Shown: one piece after another, positions 1-64,000 of the stretch
Layout of the letters: each line of letters begins with the position of its first letter
Numbering within the stretch: the first letter of the stretch is position 1
Source of the DNA: Arthrobacter sp. FW306-2-2C-D06B
GTDB taxonomy: Bacteria > Actinomycetota > Actinomycetes > Actinomycetales > Micrococcaceae
Assembly: GCF_021789175.1 (NCBI RefSeq)
Contig: NZ_CP084560.1
Span: 372,001 to 436,000, forward strand
Direction: 5' to 3'
DNA length: 64,000 nucleotides
Position numbers and translations under genes: made by a program
Notes under the pieces: generated by a model
Database searches by the model: none
What the model saw: the letters and a program-made list of their open reading frames with translations, nothing else
What the model was told of the DNA's origin: nothing

Positions 1-1
1 A

Positions 2-1765
2 AACGCAGCCTCCGGTGCCGGTAACGCAGCACTCTGCGCGCCTGGGTCCCTGGACCCGGCGAAAATCGCCGGCAAAGTAGTGGTGTGTGACCGTGGGGTG
101 GTTGACCGAGTCGCCAAGAGCGCCGAGGTGCTCCGCGGTGGCGGCGTGGGCATGATCCTCGTGAACCTCGCCAGCTCCTCCTTGGACACCGACAAGCACG
201 CGGTGCCCACCGTCCATGTGAATCCTCCGGCATCGCAAGCCATCAAGGACAAGGTCGCGGCAAACCCGGGGCTTACTGTTTCGCTCGTTGACCACGACAC
301 CACCGGTCTTCCGCTCGAGGCCCAGCCGCAGATCGCCGGATTCTCTTCCCGCGGCCCGCTCCTCGCCACGGATTCGGATCTCCTCAAGCCGGACGTCTCG
401 GCTCCCGGCGTTGCGGTGCTCGCAGGTGTTTCGCCGATCGGCAGCAAGGGTGATGAGTACGGATTCATGTCCGGTACCTCGATGGCGTCCCCGCACATTG
501 CAGGTTTCGGGGCCTTGATCCTGGCGAAGAATCCCGATTGGTCACCGGCGATGGTCAAGTCGGCCATGATGACGACGGCGAGTGACGTCAAGCTCGCCGA
601 TGGAAGCAAGAACCAGGACGTCTTCGCTACCGGTGCAGGAGAGATGAACCCTGCCAGCGTGCTGGAGCCGGGCCTGGTCTACGATGCCGGAACCGAGGAC
701 TACTTGAAGTTCATCCAGGGCACCGGCGTCGATCTCGGCAAGCCGGGACTTGGCTCGACACTGCCGCGCGACATGAACCTTCCGTCGTTCGCCCTGGGTA
801 ACCTCGCGGGCAAAATCGAGGTCACCCGCACCGTCACCGCGCTGACCCCGGGACAGTACCGGGCCACAGTCAACGTCCCTGGCGTTGACGTCAAGGTCAC
901 CCCGTCCGTGCTGAATTTCAAAGACGCGGGCCAGAAGAAGACCTTCACAGTGACCTTCGAAAACAAGAGCGCGCCACTGGGTACTTTCGCGATGGGATCG
1001 TTGAAGTGGGAAGGCGCCAATAAGTCGGTGGTCTCTCCGATTGCGGTCCGTCCGCAGTCGGTGCTGGCCTCCAAGAGCGTCGCCTTCACGTCCCAGCAGG
1101 CAAGCGGCTCGGCGGACATCAACATCGTCTCCGGTTCCGATTCGCCCACGGCTGTGACCATCGACGGCCTCTCCAAGGCTGATTCCTCGGCCGCGGAGCT
1201 TGTTCCAGGTCCCGTGGCTGTTGCGAACGACGCCTCGAACTTCGTCAAGACCGCCACGGTTCCCCCCGGAACAGCGTTCGCGAAATTCTCGGTAATTTCT
1301 TCCGATCCCACCGCGGATTTCGATCTGTATGTTCTGTCGCCGTCGGGTCAGCTGTTCACGGCAGCGACACCGAGCGCAAGTGAGTCGCTCTCGCTCGACA
1401 ACCCGCAGCCTGGGACATACACCATCATCGCGAACCTGTATGCCAGCCCTAACAACCGGCCCACCAAGGCCAGCGTTGATGCGGCAATCCTGGGCGCAAA
1501 CCAAGGCAACGCCACGGTCACGCCCAACCCGATCAAGATAAAGAACGGCAAATCCGGGAAGCTCACCTTCGCATGGAACAACCTGACGCCGGGTTCCTAC
1601 ATCGGCCGACTCACTTTTGCCGGCACCAGCTCGCCGACGTTTGTGTCAGTCCTGGTCTCGGCAAACGGCAGCGTGTCCGTCGCGCCTAATGATGACCAGG
1701 AAGGCCAGCACGGCAAGGGCAAACTGCAGAATGAAGGGGAGGACCAGTCAAACAACGCCCTTTAG
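2..1765 (+). CDS. Subtilisin-like serine protease (S8), 5' end outside window
   Basis: Secreted or cell-surface peptidase; the open frame runs from base 2 without a start, so the N-terminus (signal peptide, propeptide, catalytic Asp and His) lies upstream. What is visible begins in a PA-type insert (KIAGKVVVCDRG), followed by the catalytic Ser motif GTSMASPHIAGF near base 480. After that come an Fn3-like subtilase C-terminal domain and a PPC-like beta-domain (DFDLYVLSPSG). The tail is charged (DDQEGQHGKGK). This domain order is typical of large bacterial PA-containing subtilases. A strong terminator follows. The SSI-type inhibitor-like genes lie convergently just downstream, which may be functional or coincidental. 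Confidence 0.93.
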   Translation, partial: NAASGAGNAALCAPGSLDPAKIAGKVVVCDRGVVDRVAKSAEVLRGGGVGMILVNLASSSLDTDKHAVPTVHVNPPASQAIKDKVAANPGLTVSLVDHDTTGLPLEAQPQIAGFSSRGPLLATDSDLLKPDVSAPGVAVLAGVSPIGSKGDEYGFMSGTSMASPHIAGFGALILAKNPDWSPAMVKSAMMTTASDVKLADGSKNQDVFATGAGEMNPASVLEPGLVYDAGTEDYLKFIQGTGVDLGKPGLGSTLPRDMNLPSFALGNLAGKIEVTRTVTALTPGQYRATVNVPGVDVKVTPSVLNFKDAGQKKTFTVTFENKSAPLGTFAMGSLKWEGANKSVVSPIAVRPQSVLASKSVAFTSQQASGSADINIVSGSDSPTAVTIDGLSKADSSAAELVPGPVAVANDASNFVKTATVPPGTAFAKFSVISSDPTADFDLYVLSPSGQLFTAATPSASESLSLDNPQPGTYTIIANLYASPNNRPTKASVDAAILGANQGNATVTPNPIKIKNGKSGKLTFAWNNLTPGSYIGRLTFAGTSSPTFVSVLVSANGSVSVAPNDDQEGQHGKGKLQNEGEDQSNNAL

Positions 1766-1799
1766 CGCGGCAATGATCGTCTGACAGAAATGCAAGGCG

Positions 1800-1834
1800 G
1801 CGGCCGGCGGGATACCCCGCCGGCCGCTTTCTTG
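1800..1834 (+). terminator. Rho-independent terminator after the subtilase
   Basis: A perfect 12-bp GC stem (1800-1811 with 1816-1827), loop ATAC, then a T-rich run. It lies 35 bases after the protease stop. Confidence 0.85.
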
Positions 1835-1846
1835 TTAACCCCGGAC

Positions 1847-1971
1847 GCCCGCTCACGTATGTGGCCAAACGGCGGAACCCTCTTGCAGATCATGTGAGCG
1901 GGCGTGCGGCCGGGAGGGGTTGTTTGTGAGCGGGCGTGCGGCCGGGAGGGGTTGTTTGTGAGCGAGCGTCG
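1847..1971. repeat. 32-bp tandem repeat with inverted copy of its core
   Basis: Two perfect 32-bp copies lie at 1893-1924 and 1925-1956, each beginning TGTGAGCGGGCGTGCGG. A partial third copy starts at 1957. The reverse complement of the core (CGCCCGCTCAC) occurs at 1847-1857, so the region can fold. It sits between two convergent genes and looks like a REP-type intergenic element. Confidence 0.7.
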
Positions 1972-2343
1972 TTAGATGCTTCCTGTGGATCCTGCCATGC
2001 CGCCGAGGAGGGCGGCCATGGTGCGCCACCGGGCGATCTCACAGCCGTCCGTCCGGCTGAAGCGGCTGCTGACCTCGCGCCCGCGGAACCTGCCCGTAAC
2101 CGTTGCCACCTGCGGACCGCCGTATTGCTGGGTGCAAATACGGTCCGGCCGGGGAACCGGAAAGAAGATCTCTTCGCCGAATTGCTCGACGGCGGCAAGC
2201 GCCGCGCGGGGGTCCGGAAGGGTCGAGCCTTCGGAGACTTCGCCGCCAGAGCCGAGCAGGACGAACTCATAGTCCGCGGCGCCTGGTGCCTCCGTCAGCG
2301 TGATGGTGAGTTCGACGTCGTACTTTCCTGTGCCTGAAGTCAT
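1972..2343 (-). CDS. Short SSI (subtilisin inhibitor)-like protein without signal peptide
   Basis: 123 aa. The second half (CTQQYGGPQVATVTG followed by DGCEIARW) matches the C-terminal half of Streptomyces subtilisin inhibitor (SSI) family proteins. The Pro-Asp-Pro-x-Ala helix region also fits that family. There is no signal peptide and the first SSI disulfide pair is missing (LLGSGG where the lipoprotein paralogue has LVCTGG), so only one disulfide could form. Its ATG overlaps the upstream stop (ATGA), which suggests translational coupling. The family assignment is by motif; inhibitory activity is inferred and doubtful for a cytoplasmic protein. Confidence 0.7.
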   Translation of the reverse strand: MTSGTGKYDVELTITLTEAPGAADYEFVLLGSGGEVSEGSTLPDPRAALAAVEQFGEEIFFPVPRPDRICTQQYGGPQVATVTGRFRGREVSSRFSRTDGCEIARWRTMAALLGGMAGSTGSI

Positions 2344-3293
2344 TGCTGTCCTTCGTGAGACGGTGTTTGTGCGAGGAGATCCAGAAGCGGCTGCACTTCA
2401 TCGAGGACCCGGGCACGGAGCGCTTGGGCCTCGGCGGCGAAGGCCCTCTGATACTCAACGTACTCGGCCTTGCCTTGCGGCGTCTCGATCCTGATGGCCG
2501 GATAGCCCCACTCTTCAAGGTCATAGGGGGAGGCCTGCATGTCCATGGCGCGGATCCGCCAGGACAGTTCGAAGCAGTCCATCACGAGTTCGCTCGGCAG
2601 GGCCGGCGCCAGTTTGTACGCCCATTTATAGAGGTCCATGTTGGCGTGCAGGCAGCCGGGTTGTTCCATGGTGCGCTGGTTGTCCCGCGTAGGGGCGAGT
2701 TCGTTGAGCGGGATGGCGTCCGGAGTGTAGAAACGGAAGGCGTCGAAGTGCGAGCAGCGGATCCGGTTGTCTTCCACTACGGTGTCTGTGCCTTCGGAGC
2801 CGAGTCGCAGCTTGAGGTACTCGTGGCGAAGATCGAACTTGTCCTGGCGGTAGACCATGGCCCACTCGTGCAGTCCGAAGCAACCAAACTGGGCGGCCCG
2901 CGCGGCGGTTCCGGACAGGATGATGCCGGCGAAGCGGATGGCCTCGGTGCGGTCGGCCGCGAACTTGCGGCGATCGAAGGCGACCGCAACGATACCGGCT
3001 GGCAGGCCCGCGGCCGCCAGCGCGCCGTCGTCGAGCACTCGGTAATATTTCCACCCGGCCCGCTCCGCCGCTTTGGGGCCGGAGAGCACGACGCCGTCGC
3101 CCGGGTGCCAGCGCAGCAGCTGGCCGGGCTTCTGGGTGTAGTAGGTGAAGAGGAAGTCTTCGACGGGATGCTTCTGGCCTGCGGAGCGGCGGGCCAGGTA
3201 GGGCTTGGCGTAGCGTTCGACGCGGACGTGGTGGGCAGCCTCCAGTGCGAGCCATTTCTCTTGCGGGAGGTGCGTGTATTTAAGCTCCGGCAC
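2340..3293 (-). CDS. Conserved actinobacterial protein (3-methyladenine-glycosylase-like annotation)
   Basis: About 317 aa from a GTG at 3293; an upstream ATG at 3386 would create a 107-bp overlap with the lipoprotein gene and adds low-complexity sequence, so the GTG is preferred. The motifs LARRSAGQKHPVEDFLFTYY and RWHPG near the N-terminus are characteristic of an actinobacterial family often labelled 3-methyladenine DNA glycosylase. I see no Tag or AlkA motifs, so that enzymatic label is weak. It lies inside the SSI-like operon, overlapping both neighbours. Confidence 0.75.
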   Translation of the reverse strand: MPELKYTHLPQEKWLALEAAHHVRVERYAKPYLARRSAGQKHPVEDFLFTYYTQKPGQLLRWHPGDGVVLSGPKAAERAGWKYYRVLDDGALAAAGLPAGIVAVAFDRRKFAADRTEAIRFAGIILSGTAARAAQFGCFGLHEWAMVYRQDKFDLRHEYLKLRLGSEGTDTVVEDNRIRCSHFDAFRFYTPDAIPLNELAPTRDNQRTMEQPGCLHANMDLYKWAYKLAPALPSELVMDCFELSWRIRAMDMQASPYDLEEWGYPAIRIETPQGKAEYVEYQRAFAAEAQALRARVLDEVQPLLDLLAQTPSHEGQQ

Positions 3294-3849
3294 CGCTTGA
3301 ACCAATGATGTCGGCGACGGCGGCCCAGGCGGAAATTTCGCAGCCGTCCGTGAGCTTGTAGGAGGACTCGATGCCCGCGCCATCAACGGCGCCGGTGACT
3401 ATTGCCGTCTGGGGTCCGCCGTAACGCTGGCTGCAGACTTGGTCACTGGGGCGCGGCGTGCGCGTAAGCAGGGCCGGGTTCTTTTTGAGGGCGGCGCACG
3501 CTGCGGCTGCGGTGGGGTGGTGGCTTTCCGCAGCGGGGACGCCGCCGGTGCAGACGAGCGTGTAGCTCTCAGCGGCCGCAGTAGGGGAGAGCTTGACCAT
3601 GATGGAAAGTTCGGCATCTCCGCGGCCGGGGGAGCTGGGCGCGGTGGGGGAGAGCGAAGGAGTCGGTTTGCCGCTGGGAGACGCCGTCTCGTCAGGCAAA
3701 AGCCCGGTAGGGCTGCTCGACGGCGAGGACGACGCGCTGCTGCCAGGCGCCGAACTGCTGGGCGAACCGCCCCCGGTGCCAGGCGTGCAGGCGGCAAGAC
3801 CAGCGACGGCGACGACGGCCAGCACAGACCGGACTATTCGCAGGCGCAT
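3280..3849 (-). CDS. SSI-like domain lipoprotein
   Basis: 189 aa. It has a signal peptide with lipobox (VAGLAAC), a Ser/Pro-rich linker of about 50 residues, then an SSI-like domain with both cysteine pairs (LVCTGG...ACAAL and VCSQRYGGPQ...TDGCEISAW). The ATG at 3849 has a good ribosome site (AAGGAG). It is predicted to be lipid-anchored on the outer face of the membrane, where it could bind a serine protease. The reactive-site region CSQRYGG differs from the CPMVYDP of classical SSI, so the target cannot be predicted. It lies 15 bases after the MarR gene, in one operon. Confidence 0.78.
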   Translation of the reverse strand: MRLRIVRSVLAVVAVAGLAACTPGTGGGSPSSSAPGSSASSSPSSSPTGLLPDETASPSGKPTPSLSPTAPSSPGRGDAELSIMVKLSPTAAAESYTLVCTGGVPAAESHHPTAAAACAALKKNPALLTRTPRPSDQVCSQRYGGPQTAIVTGAVDGAGIESSYKLTDGCEISAWAAVADIIGSSGAGA

Positions 3850-3864
3850 GGGGTTCTCCTTGAT

Positions 3865-4368
3865 TTATGCCAGTTTATCGCCCGTTGCGGCAGCAGGGTG
3901 TTGAGTGGCCGCGATGAGCCCGGTCATCGCCCGGTGAAGTTCCGCTACTTGGGCCCGGCTGAGTTGGAGCCGCTCCATGATGGCTCCCGGCACAGCCGTC
4001 GCTTGTTGCCGGAGGGCGGCGCCGGCTTCGGTCAAAGTGATGGCGAGGGCCCGTTCGTTTCCGTGGATGCGGTTGCGGGTCACGAATCCTGCCTCTTCGA
4101 GCCGGCGCAGGATCGGTGAAAGAGTGGCCGGCTCATGCAGGAGTGCCTCGCTGATGTCCTTGAGCGTGCGCGGGCTGCGTTCCCACAGGGCGAGCATCAC
4201 GAGGTACTGCGGATGCGTCAGCCCCATCTTTTCTAGCACCGGCTTGTAGACGCCCACCACGCTCCGCGACGCCACCGTCAGGGCGAAGCATAACTGACGC
4301 TCAAGCAAAAGATCGTCTTCCGGCGGGGCGGTGGTTTCGGGGGCAATGGGTGTGCTTGCGGCAGCCAT
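3865..4368 (-). CDS. MarR-family regulator, OhrR-like
   Basis: 167 aa. It has MarR winged-helix features: LTHPQYLVMLALWE, then LKDISEALLHEPATLSPILRRLEEAGFV and a wing. The N-terminal LCFAL with a conserved Cys is where OhrR proteins carry the peroxidatic cysteine, so redox sensing is plausible. No ohr gene is adjacent. It is the first gene of the operon with the two SSI-like proteins, and palindromes lie directly upstream (4393-4440), fitting autoregulation. Confidence 0.88.
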   Translation of the reverse strand: MAAASTPIAPETTAPPEDDLLLERQLCFALTVASRSVVGVYKPVLEKMGLTHPQYLVMLALWERSPRTLKDISEALLHEPATLSPILRRLEEAGFVTRNRIHGNERALAITLTEAGAALRQQATAVPGAIMERLQLSRAQVAELHRAMTGLIAATQHPAAATGDKLA

Positions 4369-4392
4369 GGCTTGCTCCGTTCCGTGTCGGCG

Positions 4393-4440
4393 ACCGGTTT
4401 GTACCGGTCAATAGTTAGTGCACTAATTGTTAGTGTACTA
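4393..4440. promoter_or_regulatory. Candidate MarR/OhrR operator palindromes
   Basis: ACCGGT-4-ACCGGT (4393-4408) is followed by the perfect palindrome TTAGTGCACTAA (4415-4426) and a related half site TAGTGTACTA (4431-4440). They lie in the divergent space between the MarR gene and the small gene at 4478. AT-rich palindromes of this size are usual MarR targets. Confidence 0.55.
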
Positions 4441-4477
4441 TTAAAGCGCAACATCCTTTTGAGAGAGGGTAGACCAG

Positions 4478-4702
4478 GTGGCCAAAGAGACCATGACCCA
4501 GCGATTCATGCGTGCAACCGGCAAGCTGCGGATCATTTTCGGTCCGGCGCACAGCAGTTCCCTGGATCATGAAATGACCGAGGAGAACAAGCGCCTCCTC
4601 GCGCGGCGCCAGGCCGAAGCGCAGCAATGGGAGACGATCCGCAGGCCGGACGGCAGCACCTACGTGGTCCCCAGGAACCCGGACGACAAGTCCCTTCGGT
4701 AA
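4478..4702 (+). CDS. Small conserved hypothetical protein
   Basis: 74 aa, charged, with no signal or membrane segment. The N-terminus (FMRATGKLRIIFGPA) is clearly related to the next gene's FMKVTDRLRFWFGPA, so the two are paralogues. It is transcribed away from the MarR gene across the palindromes. Function unknown. Confidence 0.75.
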   Translation: MAKETMTQRFMRATGKLRIIFGPAHSSSLDHEMTEENKRLLARRQAEAQQWETIRRPDGSTYVVPRNPDDKSLR

Positions 4703-4834
4703 AAGGCTCCTGCCTCTCAGCGATTGACGCCGATCGGGGCCTTTTACGGGTTCCGGGCGTAAAATTGGCCTCACTGGAACCACTCAGCTCCAACCGCACG
4801 GCTGGACCTCGCAGCGGGGAAGGAGGTGGGAATT

Positions 4835-5038
4835 GTGGGACATGCACTCGATACCTTTATGAAAGTCACAGATCGACTGCGTTTCTGGTTCGGCCCGGCA
4901 ACCCGGGGCGACATTGATACGCCCGTAGTCCACAAGCATGACGACTTCGAGGCGGCGTCGGAAGAAGACCTGGGACATTTCGTCGTCGAAACAGACGACC
5001 AAGGCCACCACTACGGAATCCGCAAGGAAAGCGCCTGA
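4835..5038 (+). CDS. Small conserved hypothetical protein, paralogue of the previous gene
   Basis: 67 aa from the GTG at 4835, chosen because AGGAGG (4820-4825) is 9 bases upstream; the GTG at 4826 overlaps the ribosome site. It shares the R-L/K-R-hydrophobic-FGPA motif with the gene at 4478. The C-terminal half is acidic and His-rich. Function unknown. Confidence 0.72.
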   Translation: MGHALDTFMKVTDRLRFWFGPATRGDIDTPVVHKHDDFEAASEEDLGHFVVETDDQGHHYGIRKESA

Positions 5039-5073
5039 AGCCGCTCCGCGGCGCCAATGCCGCAGCAATGCAA

Positions 5074-5103
5074 AAGAACCGGAGCATGAGCTCCGGTTCT
5101 TTC
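5074..5103. terminator. Bidirectional terminator
   Basis: A 12-bp stem (5074-5085 with 5090-5101), ATGA loop, A-run before and T-run after. It serves the small plus-strand gene and lysC, which converge here. Confidence 0.85.
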
Positions 5104-5167
5104 ACGTTTAAGTACTTCAGATCCCGACGGCGGGTGCCCGACTGTGCGTTCCCGTCCGGGAGGCCGG

Positions 5168-6514
5168 CTAGCGGCCGGTGCCGCCATAGACGGTTGCCTC
5201 GGCGTCGCCGTCGAGCTCGAACGCCTTGTGGATGGCGCGCACGGCGTCATCCAGCAGATCGGCGTGAGTGACGACAGAGATGCGGATCTCCGAGGTGGAA
5301 ATCATGTTGATGTTGATCCCGGCGTCGGAGAGTGCCTTGAAGAAGGTGGCGGACACGCCCGGGTGCGAACGCATCCCGGCGCCGATCAGCGAAAGCTTGC
5401 CGACGTTCTCGTTGTATTCGATGCTTTCGAAGCCGATTTCAGGCTGCGCGGCACGCAGGGCGGTGAGGGCATCGGCGCCTTCCACGATGGGCAGGGTGAA
5501 CGAGATGTCCGTGCGGCCGGTACCGTGAGTGGACACGTTCTGGACGATCATGTCGATGTTCGAGTGCGCCTTGGCGATGACCTGGAAAATTGCGGCGGCC
5601 TTGCCCGGGATGTCCGGGACGCCGACCACGGTGACCTTGGCTTCTGAACGGTCGTGTGCAACACCGGAGATGATTGGCTGCTCCAAGGCAACTCCCTCTT
5701 GAATCGTGATCTTGTCGTCGGCGCTGGGCAGGACCCAAGTGCCTTCGTTCTGGCTGAATGAGGACCGGACGTGCAGGGGCACGCCGAATCGGCGGGCGTA
5801 TTCCACGCAACGCAAGTGCAGGATCTTGGCGCCGGAAGCTGCCAGTTCCAGCATTTCCTCGCTCGAGATACGGTCGATCTTCGTTGCCGTGGAGACCACG
5901 CGGGGGTCGGCCGTGTAGATGCCGTCGACGTCCGTGTAGATTTCGCAGACGTCCGCCTCGAGCGCGGCGGCGAGGGCCACCGCAGTTGTATCGGATCCGC
6001 CGCGGCCAAGGGTAGTGATCTCCCTTGTGCTTCGGGTCATGCCCTGGAAGCCGGCCACGATGGCGACATGCCCTTTGTCCAATGCGGTACGGATGCGGTG
6101 GGGGTCGACGTCGATGATGCGGGCCTTGCCATGGATGCCGTCCGTGATCATGCCGGCCTGGGAGCCGGTGAACGACTGCGCTGAGGCGCCGAACTTGTTG
6201 ATGGCCATCGCGAGCAGGGCCATGGAGATGCGCTCGCCTGCGGAAAGGAGCATGTCCATCTCACGGGCGGGAGCAGAATCGGTGACTTGGGCGGCGAGAT
6301 CCAGGAGTTCGTCCGTGGTGTCTCCCATGGCCGAAACCACCACGACGACCTCGTTGCCGGCCTTTTGTGCGTCGACAACGCGGCGGGCAACACGCTTGAT
6401 GCCTTCTGCATCGGACACCGAGGAGCCGCCGAACTTCTGCACGATCAGCTGCTTGGTCTTGGCAGCCGGCGCGGTCAGGTCTTCGGTTTTCACATCGGTA
6501 GTGGGCAAACTCAT
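5168..6514 (-). CDS. lysC: Aspartokinase
   Basis: 448 aa. It catalyses ATP-dependent phosphorylation of L-aspartate, the first step to lysine, threonine, methionine and diaminopimelate. Visible features are the kinase signature VQKFGGSSV near residue 28, the [16 protein letters not shown] substrate region, and two C-terminal ACT domains ([28 protein letters not shown]) for feedback control. In related actinobacteria an internal start yields a separate beta subunit made of the ACT part; a similar internal start is possible but not proven here. asd is not in the window. Confidence 0.95.
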
Positions 6515-6766
6515 GCGCGCACCCTCACTGCATCAATTGGGGATCGTACGTTGCGTGGCCAGGTAGCGGCACGGCTACGTGGCTTATGTGGCCAGTTTAT
6601 CGCCGGGCGCGGCGGGCGGGGGAATTGTGACCAAATCTCGGCCCTTGCGTGCATGCCGGGCGGTTTCGGCTTGGCGTACGATCAAGAAATACGCAGCCTG
6701 CGGGCATGTGGGCTCACGGGAATTGAAGCGTACTTGTTCTGTTTGGGGGAAACAGGTGAGTAGAGC

Positions 6767-7723
6767 ATGTCCATAGCTGAAAGTTCAAGCGTCCCGGTGA
6801 GCGGCGCACTCGGAGTATCCGCGGAAGGCGTCTCACGCCGCTTCGGTACGGTCCACGCGGTGGAGCACATCGATTTCCATGCCCCGCCAGGGAAGGTCAC
6901 GGCGCTCATCGGTCCCAACGGCGCAGGCAAAACGACCCTCCTTCTCATGCTTGCCTCGCTTCTGCGGCCCGACTCCGGGACCATCCGGATCAACGGCCTG
7001 GATCCCCTGCACGACAGCGCCGCCGCGCGGCTTCGGATCGGCTGGATGCCGGACACCCTGGGGGTGTGGGAGTCCTTGACCGCACGCGAAATCCTGGTCC
7101 AGATGGCGCGCTTTTACCGTCTGCCCAAGTCCGGTATCGCCCAGCGCGTTGCCGGGTTGCTCGAACTTGTCCGGCTGGACACCCTTGCCGACCAGCCGGC
7201 CCGGGTCCTCTCCAGAGGCCAGCAACAACGTCTCAGCCTGGCCAGGGCCCTCATCCACGACCCCTCCGTGCTTCTGCTCGACGAGCCGGCGTCGGGCCTC
7301 GACCCGGGATCCCGCGTGGAGCTCCGAAACCTGCTGCGCCGCCTGGCCGGGGAAGGGAAAGCCGTGGTGGTTTCCTCTCACGTGCTCAGTGAACTCGATG
7401 AAATCGCGGACGGAGCGGTGTTCGTCAGCCAGGGCCGCACCGTGAAACAGCAGACCCTCGAGGAGGCCGCCCTGCAGGGCCGGCGCTACGCCATCACAGC
7501 CCTCGACAACGCGGCCCTCATGGCAAAGCTCGGCGAGCTGGGGCTGGAACACCGCGTGGAGGCGGGCCGCCGCCCGTCGGTCACCTTGCTGCTGACGCAC
7601 GACGACGGCGCTGCCGCCCTCTTGGGCGAACTCGTCCGGTCCGGCATCAGCGTGGTTTCCTTCGCCCCGGCAGCCGGTGCCCTCGAAGAGACGTACATGA
7701 ACCTGGATACGGAGAGGCAATGA
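6767..7723 (+). CDS. ABC transporter ATP-binding protein
   Basis: 318 aa. It has Walker A GPNGAGKTT, signature LSRGQQQRLSLARAL, Walker B VLLLDEPASGLDP and H-loop SSHVLSELDE. The C-terminal domain resembles those of exporter ATPases of the CcmA/NatA type. Its stop overlaps the start of the permease gene (ATGA), so the two form one unit. It diverges from lysC. Substrate unknown. Confidence 0.93.
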   Translation: MSIAESSSVPVSGALGVSAEGVSRRFGTVHAVEHIDFHAPPGKVTALIGPNGAGKTTLLLMLASLLRPDSGTIRINGLDPLHDSAAARLRIGWMPDTLGVWESLTAREILVQMARFYRLPKSGIAQRVAGLLELVRLDTLADQPARVLSRGQQQRLSLARALIHDPSVLLLDEPASGLDPGSRVELRNLLRRLAGEGKAVVVSSHVLSELDEIADGAVFVSQGRTVKQQTLEEAALQGRRYAITALDNAALMAKLGELGLEHRVEAGRRPSVTLLLTHDDGAAALLGELVRSGISVVSFAPAAGALEETYMNLDTERQ

Positions 7724-8901
7724 GCAACGTGAATCACACCGTGCCGGGCACTGCGGGTCCGCAGGGAGCTACGGGCGGCGGGAACGCCGTCGTTGGCTAT
7801 CTTGGCGGGATCCGCGACGTCGTGGTCCTTGAGATGAAACAACGGTTGCGTTCCCGCGGCTGGTACATCATGTTGGGCATCTGGTTCTTTGTGATCGCCG
7901 TAGTGACGTGGCTGACCTGGCTCGCCTGGAACGCCAGCATGGAAGTGCGTCGTTCCACGATGCCGCCGTCGGCACTGGCGCAGCAGGACGGGGCCGGGTC
8001 CATGATCTTCGAGGTCGTCCTGGCTTTCGTGCTCCTGTTTGCCCTGCTCGTGGCGCCCGCGCTGTCGGCCAATGCCATCAACGGTGACCGCACAGGGGGC
8101 ACACTCGCCATCCTGCAGATCACCTTGCTGACTCCGGGCCAGATTCTCTGGGGCAAGTTCTGCGCGGGATGGCTCGCTGCGCTCGCCTTCCTGGCGACGA
8201 GTGCCCCGTTCCTTGTCTTCGGAATGTTCCAAGGCGGCCTGACCCCGGGGCACGTCGTGGTTTCCTTGCTGATGCTGGCGGTGGAACTGGCCGTTGTCTG
8301 CGGGATGGGCGTGGGGATTTCTGCGCTTGCGGGGCGGCCCTTGTTCTCGATCGTGGTGACCTACTTGGCAGTCGCCGCACTGGTGGTCGGATCCTTGATT
8401 TCCTTCGGACTGGGAACGCAACTGGCGCAGGGCACGGTAGTGGCCAACTCTCCCGTTGGCCGTGGCGTCTTGTATGCGCCCGTGCAGCCGAATCAGCAGG
8501 GGCAACCGCTTGAACCGGCGCAACCGGCTTACACCTGCGAGGGTCCCTTGATTGAGCACCCGGCCGCCCGGACCGAACGCGTGGCGTGGATGCTCGCGTT
8601 GAATCCCTACGTGGTGGTGGCCGACGCCATTCCGTATCCGGACCGTTCCGGAAGCGCCTTCTACTCGGTCGGCATGATCGAAGGCATCAGCCAGGGTGCC
8701 AGGTCCGCGCTCGCCGGGCCGGACCACTCCTACCTGTGCGCAAACGGCGTGCCGCAGCCGCAGTACCTCAAACAGACGACGCCCTTGTGGCCACTGGGAC
8801 TCGGCCTGCAACTGGTTCTGACGGGGTTGCTCATGTGGCTCGGCTGGCGTTCGCTGCGGACGCCCGCAGGCCGGTTGGCTAGCGGGACGCGGATCGCGTA
8901 A
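7720..8901 (+). CDS. ABC transporter permease (ABC-2-like)
   Basis: 393 aa with about six hydrophobic segments: one near residues 50-70, a cluster at 105-235, and a last one near residue 370. A long extracytoplasmic loop lies between the last two. It is translationally coupled to the ATPase gene. The C-terminus (LGWRSLRTP) ends in the cytoplasm. A two-gene exporter is likely; the substrate cannot be read from the sequence. Confidence 0.88.
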   Translation: MSNVNHTVPGTAGPQGATGGGNAVVGYLGGIRDVVVLEMKQRLRSRGWYIMLGIWFFVIAVVTWLTWLAWNASMEVRRSTMPPSALAQQDGAGSMIFEVVLAFVLLFALLVAPALSANAINGDRTGGTLAILQITLLTPGQILWGKFCAGWLAALAFLATSAPFLVFGMFQGGLTPGHVVVSLLMLAVELAVVCGMGVGISALAGRPLFSIVVTYLAVAALVVGSLISFGLGTQLAQGTVVANSPVGRGVLYAPVQPNQQGQPLEPAQPAYTCEGPLIEHPAARTERVAWMLALNPYVVVADAIPYPDRSGSAFYSVGMIEGISQGARSALAGPDHSYLCANGVPQPQYLKQTTPLWPLGLGLQLVLTGLLMWLGWRSLRTPAGRLASGTRIA

Positions 8902-8961
8902 GCCGGGCGGGTCGCCTAAGGGTCCGCAGCGGCGTCAGGGGCGTTCCGGGAAACGGGCTGC

Positions 8962-9561
8962 CTACATGAGGGCGTTGCGGCGACCCTCGAAGGCCCTTCC
9001 GAGGGTAACTTCGTCCGCGTACTCCAGGTCTCCGCCCACCGGGAGGCCGGAGGCAAGCCTGGTGACGGTGATGCCGATCGACTTCAACATGCGGGCCAGG
9101 TAGGTGGCCGTCGCTTCGCCTTCAAGGTTGGGGTCGGTCGCGATGATGATTTCCTGGATGGCGCCGTCGTTGAGCCGGGTCAGAAGCTCGCGGATACGGA
9201 GTTGCTCGGGCCCGATTCCGGCGATCGGATTGATGGCGCCACCGAGGACGTGGTATCGGCCGCGGAAGGACCGTGTGCGTTCCACCGCGAGGACATCCTT
9301 GGATTCCTCGACCACGCAGATCACGGAGGGGTCGCGGCGCGGATCGCGGCAGATGTTGCACAGCTCCTGCTCGGTGACATTGCCGCAGACAGTGCAGAAC
9401 TTCACCCGTTCTTTGACTGTGGTGATGGCCGCGACCAGCCGCTTCATGTCCTCGGGATCGGCCTCAAGGATGTGGAAGGCCAGGCGCTGCGCCGACTTCG
9501 GCCCGATGCCGGGGAGCCGGCCGAGCTCGTCGATCAGCTCTTGTACTGCGCCTTCGTACAC
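8962..9561 (-). CDS. recR: Recombination mediator RecR
   Basis: 199 aa, the usual length. It has an N-terminal helix-hairpin-helix ([20 protein letters not shown]), a C4 zinc finger ([16 protein letters not shown]) and a Toprim domain ([27 protein letters not shown]). It works with RecF and RecO to load RecA on gapped DNA. It lies downstream of dnaX on the same strand, the classical order. Confidence 0.97.
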
Positions 9562-9722
9562 AATGTCCTCGTTCGTTTGGGGTGGACGCCTTTGCTGTTC
9601 GGCGGGCGTCGCGGTTTGGTGGCACCTTCTTCGGGCGCCGGCGGGCTCTTAATCAGGGTTCCTTGAGGTTCCCCGCCGAACACCGTGCTGGCCGGGCAGG
9701 GTGTTGGGACGGCGTCTCGTTG

Positions 9723-12700
9723 TTAGCGGCGCATGCTGTCCAGCGACCGTTCTTCCAGTAGCTTTCCGCCCAGAATACGCTCGACGGCGGCGCGTCCAAA
9801 GACTCCCGACTCCTCGATCGTTTCATCGTCGGCACTCGGAATGTCCTCCACCACGCTGCCAGGCGCGACGGTTGCCCGTGCCGGTGCTTTCTCACGGCCG
9901 GCCATGGCTTCCGGACTGTTCGAAAGCCGTTGGTAGAGGCTCTGCTTCCCGGTTCCCGAAGGGGCCGGCACTGTTGCGGGGGTCGATCCTTGGGCAGGCG
10001 CAGGCGCAGGCGCGGGGGCGGCAGGGGCAGGGGCAGGGGAAGGGGCGGCGGCAGGCGGAGCGGGAGCGGCCTGCACGAGTGCCACGGCCGACCGCGCGGG
10101 TTCGGCCGCCGGCGCGGTTGCCGGTGCCGGCACTGAAGCCTGCGCCTGGATTGGAATCTGCGCGGCCGCAGGTTCATAGACGGGACTGGGCGTCGCCGGG
10201 GAGGATGAATTGGCCTGACCCTCAGGATCGGCAGAGATGCCCGAAGCTGCGGAGCCAACGTTGGACTCGGAGCCGACCACCCACGATCCCGGCGCGTGCT
10301 CGACAGCCCTGGACCATGGATCTTCCGGAGCCTTGGACTTCTTCTCCGAAGATGCTTGGGTGGATGCGGTTGCCGGGGCTGCCGTGCTGGCCGACGATCG
10401 GGTGGCGGGCCCGGCCGTGGGCGCGGAGGTGAAGCCCGGAGGAGCTGCCGGCTCCCAATCCATGGGCGGTTCTTCGTCAAGCGGGGGAGCGTCTTCGTCC
10501 CGCGGGGGACCCCAATCATCGTCCGAATACGAGTAGTCCGCGGCCGGGTCTGTCGGTGCCGTTGGGGACGAGACAGCCGCTGCAGCGGACGATGCCGGGG
10601 CGGCGGTCGAGGCAAGAGCCTGTGCAGCGGAAACGGTTTGGGTCGGAGCGGCCTCGAGGGCTGGTGCCGCGACGGCCTTTTCTGCTTCCGGGGCAGCGGG
10701 GCTTTGTGTCGCAGGGGCAAGTCCCCATGCGCTATCCACGGCGGATGACACAACGGGAGAGGCGCCACCCCCTACAGGGGGCGTCGGGTCAGCCGGTGCT
10801 TTTGGGTTTGGTTCAGAGCTACCTGAGCTGTTGCCGCCGACTACCGAAGTGATCTGGCAGTCGATGCCGATCGTCTTGTGGATGGCCTGGCGAAGGTTTT
10901 CGGCATGGTCTGCTCGGCTGAAAGCGCTCGCAAGGCCGTCAGTGCTGAAAGCCAGAGTCAGGAGTTGGCCGTCGAACTGCGCCACCTGTGCGTTCGCTCC
11001 AACCAGAGCCCAGCTGCTGCGCTTGATCTTGGTCAGCGTCTGGAGGATCTCGGGCCAAGCCCGCCGGATCACCTCGACATCGGCGCCCCCGGTGGCGGGC
11101 CGAGAGGGCTGTGCGGGCGCTGGCGGTGGTGCGGGGGCTGACGCCTGGGCCCGGGCAGGCTCGGGCGTTTGGCGTGGCTCGGGCGTTTGAGCTGGTGCGG
11201 CGGGGGACTGGGTACGGTCCTGATCTGCCGCTGGCTGAGCGGATGGCGCCTGGGCAACGGGGCGCGCCGCAGGAGCTTGGGCAGGAAGCTGACTGGGAGC
11301 TTGGGCAGCTTGTTCGGGAGTCGGACGGTTGGACTGTTGCCTGGATTCATCCACGGGCCAGTCAGTAGTGGAGACCCGCGGCGGTGTCAGTTGTTCCCTG
11401 GGCGGTTCGCCGGAGGAAGGCGAACGGCCGGGCGCCGGAGCCTCAGCGACCTCGGCTGGCAAGGGCGCCGGTGGCACGAGTGCCGGTGCGGCGGGAGCGG
11501 GACTGGCGGCCGACGTCGGGCGTTCCACTGCTTGATCCACTGCTTGATCCGCTGCGCGGACGGTCGGCGCGGCGGAAGGAGAAAGAACCGCAGCGACTTC
11601 CGCCGCTGTCTGGGCTTCAGCGGGAGGAAGCCCCCCGCCGTAGTTGAGGCGGCGTTCGACGCGGTCGATCCGGGCCGCGATGCCACGTTCGGTCTGCTCG
11701 GAACTGGGCAGCAGGATGCGGGCGCAGAGCAGTTCGAGATGCAGCCGTGGCGAGGTGGCGCCGGTCATCTCAGTGAGTGCGGTGTTAGTGACGTCGGCGG
11801 CACGGGAAAGCTCAGCGGCACCGAGGTTGTTGGCCTGGCTCCGCATGCGGGCGATCTGGTCCGCCGGCATGCCGCGGAGGATGGCTTGGGCGCTTTCCGG
11901 CATGGCTTGGACAATGATGAGGTCGCGGAACCGCTCCAGCAGGTCCTCGACGAAGCGTCGGGGATCGTGTCCGGTTTGGATGACACGGTCCACGGCTCGG
12001 AAGACCGTGGCGGAATCGGACGCGGCGATTGCCTCGACGACGTCGTCGAGCAGTGAAGCGTGGGTGTATCCAAGCAGCGCGACAGCGAGTTCATAGTCCA
12101 GGCCGTTGGGTCCGGCGCCGGCCATGAGCTGGTCAAGCACGGAGAGGGAATCGCGCACAGAGCCGCCGCCGGCCCGGATGACGAGGGAGAGTACGCCGGG
12201 AGCTACGGGCACGTTCTCCTGTTGGCAGAGAAGCTCGAGGTACTGCATCAAGGGCTCGGGCGGCACCAGCCGGAAGGGGTAGTGGTGCGTGCGTGAGCGG
12301 ATGGTGCCGATGACCTTGTCCGGCTCCGTGGTGGCGAAGATGAATTTGATGTGTTCCGGCGGCTCTTCGACGATCTTCAGCAGCGCATTGAAGCCGGCAG
12401 AGGTGACCATGTGGGCTTCGTCAATGATGAAGATCTTGTAGCGGTCGCGGACCGGGGCGAAGGTGGCGCGTTCGCGGAGATCGCGGGCGTCGTCCACGCC
12501 ACCGTGGCTGGCGGCGTCGATCTCGATGACGTCGAGCGAGCCGGAGCCGCCTCGGGCCAGCTCAACGCAGCTGTTGCATTTGCCGCAAGGAGTGTCCGTG
12601 GGGCCTTCGGCGCAATTGAGGCAGCGGGCAAGGATGCGGGCGGAGGTGGTTTTTCCGCAGCCGCGCGGGCCGGAGAAGAGGTAGGCGTGGTTGACCCGGT

Positions 12701-12806
12701 TTTTGCGCAGGGCCGTCATGAGCGGCTCGGTGACGTGTTCCTGCCCGATAACGTCCGCGAAAGAATCGGGGCGATATCTGCGGTAAAGAGCAGTAGTAAC
12801 AGTCAC
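9723..12806 (-). CDS. dnaX: DNA polymerase III gamma/tau subunit
   Basis: 1027 aa, GTG start. Clamp-loader ATPase: Walker A GPRGCGKTTSARILARC, zinc cysteines (CAEGPTDTPCGKCNSC), Walker B/DEAH IIDEAHMVT and sensor-1 FATTEPDKVI. Residues roughly 390-560 and 680-1000 are Ala/Pro-rich linker of very low complexity, with a tau-like polymerase-binding domain between (VIRRAWPEILQTLTKIKR). This length is long even for actinobacteria because of the linkers. I saw no obvious A-run slippery site for making gamma. ffs lies immediately upstream. Confidence 0.96.
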   Translation of the reverse strand: MTVTTALYRRYRPDSFADVIGQEHVTEPLMTALRKNRVNHAYLFSGPRGCGKTTSARILARCLNCAEGPTDTPCGKCNSCVELARGGSGSLDVIEIDAASHGGVDDARDLRERATFAPVRDRYKIFIIDEAHMVTSAGFNALLKIVEEPPEHIKFIFATTEPDKVIGTIRSRTHHYPFRLVPPEPLMQYLELLCQQENVPVAPGVLSLVIRAGGGSVRDSLSVLDQLMAGAGPNGLDYELAVALLGYTHASLLDDVVEAIAASDSATVFRAVDRVIQTGHDPRRFVEDLLERFRDLIIVQAMPESAQAILRGMPADQIARMRSQANNLGAAELSRAADVTNTALTEMTGATSPRLHLELLCARILLPSSEQTERGIAARIDRVERRLNYGGGLPPAEAQTAAEVAAVLSPSAAPTVRAADQAVDQAVERPTSAASPAPAAPALVPPAPLPAEVAEAPAPGRSPSSGEPPREQLTPPRVSTTDWPVDESRQQSNRPTPEQAAQAPSQLPAQAPAARPVAQAPSAQPAADQDRTQSPAAPAQTPEPRQTPEPARAQASAPAPPPAPAQPSRPATGGADVEVIRRAWPEILQTLTKIKRSSWALVGANAQVAQFDGQLLTLAFSTDGLASAFSRADHAENLRQAIHKTIGIDCQITSVVGGNSSGSSEPNPKAPADPTPPVGGGASPVVSSAVDSAWGLAPATQSPAAPEAEKAVAAPALEAAPTQTVSAAQALASTAAPASSAAAAVSSPTAPTDPAADYSYSDDDWGPPRDEDAPPLDEEPPMDWEPAAPPGFTSAPTAGPATRSSASTAAPATASTQASSEKKSKAPEDPWSRAVEHAPGSWVVGSESNVGSAASGISADPEGQANSSSPATPSPVYEPAAAQIPIQAQASVPAPATAPAAEPARSAVALVQAAPAPPAAAPSPAPAPAAPAPAPAPAQGSTPATVPAPSGTGKQSLYQRLSNSPEAMAGREKAPARATVAPGSVVEDIPSADDETIEESGVFGRAAVERILGGKLLEERSLDSMRR

Positions 12807-12845
12807 AGGGGAAACCTACCTATAGGGACTGACATTTAAATAAGA

Positions 12846-12933
12846 GACCCCTCATGCACCCGCCAGAGCCCATCTACCCTTGCTACCTTCCGGTCCTGGG
12901 GGAGTTCAACAGGATGACGCCACATGAGGGGCC
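12846..12933 (-). ncRNA. ffs: Small signal recognition particle RNA (4.5S-like)
   Basis: The minus strand carries the conserved SRP domain IV sequence GGACCGGAAGGTAGCAAGGG, flanked by long complementary arms. The ends pair (GGCCCCTCATG with CATGAGGGGTC), giving a hairpin of about 88 nt. Location next to dnaX is usual for actinobacteria. It acts with Ffh in membrane protein targeting. Confidence 0.92.
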
Positions 12934-12975
12934 GTCGACAAGCTTACCCGATGTTTTCGAGCCCTCCGAATTTGC

Positions 12976-13120
12976 GGACATGCGCCCTCCGAGAGCCAAG
13001 AAATGGACATGTCCCCCTCGGTGCTTGGTGGTTCCAAGGGACATGTCCCTTGTGTGAGCCAAGGACTGGACATGTTGGGATTGTGTCCAGTGCTCGTGTG
13101 TATGGGAGGGCATGTCCAGT
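12976..13120. repeat. Cluster of GGACATGTCC-type palindromes
   Basis: Between ffs and the NIF3-like gene are a perfect 16-bp palindrome centred at 13043 (AAGGGACATGTCCCTT), a second GGACATGTCC at 13005-13014, and several half copies (GGACATG near 12977 and 13068, GCATGTCCAG near 13110). The spacers GAGCCAAG and CCAAGG also recur. No gene is credible here; this looks like a REP- or MITE-like host intergenic element. Confidence 0.65.
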
Positions 13121-13123
13121 GGG

Positions 13124-13447
13124 TTAGCGCCAACCGTTCACTGGCCACGTCATGAATGCAGGCTCCTCATAAGGGTGGGCTGAACGCAGGGCCTGCACTA
13201 CGGCGTCGAGCATGTCCGCTTCAACTACGCACTCGATCCGGATTTCCTGCACGGTCTCGCCTTGCCCCACGGCTCCCACGAACGGCTGTGCCCCTGGCAA
13301 TGGAGTGAAGCGTCCTGTGCCGGGAGTGGTGAAGGAGCAATGCGAATAGTCGCCGATTCTGCCCGCCCCGGCATCGCCGATCGCGGCCAGCAAGGTCTCG
13401 CTGTGTGACACCGGAACGTAGACGACGAGGGCGTGTAGCTGGCTCAT
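13124..13447 (-). CDS. NIF3 C-terminal (YqfO)-like domain protein
   Basis: 107 aa from the ATG at 13447. It starts with LHALVVYVPVSHSETLLAAIGDAGAGRIGDYS and ends with HPYEEPAFMTWPV, the pattern of the inserted domain of NIF3/YqfO proteins, a PII-like fold also found alone. Upstream in-frame sequence has no family features. The biochemical role of stand-alone copies is not established. Confidence 0.85.
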   Translation of the reverse strand: MSQLHALVVYVPVSHSETLLAAIGDAGAGRIGDYSHCSFTTPGTGRFTPLPGAQPFVGAVGQGETVQEIRIECVVEADMLDAVVQALRSAHPYEEPAFMTWPVNGWR

Positions 13448-13505
13448 GACACCATCCTCCCAGCGGCCGCCCAAAAACAGGTCAAAGGATGGTTTCCAAT
13501 CTCCA

Positions 13506-13655
13506 TTGCCAAACCGCTGAACGCAGCGGACTATGGGTATGTACACCGATTGGGGCAATCTCAAGATTGTGAGCTGCAGGGCCTGGTTTCAGGGGCTGGA
13601 CCCAGCTGCTCAACGGAGTGCCGGAGGAATGGACGCATTGGGGGCGTCCATTTTT
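13506..13655 (+). ncRNA. Possible small RNA ending in a terminator
   Basis: The ~300-base space between the NIF3-like gene and tRNA-Ser has TTGCCA (13506) and TATGGG/TATGTA (about 13526-13537) as weak promoter boxes. A clear terminator follows: stem 13630-13636 with 13644-13650, then five T. No plus-strand gene explains that terminator, so a short transcript from about 13540 to 13655 is possible. No known RNA family recognised. Confidence 0.3.
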
Positions 13656-13700
13656 ACGTTTAAGCGCAGGGCGGGCGGCTCTGCACCATGAAAGTCCCGA

Positions 13701-13730
13701 TTGGGCGATGCTGAAATTCTCGGGTACAGT
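13701..13730 (+). promoter_or_regulatory. Promoter of tRNA-Ser
   Basis: TTGGGC (13701-13706), an 18-base spacer, then TACAGT (13725-13730), placed 27 bases before the mature tRNA. Confidence 0.5.
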
Positions 13731-13756
13731 GGAGTCTGCTTTTGATTCAGAAGCAT

Positions 13757-13844
13757 GGAGAATTCGCCTAGCGGCCTATGGCGCACGCCTGGAACGCGTG
13801 TTGGGTTAACGCCCTCGGGGGTTCAAATCCCCCATTCTCCGCCA
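13757..13844 (+). tRNA. tRNA-Ser(GGA); left prophage attachment site
   Basis: 88 nt. Acceptor stem GGAGAAT pairs with ATTCTCC, the anticodon is GGA, there is a long class II variable arm, T-arm GGGGGTTCAAATCCCCC, and an encoded CCA. An integrase gene starts 99 bases downstream, so the tRNA 3' half is very probably attL. The second copy of the tRNA end (attR) is not in the window. Confidence 0.95.
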
Positions 13845-13850
13845 GAAGTG

Positions 13851-13885
13851 CCCCGGAATCTCGCGGATTCCGGGGCATCTTTTTT
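13851..13885 (+). terminator. Terminator after tRNA-Ser
   Basis: A 10-bp stem CCCCGGAATC/GATTCCGGGG (13851-13860, 13866-13875), 5-base loop, then a T6 run. The same stem recurs at 17365-17389. Confidence 0.85.
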
Positions 13886-13942
13886 GTCTTGTTGACGAAA
13901 CCCCGGATTTTGTTGACAGACCTGCGCCCTATGATGGGCGAC

Positions 13943-15073
13943 ATGGCAAGCATCCGAGAACGGTCGAGGGCAGACGGCAGCATCAAGCATGAAGTGCTCT
14001 GGCGCGATTCGGACACCGGCAAGCAGACCTCGTACGGTCTGTCTAGCTCGGAAGAAGCGCTTCGCTTCAAGAGGCTCATTGAAGCCAACGGAAACTCCCT
14101 CACTGCAGTGGAAGAGATCCTGCAAAAGATCAGCATCGGCGGCCCGACCGTCGCCGAGAACATGCAACGGCACATCGAACTACTGACGAGTGCCGGGCCG
14201 GACCAGATCAAACGCTATGGATCTGCTATCAAAAACCACTTCAGCGGACGCCTGGGGAAGTTGCCCGTGGCTGCGGTCGAGCATGAGGACGTCGTCATGT
14301 GGATCAAGTACATGCAGGGAAAGACCTACAAAGGCGAACCGTTGTCGGCCAAGACGATCGCGAACCATCACGGGCTCCTGTCGGCGTCCATGGAGACGGC
14401 AATGCGGCTTAAGCACCGCACCGACAACCCATGCCGGGGGATCAAGCTCCCGAAGGACACTGCCACCGAAGAGAAGATGTACTTCATGACAGCGCAAGCA
14501 TCCCTTGCGGTCGTGAACTCTCACCCAGATCGCTATCAGGTCTTCGTATCCTGCCTACGTGCGACCGGGGCGCGCTTCGGAGAAGTGACCGCTTTCTATG
14601 CGGATGACTTTGACCTCAATGGCGCAGCGCCGTCCGTGCGGGTGGAGCGAGCTTGGAAGCGCGACGAGAATAACCGGTTCTACATCGGACCGCCCAAGAC
14701 GAAGAAGTCTCGACGTACGATCAGTCTGCCGCCGTCGTTCGTGAAGGACGTCCGCCCCCTTGTGGAGGCTACCGATCCGGGCCAGCACGTGTTCCACACC
14801 ACTTACGGGGGCCCGATCCGGCACTCGACATTCTGGCAGTTCTGGAACGACGCCATCGAGACGCTCAAATATCCGAAGGATGACAGGCCGCGCATTCACG
14901 ACATGCGCCACACTCATGCTTCGCTGATGCTCGCAGGGGGCATGAGTATCTATGAACTGTCGAGAAGGCTGGGTCACGAGAGCATCCAAACCACGATCGA
15001 CCGGTATTCACACCTCGTGCCGGACGCCCACTTCCGGGCAATCGACATTGCAGAGAAAGCGCTTGAGGCATAG
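13943..15073 (+). CDS. int: Phage tyrosine integrase
   Basis: 376 aa from the ATG at 13943 (MASIRER is a common integrase start; in-frame ATGs at 13931 and 13934 are alternatives). Order: N-terminal AP2-like arm-binding domain, SAM-like core-binding domain, catalytic domain. Catalytic residues visible are Arg in ATGARFGEV near 211, His-x-x-Arg in HDMRHTH near 319, LGHES and Tyr near 355 (DRYSHL). It integrates into the adjacent tRNA-Ser. The frame that reads through the tRNA from 13778 is not meaningful. Confidence 0.95.
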   Translation: MASIRERSRADGSIKHEVLWRDSDTGKQTSYGLSSSEEALRFKRLIEANGNSLTAVEEILQKISIGGPTVAENMQRHIELLTSAGPDQIKRYGSAIKNHFSGRLGKLPVAAVEHEDVVMWIKYMQGKTYKGEPLSAKTIANHHGLLSASMETAMRLKHRTDNPCRGIKLPKDTATEEKMYFMTAQASLAVVNSHPDRYQVFVSCLRATGARFGEVTAFYADDFDLNGAAPSVRVERAWKRDENNRFYIGPPKTKKSRRTISLPPSFVKDVRPLVEATDPGQHVFHTTYGGPIRHSTFWQFWNDAIETLKYPKDDRPRIHDMRHTHASLMLAGGMSIYELSRRLGHESIQTTIDRYSHLVPDAHFRAIDIAEKALEA

Positions 15074-15191
15074 AGGGCTGGATGCCGTCAGCCCATCTGG
15101 TCTAGTGAGGATTTGGGTGAGCCTCTGTCAGTCACGACATCGATTGTTCGACTGGATAGGCAAGCCGCGGTCGGTTTGGAAATAGACTCAC

Positions 15192-16178
15192 TTGGTGGAT
15201 GAAAAGAGCATCATCGAAGCGGTGGGTGACCGGGAGACGGGTCAGGGCGAAGGAACGAGTGTCGATCCGTCCAAGGCTCTGATGCCGGGCCAATGGCTTT
15301 ACGCTCTGTCCTCAGAAGAAGAACTGGCGCCCAGCGGCCGCCCGGGAATCGCCTACAACCTTGTGCGCCCTTTAAAGCCGGGGGAGCGCGAGGAACTCGA
15401 TAGGGCCATCCGAAGCGTCACGAACATAGTCCAGGGCTTCATGGTGTACATACGTCAGGCGTTGAACGACCTTGGCGAAAGCATTCAGCGGGTCTTCTCG
15501 GAGCATGCCAGCATGTCAGGAGACGTCAATAGCCGCCGGATCGAACTTGAGTACCGGATGCTTAACGTTTGTGCCGCTATCCGAATGTATGAGGAACACA
15601 CTTACTCGGAGATCGATCGCAAGTATGGTCCCAATTCCTCACAACGAATAGCCGCCAAGGTGGTGTTCACCCAAACTTACGACAAGTCTCTGGAATATCG
15701 GATTCTTTACTACCTCAGGAACGCGATGACCCACGGCTCTAGGAATCTCATTTCTTTTGCCTTCAGTGCAACTTCCAATCCGGGCGAAGATCCCAGTTTT
15801 ACCTTGCAACTACCTCTTCAGAGGGACAAGTTCTTTGCCTCCAATGCCAAGGCAACTGTCCGTCAAGAAGTCCAGGCTATGTCCGAGGACCCAGACACTC
15901 TGTCCATGTGTTTTTCGGTACTGGCGACCATGACGGATCTGAATCACCAATTGACGCCGATTCTCGAACCTGATCTGTTGGACCACGTCGTAACCCTGGC
16001 ACATTTGATTAACGAAGCCGCCGCGGTAAGGGGTTACCCCGCGTACGGATCGCTAGCCGTGCCGCTAGTAACTACCCCCGACGTCGACGACAAAGTCGAT
16101 ATCACCCTCTCGATCCTTCCTCTTCCCGAACCGGTCAGAGATTTTGTCGTTGCAGTCGTCAATTCCGACAAGCGGTAG
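15192..16178 (+). CDS. HEPN-motif protein, candidate RNase/defence effector
   Basis: 328 aa, TTG start (GTG at 15195 also possible). Mostly helical, no membrane segment. It contains YYLRNAMTHG with Arg176-Asn177 and His181, the RN-x3-H pattern of HEPN ribonucleases. The rest is not recognised. It sits just after the integrase, where phage cargo is common, and converges on a TIR/deoxyribosyltransferase-like gene. Motif seen directly; RNase and abortive-infection roles are inferred. Confidence 0.7.
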   Translation: MVDEKSIIEAVGDRETGQGEGTSVDPSKALMPGQWLYALSSEEELAPSGRPGIAYNLVRPLKPGEREELDRAIRSVTNIVQGFMVYIRQALNDLGESIQRVFSEHASMSGDVNSRRIELEYRMLNVCAAIRMYEEHTYSEIDRKYGPNSSQRIAAKVVFTQTYDKSLEYRILYYLRNAMTHGSRNLISFAFSATSNPGEDPSFTLQLPLQRDKFFASNAKATVRQEVQAMSEDPDTLSMCFSVLATMTDLNHQLTPILEPDLLDHVVTLAHLINEAAAVRGYPAYGSLAVPLVTTPDVDDKVDITLSILPLPEPVRDFVVAVVNSDKR

Positions 16179-16254
16179 GCCGAAGGACATATAGTGTTTT
16201 GCCCAGCTCACCTCAGCGGCAGTGAATGGTTATCCGGATGGCTGCCACCTTCGA

Positions 16255-17112
16255 TTATGTCTCGTTCGGCGTTCCCTGCCCCTCGTCTTTGCCGCTCTCG
16301 GTCTTGTTTTCCGTTTCGAGGTCGTCCAACACGTGCTTTATGAGGGCCTCGGGAGTCGCGACCGAGTCGAGCGACTCCTTCAGAGCGGCCAAGTCCGCCG
16401 AGGCCACCCAGGTCCTCGCCAAGAGGTCGCCGAATCGACCACTGTCTGGACCGGTTGCGTGGGAGGCGCTCCATCGTTTGAGTTGCACTTCCAAGTCGGA
16501 CCTGGAGTGTTTGAAAAGCGAGTCGCGCCATTCATGGATAGACGCCAGCGACCGCTGCATCCGGGTTAGCTCTTGCACCGACTGCAGGATGTCAGCAATC
16601 CCGCGTTCGACTGCGCTACCAGCTGACATGGATCGCACGTCCAGGGTCGTCGCGATTGGGCTGTCGACGACCCCCTTGTTGAGAGCTTGGTCGAGTCCGG
16701 CTGCAATGGCCGCACGGCAATCGTCGGCGCTACCAAGGTCCGTGTGATCGAAGAATATGGTTCGCATGTTCGCAATGTCGAAAGGTAGCTTGCATCCCTT
16801 CTCTGCGATGAGAACCAGCGGAAGCCGGGCTGTGTGTCGAACGGCTACCTCATAGAAGACGTTTGGGTTGAGCCCAGTGAGGTCGGCAACGGCTGCTCGT
16901 GCATTCAGCACATGATCAATGACTTGAAGATTGATCTGTCCGGGATCAGCGATCTGGTCAGCTCGGACAGCCGAAAGGCCGACTTCCTCGGCAGCTTTGT
17001 TGACGATGTACCTCAAGATTCCATCTGATCGTTTCCGGGTTTCCGAGCCTTCCTCCCCTATCGGGGTAATGAAGAAGCACTCGCTTTCGAAGGGCGGCAA
17101 GTTTGCGTTCAT
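16255..17112 (-). CDS. TIR/nucleoside-deoxyribosyltransferase-like Rossmann protein
   Basis: 285 aa from the ATG at 17112 (an ATG at 17166 adds an unconvincing leader). The N-terminal domain reads CFFITPIGEEGSETRKRSD, then ADQIADPG, then AVADLTGLNPNVFYEVAVRH. This is the pattern of a family related to deoxyribosyltransferase/TIR-like nucleotide-processing folds seen in many defence-linked genes. The C-terminal ~130 residues are helical and probably a partner or oligomerisation region. It converges on the HEPN-motif gene. NAD- or nucleotide-directed activity is inferred. Confidence 0.7.
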   Translation of the reverse strand: MNANLPPFESECFFITPIGEEGSETRKRSDGILRYIVNKAAEEVGLSAVRADQIADPGQINLQVIDHVLNARAAVADLTGLNPNVFYEVAVRHTARLPLVLIAEKGCKLPFDIANMRTIFFDHTDLGSADDCRAAIAAGLDQALNKGVVDSPIATTLDVRSMSAGSAVERGIADILQSVQELTRMQRSLASIHEWRDSLFKHSRSDLEVQLKRWSASHATGPDSGRFGDLLARTWVASADLAALKESLDSVATPEALIKHVLDDLETENKTESGKDEGQGTPNET

Positions 17113-17282
17113 GTAAGCACCTTGAGTCTGCTGGCGGATGACGATGCCAAAGCATAGCCGGTTCACCGTCTACGGCGAAGCCCTTGTGGACTGATCTAAT
17201 GTTGACATCAGGCAGCAGCCACAGCCCTGAGCAGTCCGCTGCTGTCACTATGACCGAGGTTCTCGATCTTGTGCGACGCTGC

Positions 17283-17356
17283 AGCGGTCGACGCACTGGA
17301 GCGACGCACGACTCATGATCGTGAGGTCGGGAGATCGAGCCTCCCCACCGCTACCA
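17283..17356 (+). tRNA. Degenerate tRNA-Met(CAT)-like element
   Basis: 74 nt. Acceptor pairs 6 of 7 (AGCGGTC with CACCGCT). The anticodon arm is perfect (CACGA-CTCATGA-TCGTG) with anticodon CAT, the T-stem is perfect (GGGAG/CTCCC) and CCA is encoded. Defects: T54 is A, U8 is G, and the D-arm has only a 3-bp stem. Either a decaying phage tRNA or the remnant of an older integration site. A terminator with the same stem as that of tRNA-Ser follows. Confidence 0.5.
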
Positions 17357-17364
17357 AATAAGAC

Positions 17365-17393
17365 CCCCGGAATCCGCAAGATTCCGGGGTTTT
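17365..17393 (+). terminator. Terminator after tRNA-like element
   Basis: Stem CCCCGGAATC/GATTCCGGGG (17365-17374, 17380-17389), loop CGCAA, then TTTT. Stem identical to that at 13851. Confidence 0.7.
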
Positions 17394-17475
17394 CCTCGTT
17401 TCCAGAGCTAGTCGATCGACGCCAAGGTGTAGCTACTCCTGTAGCTACGCGCCACACGCGGCCATCGGATGACAG

Positions 17476-17622
17476 ATGGGGACGCAGGGCGCCTGGAATT
17501 CAAACGCCGCCGGCACATTCAGCCATGTCGCTGAGGCGGCCGCGACCCACGCAGAAGCCCTCGCTGCGGCCCGAGCAAAGGTATCCGAGGGCAGCCTGTG
17601 TTCGCGATCCGCACGACCCTGA
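17476..17622 (+). CDS. 48-aa protein, diverged copy of the gene at 17899
   Basis: Shares the pattern G-x-FS-x-V-x-E-x-A...ALAAARAKV-x-GS with the product at 17899. After GS the two diverge because this copy is shifted: reading the next frame gives VFAIRT, matching the paralogue's MIAIRT. It is therefore probably a frameshifted or decaying copy. Function unknown. Confidence 0.4.
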   Translation: MGTQGAWNSNAAGTFSHVAEAAATHAEALAAARAKVSEGSLCSRSARP

Positions 17623-17790
17623 ATGACCCTTCGGGAAATGATGACATTCCAGCGAATTCGAAAAGAACTCTGAGTGTTAGCCAAGCGAACGCTGGACGTT
17701 TGCCGTAAAGATTTCGTAAAGACAGTGCCAAAAAGCGAGAGCTGGCTCTGATCTGGCGATAGTTTTGGTTGCGCCGGCATCTGAGACTTA

Positions 17791-17898
17791 CCCCCAATTC
17801 ACAGGTGGCGTGCAATTCGAAAGATGGGCCGCCGCCTGAGGTTTCCCCCAATTCTCAGGTGGCGGCTTTCGAAGATGTCCCGGACTTAGACTATTGCG
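17791..17898. repeat. 54-bp imperfect tandem duplication
   Basis: CCCCCAATTCACAGGTGGCG at 17791 recurs with one change at 17845. The flanks (AATTCGAAAGATG and TTTCGAAGATG) are also related. Directly upstream of the 48-aa gene, so it may carry its promoter or regulatory sites. Confidence 0.6.
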
Positions 17899-18045
17899 GT
17901 GGAAGTTACCTGCACCATCGAAGCACCGGACGGCGGCTTCAGCTATGTCACCGAGACTGCCTCAACCTATGACGAAGGACTAAACGCTGCCCGAGCCAAG
18001 GTGCCCGACGGCAGCCGCATGATTGCGATCCGCACGGTCGAATGA
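17899..18045 (+). CDS. Small 48-aa protein
   Basis: GTG start. The sequence begins VEVTCTIEAPDGGFSYVTE and ends VPDGSRMIAIRTVE; soluble, acidic, probably a single small beta-alpha-beta unit. The intact member of a two-copy family (see 17476), which supports real coding. Function unknown. Confidence 0.55.
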   Translation: MEVTCTIEAPDGGFSYVTETASTYDEGLNAARAKVPDGSRMIAIRTVE

Positions 18046-18087
18046 GCCAGGCCTGACACCACTAATCGTCTGCGGCATTATGAAGTC

Positions 18088-18798
18088 ATGTGCGGACGCT
18101 ACGTTGTTTCGAAATCTACTGCTGACCTGATGGCTGCCTTCGACGTCCATGAGTCCTACGTCGATGAGCTTAAACCTTCCTACAATGTGGCGCCGACTGA
18201 CGCGGTCCCGTTGATCCTGGACCGTAGCTCCGGGGAAGGTGAGCCTGTGACGAGGAAGCTGGTCACGGCTCGCTGGGGCTTGGTGCCGTCGTGGGCGAAA
18301 GATCCCAAAGGCGGTGCGCGACTCATCAACGCTCGGGTGGAAACCGTCACCGAGAAGCCGTCCTTCCGCAAAGCAGTCTCGGCGCGACGCGGGTTGCTCG
18401 TCGGCGACGGGTATTACGAGTGGGAGAAGAAACCCGGCGGCGGGAAGATCCCGACCTATCTGCACGACGCCGATGACCAGATCCTCGCCTTCGCGGCATT
18501 GTTCGAGAACTGGCCGGATCCGGCGTTGCCGGACGGACACCCTGAGAAGTGGTTGCGGACGGCCACGATCATCACGACGGCGGCCTCAGACGCGCTCGGC
18601 CACATCCATGACCGCACACCGCTCATTGTCCCGGCGGAAATGTTCTCGGACTGGCTCGACCCTGAAACGACGTCCGAGGCTGACGTCCGAGCTTTGCTCG
18701 ACTCGATGCCCGAACCCCACCTCGTACCCCGAGTGGTGAGCGACAAGGTCAACTACGTGCGGAACAACGGCCCCGAACTGATCGAGGCGGCGGCATGA
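18088..18798 (+). CDS. SRAP-domain protein (HMCES/YedK family)
   Basis: 236 aa starting MCGRYV, where Cys2 is the catalytic nucleophile exposed after Met removal. Other family motifs are YNVAPTD, ARWGLVPSWA, NARVETV, YYEWEK and the His in RTPLIVP. Family members form covalent DNA-protein crosslinks with abasic sites in single-stranded DNA. The stop overlaps the HNH gene's ATG, so the two are probably made together. SRAP proteins also occur in phages, where they may protect replicating DNA. Confidence 0.93.
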   Translation: MCGRYVVSKSTADLMAAFDVHESYVDELKPSYNVAPTDAVPLILDRSSGEGEPVTRKLVTARWGLVPSWAKDPKGGARLINARVETVTEKPSFRKAVSARRGLLVGDGYYEWEKKPGGGKIPTYLHDADDQILAFAALFENWPDPALPDGHPEKWLRTATIITTAASDALGHIHDRTPLIVPAEMFSDWLDPETTSEADVRALLDSMPEPHLVPRVVSDKVNYVRNNGPELIEAAA

Positions 18799-19475
18799 AC
18801 GACGACGACGGCGTGACGGGCCAGCGGCAGTCGAAAGCGTTTGAGCTCGAAGCCAAGCACATAGCGCTGCTGAGTCCGTCCATGGGTGGTCCGCGGCGCA
18901 AGTCGCCCCAAAAGCCAAGGAAGCCACCGCCGCCGAAGGTGGATCCACCGGAACTCTTGATACCAGTCAGCGAGATGACAGCGGAGAGGTGGGCCGCTTG
19001 GGACTGGCCGGCCGATCACCTCATGCTGCCATGGGACAAACGAAAAGTAGCGTTAATCCTTTGGCGCAGGGACGGAAATATTTGCCAAGTCTGCGGGCTG
19101 AAAGTGGATATCTCACTCCGGAAGAGTCACCCCGGCATGGCCAGCTGCGACCACATCATCCCGTTGCGCCGGTACGAAGCGAAATATGACACCCAGCACC
19201 TGAATGTGTGGGGGAACGTGAAGCTGGCGCATCTCTATTGCAACACGGCGCACGCCGATTTCGACGCCCGGTTTATCGCCGTGGAGGACTATCGAACCAT
19301 GCTAAGGGCGGCGACCGCCAGGTTCGAAAGTACGGGATCTTGCCCGCCCCCGAGGACTGCGATGCTCGGAATCGACGCACCCCTCCTGACTCCTGCATGG
19401 GAGGCCGAACTTCTCCACGGCCGCCCGACCGGGACATTCGGCGAAGAATGGAGCGACACGCGGACCGAGGCTTGA
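18795..19475 (+). CDS. HNH endonuclease
   Basis: 226 aa. The N-terminal ~70 residues are basic and Pro-rich (PQKPRKPPPPKVDPP), then an HNH domain: CQVCGLKVD, SCDHIIPLRRY, LNVWGNVKLAHLYCN. Zinc-binding cysteines and catalytic Asp-His are present. ATGA overlap with the SRAP gene suggests a functional pair, perhaps nick or abasic-site related. A homing or restriction role is possible. Confidence 0.88.
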   Translation: MNDDDGVTGQRQSKAFELEAKHIALLSPSMGGPRRKSPQKPRKPPPPKVDPPELLIPVSEMTAERWAAWDWPADHLMLPWDKRKVALILWRRDGNICQVCGLKVDISLRKSHPGMASCDHIIPLRRYEAKYDTQHLNVWGNVKLAHLYCNTAHADFDARFIAVEDYRTMLRAATARFESTGSCPPPRTAMLGIDAPLLTPAWEAELLHGRPTGTFGEEWSDTRTEA

Positions 19476-19534
19476 CCGGAGTGTTCGAGGTGAGCTCCCT
19501 ATTCGATGTCTGCCTGCGGTGACAGACTCGGGCT

Positions 19535-19834
19535 GTGGAGGAAAAGAAGTTCTGGCAGCCGCCGCGTGCGCATCGGCCGATGCCTGTGGTGCCGCCGGTG
19601 GATCCTGCGGCGTTAGAAGGCGCGACGAGGCCCGAGGAGCCGCTGCCTGTGTTCGTGATGCTGGACTACAACAACGGACAAAGCCACGAGGTGCCAGCAT
19701 TCGCATACGGGTGGACGAAGGTGCACGTGCTGGTGTCAGTGCCCTGGCCGATGGACTACTACGAGGGCCGCAAGGAAGTCTGGGTGGAAGCATCCAGGGT
19801 GCGCCGACGGACCATCGACCCGAGAATGCGTTAA
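19535..19834 (+). CDS. Hypothetical protein
   Basis: 99 aa, GTG start. No signal or membrane segment. The motif LDYNNGQSHEVPAFAYGWTKVHVLVSVPW and basic C-terminus are typical of small phage proteins. Follows the HNH gene by 59 bases. Function not recognised. Confidence 0.6.
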   Translation: MEEKKFWQPPRAHRPMPVVPPVDPAALEGATRPEEPLPVFVMLDYNNGQSHEVPAFAYGWTKVHVLVSVPWPMDYYEGRKEVWVEASRVRRRTIDPRMR

Positions 19835-19952
19835 ACAAAAGAACAGCCCTCACCATCCGAAGATGGGGTCACTGGCAACCTGGCTGGCCCGAGTAACGCG
19901 CCCACGACTTCACACCAGCCCTCGTCTTCCGCATCGCACCTAGACTTCTCAA

Positions 19953-20522
19953 ATGGGAAAGATCTGGACCGTAGTCTTCGGCATTGGATTCGCGCTAGGC
20001 GCGGTCATTTGTTACCTGTTCCAAGCCGTGGTCGGGGCATCCACGCGCCCGGATCCAAACGTGAGCCTTAAGGACTGGCTGACCGTCATTCTTGCGGGCT
20101 CGGCCCTAATCGTGTCCCTCGCCGCCCTTTCATTCAATCGTAGGAAGGCAAAACAGGACACATTCCTTTCGATCCACGACAAATTGATTGCGTTGGATCT
20201 CCAAGAAGGGCGCCGCCTACTCTTCGAAAAGATCAACTCCCCCGAGGACGCCGACCGGTTGCTCCAAGAAGACATTGCGAGCTATCACAAAATCAACAGA
20301 GCCCTCGCCATGTACGACGTGCTTGGACTCTATGTGAAGCGGCGGTATGTCGTGAAAAGTTGGGTTTTGGAGGAATGGGGGCCAGGCCTGGCTAAGGCTC
20401 GTGTTCCGGGAAAGCATTTCATAGCCCATCGCACCAAACAGGGCGTACCGTCCAGTTGGAAGAACTTTGACAGCCTAAGCCTGGACGCGCTCACCGGAAG
20501 CCCGAAGAACAAGATTCAATGA
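19953..20522 (+). CDS. Membrane protein with cytoplasmic helical domain (DUF4760-like)
   Basis: 189 aa. Two transmembrane segments (about residues 5-27 and 44-62), then a soluble helical region (FLSIHDKLIALDLQEGRRLLF) like the DUF4760-type phage and bacterial proteins. Overlaps the next gene (ATGA). A role in superinfection exclusion or signalling is possible but not shown. Confidence 0.65.
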   Translation: MGKIWTVVFGIGFALGAVICYLFQAVVGASTRPDPNVSLKDWLTVILAGSALIVSLAALSFNRRKAKQDTFLSIHDKLIALDLQEGRRLLFEKINSPEDADRLLQEDIASYHKINRALAMYDVLGLYVKRRYVVKSWVLEEWGPGLAKARVPGKHFIAHRTKQGVPSSWKNFDSLSLDALTGSPKNKIQ

Positions 20523-21163
20523 GTGCAAGTCCATCCGCGCTCAAGTACAGGCGGTGCACCGAGGGTTTTGCTGTTCGCTCTGGAGCAGTGCAGAGTTGGC
20601 CCATGATATTTCGACGTCGGCGGCACAATCGCTCGAATGTTGCACCGAGCACATGGACTGAAGAACATGCCAAGTCCTTGTTCACTTATGAAATGCTCCT
20701 GCAGCGCGAAATGGAACAGGACTCGATGCTGTGGCAGACGCCGACTCTCGCGCTTACCGCGCAAGCTTTCCTGTTGACGATCGCCTTGAACAAGGACTCG
20801 TCTGCACCTGCCGTCTTCGTTTCCGCCGGGCTTGGAGTTCTCGTCGCATTGCTCTCCTTGCAGCTCATGGCAAAACATCGATTCCTCAACGAGCTGGACC
20901 GCGCACAGCTCCACCGGATCGAAGATGACTTGACCATTCCGCACATCAGCCGGCGCTCGTACTTCTACGCAGAGGGGGTATATCGGGTGCCTGATGAACT
21001 GGCAGGCAAGCATCGAGGAGCCCCAACTAACGAAGGGTTCTTGCAACGGGTGAGCAGCTATTCATTCTGGGTTCGCGGCCTCTGGCTATTCGCCCTGGTC
21101 AACGTCGGCATATTGGCCGTCCAGATCTGGTCGCTCGTGTTCCCGCATCTTCACACGCCATAA
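20519..21163 (+). CDS. Membrane protein, hypothetical
   Basis: 214 aa from the coupled ATG (20519) or 186 aa from the ATG at 20603. Three hydrophobic segments: about residues 78-95, 98-118 and 180-205. The stretch WTEEHAKSLFTYEMLLQREMEQDSML before the first is amphipathic helix. Probably works with the preceding membrane protein; function unknown. Confidence 0.65.
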   Translation: MSASPSALKYRRCTEGFAVRSGAVQSWPMIFRRRRHNRSNVAPSTWTEEHAKSLFTYEMLLQREMEQDSMLWQTPTLALTAQAFLLTIALNKDSSAPAVFVSAGLGVLVALLSLQLMAKHRFLNELDRAQLHRIEDDLTIPHISRRSYFYAEGVYRVPDELAGKHRGAPTNEGFLQRVSSYSFWVRGLWLFALVNVGILAVQIWSLVFPHLHTP

Positions 21164-21188
21164 ACGGGAAGATCGAGTAATACACCAA

Positions 21189-21220
21189 AAAGCCGCCCGC
21201 CGGGGATGACGGCGGGCGGC
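21189..21220. terminator. Terminator closing the late operon
   Basis: 10-bp GC stem (GCCGCCCGCC with GGCGGGCGGC), 9-base loop, and an A-run on the plus side that becomes a T-run on the minus strand. It terminates minus-strand tail transcription and may also serve the plus-strand membrane genes. Confidence 0.8.
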
Positions 21221-21352
21221 TTAGTCAGTAGTCGTGGGCGCGGGTACATTTTGGACGCCATTAGGTTGCCGAGACCCTCAACCCGCGAGGCCGCTCCCGG
21301 CGCGGTAGGGATAGCACATGACGGCAAGATCCGGACCGGTGCACAATCGGAT

Positions 21353-23353
21353 TTATCCAACGGCCACGGCGCGGGAGATCTCCCACCAGCTCGACGTTGC
21401 GGACTCATACCTGAACCTCACAGTGGTGCGCTTGTTGGCCGTCGCGTCATTAGGGGCTGCACCTCCTGCGAACCTGCAGTTCGCAGGGTAGGCGTACGTT
21501 CTGCCGCCAGTAGCATCCTGGATGAACGTGAGGATCAGCTCTTGGCTGTTCGTCGGGTTGTTCACTGTCGTTGAGGCCGCATTCGCTTGCAGGGTGATGT
21601 TGTGCGCATTTCCTTTGGAAACATCGATCGTCACTTCGCCATTCGATGCGAGCGTCTGGCTCGTGGACATGACAGAGCGGATGTTTGTGGGGCCGATCTG
21701 GTCCCTTTGGACGTTCTCAATGATCTTCATCGTGGACAGCCCGCCGACCTGCATGAAGGTGTTACCGTTCCCGTCGGCTGAACGGAACTCGTAGGTGTCC
21801 CCACCGGTGCTAATGGTGGCGGACTGGGTAACGAATGAACCGTCGGCGAGAGTCACCACTGAACCACCGGAGACGCCCGTGAATGACGTGCCGGTTGTAC
21901 CGGTATAGCTGATTGTGCCGCCCGCCGTGTACAGGCTGCCGCTGCTCGGGAAGCCTGCCGTCGATACCACGTTCAGCGTCGTCAGCGGAAGGGTCTGGAC
22001 TCCGGAAACCTTGGCCTTGTACCCGCCAGCCAGTTGTCGCGAGTTGGTCCCGTTGTTGATGCTGCCGCGGAAGACGTTGTATCCGAGGGTGACGTTCGAG
22101 CAGTAGCCGAGCGGCACAGAACCGGCTGCCATGTTGAACCATCGGGTATGGAAGTCAAGCCCGGTGATGTTGTATGAGCTGCCCGTATCGCCAAGCTGCA
22201 CGAGCGTTTCACCCTGGATGTTTTGGCCGTAGATCGAACCGCCGATCCAGCGGACACTCTTCGCGGTGACCCGCATGCCCACGCCGCCCGCGCCGGTTCC
22301 ATCACAGACGCTGTTAAGGAAGGAAACGTCTTCAGTGCCGAGGTCGAAGTTGTAGAGGCCATTGCCCCAGTTGTGCATGTTGACCACCGAAAGGCTGCCG
22401 ACGTTGCCCGAGGTGATGAATCCGGAGCCCCCGTTCCGGGCGCAGAACACATTGGACACTTGGGAGTCGTGCGGGCCTTTGAACAGCCATCCGTCGCCCG
22501 CTGCGTCAGTGATGCGCAGGTTGGTGAAGTGTGCCTCGTTGTCGTAGCCGGCGCTGGATCCGAACTCGGTGTACAGATTCCGGCCCGCCCCGTTCTGGAG
22601 CACAAGATTTTGGAGCCAGTAGGACCGCCCGTAGATCTTGAGAACGTCGCCGCTGCTGTTTCCTGCCTTGTTGCCGTCCAGCACCATGTCATAGACCCCG
22701 AAGCGGTTCGGGGTGCTGTACGCCGAGGGGGTGGAGACGCCGGACAGTGCGGCGAAATTGGCGGACTGGATAAGGTCTTGGTTCGCACCAGCCCATAGCC
22801 GCAGCGCGGACCCGCGAAAAGGCAGGTTCGCGTTAGTTCCGGAGAACACATCGCCACCGAGCCCCAGCCCGCGCAGGTGCACACCCCCGTAAAGGACCAG
22901 TGCCGATGCCGCTCCCGAGGTGTAGACCTCGATGGTGTCACGAATGACAACAGTTCCGCCGCCGGTGGTGTTCGCAGCAATCCCGCCGCCGTTGTTGGCC
23001 GCATTGATCGCCGCCTGAACTGCCGCCGCGTTTGCTTGCGCCTGGGCGCTCGTGACGCCCACCCCGTAGTTGACGGTCCCGAAGCCCTCGGGGTAGAAGA
23101 ACCCCGTCAGAGCGTTGCGTGCCGCCCCCGGAAGTTTCGCATACGTGGCTGAAAGGTCGCTAACGCTCAAGTCGGTCGATGGCCGACCCGCAGCTTGGGC
23201 GGGACTCATATCGAGGCCCGACATCGCGAAGGCTCCCGTGGCCGCGGTCGCCAGGGCTCCAAGCCTGAACAGTCCACGGCGTTTGACGCTACCGCCACCC
23301 CCCAGTGGCGCACCTCGTTCCCCAGATTCGTTATTCACAGTTTTGATCACCAT
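21353..23353 (-). CDS. Beta-helix (pectate-lyase-like) protein with Tat-type signal
   Basis: 666 aa. The N-terminus has KRRGLFRLGALATAATGAFA followed by PAQAAG, a twin-arginine-type signal with an AxA cleavage site, which is not expected in a virion protein. The body is rich in G/N/T beta-helix turns (NNGGGIAANTTGGGTVVIRD onwards), like pectate-lyase/tailspike folds. A phage-type C-terminal domain ends WWEISRAVAVG. It is last in the late operon, after the oppositely oriented polysaccharide cassette. It could be a secreted depolymerase made by the lysogen or a tailspike with a leader; glycan substrate unknown. Confidence 0.75.
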   Translation of the reverse strand: MVIKTVNNESGERGAPLGGGGSVKRRGLFRLGALATAATGAFAMSGLDMSPAQAAGRPSTDLSVSDLSATYAKLPGAARNALTGFFYPEGFGTVNYGVGVTSAQAQANAAAVQAAINAANNGGGIAANTTGGGTVVIRDTIEVYTSGAASALVLYGGVHLRGLGLGGDVFSGTNANLPFRGSALRLWAGANQDLIQSANFAALSGVSTPSAYSTPNRFGVYDMVLDGNKAGNSSGDVLKIYGRSYWLQNLVLQNGAGRNLYTEFGSSAGYDNEAHFTNLRITDAAGDGWLFKGPHDSQVSNVFCARNGGSGFITSGNVGSLSVVNMHNWGNGLYNFDLGTEDVSFLNSVCDGTGAGGVGMRVTAKSVRWIGGSIYGQNIQGETLVQLGDTGSSYNITGLDFHTRWFNMAAGSVPLGYCSNVTLGYNVFRGSINNGTNSRQLAGGYKAKVSGVQTLPLTTLNVVSTAGFPSSGSLYTAGGTISYTGTTGTSFTGVSGGSVVTLADGSFVTQSATISTGGDTYEFRSADGNGNTFMQVGGLSTMKIIENVQRDQIGPTNIRSVMSTSQTLASNGEVTIDVSKGNAHNITLQANAASTTVNNPTNSQELILTFIQDATGGRTYAYPANCRFAGGAAPNDATANKRTTVRFRYESATSSWWEISRAVAVG

Positions 23354-23648
23354 TCCCAGACACGCTGAAGAGACCCTTGATTAACCAAGAAGACGCGCGT
23401 ACGCGGTGCACAGCGTCACGTTGATGACGCACCGACGTGTATCGGTCCTCGCTGGTAAATCGACGTGTCCAAAACATACTGTCGCCCGGTTTGCCCGTTC
23501 GACAGTACTAACTACGCGTCTTTAGCTGGTAACACTCGCTTTCTGGCACCTATGGGGAGCCTGGCGTCGCCTGCGGGCAACAACGACTACTCCCTTAGGT
23601 CCTCGATGGCTGGCACGCCGTCCACAATTCGACCCCTAAGATGAGGTC

Positions 23649-24734
23649 ATGAATATTGGGGGGAAATCCAACCTGCCTAGCTTGACCGGATTGCGTTACT
23701 TGGCCGCAGCGTTGGTACTCGTTAGCCATGCTGCGCCAGTTCTAGCCGCCGGCACGGTGATCGATCAATTTGGAAGCGGCGGATACGTCGGGGTCACATT
23801 CTTCTTCGTGCTGTCCGGGTTCATTCTGACGTGCTCGCGACGAGACGGTGATACGAAAGCCAGCTTTTACCGCAGACGGTTCGCACGGATTTACCCGCTC
23901 TATTTTGTTACTTGGCTGCTGGCTGTCGCTGTCTCGTTCGTGTCGGGCGCCGACAAGTCGGTGACAGGAATCGTGCTGAGCTTGGTTCTCCTTCAGGCAT
24001 GGGTTCCTGATCCGCTGGTTTACGGGGCCGGCAATCCTCCTGGGTGGTCGCTATCAGCCGAGGCCTTCTTCTATGCGGTATTCCCATTCATCCGCTTCCG
24101 GAACCGTGCCGGACGAGCAACCGCGACTCTCATACTCTGCGCCACAGCGTTTACGGTGTTGGGTACCGTTTACGCGTTTACCCCGTGGTATAGCCACTGG
24201 TTGGCTTATTACAGTCCGATCTACAATCTCGGGGCGTTCCTCGTAGGGATCCTGCTTGCCCGGGCGATCAGGGAGGGATTCGGCAGGTCCATACCGCTTT
24301 CCGGAGCTCTTGCGTTCGTTGGTGTCAGTTACATCGCGTTGATCATGTTCGCCCCCACAGGCCTGAGGGGTTTTCTCGACGCCGCGATGCTCCCATCCGT
24401 CATCGCTCTGATTGCTGCGGCGGCGAACGCTGACATACAAGGCGTGCGGACCTTTTGGTCACGTCCGTTCGTAGAGAAGCTGGGGCAATGGTCTTTCGCC
24501 CTATATCTGGTGCACTACTCATTGGCCCGGTTGCTGGAGAAGTTGCTCCACGGACCGCTCCACACTAATCCTGTGGTCGGTGCTGTGCTCGTGATCTTCT
24601 TCCTTGCCGCCGCCACGGCCGCGTCCTGGCTGGCCTATAAGTTTGTCGAACACCCGATGGAACGCCTACTTCGGGGCCCACGCGGACGACGCACAAAACA
24701 GTCCGAAGATCTGGTGCCAGATCGTGCTGGATAG
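23649..24734 (+). CDS. Acyltransferase-3 family membrane protein
   Basis: 361 aa with about ten transmembrane helices. Family motifs: LTGLRYLAAALVLVSHAAPV with the conserved His, YVGVTFFFVLSGFIL, FYRRRFARIYPLYF and PPGWSLSAEAFFY. Such enzymes O-acylate cell-surface polysaccharides. In phages they alter the host receptor (seroconversion). It lies on the strand opposite to the late genes, 35 bases before the O-antigen ligase-like gene, and has a 295-base leader containing its likely promoter. Confidence 0.9.
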   Translation: MNIGGKSNLPSLTGLRYLAAALVLVSHAAPVLAAGTVIDQFGSGGYVGVTFFFVLSGFILTCSRRDGDTKASFYRRRFARIYPLYFVTWLLAVAVSFVSGADKSVTGIVLSLVLLQAWVPDPLVYGAGNPPGWSLSAEAFFYAVFPFIRFRNRAGRATATLILCATAFTVLGTVYAFTPWYSHWLAYYSPIYNLGAFLVGILLARAIREGFGRSIPLSGALAFVGVSYIALIMFAPTGLRGFLDAAMLPSVIALIAAAANADIQGVRTFWSRPFVEKLGQWSFALYLVHYSLARLLEKLLHGPLHTNPVVGAVLVIFFLAAATAASWLAYKFVEHPMERLLRGPRGRRTKQSEDLVPDRAG

Positions 24735-24769
24735 AATCAGGCGAGACTTGGCCGACGCAGGGGGAACAC

Positions 24770-26317
24770 GTGAGCATGCCGATTGAATGGGTCAAACGCG
24801 AAGGGGCAATGATTGTCCTCTTCGTCTTGACCCTCGCTGGTGGTGCCTATGGAGCTATGAACGGGCTAAACGGGTTGACCGTTGTTATTGGGATCATGGC
24901 GTTTCTGATCGTCTTGGTCATTGGACTCACCCGCCCCAAGATGACGCCCTACATCATCGTTTTTTTCACAGTCTTTGATCGCGACCTACACCTTTCAGGT
25001 CCAGTTCAGCTAACTTCCTTGACCATCGTTCTCTTCTTGCTTGCGCCAGGATTCCTGCGCGTCATCATGACGGGCAAAGCGGTCCCCCGGTTCGCCCGGG
25101 TTGGCATTTGGATGCTTATTTTCGGACTTATCGTCGCGTCTCTCGCGTCAGCGCAGCCGGACCTCGCTTGGGCTGGTCTAGTGCGTTGGGTACCTGCGCT
25201 CATCATGATCATGGGCGTCGGATCACTTTGCATCACCGAAGAGGGCATGTCCCGCCGAGTCGCCAATGCTCTCGTTTACGGCGGCGCGGTTTGCGGCGCC
25301 TTCGGCATCCTGCAACGCAGTGGCAGGTACTGGCTGGTTGGGCCGCCGTATGCACCGGACGTCACGGATTCAACGTTCGGCTACTACACCAACTTCGCCA
25401 ACTTCGAAGCTCTTGCGGCCGTCGTTGGCGTTAGCTTGATCATTTCCGGCCTCAGGTTGCGCCGTCGGCTGCCTCTCCTCATTACGGCGAGCACCCTGCT
25501 TTGTGTCTATATGGTTGCGACGTCATATTCGCGTGGCGCGGTTGGGCTCGTTGCGGTCGGCCTACTGGTGATCTTGCTGAAGGAGCTTGCCCGGCCATTC
25601 CGATTCTTCGTCGTAGTCGGATTATTGAGCTTGATGGGCTGGCTCGTGGTGCAGCTTGCCCCAGCCGAACTCCTTGCGGAACTGATCGGGAAGTTCACCA
25701 GCTCTCAGAATGGCGATATCGTTCGATCGCAACTTCAGGCCGGCGGCCTCCAAATGCTGGCAAAGTCGCCGCTAGGCATCGGATTCAACAACTTCAGCGC
25801 CCTCATATCATCCGGAGACATTTACTCAACACTGGCACTGGCGCATTCCCACAACACTTTCGTCCAGATGGGGTTGGATGCCGGATGGCTTGGCGGCGCC
25901 GGATTCCTAATACTCGTTGTCGGCGCTTTCTGGCGCGCGTTCCGGTCCAAGGGCGGCGTCGTAGCTGTGGGCTTCGGCGCCGCCCTTGCCGGTTTCTTGG
26001 TGCAGGTGTCGCAGGACTATTTCTTTTTCGAAGAAGCATCCCTTGTTGCGTTCGGCCTTCTGGTTGCCGGTTCCGTGGCCGGCCTACGGCAGAAGCGCAC
26101 CGTAGAGGGTGATTCCTTGGGCACCAGTGACGATTCCATTGGAGATATTTCCGGGAAGGTCGGCTTGCGCGGCGATCGAACCAGCGAGGCGGGGAGAGCG
26201 AGCAAGCTCGGCCCCGTTTACCGGGATTACGCCGGACAACTTAGGTCCCGTAGTTCCAACAAAGAGAACGCCAAGAGCGTACCTCTGACCAGCGACCTTA
26301 GACCAGGACGCCGATAG
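24770..26317 (+). CDS. O-antigen ligase/polymerase (Wzy)-like membrane protein
   Basis: 515 aa, GTG start with GGGGG ribosome site. About ten to twelve transmembrane segments with the Wzy_C/ligase motif region (YSRGAVGLVAVGLLVILL; GIGFNNFSALIS; AHSHNTFVQMGLDAGWLG). The last 77 residues (after about 438) are hydrophilic, low-quality sequence encoded entirely antisense to the tailspike gene, so the natural C-terminus seems lost and the frame reads on. Together with the acyltransferase it forms a surface-glycan modifying pair. Confidence 0.85.
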   Translation: MSMPIEWVKREGAMIVLFVLTLAGGAYGAMNGLNGLTVVIGIMAFLIVLVIGLTRPKMTPYIIVFFTVFDRDLHLSGPVQLTSLTIVLFLLAPGFLRVIMTGKAVPRFARVGIWMLIFGLIVASLASAQPDLAWAGLVRWVPALIMIMGVGSLCITEEGMSRRVANALVYGGAVCGAFGILQRSGRYWLVGPPYAPDVTDSTFGYYTNFANFEALAAVVGVSLIISGLRLRRRLPLLITASTLLCVYMVATSYSRGAVGLVAVGLLVILLKELARPFRFFVVVGLLSLMGWLVVQLAPAELLAELIGKFTSSQNGDIVRSQLQAGGLQMLAKSPLGIGFNNFSALISSGDIYSTLALAHSHNTFVQMGLDAGWLGGAGFLILVVGAFWRAFRSKGGVVAVGFGAALAGFLVQVSQDYFFFEEASLVAFGLLVAGSVAGLRQKRTVEGDSLGTSDDSIGDISGKVGLRGDRTSEAGRASKLGPVYRDYAGQLRSRSSNKENAKSVPLTSDLRPGRR

Positions 26318-28357
26318 CGCCCGCGAGGCCCCTGAGAACGTCGTATTCCAGAGGGTTGTGTCATTCGCCGTTGACGCAACGAGCGTCAGATCGCCATTGG
26401 ATGCCACCGAGTAGATGCCAACTCTTGCAAGCGTGGTGCCCGCGGCCGCAGTCCCCAGAACAACCGTATTGATGTTGTTGATCGTCTCGGTGCGGCGCGC
26501 AGTGAAGTAGCTCAGGATAAGCTGTCCCGTCGACAACTGCGGCGAACCCTGCGACATCAACCTTGCGATCGTTTCTTCCCCAGCGTTCAACCTGTCCGGG
26601 TCTTTGTTGAGAGAGTTCAGCGATGAGGCCGCAGCGATGTTGACGGTGCCCAGGACCGTGTCGTTGTCGGTAGTACCAATCATTCCTGCCAGGGTGACCG
26701 CCCCTCCACCTTGAGCCCAGAGCATAGCTGTCACGCCCGAGCAGTTGTACCCGGTTGCGGAAAGGGTTGTGAGCGACTGAAGGACCCCAATCGGATACGC
26801 AGTGCCGACACTGGCCAGTGACGCGATACTAACGTTCCCAAGAGTCGATCCTGCAGATGTGGTGATGCAGTTGAACCCGTTCTCGACGGTGACTTTGGAG
26901 AAGATTGCGTTTGTCACGGCCGCGCCGTTGTTGATACGCAACGCTGACCCTGACGGCGAGTCTCCCTGCACGGCATGAAGGAGCAGTCGCGAGATCGTGC
27001 CTCCCGCAACTAGGACGCCGTTAGGGGCGCCCGATGTTGCAGTGAGCTTCACCCCGGAGACTTCCATCTTGCCAACAGAAGCCCCGACCGAAACCGCGTA
27101 GGCGTCGTTGGGGTCAGGCACGAGGTTGCGGAACACCAGGCGGTCGATACTATTGCCGCCCTGAATAATGACGCAGCCCTTCGACGACCCACCCAGGGAG
27201 CGAACGCCGTCGACCAGCATGTCATCAAACGTGCCGCCCGAGCTGTCGCCGATGAAGACCACGGCGCCATTGGTATCGGGCCCAGTGAGGTTTCGCGCGC
27301 GAATGTCCCGAACAGCGTAGGAGGCGCTGTTGTCCATCGTCTTGCCAGCAATGATCTTGAGGCAAGACGATGTGTATGTCGAGACTTGATAGAGGCCGGT
27401 GTCCACGACAATATCGGTGATGTCGCCAGCGGTGTCCCGAACTCTGTTAGCCCCACCAGTCGAGTCCCCGGCAGTGAGGGAAATAAGGTCATCATGAATC
27501 GACGCCACGACGATGTTGGCGATCCGCCCGTTAGAGGCCGGGCCGTTGACGTGAACAACGTCGGAACCCTGGCGCGGTCCGCCGATGTTCTGCACCGCAA
27601 AACGGGTGCAGTCCCCGACTCCAATAGCGTATTTTCCACCGTTGGAATCAATGGTCCCGTCAGAAATAGTCAGGCCATCAACATGCCGGAAGCGCATGAT
27701 GTGCGCAAGGTAGCTGCCATTCAGGCCGCTGCTCTGGCGGTCCCAAAGTCCACCTAAGACCGTGATGTTCTGATCACGGTCTCCCACTGCAGCGTACTGA
27801 CCACTGACCGTAGTTGAGGCAGCCGCCGCAAGCGTGACAGACGATGCGCTCGTGAATCCGCTGATCGTGGTGTCCAATGGCTTTCCGCCAATGCCGGCGC
27901 CTTGGACAATTACTCGTCGTCCGACATCCGAGGCGGCGAACGGTGCGGTCGCAATCGACTCGTTCGTCGCTGCGGCCGTGAGGACTGCGCTGCCGGATGT
28001 CATGGCGGCGTAGATAGTCCGCGTGTTATTCACAACGGCAGCGTTTACGAGCAGATTGTCCTGCGTTCCGATGACCTGGGACATTTTCGCATCGCGCATA
28101 TCCAGAGTCGTGTTCGACGGGATGACAAGCTTAGTGAAAATGAAGTCGCCAACAAGCCTCACCGTCTTGCGGACGCCAAAGGTTGACCCGGCCGCAAGTG
28201 CCGCGTTAATTCGTACTGTCTGATCGGCGGTCCCGTTCGATGCGAGCACCGTCGCAAATGACGCGTTCTGCGAGGCTTGGGTTAGGTAGGCGGGGACGTG
28301 CTTTTCTCGGAGTCGGCCCGTTGCCGGATCAAGGCTTGGTCCTGTGAATGTAGCCAT
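26084..28357 (-). CDS. Tailspike/tail fibre protein with beta-helix domain
   Basis: 757 aa. Starts MATFTGPSLDPATGRLREKHVPAYL, typical of a virion-anchoring N-terminus. It continues with a parallel beta-helix region rich in IDSNGG, ITDIVVDTG and SNGRIANIVV repeats. The C-terminal domain ends GITLYGALLP. Probably recognises or cleaves a host glycan. Its 3' 234 bases are shared, antisense, with the O-antigen ligase-like gene. Confidence 0.85.
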   Translation of the reverse strand: MATFTGPSLDPATGRLREKHVPAYLTQASQNASFATVLASNGTADQTVRINAALAAGSTFGVRKTVRLVGDFIFTKLVIPSNTTLDMRDAKMSQVIGTQDNLLVNAAVVNNTRTIYAAMTSGSAVLTAAATNESIATAPFAASDVGRRVIVQGAGIGGKPLDTTISGFTSASSVTLAAAASTTVSGQYAAVGDRDQNITVLGGLWDRQSSGLNGSYLAHIMRFRHVDGLTISDGTIDSNGGKYAIGVGDCTRFAVQNIGGPRQGSDVVHVNGPASNGRIANIVVASIHDDLISLTAGDSTGGANRVRDTAGDITDIVVDTGLYQVSTYTSSCLKIIAGKTMDNSASYAVRDIRARNLTGPDTNGAVVFIGDSSGGTFDDMLVDGVRSLGGSSKGCVIIQGGNSIDRLVFRNLVPDPNDAYAVSVGASVGKMEVSGVKLTATSGAPNGVLVAGGTISRLLLHAVQGDSPSGSALRINNGAAVTNAIFSKVTVENGFNCITTSAGSTLGNVSIASLASVGTAYPIGVLQSLTTLSATGYNCSGVTAMLWAQGGGAVTLAGMIGTTDNDTVLGTVNIAAASSLNSLNKDPDRLNAGEETIARLMSQGSPQLSTGQLILSYFTARRTETINNINTVVLGTAAAGTTLARVGIYSVASNGDLTLVASTANDTTLWNTTFSGASRALSASWSKVAGQRYALGVLFVGTTGPKLSGVIPVNGAELARSPRLAGSIAAQADLPGNISNGIVTGAQGITLYGALLP

Positions 28358-28366
28358 CGGAGCTCC

Positions 28367-28846
28367 TTAGAGAGTGATGATGTAGGCGTCAGAGTCGGAC
28401 GGCGAAACGATCACGCTGCCGTCCGACTTGGTCGTGATGATGAATGAGTCAGTGTCTGTCGGGTTTACGGCCACGCCGCCGCCGGTCGCAGTGGCGGCAG
28501 CTGCCTCAGCCGCTGCTTGGGCGGCGACGGCCGAGGCCCCTGCGGTTTCCGCTGCGACCTTTGCAGCCTTCGCCTCGTCTAGCACGGCCGTCGGAGACGA
28601 CAGGAAGCCGGTCAAGCCGCCACCGCTCCACTTCACACGCGGAGATGGCGCACGGAAATTTGGTCCGAACGCGTCAGGTGACGAAGTCAATGGGTTGGCC
28701 AAATTCAGCCCGTTTGGGTCCGTCAAGATGAGCGGCGTTGCGCTTGCAAGGTCCAGTTCGTCGTAGATCGTGATCTGCGCGTTCGGTGCACGGGTGAATG
28801 TCACGGCATCAACGAATAGGGGTGCCTCAAAAGGGTATGTGGTCAT
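28367..28846 (-). CDS. Phage minor structural (tail) protein
   Basis: 159 aa. N-terminal beta-rich part (FEAPLFVDAVTFTRAPNAQITIYDELD), then an alanine-rich helical stretch (AKAAKVAAETAGASAVAAQAA), then a repeated DSFIITTKSDGSVIVSPSDSDAYIIT ending. Such proteins usually join fibres or spikes to the tail. Start overlaps the holin gene's stop. Confidence 0.7.
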   Translation of the reverse strand: MTTYPFEAPLFVDAVTFTRAPNAQITIYDELDLASATPLILTDPNGLNLANPLTSSPDAFGPNFRAPSPRVKWSGGGLTGFLSSPTAVLDEAKAAKVAAETAGASAVAAQAAAEAAAATATGGGVAVNPTDTDSFIITTKSDGSVIVSPSDSDAYIITL

Positions 28847-29169
28847 GAGGTCTCCTTATGGTCAGCGCGGTGTGCCGGGCCTTCGTCGGTGTCCTGTCCG
28901 GCTTGTTCGAGGATCGTAGCCCACCAACGCAGGATGGTCGTGTATGCGAGCTGCTGGGCGCCGTAGACGGCGAGGATGGTCTGTGCCCAACCTGCCGGGC
29001 TGTAGAGCTGCCCGCTGGCCCACAGGTAGCCGGTGGCGATCACCAGTGACACGACGATCGGGACGGCCACTTTGATGACCTTCGACCATGATTCCGACTT
29101 GGCCCAGGCGATGCCGAGCGGTGAGACAACGGTTAGGACCGCGGTCATGATGGTTGCGAGAGTCTCCAC
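28843..29169 (-). CDS. Holin-like protein
   Basis: 108 aa from the GTG at 29169 (ribosome site AAAGGGG; overlaps the upstream TAG as TAGTG). Two to three hydrophobic segments (residues about 5-20, 27-45, 52-70) and a charged C-terminal tail (QDTDEGPAHRADHKETS). Position after the endolysin fits a holin. Confidence 0.75.
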   Translation of the reverse strand: METLATIMTAVLTVVSPLGIAWAKSESWSKVIKVAVPIVVSLVIATGYLWASGQLYSPAGWAQTILAVYGAQQLAYTTILRWWATILEQAGQDTDEGPAHRADHKETS

Positions 29170-29294
29170 TACAGAGCCCCTTTCACTAGTTCGAGGACCA
29201 CAACGAGGGCGTCCACAACGGTTAGTGCGTAGATGGCCAGGGAGGTGGCGGCCGCCGCGAAAGCGATGGCCACCACCCAAAGAAATGACCGCAT
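29169..29294 (-). CDS. Small one- or two-helix membrane protein in lysis cassette
   Basis: 41 aa, starting MRSFLWVVAIAFAAAATSLA and ending VVVLELVKGAL. Almost entirely hydrophobic. Lies 4 bases after the endolysin stop and is coupled to the next gene. Possibly a second holin or antiholin. Confidence 0.6.
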   Translation of the reverse strand: MRSFLWVVAIAFAAAATSLAIYALTVVDALVVVLELVKGAL

Positions 29295-29298
29295 GGGC

Positions 29299-30252
29299 CT
29301 AGGCCTTGATAGTCAGGATGTTGCCGATGTAGATCTCGGCATCCGGCCCGGGAAGGCCGTTGAGCGCCGCGAGGTATCCGGCGTCAAGGCCGTAATAGTC
29401 GGCGATCGAACGGATCGTGTCCGGCGCCTCGACAATCCACACCAGCGGCCCCGGAACCCACACCTTCTGGCCGGGGGTGATGCTGTTCTTGTCGATGCGG
29501 TTGTAAGCCGCGATCTGATCGACGCTCGGGCCGTTGTAGTAGGCCTGAATTTTCGAGAGCGTGTCACCGCGCTCAACCACCCAGTGGATTTCGTTGTCAC
29601 CACGAATGATCTGCCCGGGGGCAGGCGCCGGGGCGGGTGCCGGGGCGGGAGCGGAAGCCGGCGCAAGAGTTGCAGGAGCGCCGTTGAGAACGGCGTTGAT
29701 CGACTCCCGCAGGCCGTCCATGCCGCCCGGCCAGCCAGCCGGGTCGATCTTTCCCTCGGAGGAGTATTCGAAGTGGCCTAGCTGCAGGCGCAATTCCTCC
29801 GGCTGGTTCAAGAGGTAGGCCCGCTCCAGTGCCGCGCCCATGTGCGGCGCAACCCTGATCTGATCCTCAGTCCAGTCGAACGGCGCGACGCCGGAGGACT
29901 CCATTTCGATCCCGATGAGGTAATAGTTCCCGGCGTCCGTCGGAATCCCGGCGGCCGAACCGCGGCCCGCATGGTTCGCCAGCCCAGCGGCGACAAGGTA
30001 GACGGTGCCGTTGCGCCCGAACACGATGTTGCACAGGGGCCCGGCGAGGTCGGGGCGCCCACCGATGCACATGTTCAGGGTCGGCGCGTCGGAGCCGGCG
30101 AACGCGCCACGGTTGGTGGCGGTGTGGTGCCAGAGGACGCCGCGCACCTCGGCCAGGTCCTGCCCGGCGTAGCCCCGAGAGGCCCACCCTGGGGTCTCAA
30201 CAACGGTAAGACCTGCAGCGCGAAGGACATTTGCAAGATTCGAGAGCTTCAT
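29299..30252 (-). CDS. Endolysin: N-acetylmuramoyl-L-alanine amidase with LysM repeats
   Basis: 317 aa. The N-terminal amidase_2/PGRP domain (VLWHHTAT with zinc His, GHFEYSSEGKIDP with second zinc His and Asp) covers about residues 35-180. Next comes an Ala/Pro linker, then two LysM units (VVERGDTLSKIQAYYNG...; VEAPDTIRSIADYYG...). It cleaves peptidoglycan at host lysis. No signal peptide, so it needs the holin. A terminator precedes the gene. Confidence 0.93.
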   Translation of the reverse strand: MKLSNLANVLRAAGLTVVETPGWASRGYAGQDLAEVRGVLWHHTATNRGAFAGSDAPTLNMCIGGRPDLAGPLCNIVFGRNGTVYLVAAGLANHAGRGSAAGIPTDAGNYYLIGIEMESSGVAPFDWTEDQIRVAPHMGAALERAYLLNQPEELRLQLGHFEYSSEGKIDPAGWPGGMDGLRESINAVLNGAPATLAPASAPAPAPAPAPAPGQIIRGDNEIHWVVERGDTLSKIQAYYNGPSVDQIAAYNRIDKNSITPGQKVWVPGPLVWIVEAPDTIRSIADYYGLDAGYLAALNGLPGPDAEIYIGNILTIKA

Positions 30253-30274
30253 GATGGCCCCTTTCCGGGCATGA

Positions 30275-30304
30275 AAAAGGCCCCGGCGACTGCCAGGGCC
30301 TTTC
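30275..30304 (-). terminator. Minus-strand terminator upstream of endolysin
   Basis: AAAGGCCC...GGGGCCTTT hairpin read on the minus strand, followed by TTTTTCATGCCC. One of five prophage terminators sharing this downstream signature. Confidence 0.7.
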
Positions 30305-30313
30305 GAGGGTTGG

Positions 30314-30643
30314 TTAGGTGGTGCTGTCAGGCGGCGGCTTTTTCAGGACGGGCCAAGGCCGAAGCTCCTGATCCGTCATGCCATGCTCAGTGCAGTCGCG
30401 GCGCAGCTGGGAGGCGTACTCTTCCGTGATGCGGCGGTTATGCGCCTCCCGGTCGGCCCGGTCACGCTCCCGCTCAGCATCCGCCCAAGCCTCGTTGCGC
30501 TGCTCCTTCAACGTGACGTTGCGGGCACGCTCCCGGCCTGCGGCCCCCGTGAAGAATTTCACTAGGCCCTTGATGAGTTCCAAAGCGACCATGCCGCCGC
30601 CGATGCTGACCATGGCCAGCACGAATTGTTGTGTTCCGTCCAT
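30314..30643 (-). CDS. Membrane-anchored coiled-coil phage protein
   Basis: 109 aa from the ATG at 30643. One hydrophobic segment (residues 5-30), then a strongly charged helix (LKEQRNEAWADAERERDRAD). Possibly a spanin-like or lysis-associated protein given its place next to the endolysin; not recognised by family. Confidence 0.6.
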   Translation of the reverse strand: MDGTQQFVLAMVSIGGGMVALELIKGLVKFFTGAAGRERARNVTLKEQRNEAWADAERERDRADREAHNRRITEEYASQLRRDCTEHGMTDQELRPWPVLKKPPPDSTT

Positions 30644-30654
30644 TCGCTGGACCT

Positions 30655-31071
30655 CTAATTTTCCGGGTCGTAGGCGAAGTGCTTGATCTTCACTAGTCGG
30701 ACGGCGAACGTGAGAAGGGCGAACGCGATGAAGCAAATTGAGACGATCCGGGCGCTCGGCTGCGTCAGCGGTAGAGCAAGCACCGCGGCGCCATAGATCG
30801 TGATCGCGAACATGCAAGCGATCGTGGCAGGCCGTTCGAGCCACCAAATCCCCGGCAAAGTCGTCAGCGAACCGAGAACACCGCCGAAAATCAGCAACCC
30901 GGCCCAGACATGGACCAGGATCTCGCCAAGGCCATGCTCCATGGTCCGAGGCGGGTCCATGATGACAGCCGTACCAGCGATGGCCATCATCAGGTAAGCG
31001 CCGCAATAACAGATCGAGAAGAAACGAGGCTCTTGGATCATGAGCCACAGGCGCTTGAGGACCCCGATCAT
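30655..31071 (-). CDS. Phage membrane protein, hypothetical
   Basis: 138 aa from the ATG at 31071 with a GGGGA ribosome site. Four hydrophobic segments (about residues 15-35, 48-68, 77-97, 105-125). Upstream in-frame sequence belongs to the previous gene's antiphase and is not coding. Role unknown; lies between tail and lysis genes. Confidence 0.65.
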   Translation of the reverse strand: MIGVLKRLWLMIQEPRFFSICYCGAYLMMAIAGTAVIMDPPRTMEHGLGEILVHVWAGLLIFGGVLGSLTTLPGIWWLERPATIACMFAITIYGAAVLALPLTQPSARIVSICFIAFALLTFAVRLVKIKHFAYDPEN

Positions 31072-31085
31072 TTCATTTCCCCGAT

Positions 31086-32072
31086 TCACGCGAGCCCCGC
31101 TTTGGTGATCTTCATGCGGCATTTCGCGCGCCATGCCGAAGTTCGCCACGAGGTAGACACTCTGACGTCGCTCCCAGCGGAAACATAGGCTGACCCGACG
31201 ATGTAGGCACTCCAAGCCCGGCCTTGCTTGACGCTGGTCTCGACGATTCCCCCGTTCGCGGTTATCAGAGCGAGGGTCATATCCGGTGGCGAACCGGTCG
31301 CCCCCTGCAGCCAGGCCTCGAAGAAATAGGCGCCGGACTCCATGACTTTCACGCCATCCTGAATCGCTTGGAAAGGCGGATTGGGGGTGCTGCTCGCCTC
31401 GTCCAGTTTCAGAGATGTTCCCGGACCCCATGCCTGACTGTCGCCCGGGTAGTCCATGTTCTGCGAGACAAACTCGGCCCGCGGAACGAGGTTCGTTTGG
31501 ATCCAGACGGGGATGTCGTTGGGGCCGATCGTGTATTGCCATTCGGCGCTGCCGATGCGTAGCCGGGTGCCGATCCGAGTCAGGTAAGTGCGTACGAGAT
31601 CTTCCTTGGCCACCACGCCGCCGTTGCCAGCCCAGCATCGTAGGTCAATGATCTTCTCTGGCGCGCTCAGCCCAGCCTTCCACTTGACCAAGGCAAGTGG
31701 CTGGTCATCCTCCACGCCGGGGCCGACCTTACGGGTCGCAGGGATCTCGGCGACATCACTGCCCGGAATGGCCACAAGGGTGGACGGTCCGCCAGCAGCC
31801 GGCTGCCAATTCCTGCGGTCCGCAATCAGGTCGTAACGGGTACCGGAGCTGATGGTCCCACACTGAACAACCTGATCCTCGGTCGCCTCGTCGGTGACGC
31901 CCCAACCATGGGCCTTTCCCTTGGTCACGATCACCGCGTACGGGATCGACGGGTGAGGCTTCACCTTGAAATCATCGGCACCGTAGACGCCATAGTCGGG
32001 AACACCTGCGCGGTTCTTCGCCCGGTCAGTTTCAGTCACTACACCGTCATAAAAGACGCTGGTCAAAGCCAT
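31086..32072 (-). CDS. Minor tail protein
   Basis: 328 aa. Starts MALTSVFYDGVVTETDRAKN, a common start of actinophage baseplate or minor tail proteins. Later it has a beta-rich domain, probably carbohydrate-binding-like (GAYFFEAWLQGATGSPPDMTLALI). The start is 1 base from the upstream stop. Confidence 0.72.
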   Translation of the reverse strand: MALTSVFYDGVVTETDRAKNRAGVPDYGVYGADDFKVKPHPSIPYAVIVTKGKAHGWGVTDEATEDQVVQCGTISSGTRYDLIADRRNWQPAAGGPSTLVAIPGSDVAEIPATRKVGPGVEDDQPLALVKWKAGLSAPEKIIDLRCWAGNGGVVAKEDLVRTYLTRIGTRLRIGSAEWQYTIGPNDIPVWIQTNLVPRAEFVSQNMDYPGDSQAWGPGTSLKLDEASSTPNPPFQAIQDGVKVMESGAYFFEAWLQGATGSPPDMTLALITANGGIVETSVKQGRAWSAYIVGSAYVSAGSDVRVSTSWRTSAWRAKCRMKITKAGLA

Positions 32073-33178
32073 TAGCGGGCCTTCCTGTCTGCGTTGTCGC
32101 GCTGCAAAGCGCGGATTCTCTTGGCCAAGGCGGTATCCGGATCGTCGGTGCGCTCACCCACAATGGGTGTGGCCGTGTCGCCGCCCTTGTCCCAGGACAA
32201 CCGAGCCTCGCGGAGCACATCGGTGAACGCTTGCCCACGGATCATGGCCGTCACACGGTCGCCCACGCGCAGCCCGTCCCCGCCGTAGCGGAAGTGCTTT
32301 GTCTCGGACAGCTCGAGGGACAGTCCGGCCAGCGGCGCACCTTCGGCAAGGACTTCCTTTGCGCGGTCGGCGTAGACGTCGCCGGAGGATGAGTCGCGGG
32401 CGTCTTGCAAGACCTCGATGATGTCGTTCCACGCGGTCTCGCGCGCAGGCTCGGAGAAGCCTTTGAACTCGCGCGCGACGCCCTCACCTTGGCCGCCGAC
32501 AACCACGCGGGTCACGGCCGGGGCTGCCAGCGAGTAGGTTCCGCCGACGACCGTGCCATTCTCCGGAGAGAGGTGGTGCGTGTAGTCGCGAGGCTCATAG
32601 CAGTCCAGCAGAAGGCCGTTGCCTTGCTGCCTGACGGTCACTCCGATCCCTGATTGGTCCACGGCCGGGAACAGCCGGTCATAGGCAGGGTGGAAGCGGA
32701 ACGTGTATTTCCCTGACGTGCCGCGCCCCAGCGACGGCGCCACTTCCAGCGGGTAACCCAACCGGGTTGCGGCCTCGGCCATTACCGTCTTGACGACAGT
32801 CTCAGCCGGGCCGGTAATCGACCGGTACTCGACGTCCTGCCCGGTGAGAGGCGCCGTTGGCTTCGGCCAGGCAAGCCAGTTATTCAGGATCCGGAAATCG
32901 TCCTCGACCGTGAAGTTCAGCGTGGCCGCCGTCGTGAACTGGCCGCCGGCCAACCTGACGGGCCCGGACATTTGAAACTCACTGTGCCGGTAGATCATCA
33001 CCCGGGCGCCAGGCTCCATGAGATCCGCAGCCCGCCGGTGGTTCGCGTCTATCGTGAACGTCGCGGTGGACTTCACGTTGTGGCGGATGGTCGGCTTCAG
33101 ATCGAGCGGCCGCCCAACCCACCCCTTGAACTCCCAGCCTTTGTACACAATGATTTCGTAGGGAATCTCGGAAGCCAT
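32072..33178 (-). CDS. Siphovirus ReqiPepy6 gp37-like tail protein
   Basis: 368 aa from the ATG at 33178 (TAATG overlap). Features YRHSEFQMSGPVRLAG and EDDFRILNNWLAWP match the ReqiPepy6 Gp37-like family, an actinophage tail-tip protein probably equivalent to Tal/hub. Lies directly after the Dit-like gene. Confidence 0.8.
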   Translation of the reverse strand: MASEIPYEIIVYKGWEFKGWVGRPLDLKPTIRHNVKSTATFTIDANHRRAADLMEPGARVMIYRHSEFQMSGPVRLAGGQFTTAATLNFTVEDDFRILNNWLAWPKPTAPLTGQDVEYRSITGPAETVVKTVMAEAATRLGYPLEVAPSLGRGTSGKYTFRFHPAYDRLFPAVDQSGIGVTVRQQGNGLLLDCYEPRDYTHHLSPENGTVVGGTYSLAAPAVTRVVVGGQGEGVAREFKGFSEPARETAWNDIIEVLQDARDSSSGDVYADRAKEVLAEGAPLAGLSLELSETKHFRYGGDGLRVGDRVTAMIRGQAFTDVLREARLSWDKGGDTATPIVGERTDDPDTALAKRIRALQRDNADRKAR

Positions 33179-34155
33179 TACCAAGCCCTCCGATACCGGT
33201 TCTGCACCTCGGCAATCACGCTGCCGGTGCCAGTCATTTGGATGGTCAGCGGGCGGTCCTGCCCACGGGGAATCGCAACGAACGCCGACGTCGGGTCAAG
33301 CTCCGAGGTGCGGTCCAGCGGCGACAGGATCGACTTCGTAGCCTCGTCCCATGCCCCGTACCAGAGCACCTGGCCGTTTACCGGGTCAGTGTCCAGCTGC
33401 ACGGCATAGCCCGCGGGGATCTCGAACGGGACGATGATGTCATTGCCGCCGACACCGAATGAGACGGCCGTGGTGTGACCGACAACCGTCCACACCGGAT
33501 AGGCCGCGACGTCGCCGTCGTTCGTGAACGTCGCTTCCCCGAGCGCGCCGCCTGGCGAGAGGTAGTGGATGGCATCCGCCGGATAACCGTAAGCAACCCG
33601 GTCCGCCTCGGTGATGTAGTAGTTGCGCATGTCGCCCTGCGCCCATGACTTCGTGACCTTCTCACCAAGCCAGTACGGCTTATCGGCCAAGAGGTTGATG
33701 CCGTACTTCGCCCAGCCGCGCTGAATCGTGTCATGAGTCAGTTCGTCGTCAGCGCCGATCAGCCGCAGCCCGAGCGTCCGACGATCACCGTTCGGCAGTT
33801 TCGCCGTCCAGGTGCCCTCAAGGTCAGGGTCGAGACTGCGCCAGAAAGCGCGGTCCCGCTCCATGAACTCGGCAGAGCTCGTATCCGAGTACAGGTAGAG
33901 CGGCCAGAATGCATCCCGGTCCTTGGTTGACGTGCCGAGATGCCGTGAGCCGGCAACCGCGGGAGACGAGCTGGACTGCCGTTCAAAGGACGGCAGTTGC
34001 AGGCCGCGCACCCCCGGCCGCAGGAACAAGCCTGCGGCCGGGTTGGTGAGCTCCCACTCGCTGCCATCCCAGCCAGTCCATGACAGGCCAATGCCCCGCC
34101 ACGGATTCGCCGGAGGCGCTGGCGGCCTGTACGGGGCGGCGTAAACGATACCCAC
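33178..34155 (-). CDS. Distal tail (Dit)-like protein
   Basis: 325 aa. Beta-rich, with WELTNPAAGLFLRPGVRGLQLP at the N-terminus and a second domain (FTNDGDVAAYPVWTVVGH) typical of Dit-type proteins. Position between tape measure and the gp37-like protein fits. Confidence 0.78.
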   Translation of the reverse strand: MGIVYAAPYRPPAPPANPWRGIGLSWTGWDGSEWELTNPAAGLFLRPGVRGLQLPSFERQSSSSPAVAGSRHLGTSTKDRDAFWPLYLYSDTSSAEFMERDRAFWRSLDPDLEGTWTAKLPNGDRRTLGLRLIGADDELTHDTIQRGWAKYGINLLADKPYWLGEKVTKSWAQGDMRNYYITEADRVAYGYPADAIHYLSPGGALGEATFTNDGDVAAYPVWTVVGHTTAVSFGVGGNDIIVPFEIPAGYAVQLDTDPVNGQVLWYGAWDEATKSILSPLDRTSELDPTSAFVAIPRGQDRPLTIQMTGTGSVIAEVQNRYRRAW

Positions 34156-34166
34156 TATGTGACCTC

Positions 34167-36719
34167 CTAGATCCCGAAGGCAGCGAAAGTATCCCGCCGC
34201 TTCGTTTCGATACGGTTGGCAACCTCATCCGGATCCCATCCGACGTTGCCCTTGAAGATCACGTCCCCGCGGCTGCCGGCGCTTTCGCTCCGGAGTGTCG
34301 CAAGCCGGTGGATATCCGCCCACTGCTGCGGGTTGAGGATCGCCTCGGGCTGACCCGTCCGGTTGACGACCTGCGAGACACCCGGAGGCAGGATGCCGCC
34401 AAGGTCATACAGCGCGGGATCGCCGATTGCGGATCCCTTGCCGCCGCCAGTGATCATGTCCGTGACGGTGCTGAACAGCTTCTTTCCGATGCCCACGGCA
34501 ATGTCAGCCATGATGCCTGCCGCCGGAAACGCCGACTTGAACTGCGAAAGCAGCCCGTCGATGATCCCAGCGAGTGGGTTGAAGCCGCCCCCAGATGGAA
34601 TCCCCGCCCCGCCCAGGTAACCGTGCGGGTCGATGTCGTTGGGCCAGCCGCCCGCGAACGTGCCGAAGTGCAGGTGAGGCCCGGAAGTGATGCCCGTGTT
34701 GCCCGACAGCGCAATCTGCTGCCCGGCCCGGACCATCTCACCAACCCTCACAGCCATCGAGGACAGGTGAGCGAACCACGTCTGGATGCCTGAGCCGCCG
34801 TCGACGTGGATCTCATTGCCGCCCCACACTCCAGGTGCCGCAATGCCGGGCCCGGACCAGCTAACACGGCCGTTCTCCGTAGCGAACACCGGAGTGCCCA
34901 CCGACGCGGCATAGTCGACACCCTTATGGACCCTGTTATAGCCCTGAGTCTCGATCATCTGCTTCAGCGGGTTCACGAACCCGCCGTTCATGTAACCGGC
35001 CAGCGAGTCAGCCAAGGCGTACAGGTTCCGCACGCCAGCGCGGCGGGTCTGTTCCTTGGTGAACACGAACTCGCCGCCGTGAACGATGCCCGCAGGCTCG
35101 TCCTTGGCGCCGTCGCCCGTGTAACCGCCGTTCATGAAGCCCTTGGGGAGCGCCACACGCGGCAGCTTGTCCACGCCCGGCAGGATCCCAGCAATGGTGT
35201 TGAATGCGCCGATCAGTCCATCATTGATGACCGTGTCCACGACGAAGCGGACCGGGGCCTTCGCGATTTCCTGTAGTCCATCCCAGAATTTCTTGATGAA
35301 CCCGACGCCGTCCTCGAAGGCCTTCGGAATGGTCTTCGTTATGAAGTCCGAGAGGGTATCGAAGACTGGCTTGATGACGTTTTCCCAAACCCACTTGATC
35401 GCCGAACCGATCCCGTCGAAGGCTGGCTTTACGACATTCTGGTAAAGCCAATTCACCGCTGGTCCGAGGATGTTCTGGAAGAAGTACACCCACGTGTCGA
35501 TCGTGGGTTTGATGACGTTTAGCCAGACCCAGTTGATGGCGTTGCCGATAGCGTCAAAGACGGGCTTGATCACGTTGTTGTAGAGCCAAGTGAAGGCCGC
35601 CGGGAGGATCGTTCCGAACCACAGGTTCCAAGCGTCCACGACCGGCTTGATCACGTTGTCGGAAACCCACGAAATGGCCGCGCCGATGGCATCGAACACT
35701 GGCTTGATGATCGCGTCGTGGAACCAGGTGAACACGGCTGCAAGGACGTCCCGGACGAAACCGATGGCGCCATTGAAGATCGCGACAGCCGAATTCCACC
35801 AGTCAGCGATGGTCGAGCCGATCCCTTGGAATACGGGGACCATGACGTTGTTCCACCACCACATGAAGAGCGGAGCGAGGATGTTCTGAATGATCGAGAC
35901 GACCACCTGAAAAATGCCTCGGAACAGCAGGTAGAACCCGCCAATTACCACTGCGGCGCTGTCAAAGACTGGCTTCAAAATGTTCACGTAAAGCCAGTTG
36001 AAGACATCGCCCACGAAGCGGACAGCCGCCATAATCCCGTCGAAAACTGGCTTGATGATCGACTCGTAAACCCACTGGATTACAGCGCCGATTCCCTCAA
36101 AGACCGGCTTGATTATGTCCGTCCACAGCCAGCTAAAGAAGTCGCCAACCGCTTTCAGGGCCGCATCTACGCCGTCACGGAACCAGCCAACATTGTTGTA
36201 GGCCCATAAGAAACCGGCCACCAGCGCGGCGATTATGCCAATCGCCCAACCCACGGGCCCAAGCGCGACAATCCACGCCGCGGCCATCTTGACGGCCTGC
36301 ACGGTAGCTTGGGCAGCCATCGCGATCCAGCTGCCGATGATCGAAGCCTTCGCGACGAGCATTGCCGCGATGGCCTTTACCGAGTCCCACTGATACATGA
36401 GCCAGATAGCGGCCGTAATAGCGCCAGAACTAACCGCAGCCGCAGCCATGGAAACCCAGCCAGCCACCATGACAGTCACAGCCCACGAGTGAGTAAACGC
36501 GCCCTTGACGGCCGCGCCCTTCGAAGTGGCCCACGCTTGCGCTTGCTTGGCCGCGGACGCGATAGCCTCGACGCCGAGCGCTATCCAGTGCGGGATGAGC
36601 GTAAAGGCGATGAGCCCGGCGATGATGACGATTGGTTCGCGCATATCCCAAAGGAACTTGGCTACCTCGCCCCCGGTCGAGATGACCTTGCCGAGCGCGT
36701 CAGGAATCTTTAGGACCAT
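34167..36719 (-). CDS. Tape measure protein, C-terminal portion with M23 peptidase
   Basis: 850 aa from an in-frame ATG at 36719. This is the continuation, in the same frame, of the N-terminal portion at 36786-37850; a UAG at 36788-36786 separates them. Hydrophobic segments (FLWDMREPIVIIAGLIAFTL; MVAGWVSMAAAAVSSGAI), then about ten repeats of a WV...VIKPVFDAIG unit. Near the end is an M23/LytM peptidase domain (HKGVDYA, FAHLSSM, HLHFG). The start used here, if any, is uncertain because there is no clear ribosome site. Confidence 0.85.
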   Translation of the reverse strand: MVLKIPDALGKVISTGGEVAKFLWDMREPIVIIAGLIAFTLIPHWIALGVEAIASAAKQAQAWATSKGAAVKGAFTHSWAVTVMVAGWVSMAAAAVSSGAITAAIWLMYQWDSVKAIAAMLVAKASIIGSWIAMAAQATVQAVKMAAAWIVALGPVGWAIGIIAALVAGFLWAYNNVGWFRDGVDAALKAVGDFFSWLWTDIIKPVFEGIGAVIQWVYESIIKPVFDGIMAAVRFVGDVFNWLYVNILKPVFDSAAVVIGGFYLLFRGIFQVVVSIIQNILAPLFMWWWNNVMVPVFQGIGSTIADWWNSAVAIFNGAIGFVRDVLAAVFTWFHDAIIKPVFDAIGAAISWVSDNVIKPVVDAWNLWFGTILPAAFTWLYNNVIKPVFDAIGNAINWVWLNVIKPTIDTWVYFFQNILGPAVNWLYQNVVKPAFDGIGSAIKWVWENVIKPVFDTLSDFITKTIPKAFEDGVGFIKKFWDGLQEIAKAPVRFVVDTVINDGLIGAFNTIAGILPGVDKLPRVALPKGFMNGGYTGDGAKDEPAGIVHGGEFVFTKEQTRRAGVRNLYALADSLAGYMNGGFVNPLKQMIETQGYNRVHKGVDYAASVGTPVFATENGRVSWSGPGIAAPGVWGGNEIHVDGGSGIQTWFAHLSSMAVRVGEMVRAGQQIALSGNTGITSGPHLHFGTFAGGWPNDIDPHGYLGGAGIPSGGGFNPLAGIIDGLLSQFKSAFPAAGIMADIAVGIGKKLFSTVTDMITGGGKGSAIGDPALYDLGGILPPGVSQVVNRTGQPEAILNPQQWADIHRLATLRSESAGSRGDVIFKGNVGWDPDEVANRIETKRRDTFAAFGI

Positions 36720-36785
36720 GTCGCGGACGGTCAGAAGGAAGTCAACGAAACGGGAATCCTCTTCCCAGCCGAACGCCTGCCGTAG

Positions 36786-36788
36786 CTA
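36786..36788 (-). other. In-frame UAG splitting the tape measure gene
   Basis: Codon 355 of a 1228-codon frame. Sequence on both sides belongs to an internal duplication: VGGNFTSKFREIFHVEEDS upstream aligns with VGGDYTG*LRQAFGWEEDS across the stop, where the stop replaces Lys. One base change (AAG or CAG to TAG) explains it. Confidence 0.85.
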
Positions 36789-37850
36789 CCCCGTGTAGTC
36801 GCCCCCGACGATCAGGTCATAAAGACCCTTCGCGCCGTCGCGGACCTTCAGAAGGAAATCGACCAACTGAGAATCTTCCTCGACATGGAAAATCTCGCGA
36901 AACTTGGACGTGAAATTCCCGCCAACGACCAAATCCCAGATCGCTTGCGCCCCAGAGAGGGCTTTATCTAGAAAGGTCCCGATTGCCGAGCCGGCGATCT
37001 TCGCGCCCTCTTCGAGAGGCTTGAGCCAGTTGATTGCCCCAGCGAAGAACTGCTGGATTTTCGGGTACACGCCGGACAGCAGGGAGGCGCCGATGCGGCC
37101 AACTGAGGCGATGGTGTTCTTGAACGCGCCCCGTAGGGTTTCGCCTGACTTGAGCGCAGCCCCACCGAGACCCTTCTCCATGGCGTTTTGGAAGGTCTCA
37201 AAATTGATCTTGCCTTCGGAGGCAAGCTTCACGGTTTCCTCGGCGGACTTGCCGAGCTCCTTGCCGAGCAGCTGGATAATCGGGATACCGGCGTCGTTCA
37301 GCTGCGCGATAACGTCGCCCTGGATCTTGTTGGACGCGCTCACCTTGTTGAAGATGGCGCCCATTTCGCCCATTCCGACACCTGCGATGGTCGCCGCGTC
37401 GCCAGTGAGCTTGAGGGTTCTCTCGAGATCCTTGCCGGGCTTCACGCCGGCAGCGACGGCACCAGCTGCGACCGTAGCGGCATCACCAAGGCCAAAAGCG
37501 GTGCCCTTCACGGCAGCCATGGCGTCGTTCATGATGCCCTGCACGGTCTCAGCCGAGTGGCCCAGGCCGCTCAGCTTGGCCTTCGCCTCCTCGATTGCCT
37601 GGAGCCGCCCAAAGCCCTTCGCGAGGGCCGTACCAAAGGCCGCGCCGACGGTCAGCCCGCCAGCGATCCCAGCAGCCTTCATGGTCCCGGACATGAACCC
37701 GCCAACAGCGCCAGTAAGTTTGCTGCCGAGGCTCTTGCCGGCGCTGTCACCAGCACTGCTGGCGGCCGCGTCGAGCTCCTTACCAACCTTCTTCTGGAGG
37801 TCCTTGAATACCGGAACCACAAGGATGTCGGCTACACCGATCGTGGGCAT
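36786..37850 (-). CDS. Tape measure protein, N-terminal portion
   Basis: 354 aa ending at UAG. Starts MPTIGVADILVVPVFKDLQKKVGKEL and contains GFMSGTMKAAGIAGGLTVGAAFGTAL and a TP901-type tape-measure region (AIEEAKAKLSGLGHSAETVQ; GIPIIQLLGKELGKSAEE). The frame continues past the stop for 873 more codons, so the virion protein was one chain of about 1228 residues. Unless the UAG is read through, tails would not form. Confidence 0.88.
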   Translation of the reverse strand: MPTIGVADILVVPVFKDLQKKVGKELDAAASSAGDSAGKSLGSKLTGAVGGFMSGTMKAAGIAGGLTVGAAFGTALAKGFGRLQAIEEAKAKLSGLGHSAETVQGIMNDAMAAVKGTAFGLGDAATVAAGAVAAGVKPGKDLERTLKLTGDAATIAGVGMGEMGAIFNKVSASNKIQGDVIAQLNDAGIPIIQLLGKELGKSAEETVKLASEGKINFETFQNAMEKGLGGAALKSGETLRGAFKNTIASVGRIGASLLSGVYPKIQQFFAGAINWLKPLEEGAKIAGSAIGTFLDKALSGAQAIWDLVVGGNFTSKFREIFHVEEDSQLVDFLLKVRDGAKGLYDLIVGGDYTG

Positions 37851-37870
37851 GTGGGCCTCCTATGAAGTTG

Positions 37871-38266
37871 TCAGATGTCCTCCGGAGAGAATCCGAACTG
37901 CTGGACGAACATCTCGGCCCAGTTGCGTTCCGCAGCCTCGACGGCGCGGTCAATCTCGGTGTACGGGGCGGGGAACGGAGTCTCTTCGCCAGGCTTCCCG
38001 CCGGCCGCTGCGATGCTCACCTGCCGCAGGCCTTTGACGGCGTGCAGGATCTCGCGCAGCACAGTGATGTTCAGGTCGTACTCTGAAAGTCGCGGCGCCC
38101 ACGGATCGGCATCGTCCGTGCGTTCAAGCCGCTTTTCCGCCATGATGGCGGCCATTTCGGGATCGTTGGCGATCGCCTCGTTGAGCCTGCAGGCGGTGGG
38201 GAGCATGTCGATCAGCTCGAGCAACGCAACCCACCGCTTAGCCCGGAACCACTCCGCCAGATCCAC
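37871..38266 (-). CDS. Tail assembly chaperone, T (frameshift) extension
   Basis: This frame is open upstream to the slippery site at 38347-38341 (RRRLEELIRRYRPQIRADLL before MDLAEWFRAKRW), so the part from 38266 is the tail of a GT fusion rather than a free-standing gene. Its length (about 150 aa after the shift) and place before the tape measure fit the lambda G/GT type. Confidence 0.8.
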   Translation of the reverse strand: MDLAEWFRAKRWVALLELIDMLPTACRLNEAIANDPEMAAIMAEKRLERTDDADPWAPRLSEYDLNITVLREILHAVKGLRQVSIAAAGGKPGEETPFPAPYTEIDRAVEAAERNWAEMFVQQFGFSPEDI

Positions 38267-38316
38267 GCCGAACTCCCGAAGAAGGTCGGCGCGGATCTGC
38301 GGACGGTAGCGGCGAA

Positions 38317-38661
38317 TCAGCTCTTCGAGGCGGCGCCTTCCCCCGGGGTGCCGACAGTCTGCTGGTAGTAGGCCATGACGCGCTCAACGAGGGCCGCGTG
38401 AACGCGCAACGGCAGGCGGGCCTCGACGTAGGCTTCGTAGTCGGGCTTCGAAAGCCACTGCTCCAGCAGCGAGAAGTCGGTGCGATCGGCGCCCTCGAAC
38501 TGGTCGAAGAACTCCTTAGCCTCGACAGCGGGCATGTCGTACAGATCGGGGAACGTAATGCGCTTCCCGCCCTTGAGCGCGAGCACGAACGGCTCCGGCT
38601 TGGCGACCTCCGCTTCGAGAGCAGCAAGGGTCAGACTGATGTTCGGCTTGTCGTTAGCCAT
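38317..38661 (-). CDS. Tail assembly chaperone G
   Basis: 114 aa, starts MANDKPNISLTLAALEAE and ends GTPGEGAASKS. Position between the tail tube gene and the tape measure, followed by an overlapping -1 frame, identifies it as the G-type chaperone that coats the tape measure during tail assembly. Confidence 0.85.
   Translation of the reverse strand: MANDKPNISLTLAALEAEVAKPEPFVLALKGGKRITFPDLYDMPAVEAKEFFDQFEGADRTDFSLLEQWLSKPDYEAYVEARLPLRVHAALVERVMAYYQQTVGTPGEGAASKS
38341..38347 (-). promoter_or_regulatory. -1 programmed frameshift site CCCGGGG
   Basis: Read on the minus strand in frame: C CCG GGG, a canonical X-XXY-YYZ heptamer eight codons before the G stop. A -1 slip gives GGRRRLEELIRRY and continues to 37871, joining G to T. 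Confidence 0.8.
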
Positions 38662-38690
38662 GGTGTTACCTCCGGGTGTGAGGGGGGGAT

Positions 38691-38831
38691 TTACTTGGTG
38701 GGCTTAGCGGCGTCGGCCTTGGGAGCCTCAGCCTTCTCTTCGGTGTAGCCGTCGCGGCGAAGCTCAGCGGCCTCGGTAGCGATATCGGTGTCGACGGCGT
38801 GCTTGCCGTCCTTGGAAATGAAGCGGGCCAT
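38691..38831 (-). CDS. Small phage protein next to major tail protein
   Basis: 46 aa from the ATG at 38831 (MARFISKDGKHAVDTDIATE); charged, Lys/Ala-rich tail. An upstream ATG (38885) adds an unlikely leader. Function unknown. Confidence 0.6.
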   Translation of the reverse strand: MARFISKDGKHAVDTDIATEAAELRRDGYTEEKAEAPKADAAKPTK

Positions 38832-38919
38832 GTGATCGACTCCTAAGAACTTCGGGTGCGAGGTGGAAACGGTGCGCGTCGCCACACCCGGAGAGCGACG
38901 CGCACCGTGCTTGAGGGGG

Positions 38920-39585
38920 TTAGGTCCCGGCGGTGAAGCCGAGCGCCGTCTTGTGCTTCAGGGCTCCGGTACCGCCCATGTAGTGCTTCACAGGGACGCC
39001 GATCTCGGCATCGGTGAACACGTCGAAGGTGTAGGCCTGCTGCACCGGGTCACCAGAGCCCCACTTCTGGGAATCCGTCGAAGCGAGCTTCACGGAACCG
39101 TAGCCGCGGCCAAGGATCCAGTTGTCAGCGGCCGGACCGTCGTTGCCAAGGATCAGCAGGCGGTACTCCTGGCCGACCGGCAAGTCCGGCTCGTCAAAGA
39201 CGATCTCACCGGTTGTCGCCGACTGGGTCACCGCCGAAAGGTCGGTTCCGTAGGTCAGCTCGAGCATGTGCTTCCGGCCGGTTTCCAGCGCGGTCATCTT
39301 CACCGAACGCGCCACGGTGTCAATGTCAGAGCGGGCCGGGCCGGCATAGCCAAGCGCGGACACATCAGACTTGCTGATATCGCGGCCGAACTCGAAACCA
39401 TCCGGGGTGACCATCCCAAACGGGAGGTAGCCGAGCGCCTTGAGGTCGATCAGGGCCCCGCCGACGCCAAACAGGCTCGTGGGCAGTTCAACCGATGGGG
39501 GTGCCAGGAATGCTATGGCCTTCTGGATCTTGCGGATCAGATTCCGGTCGTCAGCTTCCTGCTGAATTGTGGCAAAAGTTGGCAT
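38920..39585 (-). CDS. Major tail (tube) protein
   Basis: 221 aa. Starts MPTFATIQQEADDRNLIRKIQKAIAFL; beta-rich with SKSDVSALGYAGPARSDIDTVARSVKMTALET, as in actinophage tail tube proteins. Flanked by the tail terminator and the tail chaperones, the standard order. Confidence 0.82.
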   Translation of the reverse strand: MPTFATIQQEADDRNLIRKIQKAIAFLAPPSVELPTSLFGVGGALIDLKALGYLPFGMVTPDGFEFGRDISKSDVSALGYAGPARSDIDTVARSVKMTALETGRKHMLELTYGTDLSAVTQSATTGEIVFDEPDLPVGQEYRLLILGNDGPAADNWILGRGYGSVKLASTDSQKWGSGDPVQQAYTFDVFTDAEIGVPVKHYMGGTGALKHKTALGFTAGT

Positions 39586-39637
39586 GACAAAAGACCCCTT
39601 TCAAGGGCTTGGAATTTGTTTGGTTCCCCTGGCGGGG

Positions 39638-40045
39638 TCAGATGGGCCGGGAAGTGACCAAGAAGGTCGCGATGGCTTTGTTGAGGGTGTCCGACTGGTA
39701 AGGGACGTCGGCAGGTGTGATGTCCTGCTCGATCTTGTCAATGAAGCCGGACGGCGTTTCGATGTCCTCGCCGATGATGGAAGCAGCGATGGATTCCAAC
39801 GTATTGATGGCCTGCTGCCCGGGCGCGTAAAGCTCAATCGTTGCCCGGTCGACGCGATCTACAAACCCTCGCGTGCCGCCCGTAACGTAGATCAGCGCCA
39901 CAGGGAACGGACCCTTGATCGCGCCGGTGACGTTGTCCGCCTGGAGTTGGTAGGTAGCATGCACTGGCTTGCCGAGATGCGTTGCGCCGTCAATAAGGTC
40001 GTAGAGTGCGTCTCGGGCGTCGGGGAAGAGTAGAGCGTCGATCAT
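39638..40045 (-). CDS. Tail terminator protein
   Basis: 135 aa. MIDALLFPDARDALYDLIDG..., with IELYAPGQQAINTLESIA; size and order (before the tail tube gene) match tail terminators. Start overlaps the previous stop (ATGA). Confidence 0.7.
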   Translation of the reverse strand: MIDALLFPDARDALYDLIDGATHLGKPVHATYQLQADNVTGAIKGPFPVALIYVTGGTRGFVDRVDRATIELYAPGQQAINTLESIAASIIGEDIETPSGFIDKIEQDITPADVPYQSDTLNKAIATFLVTSRPI

Positions 40046-40341
40046 TTTCCCCTCACCTTCATGGACTCGGCCACGCGCAATAGGATGGCGTCCCTCGTGT
40101 CGCGCCAGTCCCTTCGGGACTCTCGCACCACGGCCCCGGCGCGCCGGCTATTCGCCCAACCGACGGTGACCGTCGAAGGTGCGGCCTCATAAGTGCCCCG
40201 GCCCACAGCCTGAGCGTTACCTGCCAGCCGCTGCGCGGCGGCCAAAGTTGCAGCTGCGACCGCCGACGACGTCCCAAGATCCTTGAGCCCGGCATCCTCG
40301 GCCAAGTACGACTTGGAACCGGGCACCTTGTGAAGACCCAT
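40042..40341 (-). CDS. HK97 gp10-like head-tail connector
   Basis: 99 aa from the ATG at 40341, preferred because it overlaps the upstream stop as TGATG; an ATG at 40380 gives 112 aa and a 40-base overlap. Basic, with SRRAGAVVRESRRDWRDTRDAILLRV. Order suggests an HK97 gp10-like component. Confidence 0.65.
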   Translation of the reverse strand: MGLHKVPGSKSYLAEDAGLKDLGTSSAVAAATLAAAQRLAGNAQAVGRGTYEAAPSTVTVGWANSRRAGAVVRESRRDWRDTRDAILLRVAESMKVRGK

Positions 40342-40670
40342 CAGCCCATCACCAACCCAACCTCGGAACCGAACGGCCACTCACCCGGGCGACCCTCAAC
40401 AGACCATGTGCCGGCCATGCGTTTACCCTCAGGCACACGGATGCGGTCGGCAGGTAGGAATGTGAAGCCAGGATCCCGGTAAAGGACAGCTTTCGAGTCA
40501 ACGACGTCGGACCGGTCCAGCGGCTCGGCCGTCGCACGCGGCCCGACGATGCAATCCGTCACCGGGATCTCCTGCGTCGGCAGAGGATTGCCCTTCGCAT
40601 CACGGCCGCCGCCGCGCAGCACCACAACATCAGTGCGCCACGACTTCGGGAACATACTCACAATGCCCAC
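40341..40670 (-). CDS. Head-tail stopper-like protein
   Basis: 109 aa. Beta-rich, VVLRGGGRDAKGNPLPTQEIPVTDCIVGPR and later GRPGEWPFGSEVG. Small beta-barrel stopper proteins occupy this place between connector and tail terminator. Confidence 0.68.
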   Translation of the reverse strand: MGIVSMFPKSWRTDVVVLRGGGRDAKGNPLPTQEIPVTDCIVGPRATAEPLDRSDVVDSKAVLYRDPGFTFLPADRIRVPEGKRMAGTWSVEGRPGEWPFGSEVGLVMG

Positions 40671-40671
40671 G

Positions 40672-41079
40672 TCAGCCTCCCGGGTGGATCGTCCACGCTT
40701 TACGCTGCGGGCGGGACTTGGCGAGCAGCCTCTTGTCAGCAGCGGTCAGGTAGACGCTGCCGTCAGGATTCGCCATCTTGCCGCCCATGGTGAACGGCCC
40801 GGCACCGAACTGGAATGACTCCATCCCGGTCGGCGGGCTATTCTCTTCCTTCGGTTCCAAAGCGCGCTTGACCATGCGGCAGACAACGAGCCTCGGAATA
40901 TCAGGATCAAGACCGCCGTCCTCGACGGGCACCATGAGACGGCCGTCAACATCCGGGTAGTTACCGCGGACCTCGACGGACGCCTCATGAAGCTTCTGCT
41001 CAGCGTCCGCTACGTCGGCCTCTGGCAGCGCCGACCAGTGAGCACGGAGGTCATCCAGCGTCGCGTAGTCGGCTGCCAT
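40672..41079 (-). CDS. Head-tail connector/adaptor protein
   Basis: 135 aa. MAADYATLDDLRAHWSALPE and helical N-terminal half (DAEQKLHEASVEVRGNYPDV), the pattern of gp6/gp19-type adaptors. Follows the capsid genes directly. Confidence 0.7.
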   Translation of the reverse strand: MAADYATLDDLRAHWSALPEADVADAEQKLHEASVEVRGNYPDVDGRLMVPVEDGGLDPDIPRLVVCRMVKRALEPKEENSPPTGMESFQFGAGPFTMGGKMANPDGSVYLTAADKRLLAKSRPQRKAWTIHPGG

Positions 41080-41081
41080 GA

Positions 41082-41429
41082 TTAGGCCTTCCGGGGACGG
41101 CCGCGGCGCGGAGCCGGTGTGGTGAAGTCCGGGGCCTCAGCTTTCGCGGCGGGGTCGACGTTGTCGGCCTCACCAGCATCGACTTGGCTTTCGTCGTCCG
41201 GATCGCCGTCACCAGCATCTTCCGAGTCAGACCCGCCGCCTTCACCAGCGTCAGCCGGGGGAACCTCCGGTGCCGTGAATCCAGGGGCCTTTGCCTCGAC
41301 CTCCGGCACAAGGCAGTGGTCACCGATGCGACCTTCAGCCCACTCGGGGAGTTCAGTGCCGGGTTCCAGGATGGCAAGATCGCCGGACGGGTCCCAGAGG
41401 CTCACATGGGTGTTCAGAATGCGTGACAT
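41082..41429 (-). CDS. Acidic phage protein, hypothetical
   Basis: 115 aa. N-terminal MSRILNTHVSLWDPSGDLAILEPG, then acidic low-complexity sequence, ending in a basic AT-hook-like PRRGRPRKA. Located between capsid and connector genes. Function unknown. Confidence 0.65.
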   Translation of the reverse strand: MSRILNTHVSLWDPSGDLAILEPGTELPEWAEGRIGDHCLVPEVEAKAPGFTAPEVPPADAGEGGGSDSEDAGDGDPDDESQVDAGEADNVDPAAKAEAPDFTTPAPRRGRPRKA

Positions 41430-41489
41430 TTCATTCTCCTTGGAGTCAGAGAAGGAAGGTGGCGGGTATTGCTACCCGCCACCAACCAG

Positions 41490-42509
41490 CTAGAGGACGG
41501 TGGCGGCCAGCGTCAGGTTCGAGTTCGCCGGGACGGGAAGAGCGATGGCCGAAGCCTTCGTCCACAGACCGACCGGGTCCTTGTCCGAGTAGGACCCAAC
41601 GACCACGCCGGGGGCGTCGGTTGCGTCGATGCCATACTCGGCGTCGAGGGACTCAGCGGTAACGCCCCACAGAGTCTCGCCGAGCTTCCGATCAGCCGGG
41701 GGCAGGAAGATGACCTTCTTCGGGTCGATGATCGACTTCGCGCTACCGTCGTCGCCCTCAACCTGCGCGTCGTAGGTGCTCAGGGCGGGAAGGCCGAAGG
41801 ACCGGAAGAGCGCGTTGATCGCGTCGATCGTAACGATCTGCTGGGTCGAACCGGCGGGCAGGGTCATGTCCCGGATGGCCTTGTTGCGCATCAGCGCAGC
41901 TTGGATGTCCTGGCTGGCCATGGTCGCACCCGGGCGGACACCGTTGGTGGCGACGTAGACCTTCTGCCAAGCAAGGAAATCATCGACGGGGTTGGACCCG
42001 TCAACGTTCCACTTCACGGCAGCGGTCTGCGTGTGCGATGCCTTGCGCCCGAAGTCAGCCTCGAGGGTCAGCCCGTTCTCGGACAGGGTAACCTTGCCTT
42101 CGGTGAGCGCCTGGCCACGTGCGACCTCAACGCGGGCGTGGATGGCGCGGGCGAGATCGACGGCGTCGTTCAGGATGGCGTCAATGATGCCGGAAGAGAG
42201 CTTGCGCATCTTCAGTCGGTCATATTCGGAAAGGCGGCGCTTCTCCGAGATCGGGGGAAGCTCGCCGCTGATCCGGTCGATGCCGCGACGGCCGGAGATG
42301 GGAGACTCGGTGTCCCATGCCCGGTACTTGGCGACGCGGGCCAGACCGCCACCGCCGACGCTTGCGCGGAAGTCGATGTCATCGGTCGGGACGTCCGGCA
42401 GGAACGCGGAAAGGCCGAATGCGTTCTGCGGCAGGTCAGCCAGAGCTGCACGGACATATCCGGTCAGCTCCGTGGGAGTGATGTACTCACTGGAAAGAAC
42501 AAGTGCCAT
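41490..42509 (-). CDS. Major capsid protein (phage E family)
   Basis: 339 aa. Features VRAALADLPQNAFGLSAFLP, RYRAWDTESPI-type region (KYRAWDTESPISGRRG) and VVGSYSDKDPVGLWTKASAIALPVP are typical of the lambda gpE-like family in actinophages. Preceded by decoration and scaffold genes. Confidence 0.85.
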   Translation of the reverse strand: MALVLSSEYITPTELTGYVRAALADLPQNAFGLSAFLPDVPTDDIDFRASVGGGGLARVAKYRAWDTESPISGRRGIDRISGELPPISEKRRLSEYDRLKMRKLSSGIIDAILNDAVDLARAIHARVEVARGQALTEGKVTLSENGLTLEADFGRKASHTQTAAVKWNVDGSNPVDDFLAWQKVYVATNGVRPGATMASQDIQAALMRNKAIRDMTLPAGSTQQIVTIDAINALFRSFGLPALSTYDAQVEGDDGSAKSIIDPKKVIFLPPADRKLGETLWGVTAESLDAEYGIDATDAPGVVVGSYSDKDPVGLWTKASAIALPVPANSNLTLAATVL

Positions 42510-42520
42510 GGTGTGCCTCC

Positions 42521-42892
42521 TTAGGCGAAGATGATCCGGCCGGCGGCAGAAGTCTGCCCACCAGCATCGACGGATACGGGCAGCTTGGCGGCGATGACCC
42601 GGCCATGCTCAAGCAGCGCTGCGCCGACCGGCGTCGCGGAGTCAGCCGGCGCCGAGACCGGAGTGAACAGGAAACCGGCGAGGGGCTTCGTGGTCAGCCA
42701 CAGCCCAAACTTGCCGCTAGGCAGCTTCTGAAGGGGCAGGCCCGACTTCAGGTAGCCGTCCGGGTAGTGGGTGGCCTTGGTGAACGTCGAGACGTCCAAA
42801 GTGATGGTCTGCGCGGCGTTCGTGCCGTGTGCAGATCCAAGCCAAGACTGATCGTCCTGGCCGAAAGACGCGCGCTTGATAGCGATGTCCAT
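42521..42892 (-). CDS. Head decoration protein (lambda gpD-like)
   Basis: 123 aa. Beta-rich, with LFTPVSAPADSATPVGAALLEHGRVIAAKLP, the pattern of HDPD-type decoration proteins. Position directly before the E-family capsid supports it. Confidence 0.75.
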   Translation of the reverse strand: MDIAIKRASFGQDDQSWLGSAHGTNAAQTITLDVSTFTKATHYPDGYLKSGLPLQKLPSGKFGLWLTTKPLAGFLFTPVSAPADSATPVGAALLEHGRVIAAKLPVSVDAGGQTSAAGRIIFA

Positions 42893-42915
42893 GGTCCCTC
42901 CTCAGGGAAAGTTGG

Positions 42916-43554
42916 TTACTTCTTTTTGCGATTCGCGTAGAGTTCGCGACCGGCGGCAATCGAACCGCCAGCAGAGTTGCTGTCGCCGGAACGGTTACCT
43001 GATCCGGGGACCGGGTCAGGCTTCGGAGCTTTCCCCTCGGCGCGGGCATAGAGTTCGGAGATCTTCTTGGCAGACGCCTCGAAGCTTGCCGCGTCCGTGC
43101 CGGTCACGAGGTCCTGGTAGTCCTCCGGGACCGGGTGCTTTGCCAGTGCAGCGAGACGGGCATTGTCGGCCTTGAGCCGTGCAGCCTCGGCGGCTGAGTC
43201 GGCAGCCGCCTTGTTCGCACGCTCGATGTCCGACAGTTTGGCGTTCTCGGCGGCCTGAATTTTCGCCTCAGCATCAGCGGCTCGCTTTTCGGCGGCTTCC
43301 CGAGCTTCGCGCTCGGCTTTCAAAGCCTTGATGCCACCCTCGCCAAGCTTCTCGTCAGCCTTTGCGGCCTGAGCGGCGGCAGCGTCAGCCGCGTCAGCCG
43401 CGGCCTGTGCAGCAGCGTCAGCAGTAGCCTGAGCCGCGGCTTCGGGGGTGATCTCCATGACCGCGTCACCAAATGTGATCCGGTGGAAGCCGAGCAGCTT
43501 CTCAATGCCGGCAGGGGCAGTGATGTCGATACCGTGGGGAAAATTCGTGCTCAA
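42916..43554 (-). CDS. Scaffold protein
   Basis: 212 aa from the TTG at 43554, chosen because AAGGAG stands 6 bases upstream; the ATG at 43458 has no ribosome site. A short N-terminal segment (NFPHGIDITAPAGIEKLL) is followed by a long Ala/Glu/Lys coiled coil (QAAKADEKLGEGGIKALKAE...). The C-terminus is basic (RELYANRKKK). Composition and place identify a capsid scaffold. Confidence 0.78.
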   Translation of the reverse strand: MSTNFPHGIDITAPAGIEKLLGFHRITFGDAVMEITPEAAAQATADAAAQAAADAADAAAAQAAKADEKLGEGGIKALKAEREAREAAEKRAADAEAKIQAAENAKLSDIERANKAAADSAAEAARLKADNARLAALAKHPVPEDYQDLVTGTDAASFEASAKKISELYARAEGKAPKPDPVPGSGNRSGDSNSAGGSIAAGRELYANRKKK

Positions 43555-43640
43555 TTTGAACTCCTTCTTGGATGCCGCATCGCACGGCGAATAACCCTGC
43601 CCGCATCGCACGGAAGGGAGAGTGTGAACCGCCGGAGCGG

Positions 43641-44387
43641 TTAGTGGGTGTGGACGGCGTCGGTAACTGCGTCCGGGTGAAGCCTTCGGAAGGCCGCGCT
43701 GATGTCCTTGATGTCGCCCGAGGCGGCGTCGGCGCGGGCTGCCTCGTACATGGCGAGGTAGTCATCCGGGAGGTAGCCAGGCGGATAGTCAGAGGCCTTG
43801 CCTATCCGAACAACCGCGCAGTTGCAGTCGCCGTGGAACGCATCGCCTTTGCCAGTGCCGCGCCGATCCCCGGCGGATTGCTTGGACAGGTAGACGGCGT
43901 CACGCGAGGCGAGCACAAGGCACCAACTGCATGTCTTGGCGCCGGTCGGCACGCGAGCCCATCGGGCGCCTTCGCGCTTGGCGTTGTAGGAGATCGCATC
44001 GCGCCCCGGCTGCTTCACGTACTTGTCAGTTGCCGTCAGTAGACCGCCCAGCATCGAAGCAGGATCCGGGGTCCACAGCTGCTTGGCGAGGTAGCGGATC
44101 TTCGCTTCCACGGCCGATCCAGGAATGCCATCGGCACCAGCAATAGCCCGGAACACTCCAGTAGCGCCGGAAGCCGCCCGGAGCTCGTCGTAATAGTCCA
44201 GGGCCAGCGTTTCAGCGACCGAACCATACTCTGACACCAGCAGCGGCACGAACTCCAAGAGAGCGTTGCGCACAGCCTCCGGCTTTGCCAGATTCAGCGT
44301 GCCGAAGAAGCCTTCCAGCTCATCACGGACTAGCTTCGAAAGCCCTGCGTTGGCCGCCCGGAACTGCTCAGTGATTGGGTCGGCCAC
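43641..44387 (-). CDS. MuF-like minor head protein
   Basis: 248 aa. Helical N-terminus and a C-terminal zinc-type motif (CSWCLVLASRDAVY...AFHGDCNCAVV), as in MuF-related minor head proteins. Lies 2 bases after the portal gene, the usual place. Confidence 0.82.
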   Translation of the reverse strand: MADPITEQFRAANAGLSKLVRDELEGFFGTLNLAKPEAVRNALLEFVPLLVSEYGSVAETLALDYYDELRAASGATGVFRAIAGADGIPGSAVEAKIRYLAKQLWTPDPASMLGGLLTATDKYVKQPGRDAISYNAKREGARWARVPTGAKTCSWCLVLASRDAVYLSKQSAGDRRGTGKGDAFHGDCNCAVVRIGKASDYPPGYLPDDYLAMYEAARADAASGDIKDISAAFRRLHPDAVTDAVHTH

Positions 44388-44389
44388 TA

Positions 44390-45814
44390 CTAACCGCCAG
44401 AGCTGAACACGGGCGCCGCGGACGCTTTCGAAGCGGCCACAAGGGCATCAAGACGCTGCCCGGCCTGCGCGCGCTTCGCATATGCAAGGTTCCGCTCGAT
44501 CTGCGACTTGGACAGCCCGTATTCCTCCATGGCAACCTCAGGGTCAGCATTCGGGAAGGCCTGCGTGAATTTGAGGCCAGAATCCGCTTGGGCCGCCTTC
44601 GACGTCGTGCCAGGATCCATGAAATGCGCCGTCAAGCCACGCAACGACAGCTCCATCTCGGGAGTCCATTCGCCGTGCTTCACGGCCAAAACGTTGCGCG
44701 CCAGGTCAACCCGAGACATGCCAATGCTTGGCAGTTCGTCCTCCACAACGGAGATCAGATCTGCCTCGGAGGCGCGGATAGCGTCCGCCGAAGACGGGTT
44801 GTCGCTGATGATGCCCAAATATCCGACGGGGATGGACGTCTCGCTGGACACCATCAGGCCGATCGTCTTGAGCATGTCACTGTGGGGCTGCATCGATGCC
44901 TGCGTGAGCTGCTGGAGGGACGGTCGAACGAGCTTGCCCTCCTCGTCATCCCACACGTCCGGGAGTGCCCAGACGCCGCCCATGAGGGCATCCAGCGGGG
45001 AAATGCGCTTGCCCTTGGCATCCGTGAAGTGCTCTTCGCTCGCTCCCATCAATGAACGCTGGGGTGCAGAGTAAAACTCAGCCGTCGTCTCCTGCCGCAG
45101 CATGGTTCGCACGCCAGCATCCGTGTAGCCCATCAGCGGCCGGGTGATCCGCGAATAGCCGAAGGGACGATCCAACGACCTGCCCCACACATATGGAGTG
45201 CAAGTCACACGACCAGCGACGCCGGCATAACGCTTCGTCACCAGCCACTCGCGATTGACGTACTCAACCCGCAGCGTCTCGCCCGGAAGGTAAAGCAACG
45301 CTTCCCAACGGCTCACGAGCTCCAAAGCCGCCGTTACGCGGTTCGTGCGCGGCGCGATCTCTGCAGTCGCCTCCAAGGCGGTGCGCGCAGCCACGATCAC
45401 TTCAGGTTCACCGGCGTTCGTATCGCCAGGGGTGACGAACACGAAAGACGCTGAGTGCCGGAGAGCTGACTCGATGGCCATCCGTTCGACGGCCGCAAAG
45501 TAATTGCCCTCAAAGACCTCATCGACGTCATCCATCAACGCCGTAGGCTGGGCAATCGTGAACCCGTCCGGGCGGATACGCCGGGCCGGCACCTTCACCG
45601 CCTTGTTCGCCCAGCCAATGACCACTTGGAAGTCGGCCATGTGCGGCGGAATCGAAAAGCCGATCTTGTCCAGACGCTTTTTCGAATCGAAGTAAGACGT
45701 CCGAAGCCGGTTGCGATCCGCCTTGCGCCGAATCGTCGTCAACATTCGGCTGAATACAGCCGCCTCATTGACCGTCAGTGACCGCGTCAACTCAAGACCA
45801 GCCAAGCGGGCCAC
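44390..45814 (-). CDS. Portal protein (SPP1 gp6-like)
   Basis: 474 aa. N-terminal RNRLRTSYFDSKKRLDKIGF; middle wing region (RITRPLMGYTDAGVRTMLRQ); VSSETSIPVGYLGI with DNPSSADAIRASEADLI, typical of SPP1-type portals. Forms the head vertex channel. Directly after terminase. Confidence 0.9.
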   Translation of the reverse strand: MARLAGLELTRSLTVNEAAVFSRMLTTIRRKADRNRLRTSYFDSKKRLDKIGFSIPPHMADFQVVIGWANKAVKVPARRIRPDGFTIAQPTALMDDVDEVFEGNYFAAVERMAIESALRHSASFVFVTPGDTNAGEPEVIVAARTALEATAEIAPRTNRVTAALELVSRWEALLYLPGETLRVEYVNREWLVTKRYAGVAGRVTCTPYVWGRSLDRPFGYSRITRPLMGYTDAGVRTMLRQETTAEFYSAPQRSLMGASEEHFTDAKGKRISPLDALMGGVWALPDVWDDEEGKLVRPSLQQLTQASMQPHSDMLKTIGLMVSSETSIPVGYLGIISDNPSSADAIRASEADLISVVEDELPSIGMSRVDLARNVLAVKHGEWTPEMELSLRGLTAHFMDPGTTSKAAQADSGLKFTQAFPNADPEVAMEEYGLSKSQIERNLAYAKRAQAGQRLDALVAASKASAAPVFSSGG

Positions 45815-45817
45815 CTC

Positions 45818-47323
45818 CTAGAAAACAATTGCGGCGCGGACCTTCTTCTCAGAAGGCTCCTGCCGGCGGCGTGCGAACTTTTGGGCGCCGTAATAGGCGC
45901 ACGTGATTGCGACCGTTGGAGCGAGGTCAGCTTCCAGGCTGTCCTTGTTCCATTTGAAAGAGCCCGGCCTGTTCTTGATCGGATCCTGCACGGTGTGCTT
46001 TACCGACTCGTCCAGGTGATCCTGTCCGAAGTGGGTAACGGACTTCTCCACATCGACAGCGCGGCGCAGCATCGCACATGCCTGCGTGTACTCGTTCGAG
46101 TTCAGGACATACACCGTGATGTTCCGCTTTTTGAGCGGCACCTCGAGGATGTCCCGGGCGGGCGAGTATGCATCGATGACAACCGGGATGCGGCGTTTCG
46201 TTCTCTCCCAGATCCACGCGACCAGCGCAGATGTGCCAGCCTCATCGAAAGGAGCGTCGACGGCCAGCTCAAGGTGCACGTATGTTTCGGAGAAAGCCGC
46301 AACGCCGATGGACACCTTGGTTTGCTCAGGGTTCATGTCCACACCAAGTGCGGCCATCGGCCATTCATCGTCCGGGTCCGTTATCTTTCGGTCAGCCCAA
46401 TGCTTGAACGCGCGCTTCCCGGCCTCCGTGGGCGTCGGCCACATATTCAGCCGCTCACGCGCGTAGGACCGCGGGGAGAACTCATTGAGCTCGTCCTGGA
46501 TCGTCTCCAAGGAAATGCGGATACCCAGCGCCGGGTTGGCGTCCGCGGCGTTCCGCATGTCCCGAACGAACTCGGCAATCCCAGGTTCGGTCATCTTGTC
46601 GACGTCACCCTTGGCGGAATGTTCCACCCACGCTGCGCGCCGGTTCTTGCCAGTCACCGCGTTATTCCGCACCCGTACAAACGGTTCGCCACGCTCGGAA
46701 AGGTCCTTGGGAGGAGTGCCCATGAAAATCGTTACCGGATCGCCAGAAGGGGCCGCCGAAATCGTCGGCTTCAGAGCCTCCTGCTCATCCTCTTCATACT
46801 CCTGAGCCTCATCGATAACCAAGACGTCGAAGGAGCTACCACGGCCGGCGCCGCCCGTGCGGGCGCCGAGCTCGATCATGCCGCCATTGTCCAGAACGAT
46901 GGCTTCCTGCCCGTTGGTCTTGCGGATCTCAATGACCATGGCATTCAGCTCAGGGAATCGGGCGTTCGGGTCATTGACCTTTTGACCAAAGAAATGAAGC
47001 AGGCGCTTGAACGCCTTCCGCGCCGAGGTGAGCAGGTGCGAGGTATGCAAGACCTTGAGGCCCAACTGCACCAGCAGGTACAGCTCGACAGCCTCCAGGC
47101 TGCCATTCTTGCCGTTCTGCCGCGGCACTGAAACGCCCCACGTGCCAGCACACCAGCGGCCCGTCGTTGTGGTCCGCAGCCACGCGCGCACAACCTGCGC
47201 CTGCCACTCGTCAAGGATCAGGCCGTAACCTGCGGCGAGGTCGATCGCGGCCTCAGCATGATCGCACGAATACCCGCGAGGAGTCGGAGCGATGTAGAAG
47301 CGGGCGTCCTGCGAACCCTTCAA
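45818..47323 (-). CDS. terL: Terminase large subunit
   Basis: 501 aa. ATPase with an atypical Walker A (SVPRQNGKNGSLEAVELY), Walker B LVIDEAQEYEED and C-motif (IFMGTPP). The C-terminal nuclease domain has ALGVDMNPEQTKVSIGVAA and later VIDAYSPARD. Packages DNA into the prohead. Confidence 0.93.
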   Translation of the reverse strand: MKGSQDARFYIAPTPRGYSCDHAEAAIDLAAGYGLILDEWQAQVVRAWLRTTTTGRWCAGTWGVSVPRQNGKNGSLEAVELYLLVQLGLKVLHTSHLLTSARKAFKRLLHFFGQKVNDPNARFPELNAMVIEIRKTNGQEAIVLDNGGMIELGARTGGAGRGSSFDVLVIDEAQEYEEDEQEALKPTISAAPSGDPVTIFMGTPPKDLSERGEPFVRVRNNAVTGKNRRAAWVEHSAKGDVDKMTEPGIAEFVRDMRNAADANPALGIRISLETIQDELNEFSPRSYARERLNMWPTPTEAGKRAFKHWADRKITDPDDEWPMAALGVDMNPEQTKVSIGVAAFSETYVHLELAVDAPFDEAGTSALVAWIWERTKRRIPVVIDAYSPARDILEVPLKKRNITVYVLNSNEYTQACAMLRRAVDVEKSVTHFGQDHLDESVKHTVQDPIKNRPGSFKWNKDSLEADLAPTVAITCAYYGAQKFARRRQEPSEKKVRAAIVF

Positions 47324-47339
47324 CGGACACCACCACCAG

Positions 47340-47726
47340 TCAGGCCTTCTTCAACCCCCGCGCCTTGATTCGATCAAGCGGGGTGACATTCGTCGGCATC
47401 GGCACATTGGCCGGCTTCGCGGCAGCGTCAGCCGGGGCAAGCTTCGAAAGGATCGTGGAAAATGCGATCGCCTGCTGGCGGGCCTCAGAAAATACGTTCT
47501 GGAACTTCACCTCGACGTTGTACTCGCCGTCCTCACCGGACTCCATGTCCAGCCGGAACTGCATGAGGTTCAGGACGCCCTTGCCCTGAATGATGTTGTC
47601 GAGCTCGTCCAAACGGTCAGCCAGCCGGGCAGCCTCAAGCACAAGCGCATTCCGCGGAACATCTTGAGTGGCCATCGCCTCCCAGATCGACAAGCCACGC
47701 TCACCAAGACCAGCAGGAACATCCAC
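47340..47726 (-). CDS. terS: Terminase small subunit
   Basis: 128 aa from the GTG at 47726, chosen because AGGAGG lies 6 bases upstream. Contains GLGERGLSIWEAMATQDVPR and LEAARLADRLDELDNII, the phage terminase small-subunit pattern. Confidence 0.82.
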   Translation of the reverse strand: MDVPAGLGERGLSIWEAMATQDVPRNALVLEAARLADRLDELDNIIQGKGVLNLMQFRLDMESGEDGEYNVEVKFQNVFSEARQQAIAFSTILSKLAPADAAAKPANVPMPTNVTPLDRIKARGLKKA

Positions 47727-47980
47727 GGCGGACCTCCTAGAAGTTTGGGGCCGCGCCATCCACGAGAGCATTTTGAATGGGGTCAAAATGCCCTACAAGC
47801 AAACGGCGCGGCGGCTACAAAGGCGGCCGAGGGAGGCCCGCCGGCCCCACGAGCCAGCTCGGGGGGATATTTTCGCTAATGCCTGGGGGAGCGAGCGGGA
47901 GGCCCCGGGGAGGGGCCTTCCCCCTACCCCCGTTATGGGGTTCTGGGATGCCTGTTTTCGTACACGCGGGAATGCGCTTT

Positions 47981-48286
47981 TCACCAGCGGCGGCTGGTTT
48001 TGAGTGGTTTGGCTGCGAGGACGGTTGATGCTTTGGGTGCCATGCGATTGCCTTTTGATTGATTGCATCTGCGGCAACACACAATGCAGTTGTCGATGGT
48101 GTCTCGACCACCTTTGGAGTGGGGGATGACGTGGTCTGCTTCGGCACTGTTCGGCTTGAGCCCGACGTCGTAGTCGAGGGTGGTGCCGCAGTAGGGACAG
48201 CGTGTTTGGCCGTTTGCTCTGGCCGTCTTCTTGGCTTGGCGTGAGACTCGCTTCCATGTGGCCGTGCCAGTGCGTGATGTCGCCAT
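47981..48286 (-). CDS. HNH endonuclease next to terminase
   Basis: 101 aa from the ATG at 48286. Zinc pairs CPYCG and CCRRCN, and HNH core EADHVIPHSKGGRDTIDNCIV. Such nucleases beside the terminase assist cos cleavage in HK97-type packaging. The 250 bases between it and the small terminase hold no gene. Confidence 0.9.
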   Translation of the reverse strand: MATSRTGTATWKRVSRQAKKTARANGQTRCPYCGTTLDYDVGLKPNSAEADHVIPHSKGGRDTIDNCIVCCRRCNQSKGNRMAPKASTVLAAKPLKTSRRW

Positions 48287-48439
48287 ATCCGTCCCCCAAA
48301 GGTGCTTTGGCTTGCGGGTCGCGACCTCCGTCTTTCCACGGTCATCAGTGCCCCGACAAATGTCAGTCCTTGTAGGTAGGTTTGGATTCGAGTGGCTGCA
48401 TCCGGCAGACCACCACCACCTAGAGAAAGGCGCCTGCCA

Positions 48440-48628
48440 ATGGCGACGCACGCTGAAATCGTTGAGGCTGATCGGGAAGCGCGGGCAGCGATCCTCAGGT
48501 CGATTAAGGACCTGAGTGGAAAGCCGCAGTCACCGGGAACAATCCAGACCCTCGCGGAGGCCTACAACAAGGTCGTATCTGTCCCGGCACTTGAGGACGC
48601 ATACAACATCGCTGATTCCGTAGGTTAG
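48440..48628 (+). CDS. Small helical protein on opposite strand
   Basis: 62 aa, MATHAEIVEADREARAAILRSIKDL..., well-formed amphipathic helices and sound codon use. It is the only plus-strand gene between 28 and 52 kb, so its expression would be separate from the lytic operons. Function unknown. Confidence 0.55.
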   Translation: MATHAEIVEADREARAAILRSIKDLSGKPQSPGTIQTLAEAYNKVVSVPALEDAYNIADSVG

Positions 48629-49055
48629 CGTTGGTGCCAGGCCCCGGCGTGGTGCACCGTGCCGGGGTCCGGCGTTGCTGCGATCTCACCCAGTCGGCAG
48701 CTCTGGGGTGCTTGTCTCTGGTTGTGCTTCCGGTTTGCCTGAGACGGTGGCCGGCTGGGGTTGCCTTGGCTTGCGGGTCGCGGAGACGAATGTAGATTTG
48801 CTCGCCGACGTTCCAAGGTCTTGATCCCCTGTCTAATTCCGCCGGCCCACTCTTGGGGCAGGGCATCACATGTTCTGAGGGGAAGTCGACAGCGCTGTTA
48901 CGGGCGCCTCCCGGATGGTGGGTCATCAGCCTTTTGTGTGGTCCCGCAGGATGCAAGCGCATGGGGGCGCCTTTGGTGCATCCTTCGTTGGTTCGTGTTC
49001 CTGACGTTGACGGGGGTCCACACGTTGGCACTGTCGGGTCATTTACCAGTGCCAG

Positions 49056-49118
49056 TGGGCTGCCCGGGACTCGAACCCGGGCGCATATGCCGTCATCTCT
49101 AGATGATTCATTCAGCCC
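49056..49118 (-). tRNA. D-armless tRNA-like element with CUA loop
   Basis: 63 nt. Acceptor pairs 6 of 7 (GGGCTGA with GCAGCCC) and the T-arm is perfect (CCGGG-TTCGAGT-CCCGG). A hairpin with 7-nt loop ATCTAGA puts CTA at the anticodon position after U33 and before G37, but with only three stem pairs. There is no D-arm and no CCA. Probably a truncated tRNA relic; functional suppression is speculative. Confidence 0.35.
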
Positions 49119-49216
49119 TCCCGCCGTTCATGTCCGGCGGGCTATTCAGGTGAAAGACCGGTGTTGGTGCCACTTCACATGGCGCGCCTCCTGATGTGGA
49201 AGTTTCCGGGCACGAA

Positions 49217-49245
49217 AAAAGCCGGTCGCTTGTGCGATCCGGCTT
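49217..49245 (-). terminator. Minus-strand terminator after the early/middle operon
   Basis: AAGCCGGATCGC...GCGACCGGCTT hairpin on the minus strand with a T6 run. Ends transcription of the 52-49 kb operon. Confidence 0.75.
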
Positions 49246-49301
49246 GATGTTGGGTACGTCAAATACCCCTCAGTGAGACACTTTAACACAATCGTGCGGC
49301 T

Positions 49302-49901
49302 TCATGGGCGACTTTCTGCCCTGCGCGTTTCGTACCAGATGTCGAGTACTTCGTGCGGGTGATAGGTCGGCGTCGGGAGTCGGCTGACTGCTTTGAGCTT
49401 GCCGCGGTGAGCCCAGTTCCGAATGTCCTTTCCGGTGAGGACGATCTGCGCGTTTTGACGTAGCCAGGGCACGAGCTGCCGGGTTGGCATGGGTGGCGCA
49501 ATGCCTTTGATGCGCTCGCGGTTGGCTGCATGGTTGACGGGCGGTTCTTCCGGTCCGCTGACGAGCAGCTCAGCTTTGGTTACCCAGTCCGCGATGAGCC
49601 ATGCGATGCCGGCCAGCCGGACGTCGTGAGCGTAGTCTTGCGCTCGCCTTGAGACAGTCTTGAGGTTCTCTTGCAGTTGCAGTGCGTCGAGGTTAATCGG
49701 TGCCGCACTGCCCGGCTTCCCTCCGGCGTTCCATCCGCCGCCTGCTGGCCGAACCATGTCCAGTTTTGCGATGGTGACGCCGAGCGCGGCGATGAGGACG
49801 GGCACCTTGTCGAGCCAGGCTTGCAGGTCGCGGATGCATTGGTCGCAGAGGTACAGGTGGGTTTGGTTTTGGCAATCGTGCGTGGTGCACTCATTGCTCA
49901 T
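49302..49901 (-). CDS. Zinc-finger plus HTH phage protein
   Basis: 199 aa from the ATG at 49901. The N-terminus has CTTHDCQNQTHLYLCDQC (four Cys). The C-terminus has a MerR-like HTH (TGKDIRNWAHRGKLKAVSRL...YHPHEVLDIWYE). A DNA-binding regulator is likely, perhaps of late genes given its place at the end of the early operon. Confidence 0.75.
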   Translation of the reverse strand: MSNECTTHDCQNQTHLYLCDQCIRDLQAWLDKVPVLIAALGVTIAKLDMVRPAGGGWNAGGKPGSAAPINLDALQLQENLKTVSRRAQDYAHDVRLAGIAWLIADWVTKAELLVSGPEEPPVNHAANRERIKGIAPPMPTRQLVPWLRQNAQIVLTGKDIRNWAHRGKLKAVSRLPTPTYHPHEVLDIWYETRRAESRP

Positions 49902-50080
49902 CGGGCGCCTCCTGCTTCGAGCTTCTGGATTTGCTGCCGGAACCCGGCCGTGACTTTTACAGGGGTCCGCGGGTCGATGTTGTGGTTGAGCGCGTCTTGA
50001 GCGAAGGCGAAGACGTCGCCGAGGGTCATTCCGGCTTTCTTGTCTTCGGCGACACGTTCGATCTTGATCTGGTTGCTCAT
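49898..50080 (-). CDS. Small phage protein
   Basis: 60 aa, MSNQIKIERVAEDKKAGMTL..., ATGA overlaps on both sides in a compact operon. The region DVFAFAQDALNHNIDPRTPVKVTAGFR resembles small conserved actinophage proteins of unknown role. Confidence 0.65.
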   Translation of the reverse strand: MSNQIKIERVAEDKKAGMTLGDVFAFAQDALNHNIDPRTPVKVTAGFRQQIQKLEAGGAR

Positions 50081-50487
50081 GGCTGCTCCTGGGTGATGGT
50101 GATGTCGAGTCCGCTGAGGCTTTCGGCCCAGACTTTGCGGATGTTCCAGTGGACGATTCGGGCGTCGTCCTTGATGACTTTGGATTTGGTGAGGGCGTCG
50201 CCGACGGCTCTTTGGAGCTTGTCGAGATCCGGGGTGCCGGCTGGGTGATCCGCGTACTTGGTTGTGCGTGGTTTGGGTAGCCGGATCTCGCCGGTGATGG
50301 ACACGGGGCCGTCGATGGTCGGCCAGTGCATCCCGGCGGCGGCTCGTGCTGCTCCTTCGACGGCGGCGCGCCAGGCGGGCAGCTTGTCGTCCATTTCGAC
50401 CATGACGATCTTCCGGCCCCGCTTGAACGCTTTCTTGCTGCCTTGGCTGGCAGGGTGGCCGTAGGCAACTACACGGAGCGAGGTCAT
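50077..50487 (-). CDS. RusA-like Holliday junction resolvase
   Basis: 136 aa from the ATG at 50487. Contains the RusA acidic core: TPDLDKLQRAVGDALT and IKDDARIV with the catalytic Asp residues, plus the Lys-rich N-terminal strand. Resolves branched DNA before packaging. Confidence 0.88.
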   Translation of the reverse strand: MTSLRVVAYGHPASQGSKKAFKRGRKIVMVEMDDKLPAWRAAVEGAARAAAGMHWPTIDGPVSITGEIRLPKPRTTKYADHPAGTPDLDKLQRAVGDALTKSKVIKDDARIVHWNIRKVWAESLSGLDITITQEQP

Positions 50488-50795
50488 CGGCCGCCCCACT
50501 TCCTGCGATCGTGCAGCAGCGTCGGATCGTGCGGGCGATTCTGCGGCGTCGATAGAGCATCGGCCAGTGGCTTGAACGCTGATGCGATCGTCTCCACGAA
50601 TGTCATTCCGAGCTCCGTGATCGCGTTAGCGAAGAAGGTTACCGACTCAGTTAGAGGCTTCGAGGCGTGCTCGAAGCTGCGTTCGTGCCGATGGCACGCC
50701 TCAATGGCCCTGAACTGGTCAGCACTGATCGGAGAGGTGTAGTCGCATGAGCGGCATTCATATGTCCAGCGGGCTTTGCCGAGTTTGCGGATCAT
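50484..50795 (-). CDS. Zinc-finger-like phage protein
   Basis: 103 aa. YECRSCDYTSPISADQF...CHRHERSFEH has a Cys/His pattern that could bind zinc, followed by a helical domain. Overlaps both neighbours. Function unknown. Confidence 0.65.
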   Translation of the reverse strand: MIRKLGKARWTYECRSCDYTSPISADQFRAIEACHRHERSFEHASKPLTESVTFFANAITELGMTFVETIASAFKPLADALSTPQNRPHDPTLLHDRRKWGGR

Positions 50796-50995
50796 GGTTG
50801 CTCCTGTTCGGGATCGGCGAGGGTGAGTTCGTGCGGGCCTAACCAGAGCGGTGTGACCTTGCTGAGACCCGTGACGCGGTATGGCAGGCCTTCGACGTCT
50901 GACTTGTCGATGGTGGTGATGCGGCCGACTTGGTCGAAGTAGCCGTTCCGTGGGTCGGTCACTCGGACGTGATCGCCAAGCTTGAACTTGGTCAC
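50792..50995 (-). CDS. Small SH3/KOW-like phage protein
   Basis: 67 aa from the GTG at 50995 (GTGA overlap). TKFKLGDHVRVTDPRNGYFDQVGRI looks like a small KOW-type beta barrel. Function unknown. Confidence 0.65.
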   Translation of the reverse strand: MTKFKLGDHVRVTDPRNGYFDQVGRITTIDKSDVEGLPYRVTGLSKVTPLWLGPHELTLADPEQEQP

Positions 50996-51405
50996 TGCTT
51001 GCCTCCCTGCAAGTCGATTTCTGGGATCAGGCCTTCGGGCTTGAGGATGATGCGGGTGTGGTATACCGAAACGTCGATCCCGTCCATCTGCGTGGCGACG
51101 TAGAAGGTGTTGTCGCTGAGCCCGACGTAGTGCTTGCGGTAGTCGTTCGGACCTTGGCGACAGGTCACGACGAGCTTGCGGTCCTGTGGGTCGATGGAGC
51201 ATCGGCCCTCGACGTAGAACTCGTATTTGCCGGTGATGCCATTGACGCCGACGATCTTGCGTTGAACTTCGAACTGGTCGGCGGCTTTGGACAGGTTGTC
51301 GCTGGCTGTCTTGGCGTCCGAGTCGCACGCTGCGGCGGACAGCAGGACGGCCAGGCTCAGCGCTGCGGCGATGATTGCGGGCTTCTTGCGGATCTTGATG
51401 CTCAT
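50992..51405 (-). CDS. Phage lipoprotein (beta-sandwich type)
   Basis: 137 aa from the ATG at 51405. Signal peptide with lipobox (LLSAAAC), then a compact beta-rich domain with two further cysteines (GRCSIDPQ...VTCRQG). Similar small lipoproteins are common in actinophages and may act in superinfection exclusion. Confidence 0.8.
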   Translation of the reverse strand: MSIKIRKKPAIIAAALSLAVLLSAAACDSDAKTASDNLSKAADQFEVQRKIVGVNGITGKYEFYVEGRCSIDPQDRKLVVTCRQGPNDYRKHYVGLSDNTFYVATQMDGIDVSVYHTRIILKPEGLIPEIDLQGGKQ

Positions 51406-51818
51406 GCTTTGTCTCCTTGAATGACTGAAGCCGCCCCGGTTGGGACGGCTTCGTGATCTTCGTCTTCTGGTGTGTGGTGTTGGCCGATGCGGTCGCGTGG
51501 GCGGATCCCGGCTTTGACGTCCGCCCAGCAGGATCTGCAGGTGTGGGCGTCTTGGCCAATGTGGTCTTCGCACGGCGGCGGCTTGGGCAGCTGGCGACGG
51601 GCGGCTTCCGGCCAGTGCGGGCCCGGATGGAATATCGGCGCGGGCGTCTTGCATGTCGATTCCATGGCCTTGGTCGTTGCGGCGATGGTCAGGGCGCCCA
51701 GGCTAGGGACGTCGCGGTGCTTGTCGATGAGTGACACCAGCGAGGCGACGGGCCAGTCTGGTCGGATCTCGTGGAGCAGGTAGGCGACGGCCCGCTTTTG
51801 CTGGTCTGTGATGATCAA
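51402..51818 (-). CDS. Hypothetical phage protein with Cys/His cluster
   Basis: 138 aa. Helical N-terminus (ITDQQKRAVAYLLHEIRPDW) and a C-terminal zinc-type cluster (PPCEDHIGQDAHTCRSCW). Just downstream of the replication-initiator-like gene and iteron region. Function unknown. Confidence 0.68.
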   Translation of the reverse strand: MIITDQQKRAVAYLLHEIRPDWPVASLVSLIDKHRDVPSLGALTIAATTKAMESTCKTPAPIFHPGPHWPEAARRQLPKPPPCEDHIGQDAHTCRSCWADVKAGIRPRDRIGQHHTPEDEDHEAVPTGAASVIQGDKA

Positions 51819-51922
51819 ATTGGGATTCCTTTCAAGCCAAAACGTCGCCTGACTTTCGCCGCTGGTTGCTGCCGTTTTCTGGGCTCTGGTGAGTTAAGAA
51901 ACAGACTTGGTTGGCACTTTTA

Positions 51923-52054
51923 GGTGTAGGTGTGAAGGTGTAGGTGTTAGGTGCAGGTGTTACCGATGCCTTTCATGAAGGCATCCACAAACCCTTTTTG
52001 AACCTCCGATGAAACCCTTTTTGGAAGGGTTTCCCGAACCCTTTACCGATGGGT
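51923..52054. repeat. Iteron and hairpin region, candidate phage origin
   Basis: Six AGGTG(T/C) units in 39 bases (51923-51961). They are followed by hairpins GATGCCTT-5-AAGGCATC (51966-51986) and AAACCCTT-5-AAGGGTTT (52013-52033), and by three ACCCTTT units. Lies at the 3' end of the replication-initiator-like gene. No gene occupies 51819-52054. Confidence 0.55.
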
Positions 52055-52543
52055 TTATGCAGCCTCGCCGGATACCATTTCGCGGGGGTTTATGGACCGT
52101 CCCGCCATCGCATCCTTGAGCGCTCCCCAGCTGGTCCATTCCGGGTTCTCGGTCTTCAACCGGTGGAGCTCATGGACGACGACGCCGCGTATCTTGCGGG
52201 ACGACACGGAGGCGTAGGCCTTCGCGACGGCGGCGCCCATGTTCCGTTGCTTCAGTAGTCCGTCGCTGCGCATGAACGAGCGGACGAGGACTTCTTCGGT
52301 GTCCTCGTCCGTCACGATGTAGACCTGATCGATGAGCTCCTGTGCGGCCGACTCCAGCACGTCGAGCGTTAGGCCGGCTGCTTTGGGAACGATCCGTTTG
52401 AGCCGCCAGTCCACGACGCCGCAGTGGCTCAAGTCGGCGTGCGTACTCAAATGGATGAACAACCACTGAGCCATTGGGGACAGGTCAAGGAAGTCATCAT
52501 CAACCCAGATGCTCACCTTGATCTGCCCGTATTGCCTAGCCAT
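52055..52543 (-). CDS. Replication initiator-like HTH protein
   Basis: 162 aa. MARQYGQIKVSIWVDDDFLDLSPMAQWLFIHL and LSHCGVVDWRLKRI are typical of a conserved actinophage helix-turn-helix family thought to start or organise replication. It borders the iteron/hairpin region. Origin binding is inferred. Confidence 0.75.
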   Translation of the reverse strand: MARQYGQIKVSIWVDDDFLDLSPMAQWLFIHLSTHADLSHCGVVDWRLKRIVPKAAGLTLDVLESAAQELIDQVYIVTDEDTEEVLVRSFMRSDGLLKQRNMGAAVAKAYASVSSRKIRGVVVHELHRLKTENPEWTSWGALKDAMAGRSINPREMVSGEAA

Positions 52544-52603
52544 GGATTCCTCCTTTCTCAGCTGGATAGCAGCTGGTTGGTCACGCCCCTATAAGATCCG
52601 GGG

Positions 52604-53167
52604 ATGAACTTGATTTGTGGGGATGCGCTCGGAATTACTTGCGGCACGTGGGTGCAGCTATGGAGCGGAACCTTTGGCGCATTCGTTGCGGCGATCATCG
52701 GTGGCCTTGTCGCGCTGGTAGTTGTTCGCCTCACAAATAGACACCAGTCAAAACTCGCAGCGCAGGGTCGCGTCCTTGCTGCCCTTGCCGACTTTCAAGC
52801 TGCACTCTCTGAGTTGCAACGTCGGTACACGGATGGCAGGGAGGCGATCGGGCAACTAGTCATCCAAGCGGATTCAGCGAGCAACCGCATCACAATGGAC
52901 CTCGACGATTTTCCACTCGCGGAAGAACTGAGTCTGTGGCCATTGGACCTAGGAGTACTGACGACCCGGGCCGGAGAACTGCATGAAGTGGGTGATGCCG
53001 AAAACTCGCATGAAGCATGAAAGATGCTCCGCAAAGCTCTCGGTACTCTCATCGGAACAACGCAACAGTGGGCTAGGACCCCGGCCAGGAAGAGACGGCA
53101 CTGGGCGACAGAACTGCAGACCTTTCGCAAGAAGCTAAAGGCTGATGTGGACACAATCCTGATCTGA
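52604..53167 (+). pseudogene. Membrane protein gene split by in-frame UGA
   Basis: One frame of 188 codons: a transmembrane helix near residues 25-43, then a coiled-coil region, stop UGA at 53018-53020, then 48 codons of good sequence (KMLRKALGTLIGTTQQWARTP...) to a real stop. The stop context HEA*KML fits a CGA-to-TGA change (Arg to stop). The 138-aa product may still be made. Plus-strand cargo in the early region; function unknown. Confidence 0.7.
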
Positions 53168-53261
53168 CGGTCGGGAGTTTCGGCGCTTGCGTCGTTCCGG
53201 CCATGCAGGTGTCCGGAGGTCCCGGGCGGCCATCGTCGGTCGGCTCAGTTAGAGTTTGGGA

Positions 53262-53888
53262 ATGGATTTCTGGTTTTCCCCCGATATGCCCTCCGCTTTG
53301 GTTCGGGTAGTCGTTAGCGCGGTAGCCCACGGCGGCTTCGCATCATCGGGGTCAATCGTTGTCCCGGCCTTGGCTGGGCTGGCTTCAACAGCAGTTGCAG
53401 TAGTTTCCGTTTCGATCGCAAACCGAGCCAAGAACATTGCAGAGGCCTCAGAGCACGCTCGCGTAGCAGCCGAGGCAGCGCGTGCTCGCAGGGATCGACA
53501 GCAGCGCCTTGATTCCGCGATTAGGGACATGTTTGTCGGTATCGCCAACCTCATTCGTGATATCGAAACATACGAGAACAACAACCGCGAGTGGTTTAAG
53601 ATCTTTGCCAAGAATGGTATTGGGGGCGACAACCCCCCGCAGCCGGTCCAACCATCGGACTCTGCGCTCCTCGCGCTCGTCGCTGCTGCCCGTCTGGAGG
53701 CCGAGGACTCTCGGGAACGAGATATGTTGGATGCTGTTAGCAAATCGATCGAGAGCTTCCGCGCCATGGATCTTCATCCCCGCAAGGCACGCCTGGCTTC
53801 ACTATGGGAGTTTGTCGTCAAGTGGCGACATGCCGCGGAACCGGAAAGGCCCGCAGCCATTAACGCGATTCAATCCGGGAGGGCTTAG
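53262..53888 (+). CDS. Membrane-anchored coiled-coil cargo protein
   Basis: 208 aa from the ATG at 53262. A hydrophobic segment near residues 35-55, then a helical, Ala/Arg-rich region (NIAEASEHARVAAEAARARRDRQQRL) and a soluble C-terminus. Resembles small phage membrane proteins of unknown role. Confidence 0.65.
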   Translation: MDFWFSPDMPSALVRVVVSAVAHGGFASSGSIVVPALAGLASTAVAVVSVSIANRAKNIAEASEHARVAAEAARARRDRQQRLDSAIRDMFVGIANLIRDIETYENNNREWFKIFAKNGIGGDNPPQPVQPSDSALLALVAAARLEAEDSRERDMLDAVSKSIESFRAMDLHPRKARLASLWEFVVKWRHAAEPERPAAINAIQSGRA

Positions 53889-54006
53889 ACCGCGTCGCGA
53901 TAGCCGGCGCAGGGCGCGGGGTTGGACATTATGTGAGCGTGCACCCACTAAATACGAGCTGAACAAAGCGAATCCCTGATCCGTGGTTCATAGCAGAATG
54001 TGATGC

Positions 54007-54615
54007 ATGACGACCTTCTCTGAAGTGCGCGATGTCATGAGCACGGCTATTGAGGACCTTTCCCGCGAGACACGCGATGTCTTCGATATCCTTGTGCTCC
54101 CAAATTGGGGTTCGCCCGAGCGGCGTGGGTACGGACGCCTTTTGTATGGGGTGGTGATGAACACGTTCGCCTTGACCGATCGTCTATCCACCCTCCGCAC
54201 TGGTCGGATTGACCGTCAGACCGTGCGCTTGAAGGAAAGCCTGGAGATGATGGGCGCGGATCCGCGAGCGGCCGGCGTTGCAGTTCAGCTCTGGCGTCAC
54301 ACGCTCATGCATACCGGAATGCCCGCCGTTCTCGTCGATCGCGCGACAGAGGATCGATATCACTGGCTCCTTCATTGGGGAGAGCCGCACCTTCCAAAGT
54401 CACACCACATGACTTTGACATCTCATCCTGATGGATATGTGCTGAACTTCGGCGCATTGTTTGCGGTAGATGCCCTCTCCTGGTTGTCAGCTTCGTTCTT
54501 CGCCGCGGCGGAAGGCGATAGCGAAAGGGAGGCCTCAGTGGTGATGTCCCACGACAGATTGACGAAGGCTCAGACGGTGTCAGTCGGTTACCTCAGCTCG
54601 TCAGATGGGTCGTAG
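54007..54615 (+). CDS. Cargo protein with R-x4-H (HEPN-like) motif
   Basis: 202 aa, helical. WRHTLMHTG carries Arg97 and His102, spaced as in HEPN ribonuclease motifs. Flanking RDVFDILVLPNWGSPERRGYGR is unrecognised. The motif alone is weak evidence; a defence role is only a possibility suggested by context. Confidence 0.6.
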   Translation: MTTFSEVRDVMSTAIEDLSRETRDVFDILVLPNWGSPERRGYGRLLYGVVMNTFALTDRLSTLRTGRIDRQTVRLKESLEMMGADPRAAGVAVQLWRHTLMHTGMPAVLVDRATEDRYHWLLHWGEPHLPKSHHMTLTSHPDGYVLNFGALFAVDALSWLSASFFAAAEGDSEREASVVMSHDRLTKAQTVSVGYLSSSDGS

Positions 54616-54815
54616 TAGGTGGTGTGCCTCTAGGTCGGCGCAATGCTCAGATGAGCGCAGAGCTTCCGTAGCCCTCTGAGTTGAGAGAGCGGCTGTCCAG
54701 TTCCAACACTCATTTGGTCCCCGCTGTCTTTGTGCGGTAACTCCCAAAGATTCGGCTGCGATCATGCCGAGGGTGGCGGCCGGCGGGTGTCGGTGCCTGT
54801 GTGTATGCTCCGGCC

Positions 54816-55151
54816 ATGACTATTGATGTGAACGCGGCCGGTGTGCTCGCCCAGGTGATTCCGGCTCTTCTGGTTTTCCTTGCTTTGGAGGATCGGCTTT
54901 CCCCGGCCCTTATTCCGGGCCAGAAGTGGCGCACTAGACTAATGCGTTGGAGGGAATTCGCCGTCGTTGCGAATCTCCTTTCCTTGGCCTTGTGCTTGGT
55001 TATCGTCGTCACGAAGGTCGAGAACTTTGTCATCAGCCTCGTTATCGCGGCGAGCGTGGCGTTCCTCCTCGTTGTTCTGACGATGCTGTTTGCCGGCATG
55101 TTCGGCAGGGACGACGAGCGAGTCAGCCCGGCAGTGGACACGACGACGTAG
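54816..55151 (+). CDS. Small membrane protein, cargo
   Basis: 111 aa from the ATG at 54816. Three hydrophobic segments (about residues 6-24, 43-63, 68-92) and a short charged tail. Function unknown. Confidence 0.65.
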   Translation: MTIDVNAAGVLAQVIPALLVFLALEDRLSPALIPGQKWRTRLMRWREFAVVANLLSLALCLVIVVTKVENFVISLVIAASVAFLLVVLTMLFAGMFGRDDERVSPAVDTTT

Positions 55152-55359
55152 CCCGCTCATGCCGCCACCAGCGTTCCTGCGCCGGCCAGCGAGAGCGCTG
55201 CCACGATGAACAGGTCCCGGGCTGCTGGCGGGGTCACGGCGTTATGGCGCTGCCGGCCTGATTTAGCTGTTCCCGCCTGTCGTTGGATTTAGGACGGTGG
55301 TGTTGTGCGCTACGGCTTAGACTCACCTGAGCGAGAACGAAACAATATTGGGGGAACTC

Positions 55360-55929
55360 ATGTCGGAATACATCCTTACCTTGCTTGTCGCTGCAACCCT
55401 GCTATGGGGCAGTTACTTCCAACTTCTGTCTCTTACTGATGAGTTCGCAGACGTCAATCCGGCGAAGCTTTCTGAAAAAGCACAAGTTCGGCGAAAGCTA
55501 GCCAACCGTGGTGCAGTCGGTGCCGCCGTAGGTGGCTTTATCGCCTTTGCGGTTGCCGCTTTCGGCGTACTGAATAATGACTTTTGGACGAGTCAGGAAC
55601 TTTTTTTCAAGATCGGTGGAACGGTGTATTTGGCCGCATTTATTGCAGCCGGTGTTTACCTGCTGGTTTTGATGAAAAAGCATCATGGCTTTCCGTCCCC
55701 TTTGAGTGACCGGCCAGAAACCGATGTACAGGGGCCGAGACAGCGGACTCGAGTTGCCGGCCGGCCGCGACCCAGCCAGCACCGTCACCGTATCGCTGGC
55801 AAGTGGACAGAAGCGAGCAAGTTGAAGCCGCCGGCAACGCGCTTACGCCACCAGTCCGGCATGTTCGGCAGAAAAGACCCGGAGTCGACTACTGTTGCGT
55901 CCGAAGTCGTGCAGGTTCCCAGCGGATAG
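55360..55929 (+). CDS. Membrane protein, cargo
   Basis: 189 aa from the ATG at 55360, with GGGGGAAC as ribosome site. Three hydrophobic segments (about 3-22, 52-72, 82-103) and a long basic C-terminal tail (RQRTRVAGRPRPSQHRHR). Function unknown. Confidence 0.65.
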   Translation: MSEYILTLLVAATLLWGSYFQLLSLTDEFADVNPAKLSEKAQVRRKLANRGAVGAAVGGFIAFAVAAFGVLNNDFWTSQELFFKIGGTVYLAAFIAAGVYLLVLMKKHHGFPSPLSDRPETDVQGPRQRTRVAGRPRPSQHRHRIAGKWTEASKLKPPATRLRHQSGMFGRKDPESTTVASEVVQVPSG

Positions 55930-56008
55930 CGATGAGATAGTGGTTCTCGAGCTGCTTGGGCATGTCCCCGCAGACCGACTGGCCCAGGCCGGCGCTATTG
56001 TTTAGCCC

Positions 56009-56968
56009 ATGACTATTAATTGGGGGACGCCAGTCGGCTGGACTGGCAGCAGAGCCGAAATCGCCGCGATGTACGGGGGATCGACACAGGGAGGAATGGT
56101 GACCTCCAGGACGTCTCCGAACGTCCTTATCTTCTCGGACCCAGAAGAAGGCGTGAAGTTCGGTTATCAGTACGACGGCTGGGCGCATGATGGCTCCATT
56201 TTCTATTACACGGGCATGGGGGATGACGGCGCCCAAAGGATGTGGCGGGGCAACAAGGCAGCCCGCGATCACAAGGCGGATGGCAAAGCGATCCGACTCT
56301 TCGCAACGGATGGAATGATTCCCGGAGCCAAGAAGACCAAGAAACAGATCTATTTGGGAGAATTCGAAATAGATCCGGCGTTCCCCAATTCCATTGAGGA
56401 TGCGCCCGATTCCTTTGGGGTCACACGGACTGTCTTTGTGTTTAATCTGCGCCCAGTGGGCGAAGTACTCAGGCGAGACCAGGACTTCGCCTCAACCGAC
56501 TCACACCTATCGAAGGACTGGACCGCCGAAAGAGTGCCGCTTGAAGAGCACACTTCCGACACTTTCGTCCTTCCCGAGCAGGCACAGGTCGTTGCGCTAA
56601 AGCGTGAGCAAGCTCTGGTAAATGCCTTCCAACAGGTACTCGAAGGACGAGGCCACGAAGTCGACCGCTTCGCTATAACGCCGCCTGGAAACAGCCATGT
56701 GTTGCTATCAGACATTCACGACGCCACGGACAGCGTCCTTTACGAGGCCAAAGCCGAAGCTACGCGAAACAACGTCCGCACCGGACTCGGGCAGATGCTG
56801 GACTACCGTCGTGGCGTGACAGTCAAGAGTTGTCGGATGCTGCTTCCTGCTAAGCCCGCTGACGATCTTCTCGATCTTCTGGCGGAGCACGGCATAGACA
56901 CCGTCTGGCGGGAAGCTGAGACGGCGCAATTCTGGCTGTACTCCAAAGGACTGGTCGTAAGCTTCTAG
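56009..56968 (+). CDS. SRA-domain plus PD-(D/E)XK restriction nuclease candidate
   Basis: 319 aa. The N-terminal half has the ScoMcrA-type SRA pattern (FYYTGMGDDGAQRMWRGNKA...HKADGKAIRLF, about residues 70-103). The C-terminal half has a nuclease core: Asp241, Glu246-Ala-Lys248 (SVLYEAKAEATRNNVRTGLG), then GQMLDYRRG. This suggests cleavage of DNA bearing modified bases. It converges on the PP-loop gene with a 14-base gap. The fold is by motif; specificity unknown. Confidence 0.75.
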   Translation: MTINWGTPVGWTGSRAEIAAMYGGSTQGGMVTSRTSPNVLIFSDPEEGVKFGYQYDGWAHDGSIFYYTGMGDDGAQRMWRGNKAARDHKADGKAIRLFATDGMIPGAKKTKKQIYLGEFEIDPAFPNSIEDAPDSFGVTRTVFVFNLRPVGEVLRRDQDFASTDSHLSKDWTAERVPLEEHTSDTFVLPEQAQVVALKREQALVNAFQQVLEGRGHEVDRFAITPPGNSHVLLSDIHDATDSVLYEAKAEATRNNVRTGLGQMLDYRRGVTVKSCRMLLPAKPADDLLDLLAEHGIDTVWREAETAQFWLYSKGLVVSF

Positions 56969-56982
56969 GTCCGATCTCGATT

Positions 56983-57966
56983 TCACTCGCCGTCCTCCTC
57001 GTCATCGGCGCCTACTTCCTCGCCTGTGACGCAGGAGAATGGCGAGCATCCGGTCATGCTGGCGTTGTCTGCTGCGGAGAGCTTCTCCTCGAACTCGGAA
57101 ACCGCCAGCATGCGTAGGACATCGGATTGGCGGCCGGCCCACTCGTGATAGGAAACTTTGTCGATCGGCGCCTCGGATAGCGGTAGCCGGGAACGGTGCA
57201 AGAACGCTTGCCCGAGTAGCGGTTGTCCTTGGGCGTTCGCTCGCGCGGCTCCAGCGCGGATTGAGGCGTCGAAGTCGACAGCGTCGGCCCATTCGTCGGG
57301 CGACTTGTCGCGGAGTTCCCGCCATTGCATGTTTGAGTGGAACGGACAGCCGATGCATGCCGACTTGGGCGTCTGTTCGAAGCCATGGGCCGTGAGCAGG
57401 GACCGGCACGTCTCGCGGTCCATTCCCAGGTCGAGAAGTGGGTATTTGTTCCGTGAGTATCGGACGTCGCCTGTCTTTAGATTCCCGTCCTTATCCAGGG
57501 CTCGGCTCACCTCGTCGGTGCTGATGCCTATCCACTGCTCGGCGAACCAGCCCCTTGGTACGCGGCCGGGCTTGCCGTCCTCGCGTGGTTCGGCTCCGAG
57601 GAGCTCCCTGGTCTTGGCTTTGATCGGTTTGAGCTTGTACTCGCCGGTGCACTGACGCCGGGTCATTCCGTCGCCGCCATCCCGGTTCTTGATGAAGAGG
57701 GGCATTGAGGCGAACCTGTGGGTTGGGTTCAGGGCGTCGTCCCGGATGTTGCCGGACGAAACTCGGTAGATGGGGATGCCGGCCGGCTTGGCGACTTCCT
57801 CTTCCAACCGCTTGAGGTGCTCGTAGACGGACGCTGGCTCCCAGCCCGTGTCTGAGAAGATTGCGGCATCCAGGTTGGGAAGGTCGCCGCGGGCGGCCAG
57901 GATCAACAGAGCTGATGACTGAACGCCGGCGCCGAGGGACAGAATGCGCAAGGCTGGATCAGCCAT
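56983..57966 (-). CDS. PAPS-reductase-like PP-loop protein
   Basis: 327 aa. N-type PP-loop (SLGAGVQSSALLILA, residues 10-24), AIFSDTGWEPASVYEHL, and a cysteine pair SACIGCPFHSNMQW. Related phage proteins are annotated phosphoadenosine phosphosulfate reductase; others of the fold (DndC) put sulfur into DNA. A DNA-modifying role is possible. Part of the early minus operon. Confidence 0.82.
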   Translation of the reverse strand: MADPALRILSLGAGVQSSALLILAARGDLPNLDAAIFSDTGWEPASVYEHLKRLEEEVAKPAGIPIYRVSSGNIRDDALNPTHRFASMPLFIKNRDGGDGMTRRQCTGEYKLKPIKAKTRELLGAEPREDGKPGRVPRGWFAEQWIGISTDEVSRALDKDGNLKTGDVRYSRNKYPLLDLGMDRETCRSLLTAHGFEQTPKSACIGCPFHSNMQWRELRDKSPDEWADAVDFDASIRAGAARANAQGQPLLGQAFLHRSRLPLSEAPIDKVSYHEWAGRQSDVLRMLAVSEFEEKLSAADNASMTGCSPFSCVTGEEVGADDEEDGE

Positions 57967-57978
57967 GGCTCCTCTTTT

Positions 57979-58260
57979 CTAGTGGTGGTAGTTGCGTGCG
58001 GGGGCCGGCACGGCGGGCGCTTCGATCACTACGACGTGAAGCGCGCCGCCGGATCCGGGGACGCGGCGGCCGTCGGCGATGCATGCCCTTGGCGGGCCGA
58101 CGATGGTGGCGTTGTGGCGGTGGGCGACGCTGGGCAGGTCGCCGATGGCCTGCAAGATGAGTTCCGCGTCGGTGGTGGCGGTACCAGTGCCCTCGACAAC
58201 GGGCCAAACGCCGCGAAAAGTGTGCGTCGGCGTTACGGGCTTGGGTTTGGGTTTGGTCAT
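57979..58260 (-). CDS. Small phage protein
   Basis: 93 aa, MTKPKPKPVTPTHTFRGVWP...; soluble, with a basic Pro-rich start. ATGA-type overlap with its upstream neighbour. Function unknown. Confidence 0.6.
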   Translation of the reverse strand: MTKPKPKPVTPTHTFRGVWPVVEGTGTATTDAELILQAIGDLPSVAHRHNATIVGPPRACIADGRRVPGSGGALHVVVIEAPAVPAPARNYHH

Positions 58261-58457
58261 CGTCCGCGTCTTTCTTTCTCGATGTTGTAGATGGCTTTCC
58301 GACTGGTTGGGTCACGGTATGCGGTCACGGCCCCGTTGTTGGCGGATTGCGCCGCGGTGGCGAGCCAGTCGCCCCAATGGCATTTGCAGTGTCCGGAGAG
58401 TGCGCAGCCATAGGGGGACCAGCAGCAGCGGCGGGCGCACGGGCTAAGCGGCATCGG
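58257..58457 (-). CDS. Cys-rich small phage protein (WhiB-like features)
   Basis: 66 aa from the ATG at 58457. N-terminal PCARRCCWSPYGCALSGHCKCHWGDW has six or more Cys, enough for a metal centre, but it lacks a clear WhiB turn motif. Overlaps the glutaredoxin gene by 14 bases. Confidence 0.55.
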   Translation of the reverse strand, partial: PMPLSPCARRCCWSPYGCALSGHCKCHWGDWLATAAQSANNGAVTAYRDPTSRKAIYNIEKERRGR

Positions 58458-58752
58458 CCCGGTGTGTGATGTGTTCGCGGATCTTGGCCGGCTGGAATCC
58501 GGACCAGACCTCCTCGCCCTCAAGCGTGGAAGTGATGACGACGGGCATTTGGCGGATGCCGAGGGTTTCGGTGACGTAGCGGTAGGCGGTCGCGTCTTCC
58601 TCGACGTTCACGGATGTGAAGTGAACGCCTTCCTTAGTGAGCAGGCCTTTGGTCATGTCGCATTGGCGGCAGTCGTTCTTGGTGTAGACGACGACTGCGA
58701 CGCCGTCCCGTGCCTGGATCCGGGCTGTGAGGTCAATTGCTTCGGTGGTCAT
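58444..58752 (-). CDS. Glutaredoxin/NrdH-like protein
   Basis: 102 aa from the ATG at 58752. Redox motif CRQC after VVVYTKND, cis-Pro in IRQMPVVIT. Small thioredoxin-fold reductant, usually for ribonucleotide reductase; in this operon it could also serve the PP-loop enzyme. Confidence 0.88.
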   Translation of the reverse strand: MTTEAIDLTARIQARDGVAVVVYTKNDCRQCDMTKGLLTKEGVHFTSVNVEEDATAYRYVTETLGIRQMPVVITSTLEGEEVWSGFQPAKIREHITHRADAA

Positions 58753-58805
58753 ATGTTCCTTAGGGTGTGGCGCGGCGCCCGGCAGGGGTCCGGGCGCCGC
58801 GGGCA

Positions 58806-58835
58806 TGAAAAAGACCGCTCTGTGGCGGCCAATGT
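58806..58835 (-). terminator. Minus-strand terminator
   Basis: A GC hairpin around GGCCGCCACAGAGCGGTC on the minus strand, then TTTTTCATGCCC. Between ssb and glutaredoxin genes. Confidence 0.6.
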
Positions 58836-58852
58836 TTTGTGGTGCGGGTGTG

Positions 58853-59275
58853 CTAGTACGATCCCCAGTCGGACTGCGCTGGTGCTGGTTCGTTGCCCCA
58901 GCCTTGCGCGCTTGTTTCCGCTGCGGGCGGCGCGCTGGCTGAGCCCTTTTTGTTGATCACGGACATGCCGCGCACGGTCACGTCCAGCGATGCTCGGTTG
59001 ACCCCGTCTCGGTCAACGTATTCGCGGGCCATGAGATCGCCGTGGACGGTAACCCTGGCGCCCTTGCGGAGCCGTTCGACGTAGTATTCGGCGTCAGGGC
59101 CCCATAGTGTGCAACGGAACCATTGCGTCTGCTCCTGCGACTTGTCCCAACTGCCTTGGGCGTCCTTCTTGCCTTTGGTGTCAGCGACGTTGAACGTGAG
59201 GCAGGCGTTACCGCTGCGTTTGAAGTCGATGGCTGGCTCGCCGCCGAGGTTGCCAGTGAATTCGATCTTTGCCAC
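58853..59275 (-). CDS. ssb: Single-stranded DNA-binding protein
   Basis: 140 aa, GTG start overlapping the upstream TAG. OB-fold motifs IEFTGNLGGEPAIDF, WFRCTLWG, KGARVTVHGDLMAREY; acidic/aromatic C-terminal tip (SDWGSY). Protects single-stranded DNA in replication and YqaJ-type recombination. Confidence 0.93.
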   Translation of the reverse strand: MAKIEFTGNLGGEPAIDFKRSGNACLTFNVADTKGKKDAQGSWDKSQEQTQWFRCTLWGPDAEYYVERLRKGARVTVHGDLMAREYVDRDGVNRASLDVTVRGMSVINKKGSASAPPAAETSAQGWGNEPAPAQSDWGSY

Positions 59276-59460
59276 TATTCGGCCGCCTCCGCGATCGTTT
59301 CGAGCACGCTGATCCACTGGCGGGCGACGTCGGGTTTGATGTGGAAGAAGAAATCGTCGCCCATGCGGATTTGCTGGCCGATCCGCTCATTGGAGGCGAT
59401 GGGGGCGACCTCGATGGGGCCTGCGAGGACTGAGACGGATACTGATCCGGTATTGCTCAT
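59275..59460 (-). CDS. Small phage protein upstream of ssb
   Basis: 61 aa from the ATG at 59460, MSNTGSVSVSVLAGPIEVAP...; TAGTG overlap with ssb. Function unknown. Confidence 0.6.
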   Translation of the reverse strand: MSNTGSVSVSVLAGPIEVAPIASNERIGQQIRMGDDFFFHIKPDVARQWISVLETIAEAAE

Positions 59461-60053
59461 GCGTTGGTCTCCTGGTGGTGGTCTTCTCGTACTGCTGCAA
59501 GGATTTTCTGTGCATCCTCGGTGCTGATCTTGTTCGGGTGATCCCATGCGGCGCCTATGACCTGGCCTGCGGTGGCGAGAATTTGGGGGCCGTCGCCTTC
59601 ATACCCGGCTGCGGTTAGCGCGTTGGTGATCGCCTGCCATTGCGCACGCCACGGTTCGGTGGAGGGTTCGGCTAGAACCGATACCGTGTGCTGCTTTACC
59701 TTCTTCTGACTGATGCGGACGGGGATGGTGAAGTCAGCGGCGATGTGCGACATGGCGACCACTTCAACACCGCCGACCGCTTCGCCTGCGTAGATCACCT
59801 CCGGGTTGTTGACCAGCTTCACGCACCGCCCAACCCATGCGTCGGACTCGACGCCCCATCCGTGGGCGATGACTCGGAGCATTCCCTTTGACGGTTTCCA
59901 CGGTCGCCCGTCCATGCCGACGAGATCGATAATGACGGGCTTTACCGCGTCGCCTCGGCGCACGGCGGCGATGGTTGCGACGATAGGTGCGCCGGTCAGG
60001 TCCGAGGCGTTGAGTTGGTCAGATTTGGCTACGAGCGCCTTTGATATGTCCAC
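59457..60053 (-). CDS. Conserved phage protein, recombination neighbourhood
   Basis: 198 aa, GTG start at 60053 (TAGTG overlap with the YqaJ gene). Beta-rich core (VKPVIIDLVGMDGRPWKPSKGMLRVIAH). Place between YqaJ exonuclease and ssb is where an annealing protein is usually found, but no RecT or Erf motif is visible. Confidence 0.65.
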   Translation of the reverse strand: MDISKALVAKSDQLNASDLTGAPIVATIAAVRRGDAVKPVIIDLVGMDGRPWKPSKGMLRVIAHGWGVESDAWVGRCVKLVNNPEVIYAGEAVGGVEVVAMSHIAADFTIPVRISQKKVKQHTVSVLAEPSTEPWRAQWQAITNALTAAGYEGDGPQILATAGQVIGAAWDHPNKISTEDAQKILAAVREDHHQETNA

Positions 60054-60874
60054 TAGAAAGTGATCCCCAACTCTGCGAAGTGGTCGATGCGTTCGGTGTC
60101 GGGCATGTTGGCGGTGGCGTCGAGGTAGTTGCTGACCATGTCGGTTGCTGTCTTCTCGAAATGGGCAGCGGCGTCGAGGATGGCGGCGTGCCAGTTTGGG
60201 TCGGGGTAGACGCGCTTTGTCCAGAGCTTCATGCCGCCGCAATAGCTGGTGTAGTCGATCCAGGGCCGGCCGGAGACGAGCAGCCCGGTTTGCAGTTGCG
60301 CCATGTTCTCGGCTGGCACTTCATCGGAGAGGACGGTCTTGAGCTGGATCTTCTGGGCGCGGGATTTGATTTCAATGAGCCCGTCTTCGCCAACCAGCCC
60401 GTCTGGTGAGTAGCCAATCTTGAAGCCGTCGAACTCGCGCACCATGAAGCCAAGCTCCGCGACGCGGGCGTGGTGGGTTGAGTATGCGTCTCGGGCATAG
60501 GGCTCATCCAGGGTGCCGCGTTCCATGGCCCGGGACTGCTGGATGGGTTCAACATGGCCAGTGATGCGTTCGGCGGCAAGAGCCATAGTGAGGCCGAGCG
60601 CCGTATCGCTGGTGTTGTCCGCGGTGATCACCCTTTCCAGTTCCCGGGCGGCTGCTGCCCGGGCCGGGTGGAGTGTCTTCAAAGGCCCGGGTGACCGCTT
60701 CCCAACGCATGGCCCGGATGCTTCAGCTCCGCATTCAGGGCAGTCGGTTTCAATCGCGGTGGGTTGGCGTGCGGTGACGATGTTGCCGATGACGGATGCG
60801 GTGAGGATGCCGCATCGGGCTTGCAACCATTCGTCGGTGCCTTGTTCAAGCTCGGGGTATGTGTGGAGTGTCAT
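60053..60874 (-). CDS. YqaJ-type exonuclease with zinc-ribbon insert
   Basis: 273 aa. YqaJ motifs: QGTDEWLQARCGILTAS, GYSPDGLV, and nuclease LIEIKSR with Gln (QLQTGLLVSG). An insert near residues 43-70 has CPECGAEASGPC, a Cys-rich unit common in actinophage proteins. 5'-3' exonuclease for phage recombination. Confidence 0.88.
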   Translation of the reverse strand: MTLHTYPELEQGTDEWLQARCGILTASVIGNIVTARQPTAIETDCPECGAEASGPCVGKRSPGPLKTLHPARAAAARELERVITADNTSDTALGLTMALAAERITGHVEPIQQSRAMERGTLDEPYARDAYSTHHARVAELGFMVREFDGFKIGYSPDGLVGEDGLIEIKSRAQKIQLKTVLSDEVPAENMAQLQTGLLVSGRPWIDYTSYCGGMKLWTKRVYPDPNWHAAILDAAAHFEKTATDMVSNYLDATANMPDTERIDHFAELGITF

Positions 60875-60896
60875 TGCTCTCCTTGGTTTTGGGCAT

Positions 60897-60922
60897 GAAA
60901 AAGGCCCCTCGTGGGGGCCGTT
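60897..60922 (-). terminator. Minus-strand terminator upstream of YqaJ gene
   Basis: GGCCCCCACGAGGGGCC hairpin on the minus strand, then TTTTTCATGCCC. Confidence 0.7.
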
Positions 60923-60923
60923 G

Positions 60924-61034
60924 TTATCTTGTGCAGCCGCAGCGGCTGGCCGCGTCGGTTTCTTCGTCGTGGTTGATGGCGTTGCACCGGTCAGTGTGGT
61001 GGTGGCCGCATTTGGGGCAGTACGGGTTAGCCAC
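60924..61034 (-). CDS. Tiny zinc-ribbon protein
   Basis: 36 aa, GTG start overlapping the preceding stop. ANPYCPKCGHHHTDRCNAIN and RCGC give four or more Cys and three His. Function unknown. Confidence 0.55.
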   Translation of the reverse strand: MANPYCPKCGHHHTDRCNAINHDEETDAASRCGCTR

Positions 61035-61317
61035 CGGTCGCCGTTTCGGTGTTGAAGATGTCTTGGAGCCGAGCCGGGCGCATGGCGGGGAACTTCGCGA
61101 TCAGCCTGTAGTTGCGCTCCGGGTCCAGACCGAAGTTCGGCAATTCGATTGGACGGGTAGCGGTCGGGATCGTCACGGTGGCCGCGGCGACTTTGTTGGC
61201 GGCGATGAGGACGCGGCGGGCCTCCATGACCGTGATGTTGTGCTCGCGGGCCTTCTTGAACACTTCGGCCGGCGTCGGGTTCGTAACCGGGTTACGGGCA
61301 ATGAGTTCCGCGGTCAT
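61027..61317 (-). CDS. Hypothetical phage protein
   Basis: 96 aa from the ATG at 61317. Helical N-terminal half (TPAEVFKKAREHNITVMEARRVLIAAN), otherwise unrecognised. Overlaps both neighbours. Confidence 0.6.
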   Translation of the reverse strand: MTAELIARNPVTNPTPAEVFKKAREHNITVMEARRVLIAANKVAAATVTIPTATRPIELPNFGLDPERNYRLIAKFPAMRPARLQDIFNTETATGG

Positions 61318-61565
61318 GGCATTTCCTCGGCTGTGGCTTGAACGGTGTGCTGGATGAGCGACTCGGGAACGGTAACGACAGCTTCCGGCGTCAACGGCTC
61401 GAACGCGGCCGCCGGGACGCGGATCCGCACCTTGACCACCACACAGCCGGGTTCCAAGACGGCGGGCTTGCGCTGCGTCGACTTGATGACTCGCAGCGGT
61501 CGGTTCCAAACACCTTCAGTACGGCGCAGCTGGAGGTAGGTGTCCGCCTCGAGGTACCCGCTCAT
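61314..61565 (-). CDS. Hypothetical phage protein
   Basis: 83 aa from the ATG at 61565. Beta-rich (CVVVKVRIRVPAAAFEPLTPEAVVTVPESLI). ATGA overlaps on both sides. Function unknown. Confidence 0.6.
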   Translation of the reverse strand: MSGYLEADTYLQLRRTEGVWNRPLRVIKSTQRKPAVLEPGCVVVKVRIRVPAAAFEPLTPEAVVTVPESLIQHTVQATAEEMP

Positions 61566-61672
61566 CGCACTTCCCAAATGATGTGGTGGCGGCCCGGGAG
61601 AACGTGCGGGATGAGGTCAGCGAGGCGGCGTGTCAGTGTCCAACGGTTGGCTCGGCGGGGTGTTGTTGTCAT
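61562..61672 (-). CDS. Tiny basic phage protein
   Basis: 36 aa, MTTTPRRANRWTLTRRLADL...; TAATG and ATGA overlaps on either side support coding. Function unknown. Confidence 0.5.
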   Translation of the reverse strand: MTTTPRRANRWTLTRRLADLIPHVLPGRHHIIWEVR

Positions 61673-61863
61673 TAGAATCCGTATTCCTTTCGGGCGGCGT
61701 CCGCATCATCAGCGGCGCGGGTGTCACGCTCGGCGTCGAGCAGGTCGTAATCGATGTCTTCCGGTTCCTCAAGCAACCGGTCATGTTCGGCGGCGCGGGG
61801 GATCATCACGAAACCGCCAACCATCGACGTCGCGAGGATCAGTACAAAAAGGCCGTTGATCAT
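61672..61863 (-). CDS. Small membrane protein
   Basis: 63 aa from the ATG at 61863. One transmembrane helix (MINGLFVLILATSMVGGFVM) and an acidic soluble tail. Function unknown. Confidence 0.6.
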   Translation of the reverse strand: MINGLFVLILATSMVGGFVMIPRAAEHDRLLEEPEDIDYDLLDAERDTRAADDADAARKEYGF

Positions 61864-62126
61864 GTCTCCTTCTTTCTCCAAGTCCGGGTGACACCGTGCT
61901 TGCGGGACTTGGCATGTGATGTTTGGTAGCCGACTGCTTCGATGAGGCCGAGGTTCTTTGCCGCGATGAGCGCCTGGCCGGTCCAGTTCTTGTGAGCTGG
62001 TGCCGGCATCTCGCCCCGGACGTCGTCAGCGGAAAAGATTTCGTGCGCACGCGAGATCCCGACGATCGCCGCGATGGCGTCTTCCCGCCACTGCTCCTTG
62101 TCCTGCTCTAGGACCGCGGCCTTCAT
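61860..62126 (-). CDS. Helical (wHTH-like) phage protein
   Basis: 88 aa from the ATG at 62126. FSADDVRGEMPAPAHKNWTGQALIAAKNLGLIEAVGYQ resembles a winged-helix turn. A DNA-binding role is possible. Confidence 0.6.
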   Translation of the reverse strand: MKAAVLEQDKEQWREDAIAAIVGISRAHEIFSADDVRGEMPAPAHKNWTGQALIAAKNLGLIEAVGYQTSHAKSRKHGVTRTWRKKET

Positions 62127-62230
62127 GCGCACATCACCGAGAATTCAGTCCGGAGGGTGTGGACGTCGGTGTACTCGTCGTCGGCGTTCATGCAGCCAAC
62201 CCCTGGCTGCGTGAGGGGGTAGGTGGTCAC
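62123..62230 (-). CDS. Tiny phage protein
   Basis: 35 aa from the GTG at 62230, with AGGAG 5 bases upstream; stop overlaps the next ATG. Sequence MTTYPLTQPGVGCMNADDEY... Function unknown. Confidence 0.45.
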   Translation of the reverse strand: MTTYPLTQPGVGCMNADDEYTDVHTLRTEFSVMCA

Positions 62231-62248
62231 AGACACTCCTGTTTTTAG

Positions 62249-62285
62249 GCGCGAAAAAGACGACCGTCGTGCGTGGCGGTCGCCT
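62249..62285 (-). terminator. Minus-strand terminator
   Basis: Long hairpin (CGACCG...CGGTCG on the minus strand) followed by TTTTTCGCGCC. Separates the HTH genes from the early operon. Confidence 0.7.
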
Positions 62286-62320
62286 TTGTTCCTGCAGTGC
62301 TTATTGGTTTTTGTGTCGTA

Positions 62321-62551
62321 TCAGGTCTGCTGGCGGGTCTGTGCATCCAGCCACTCGTTCACGTCAGAGACGCGGTACCGGACCGAACGTCCCCCCAGCT
62401 TGATGAACTTAGGGCCTTTCCCCAGGTACCGCATCTGGGCCAGGGCTCCCGGCGTTACTCCCAGCCAATCGGCCAAGGCTTGGGCTTTGAGCAGCTGGTC
62501 GCCGGCGCTTGGGCATGCTGGAGTGTGCGATGTCGGCTGTTCTTCCCTCAC
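62321..62551 (-). CDS. Excisionase-type HTH protein
   Basis: 76 aa. LKAQALADWLGVTPGALAQMRYLGKGPKFIKLGGRSVRYRVSDVNEWLD is the HTH_17 (MerR-like) pattern. ATGA overlap with the next HTH gene upstream. Could be excisionase or a regulator. Confidence 0.82.
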   Translation of the reverse strand: MREEQPTSHTPACPSAGDQLLKAQALADWLGVTPGALAQMRYLGKGPKFIKLGGRSVRYRVSDVNEWLDAQTRQQT

Positions 62552-62763
62552 TGGGCCTCCGCATCGAATGCGTCGTTTACCCAGTCGATGACGTCTTGTT
62601 CGCGGTACATCACCCGACCGCCGAGTTTGGCGCAGCGCGGCCCTGTGCCGTTATGCCGCATCCAGCGCATTTGCGCCGGAGTTTTGCGTAACAGCTCGGC
62701 CACCTCATTGAGCGTCAGCAGCCTTATTGGGGAAGGGCTTCTAAAATCGGTTTCGTTTGTCAC
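62548..62763 (-). CDS. Excisionase-type HTH protein
   Basis: 71 aa from the GTG at 62763 (AGGAG 5 bases upstream); an ATG at 62790 is possible. LTLNEVAELLRKTPAQMRWMRHNGTGPRCAKLGGRVMYREQDVIDWV is HTH_17. A paralogue of the downstream gene. Confidence 0.82.
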   Translation of the reverse strand: MTNETDFRSPSPIRLLTLNEVAELLRKTPAQMRWMRHNGTGPRCAKLGGRVMYREQDVIDWVNDAFDAEAQ

Positions 62764-62842
62764 TGTGTCTCCTATCGTTCTGGCGAGCATGCTGCTCGAT
62801 GCTTAGAGGAGAACGGATCGCCTCAACATTGGCAAGGTTCGC

Positions 62843-63142
62843 CTATAAGGCCTTCCTTTCCCCCGGAAAAGTGAATTCGTATGCCGCGTAGCGGAACATG
62901 CCACCCTTCTGAGTCCGCGACAGGTAACCAAGCTTGATCAGTCGTTGAATTTTCCGACGCGTAGCTTCGGTGGAAGCTTTTGCTCCCGCCTCCCATCCCA
63001 TCGCCTCTTGCAAAAGTTCCCAGCCTTGGAAGTACTCTGGAGGATTGTTGCGGGCGTGAGACGCCATAACAATCAGCATCTTGAAGTCTTGGCCGTTTAG
63101 GTTGGGGGCCTCTGTGATAATTCGATCGACAAGCATGCTCAT
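62843..63142 (-). CDS. Winged-helix phage protein
   Basis: 99 aa. QDFKMLIVMASHARNNPPEYFQGWELLQEAMGW, then RRKIQRLIKLGYLSRTQKGG: a replication-initiator-like winged helix. ATGA overlap with the next gene upstream. Confidence 0.7.
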   Translation of the reverse strand: MSMLVDRIITEAPNLNGQDFKMLIVMASHARNNPPEYFQGWELLQEAMGWEAGAKASTEATRRKIQRLIKLGYLSRTQKGGMFRYAAYEFTFPGERKAL

Positions 63143-63438
63143 CCGCTTGGCATTTCAAGCCGGTGCGTGGTGAACACGCCGCAGGAAGATCCGACTCCGA
63201 AGCTGTGACCCTTGTGGGCTTCGGAGATATGCCCGCTGGCGCGAAGCTCCTTGATTGCTCGGCCGACCGTTATTGCTGAACGGCCGATGTCCATCCCCAG
63301 CTGTTCGTAACCAGGGGTCGCGAACTCGCCATCATGCTCCGCGTACGTGGAGAGGGTGTACCCCACGAGCTTGGCCATGGCGGACAGTTGCTCAGTGTGG
63401 CGGATTGAATCCCGCCACTCTCTAAGATTGATCTTCAT
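63139..63438 (-). CDS. Winged-helix phage protein
   Basis: 99 aa. AKLVGYTLSTYAEHDGEFATPGYEQLGMDIGRSAITVGRAIKELRASGHI is a clear winged helix (helix-turn-helix 36 type). Probably acts in replication or early regulation. Confidence 0.75.
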   Translation of the reverse strand: MKINLREWRDSIRHTEQLSAMAKLVGYTLSTYAEHDGEFATPGYEQLGMDIGRSAITVGRAIKELRASGHISEAHKGHSFGVGSSCGVFTTHRLEMPSG

Positions 63439-63692
63439 GCGGCTACCCGGAGTCGGCGGGCTGCGTTGGCTTCGTTTTGGGCGGCGCGTTCGGCGAGGAC
63501 GTTCTCGACGGCGGTTTCGCCCGTGGGATCTTGGTGCAAGAGGAAGAAGGCGTCGAGGTCGACCGGGCCGCGCTCGTCGTGCAGCTTCTGCATGCGACGG
63601 GCAGTCTTCTTCATCTCTGAAAACGTGGCGGTGATGCCGTGCTTGGCGTTGTAGGTGGCGAGTTTGGACAGGTAATCAGTGTTTTCGGGCAT
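63435..63692 (-). CDS. Hypothetical phage protein
   Basis: 85 aa, MPENTDYLSKLATYNAKHGI...; helical and charged. ATGA overlap downstream. Function unknown. Confidence 0.6.
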   Translation of the reverse strand: MPENTDYLSKLATYNAKHGITATFSEMKKTARRMQKLHDERGPVDLDAFFLLHQDPTGETAVENVLAERAAQNEANAARRLRVAA

Positions 63693-63790
63693 GACAAATA
63701 GACCCTTCTTCTCGCAAAGAACACGAGAGTGATGGTTAGTGCGGGGGAGTGGTGCCCTGATGCGGCCGAAGGCTTTTGCGGCGATATAGC

Positions 63791-64000
63791 TTAGGGAGTC
63801 GACCGAAGCAGCCGGTCAATGTTCTTGCGTTGCGTACGGGGCCGCTGAATGGTCGGCGGCGGGGTAACGATTGCTTGGTACTGGGCTTCTGTGAAGCGGT
63901 AGATCCGGCCAATTTTCACGGCCTGCCACTGTTTCGACCTACACATTCGCCGGACTGTTTCAACGGAGATGTTCAACTTTCCGGCTAGGTCTACCGTCGT
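63791..64000 (-). CDS. Excisionase-type HTH protein, cut by window end
   Basis: The open frame continues to base 64000 (TTVDLAGK before LNISVETVRRMCRSKQWQAV), so the true start lies outside. ISVETVRRMCRSKQWQAVKIGRIYRFTEAQYQAI is HTH_17. Third protein of this type in 1.7 kb; excisionase is the likeliest for at least one. Confidence 0.8.
   Translation of the reverse strand, partial: TTVDLAGKLNISVETVRRMCRSKQWQAVKIGRIYRFTEAQYQAIVTPPPTIQRPRTQRKNIDRLLRSTP

Follow-up and report, generated by a model that had tools for sequence, protein, structure and literature searches.

Two adjoining genes of an Arthrobacter prophage, encoding an acyltransferase-3 (AT3) protein and a Wzy_C-type polymerase or ligase, probably form a lysogenic-conversion unit with which a temperate actinobacterial phage alters the surface polysaccharide of its host. 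This reading draws on precedents in Salmonella phage BTP1 and in prophages of A. baumannii, together with a polysaccharide cluster in the host genome. The two genes lie within a 64,000-nucleotide stretch (the window) of a 4.56-Mb chromosome, next to a tailspike-like gene whose 3' end is antisense to that of the wzy gene (Table 1).

Table 1. Features of the prophage locus, in window coordinates
Feature	Coordinates	Strand	Basis or remark
tRNA-Ser(GGA), attachment site	13757..13844	+	25-bp att core at 13820-13844
Tyrosine integrase ORF	13778..15073	+	PF00589; true start probably later than listed
Tat-leader protein with spike-type beta-helix body, 666 aa	21353..23353	-	Leader alignment; tail-fibre PHROG 9017, E 6e-4; C5-epimerase profile matches
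Divergent intergenic region, presumed site of both promoters	23354..23648		No sigma-70-like site found
AT3 protein, 361 aa	23649..24734	+	Acyl_transf_3 PF01757, E 7.6e-33; PHROG 3333 O-acetyltransferase, E 1.9e-53
Wzy_C-type polymerase or ligase, 515 aa	24770..26317	+	Wzy_C PF04932, E 7.7e-12
In-register antisense overlap of wzy and spike 3' ends, 234 bp	26084..26317		Same triplets; 77 Wzy codons plus stop
Last tail gene, tailspike-like, 757 aa	26084..28357	-	Related to the spikes of LonelyBoi and Doggs through its C-terminal part
Tail adaptor-like protein	28367..28846	-	Homologs precede the spike in siblings

The prophage and its two membrane enzymes

The prophage is about 51.7 kb long and is bounded by a perfect 25-bp att repeat at tRNA-Ser. 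The second copy of the att core, which is perfect and the sole other copy in the genome, lies 51.7 kb further on, beyond the window (G000:C1:437484-437508). The integrase ORF, as listed, begins inside the tRNA-Ser gene, and the late genes of the prophage point leftwards, to the integrase end. Since the att repeat at tRNA-Ser is accompanied by a tyrosine integrase, the AT3/wzy locus was placed inside an integrated prophage, the setting expected of a conversion unit. As in the P22/BTP1-type arrangement, a modifier gene adjoins the tailspike-like gene on its integrase side and is convergent with it. The distance from the integrase to the AT3 gene is 8.6 kb, with the gene for the Tat-leader protein in between.

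The sequence-only reading of this DNA had described two plus-strand membrane-enzyme genes, one for an AT3 protein and one for an O-antigen ligase/polymerase-like protein, and both assignments were borne out by Pfam matches. The AT3 protein scored 114.4 bits against PF01757 (curated cut-off, 31), and Wzy scored 45.7 bits against PF04932 (curated cut-off, 31.7); Wzy has 12 hydrophobic segments, as expected of a many-pass membrane protein. An RXXR motif is described as essential in Oac and GtrC-BTP1 in the accessible part of a previous study (PMC4413052). The AT3 protein of the window carries RFAR at residue 77, one of five RXXR matches in the protein and a possible counterpart of the essential motif. 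The AT3 and wzy genes are separated by 35 bp. Their GC3 values (0.657 and 0.674) are close to that of the spike gene (0.677) and below those of the four other prophage genes checked (0.755 to 0.811), consistent with joint acquisition of cassette and spike. A promoter scan returned no sites against 2.6 expected, using a method not suited to this bacterial group.

Further homology searches with the two enzymes added little. Nothing informative was returned by NCBIfam searches with the four window proteins considered here, by PDB searches with Wzy and AT3, or by Wzy searches of phages (blastn and tblastn), viral contigs (single protein and alignment), plasmids, and the genomes of 98 other relatives. 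The AT3 protein found only two distant loci (L014 and L015) among viral contigs. Wzy loci in genome contigs numbered 12; ORFs were listed for L016 and L017, both of which are, by eye, chromosomal polysaccharide clusters.

The host genome contains a cluster with Wzz, flippase, Wzy, and sugar-transferase genes, which offers a plausible substrate for a second Wzy and an acyltransferase; it holds one other Wzy_C gene only, and five further AT3 genes. Because PF04932 also covers O-antigen ligases, the Wzy_C protein could be a ligase, with a protein or the cell wall as glycan acceptor, and not a polymerase. We consider this somewhat unlikely, since the Wzz and flippase of the host cluster suit polymerase-type assembly and since phage-borne Wzy proteins are presented as polymerases in the available text of a published study (PMC9241936).

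The slot beyond the last tail gene and the Tat-leader protein

The cassette had previously been described as lying inside the late operon. Its position is instead beyond the last gene clearly assignable to the tail, and the slot it occupies, between this gene and the integrase end, is variable. Sibling prophages were represented by six IMG/VR loci with the minor tail gene at 76 to 85% identity, one of them (L012) incomplete. The place after the last spike was occupied by an AT3 gene in L009, an AT3-SGNH fusion in L011, a GDSL-like gene in L013, and a Wzy_C-like gene with a Tat-leader protein on the late strand in L008. In L010 the slot was empty, providing the empty site that had been sought in related prophages.

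A comparable layout was seen in other phages. The last tail-operon gene is convergent with an acyl- or acetyltransferase gene, with an integrase within ~3.5 kb, in LonelyBoi (11-bp overlap), Doggs (51-bp overlap), Murp (15-bp overlap), Hum25 (3-bp gap), and Salmonella BTP1 (39-bp gap). Kukla has a last tail-operon gene facing a hydrolase gene and then an acyltransferase gene, and in Pitbull the overlap with a short annotated acetyltransferase gene is 4 bp. LonelyBoi, Doggs, Murp, Hum25, Kukla, and Pitbull, all actinobacterial temperate phages, thus resemble the window in having a last tail-operon gene that faces a transferase gene near the integrase; they differ from it in that no Wzy or Tat-leader protein is annotated in the stretches read and in that their overlaps are at most 51 bp. 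These phages make up a selected sample, because they were found through AT3 or spike homolog searches. Among 24 phage records with AT3 homologs, four were read (Kukla, Hum25, Murp, and BTP1), and in all four the AT3 gene is convergent with the last tail-operon gene, with the hydrolase gene between them in Kukla. A spike homolog was present in five distinct phages; three of them have a convergent acyl- or acetyltransferase gene, and Min1 and DSL-LC01 do not. In IMG/VR loci, many of them incomplete, an AT3 gene was found in 1 of 46 with the body of the Tat-leader protein (L097) and in none of six with a spike homolog (L028 to L033).

The tailspike-like protein itself had no Pfam or PHROG match, and its only match in a PDB search was to a decoration protein (E 5e-4). 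Among 396 genomes of the order, 6 gave a match to its profile, the window's own included; L035 and L036 were the matches inspected. Two beta-helix spikes had been proposed to flank the cassette. Minus-strand ORFs do lie on both sides, but the one toward the integrase starts with a twin-arginine leader, and the tailspike-like one is without a family match.

The gene for the Tat-leader protein starts 295 bp from the AT3 gene and is divergent from it. The leader has a twin arginine, a hydrophobic stretch, and an A-x-A motif before the mature part, as expected of a Tat signal; RRG was invariant in 11 of 11 aligned leaders, and all other features were read by eye. This leader had not been recognized in the sequence-only reading. 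It is 38 to 76% identical in ten other proteins whose bodies differ. Among 197 other genomes of the genus, 10 carry the leader, in chromosomal proteins, and a second copy exists in the window's own genome. Flanks were fetched for eight of these ten genomes (all except G530 and G035). Across nine chromosomal flanks (~10 kb on each side), matches to proteins of the window prophage were confined to the Tat-leader protein, plus the spike in one. A search of phage records with the leader alone found nothing, and L008 was the only one of 58 IMG/VR loci to contain it; a plasmid search with the Tat-leader protein gave nothing informative.

A profile of the protein body (A3) matched mannuronan C5-epimerases of known structure (best E 6.6e-12) and, at E 2e-4, a pectate lyase, chiefly over profile positions 76 to 155; we take these enzymes to be beta-helices. 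Seven of nine Tat-leader proteins scanned matched a phage tail family, although such beta-helix matches are partly generic. The body was also found elsewhere without the leader, for example in P0058 (82% over 90% of the query), the N terminus of which resembles the tail adaptors of the siblings (38% over 58 aa; E 5e-4).

Several Tat-leader genes lie near exopolysaccharide genes. In the window's genome, the second copy has a Wzz gene ~8 kb away and the genome's only other Wzy_C gene at a distance of 18 kb. With Pfam scans applied to those neighbors that looked membrane- or sugar-enzyme-like, a Wzy_C match was obtained for the gene adjoining the Tat-leader gene in 4 of 11 loci read (the window, L008, L064, and L067), the matches in L008 and L067 being under the Pfam cut-off. 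Furthermore, P0015, a homolog of the window's Wzy, and P0065, a homolog of the Tat-leader protein that has the leader as well, are each from an NCBI contig of 8829 bp and are probably encoded on one contig. At L067, a chromosomal locus, the order of the window is repeated, with AT3 and then Wzy on one side and a divergent Tat-leader gene on the other, by enzymes barely or not detectably related to those of the window.

The presence of the same three functions in one chromosome, and of chromosomal Tat-leader proteins in nine loci read, would be in line with a cassette that serves the host, changing the exopolysaccharide for attachment or stress and using the place beside the spike gene as a tolerated cargo site. 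This explanation is unlikely, however, given the recurrent link to spike genes in several phages and the BTP1 precedent, as set out in the accessible part of that study (PMC4413052).

Antisense overlap of the wzy and spike genes

The last 77 codons of Wzy had been noted to run antisense to the 3' end of the spike gene. This is exact, and the two genes share a codon register. In Wzy, hydrophobic segments extend no further than residue 436 and the overlap starts at codon 439, so the antisense part encodes a polar tail. The length of the open antisense frame was rejected as evidence, since same-register stop-free runs of at least 77 codons were present in 12 of 13 minus-strand genes tested. We regard the overlap as meaningful because of its fit in relatives; the open frame by itself proves little.

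This fit was assessed by comparing the tails of Wzy homologs with the codon-by-codon antisense of known spike ends, using protein sequences only. Out of 27 non-self Wzy homologs, the 15 with an anchor motif were tested and the 12 without it were dropped; likewise, 14 of 28 metagenomic spikes lacked the C-terminal Tyr pattern and were dropped, and the other 14 were used together with the window's own. Among the 15 testable Wzy homologs, four metagenomic ones, P0005, P0006, P0007, and P0008, which are 53 to 58% identical to the window's Wzy, best fit the antisense of a related spike, P0029 (40.4, 37.7, 58.2, and 47.2 bits, respectively). When each tail was shuffled 200 times and subjected to the same search, 0 of 200 reached the real score, the largest shuffled score being 18.0. 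In all four, the P0029 stop falls opposite the same Wzy position as the spike stop does in the window. At this fixed boundary, scores of the four tails ranged from 36.0 to 54.7 bits with P0029 and from -6.2 to 10.8 with the window spike, whereas the window tail reached 64.6 bits with its own spike and 1.8 with P0029. Some of these tails also had a moderate fit to further spikes, as P0007 did to P0031 (28.3). No antisense fit was found for the other 11 testable homologs, including the closest, P0002 (78%).

Mere inheritance of similar Wzy tails was weakened as an explanation of the fit, in that, by score, the four tails match P0029 but fail to match the window spike, the reverse being true of the window tail. 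By plain codon compatibility, 23 to 27 of 28 to 31 codons agreed with P0029, with 4 or 5 incompatible in each of the four tails. The same tails were compatible with the window spike at 19 to 22 codons, above the shuffle maxima of 14 to 19, and shared descent could therefore explain part of the similarity. On these protein comparisons, Wzy tails follow spike type, as would be expected of real overlaps. The window tail contains no conserved Wzy residues and looks as if its sequence is dictated by the spike. The overlap appears to be inherited or recurrent, common by inference to the four relatives. The sequence-only reading had named as evidence against its own proposal the same arrangement in many phages together with a conserved polymerase end. 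An arrangement kept in other phages was largely found, with Gordonia and Arthrobacter phages and Salmonella BTP1 being similar; a conserved polymerase C terminus in the overlap was not, as the tails vary with the spike.

The window's Wzy stop lies ~45 codons deeper into the spike gene than the stops of P0005 to P0008. The description of the Wzy tail as read-through may hold for these last ~45 codons, which extend beyond the relatives' stop.

A convincing terminator was absent from the vicinity of either overlap end, 7.5 kb containing 6 terminator-like sites against 7.2 expected. Together with the 234 bp of convergent overlap, this could point to a regulatory device in which collision or antisense pairing of the wzy and spike transcripts leads to mutual repression and switches conversion off during virion production. 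A loose precedent is an antisense RNA over the BTP1 injection and tailspike genes, which excludes superinfection when expressed, according to the accessible text of that report (PMC7067206). We find such a device rather improbable, as overlaps elsewhere among phages of this layout are 51 bp or shorter, or are replaced by gaps, showing that the layout does not require an overlap; it could nonetheless be compatible with the conversion-unit explanation. Finally, a recent insertion of the cassette between two tail genes, which would have cost the polymerase its own end and left it reading into the spike gene by accident, is very improbable: the empty slot in L010, the 11 of 15 testable homologs without such a tail (P0002 at 78% identity among them), the ~45 additional codons, and the ease with which same-register antisense frames stay open here (12 of 13 genes) are in its favor, but 4 of the 15, at 53 to 58% identity, fit the antisense of a related spike at the same boundary, and cassette and spike gene have equal GC3.

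Probable lysogenic conversion and its possible consequences

In the seroconversion brought about by Pseudomonas phage D3 and Salmonella phage epsilon15, an acetylase and a polymerase alter the surface polymer of the lysogen, a combination like that of the present cassette. Salmonella phage BTP1 (Lederbergvirus) carries gtrAC, with an AT3-domain enzyme that is 26% identical and whose gene is convergent with the tailspike gene, the integrase being close by. BTP1 differs from the window in its Gram-negative host, in its lack of a Wzy, in the gap in place of an overlap, and in having no Tat-leader protein in the stretch read. In the accessible parts of the published accounts, the BTP1 AT3 protein, the product of gtrC, modifies the O-antigen, prevents cleavage by the spike as well as superinfection, and restricts re-adsorption (PMC4413052), and the gtr genes are strongly expressed in lysogens (PMC7067206). 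Prophages of A. baumannii carry a Wzy gene as here (wzyPh1, wzy1Ph, and wzy2Ph), and their Wzy proteins are reported to alter capsule-unit linkage; the later paper adds a depolymerase gene, and it is offered as speculation that a prophage equipped with Wzy plus depolymerase shields its host (PMC9241936, PMC13228068). Unlike the window, these prophages act on a Gram-negative capsule, and the portions of the two papers available to us mention neither a gene overlap nor an exported spike. The earlier proposal that the lysogen remodels the glycan recognized by the spike may hold by analogy with what the accessible texts describe for BTP1 (PMC4413052) and A. baumannii (PMC13228068, PMC9241936).

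If the cassette is a conversion unit, AT3 and Wzy would be made in the lysogen from the divergent intergenic region. Wzy would then link the repeat units of the host exopolysaccharide differently, and AT3 would acylate them. Recognition of the polymer by the phage's own spike, and by the spikes of its kin, would be lost, with the result that superinfection would be excluded, and the altered polymer would keep released virions off sister cells. The Tat-leader protein is predicted to be exported folded and may trim or process the surface polymer. The position of the cassette corresponds to the late-operon end, a site of exchange for such genes, and the DNA that wzy and the spike gene share in one register would tend to make receptor-maker and receptor-cutter co-travel.

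A tentative and rather doubtful extension of this scheme is a putative portable lock-and-key unit, in which the polymerase forming the receptor linkage and the spike recognizing it would move together through their in-register DNA. The lysogen would in addition export through Tat a spike body of a type that other phages carry leaderless, so that the receptor would be stripped or altered ahead of the arrival of rival virions. Neither a Tat-exported tailspike nor an Arthrobacter conversion locus was found in the literature by title or abstract, which leaves their absence unproven. Compared with known conversion slots, the locus is unusual in two respects: the overlap of wzy with the spike gene, apparently present in some relatives as well, and a spike-type protein with a Tat leader and an association with exopolysaccharide genes.

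Gram-negative pathogens offer well-documented cases in which phages change surface sugars, and a similar pattern is seen here in soil actinobacteria. If the lock-and-key proposal is true, exported spikes would constitute superinfection exclusion by receptor removal, and phages would exchange bodies with a variable chromosomal gene close to an exopolysaccharide locus. It would also explain how receptor-making and receptor-cutting genes stay matched in phages despite the exchange of both. Secreted spikes would in that case be a candidate exclusion mechanism.

Chromosomal Tat-leader genes

Tat-leader genes were found at six chromosomal loci of the genus, where the leaders are alike while the bodies are unlike. 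These genes seemingly occupy a single shared site adjoining a lipoyl-E2-like gene, a neighbor named by eye. They encode a variable protein of the genus that is apparently exported. At a further locus, L067, a trio shares the divergent gene order of the prophage cassette and its Tat-leader gene. In genome G563, three successive genes judged by eye to be tyrosine recombinase-like (L068:12981-16125) lie close to both a Tat-leader gene and a many-pass membrane protein that has no Pfam match.

Features of the chromosomal loci (L) and of the prophage (window)
Feature	Location	Strand	Remark
Wzy_C-like + AT3 + Tat-leader protein	L067:7110-11552		chromosomal
Tat-leader gene	L047:12377-13486		chromosomal
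Tat-leader gene	L061:8593-10140		chromosomal
Tat-leader gene	L062:8144-10090		chromosomal
Tat-leader gene	L063:8406-10100		chromosomal; genome G044
Tat-leader gene	L064:9883-11700		chromosomal
Tat-leader gene	L065:8463-10088		chromosomal
SRAP (SOS response associated peptidase) gene	window 18088-18798		between integrase and cassette
HNH gene	window 18795-19475		between integrase and cassette
214-aa protein, match to 8xMP octameric membrane protein family	window 20519-21163		immediately past Tat-leader gene
tRNA-Met	window 17283-17356		within prophage; ARAGORN call
Strong terminator-like hairpin, 13 pairs (11 G-C)	window 21190-21222	minus	right after Tat-leader gene

Prophage surroundings of the cassette

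A strong terminator-like hairpin follows the prophage Tat-leader gene; overall, the terminator scan yielded no more sites than shuffles did.

Spike-like sequence in a Tat-leader protein

A 46-aa stretch of the G044 Tat-leader protein shares 50% identity with the virion spike encoded at 26084-28357, hinting at sequence exchange between spikes and putative exported proteins.
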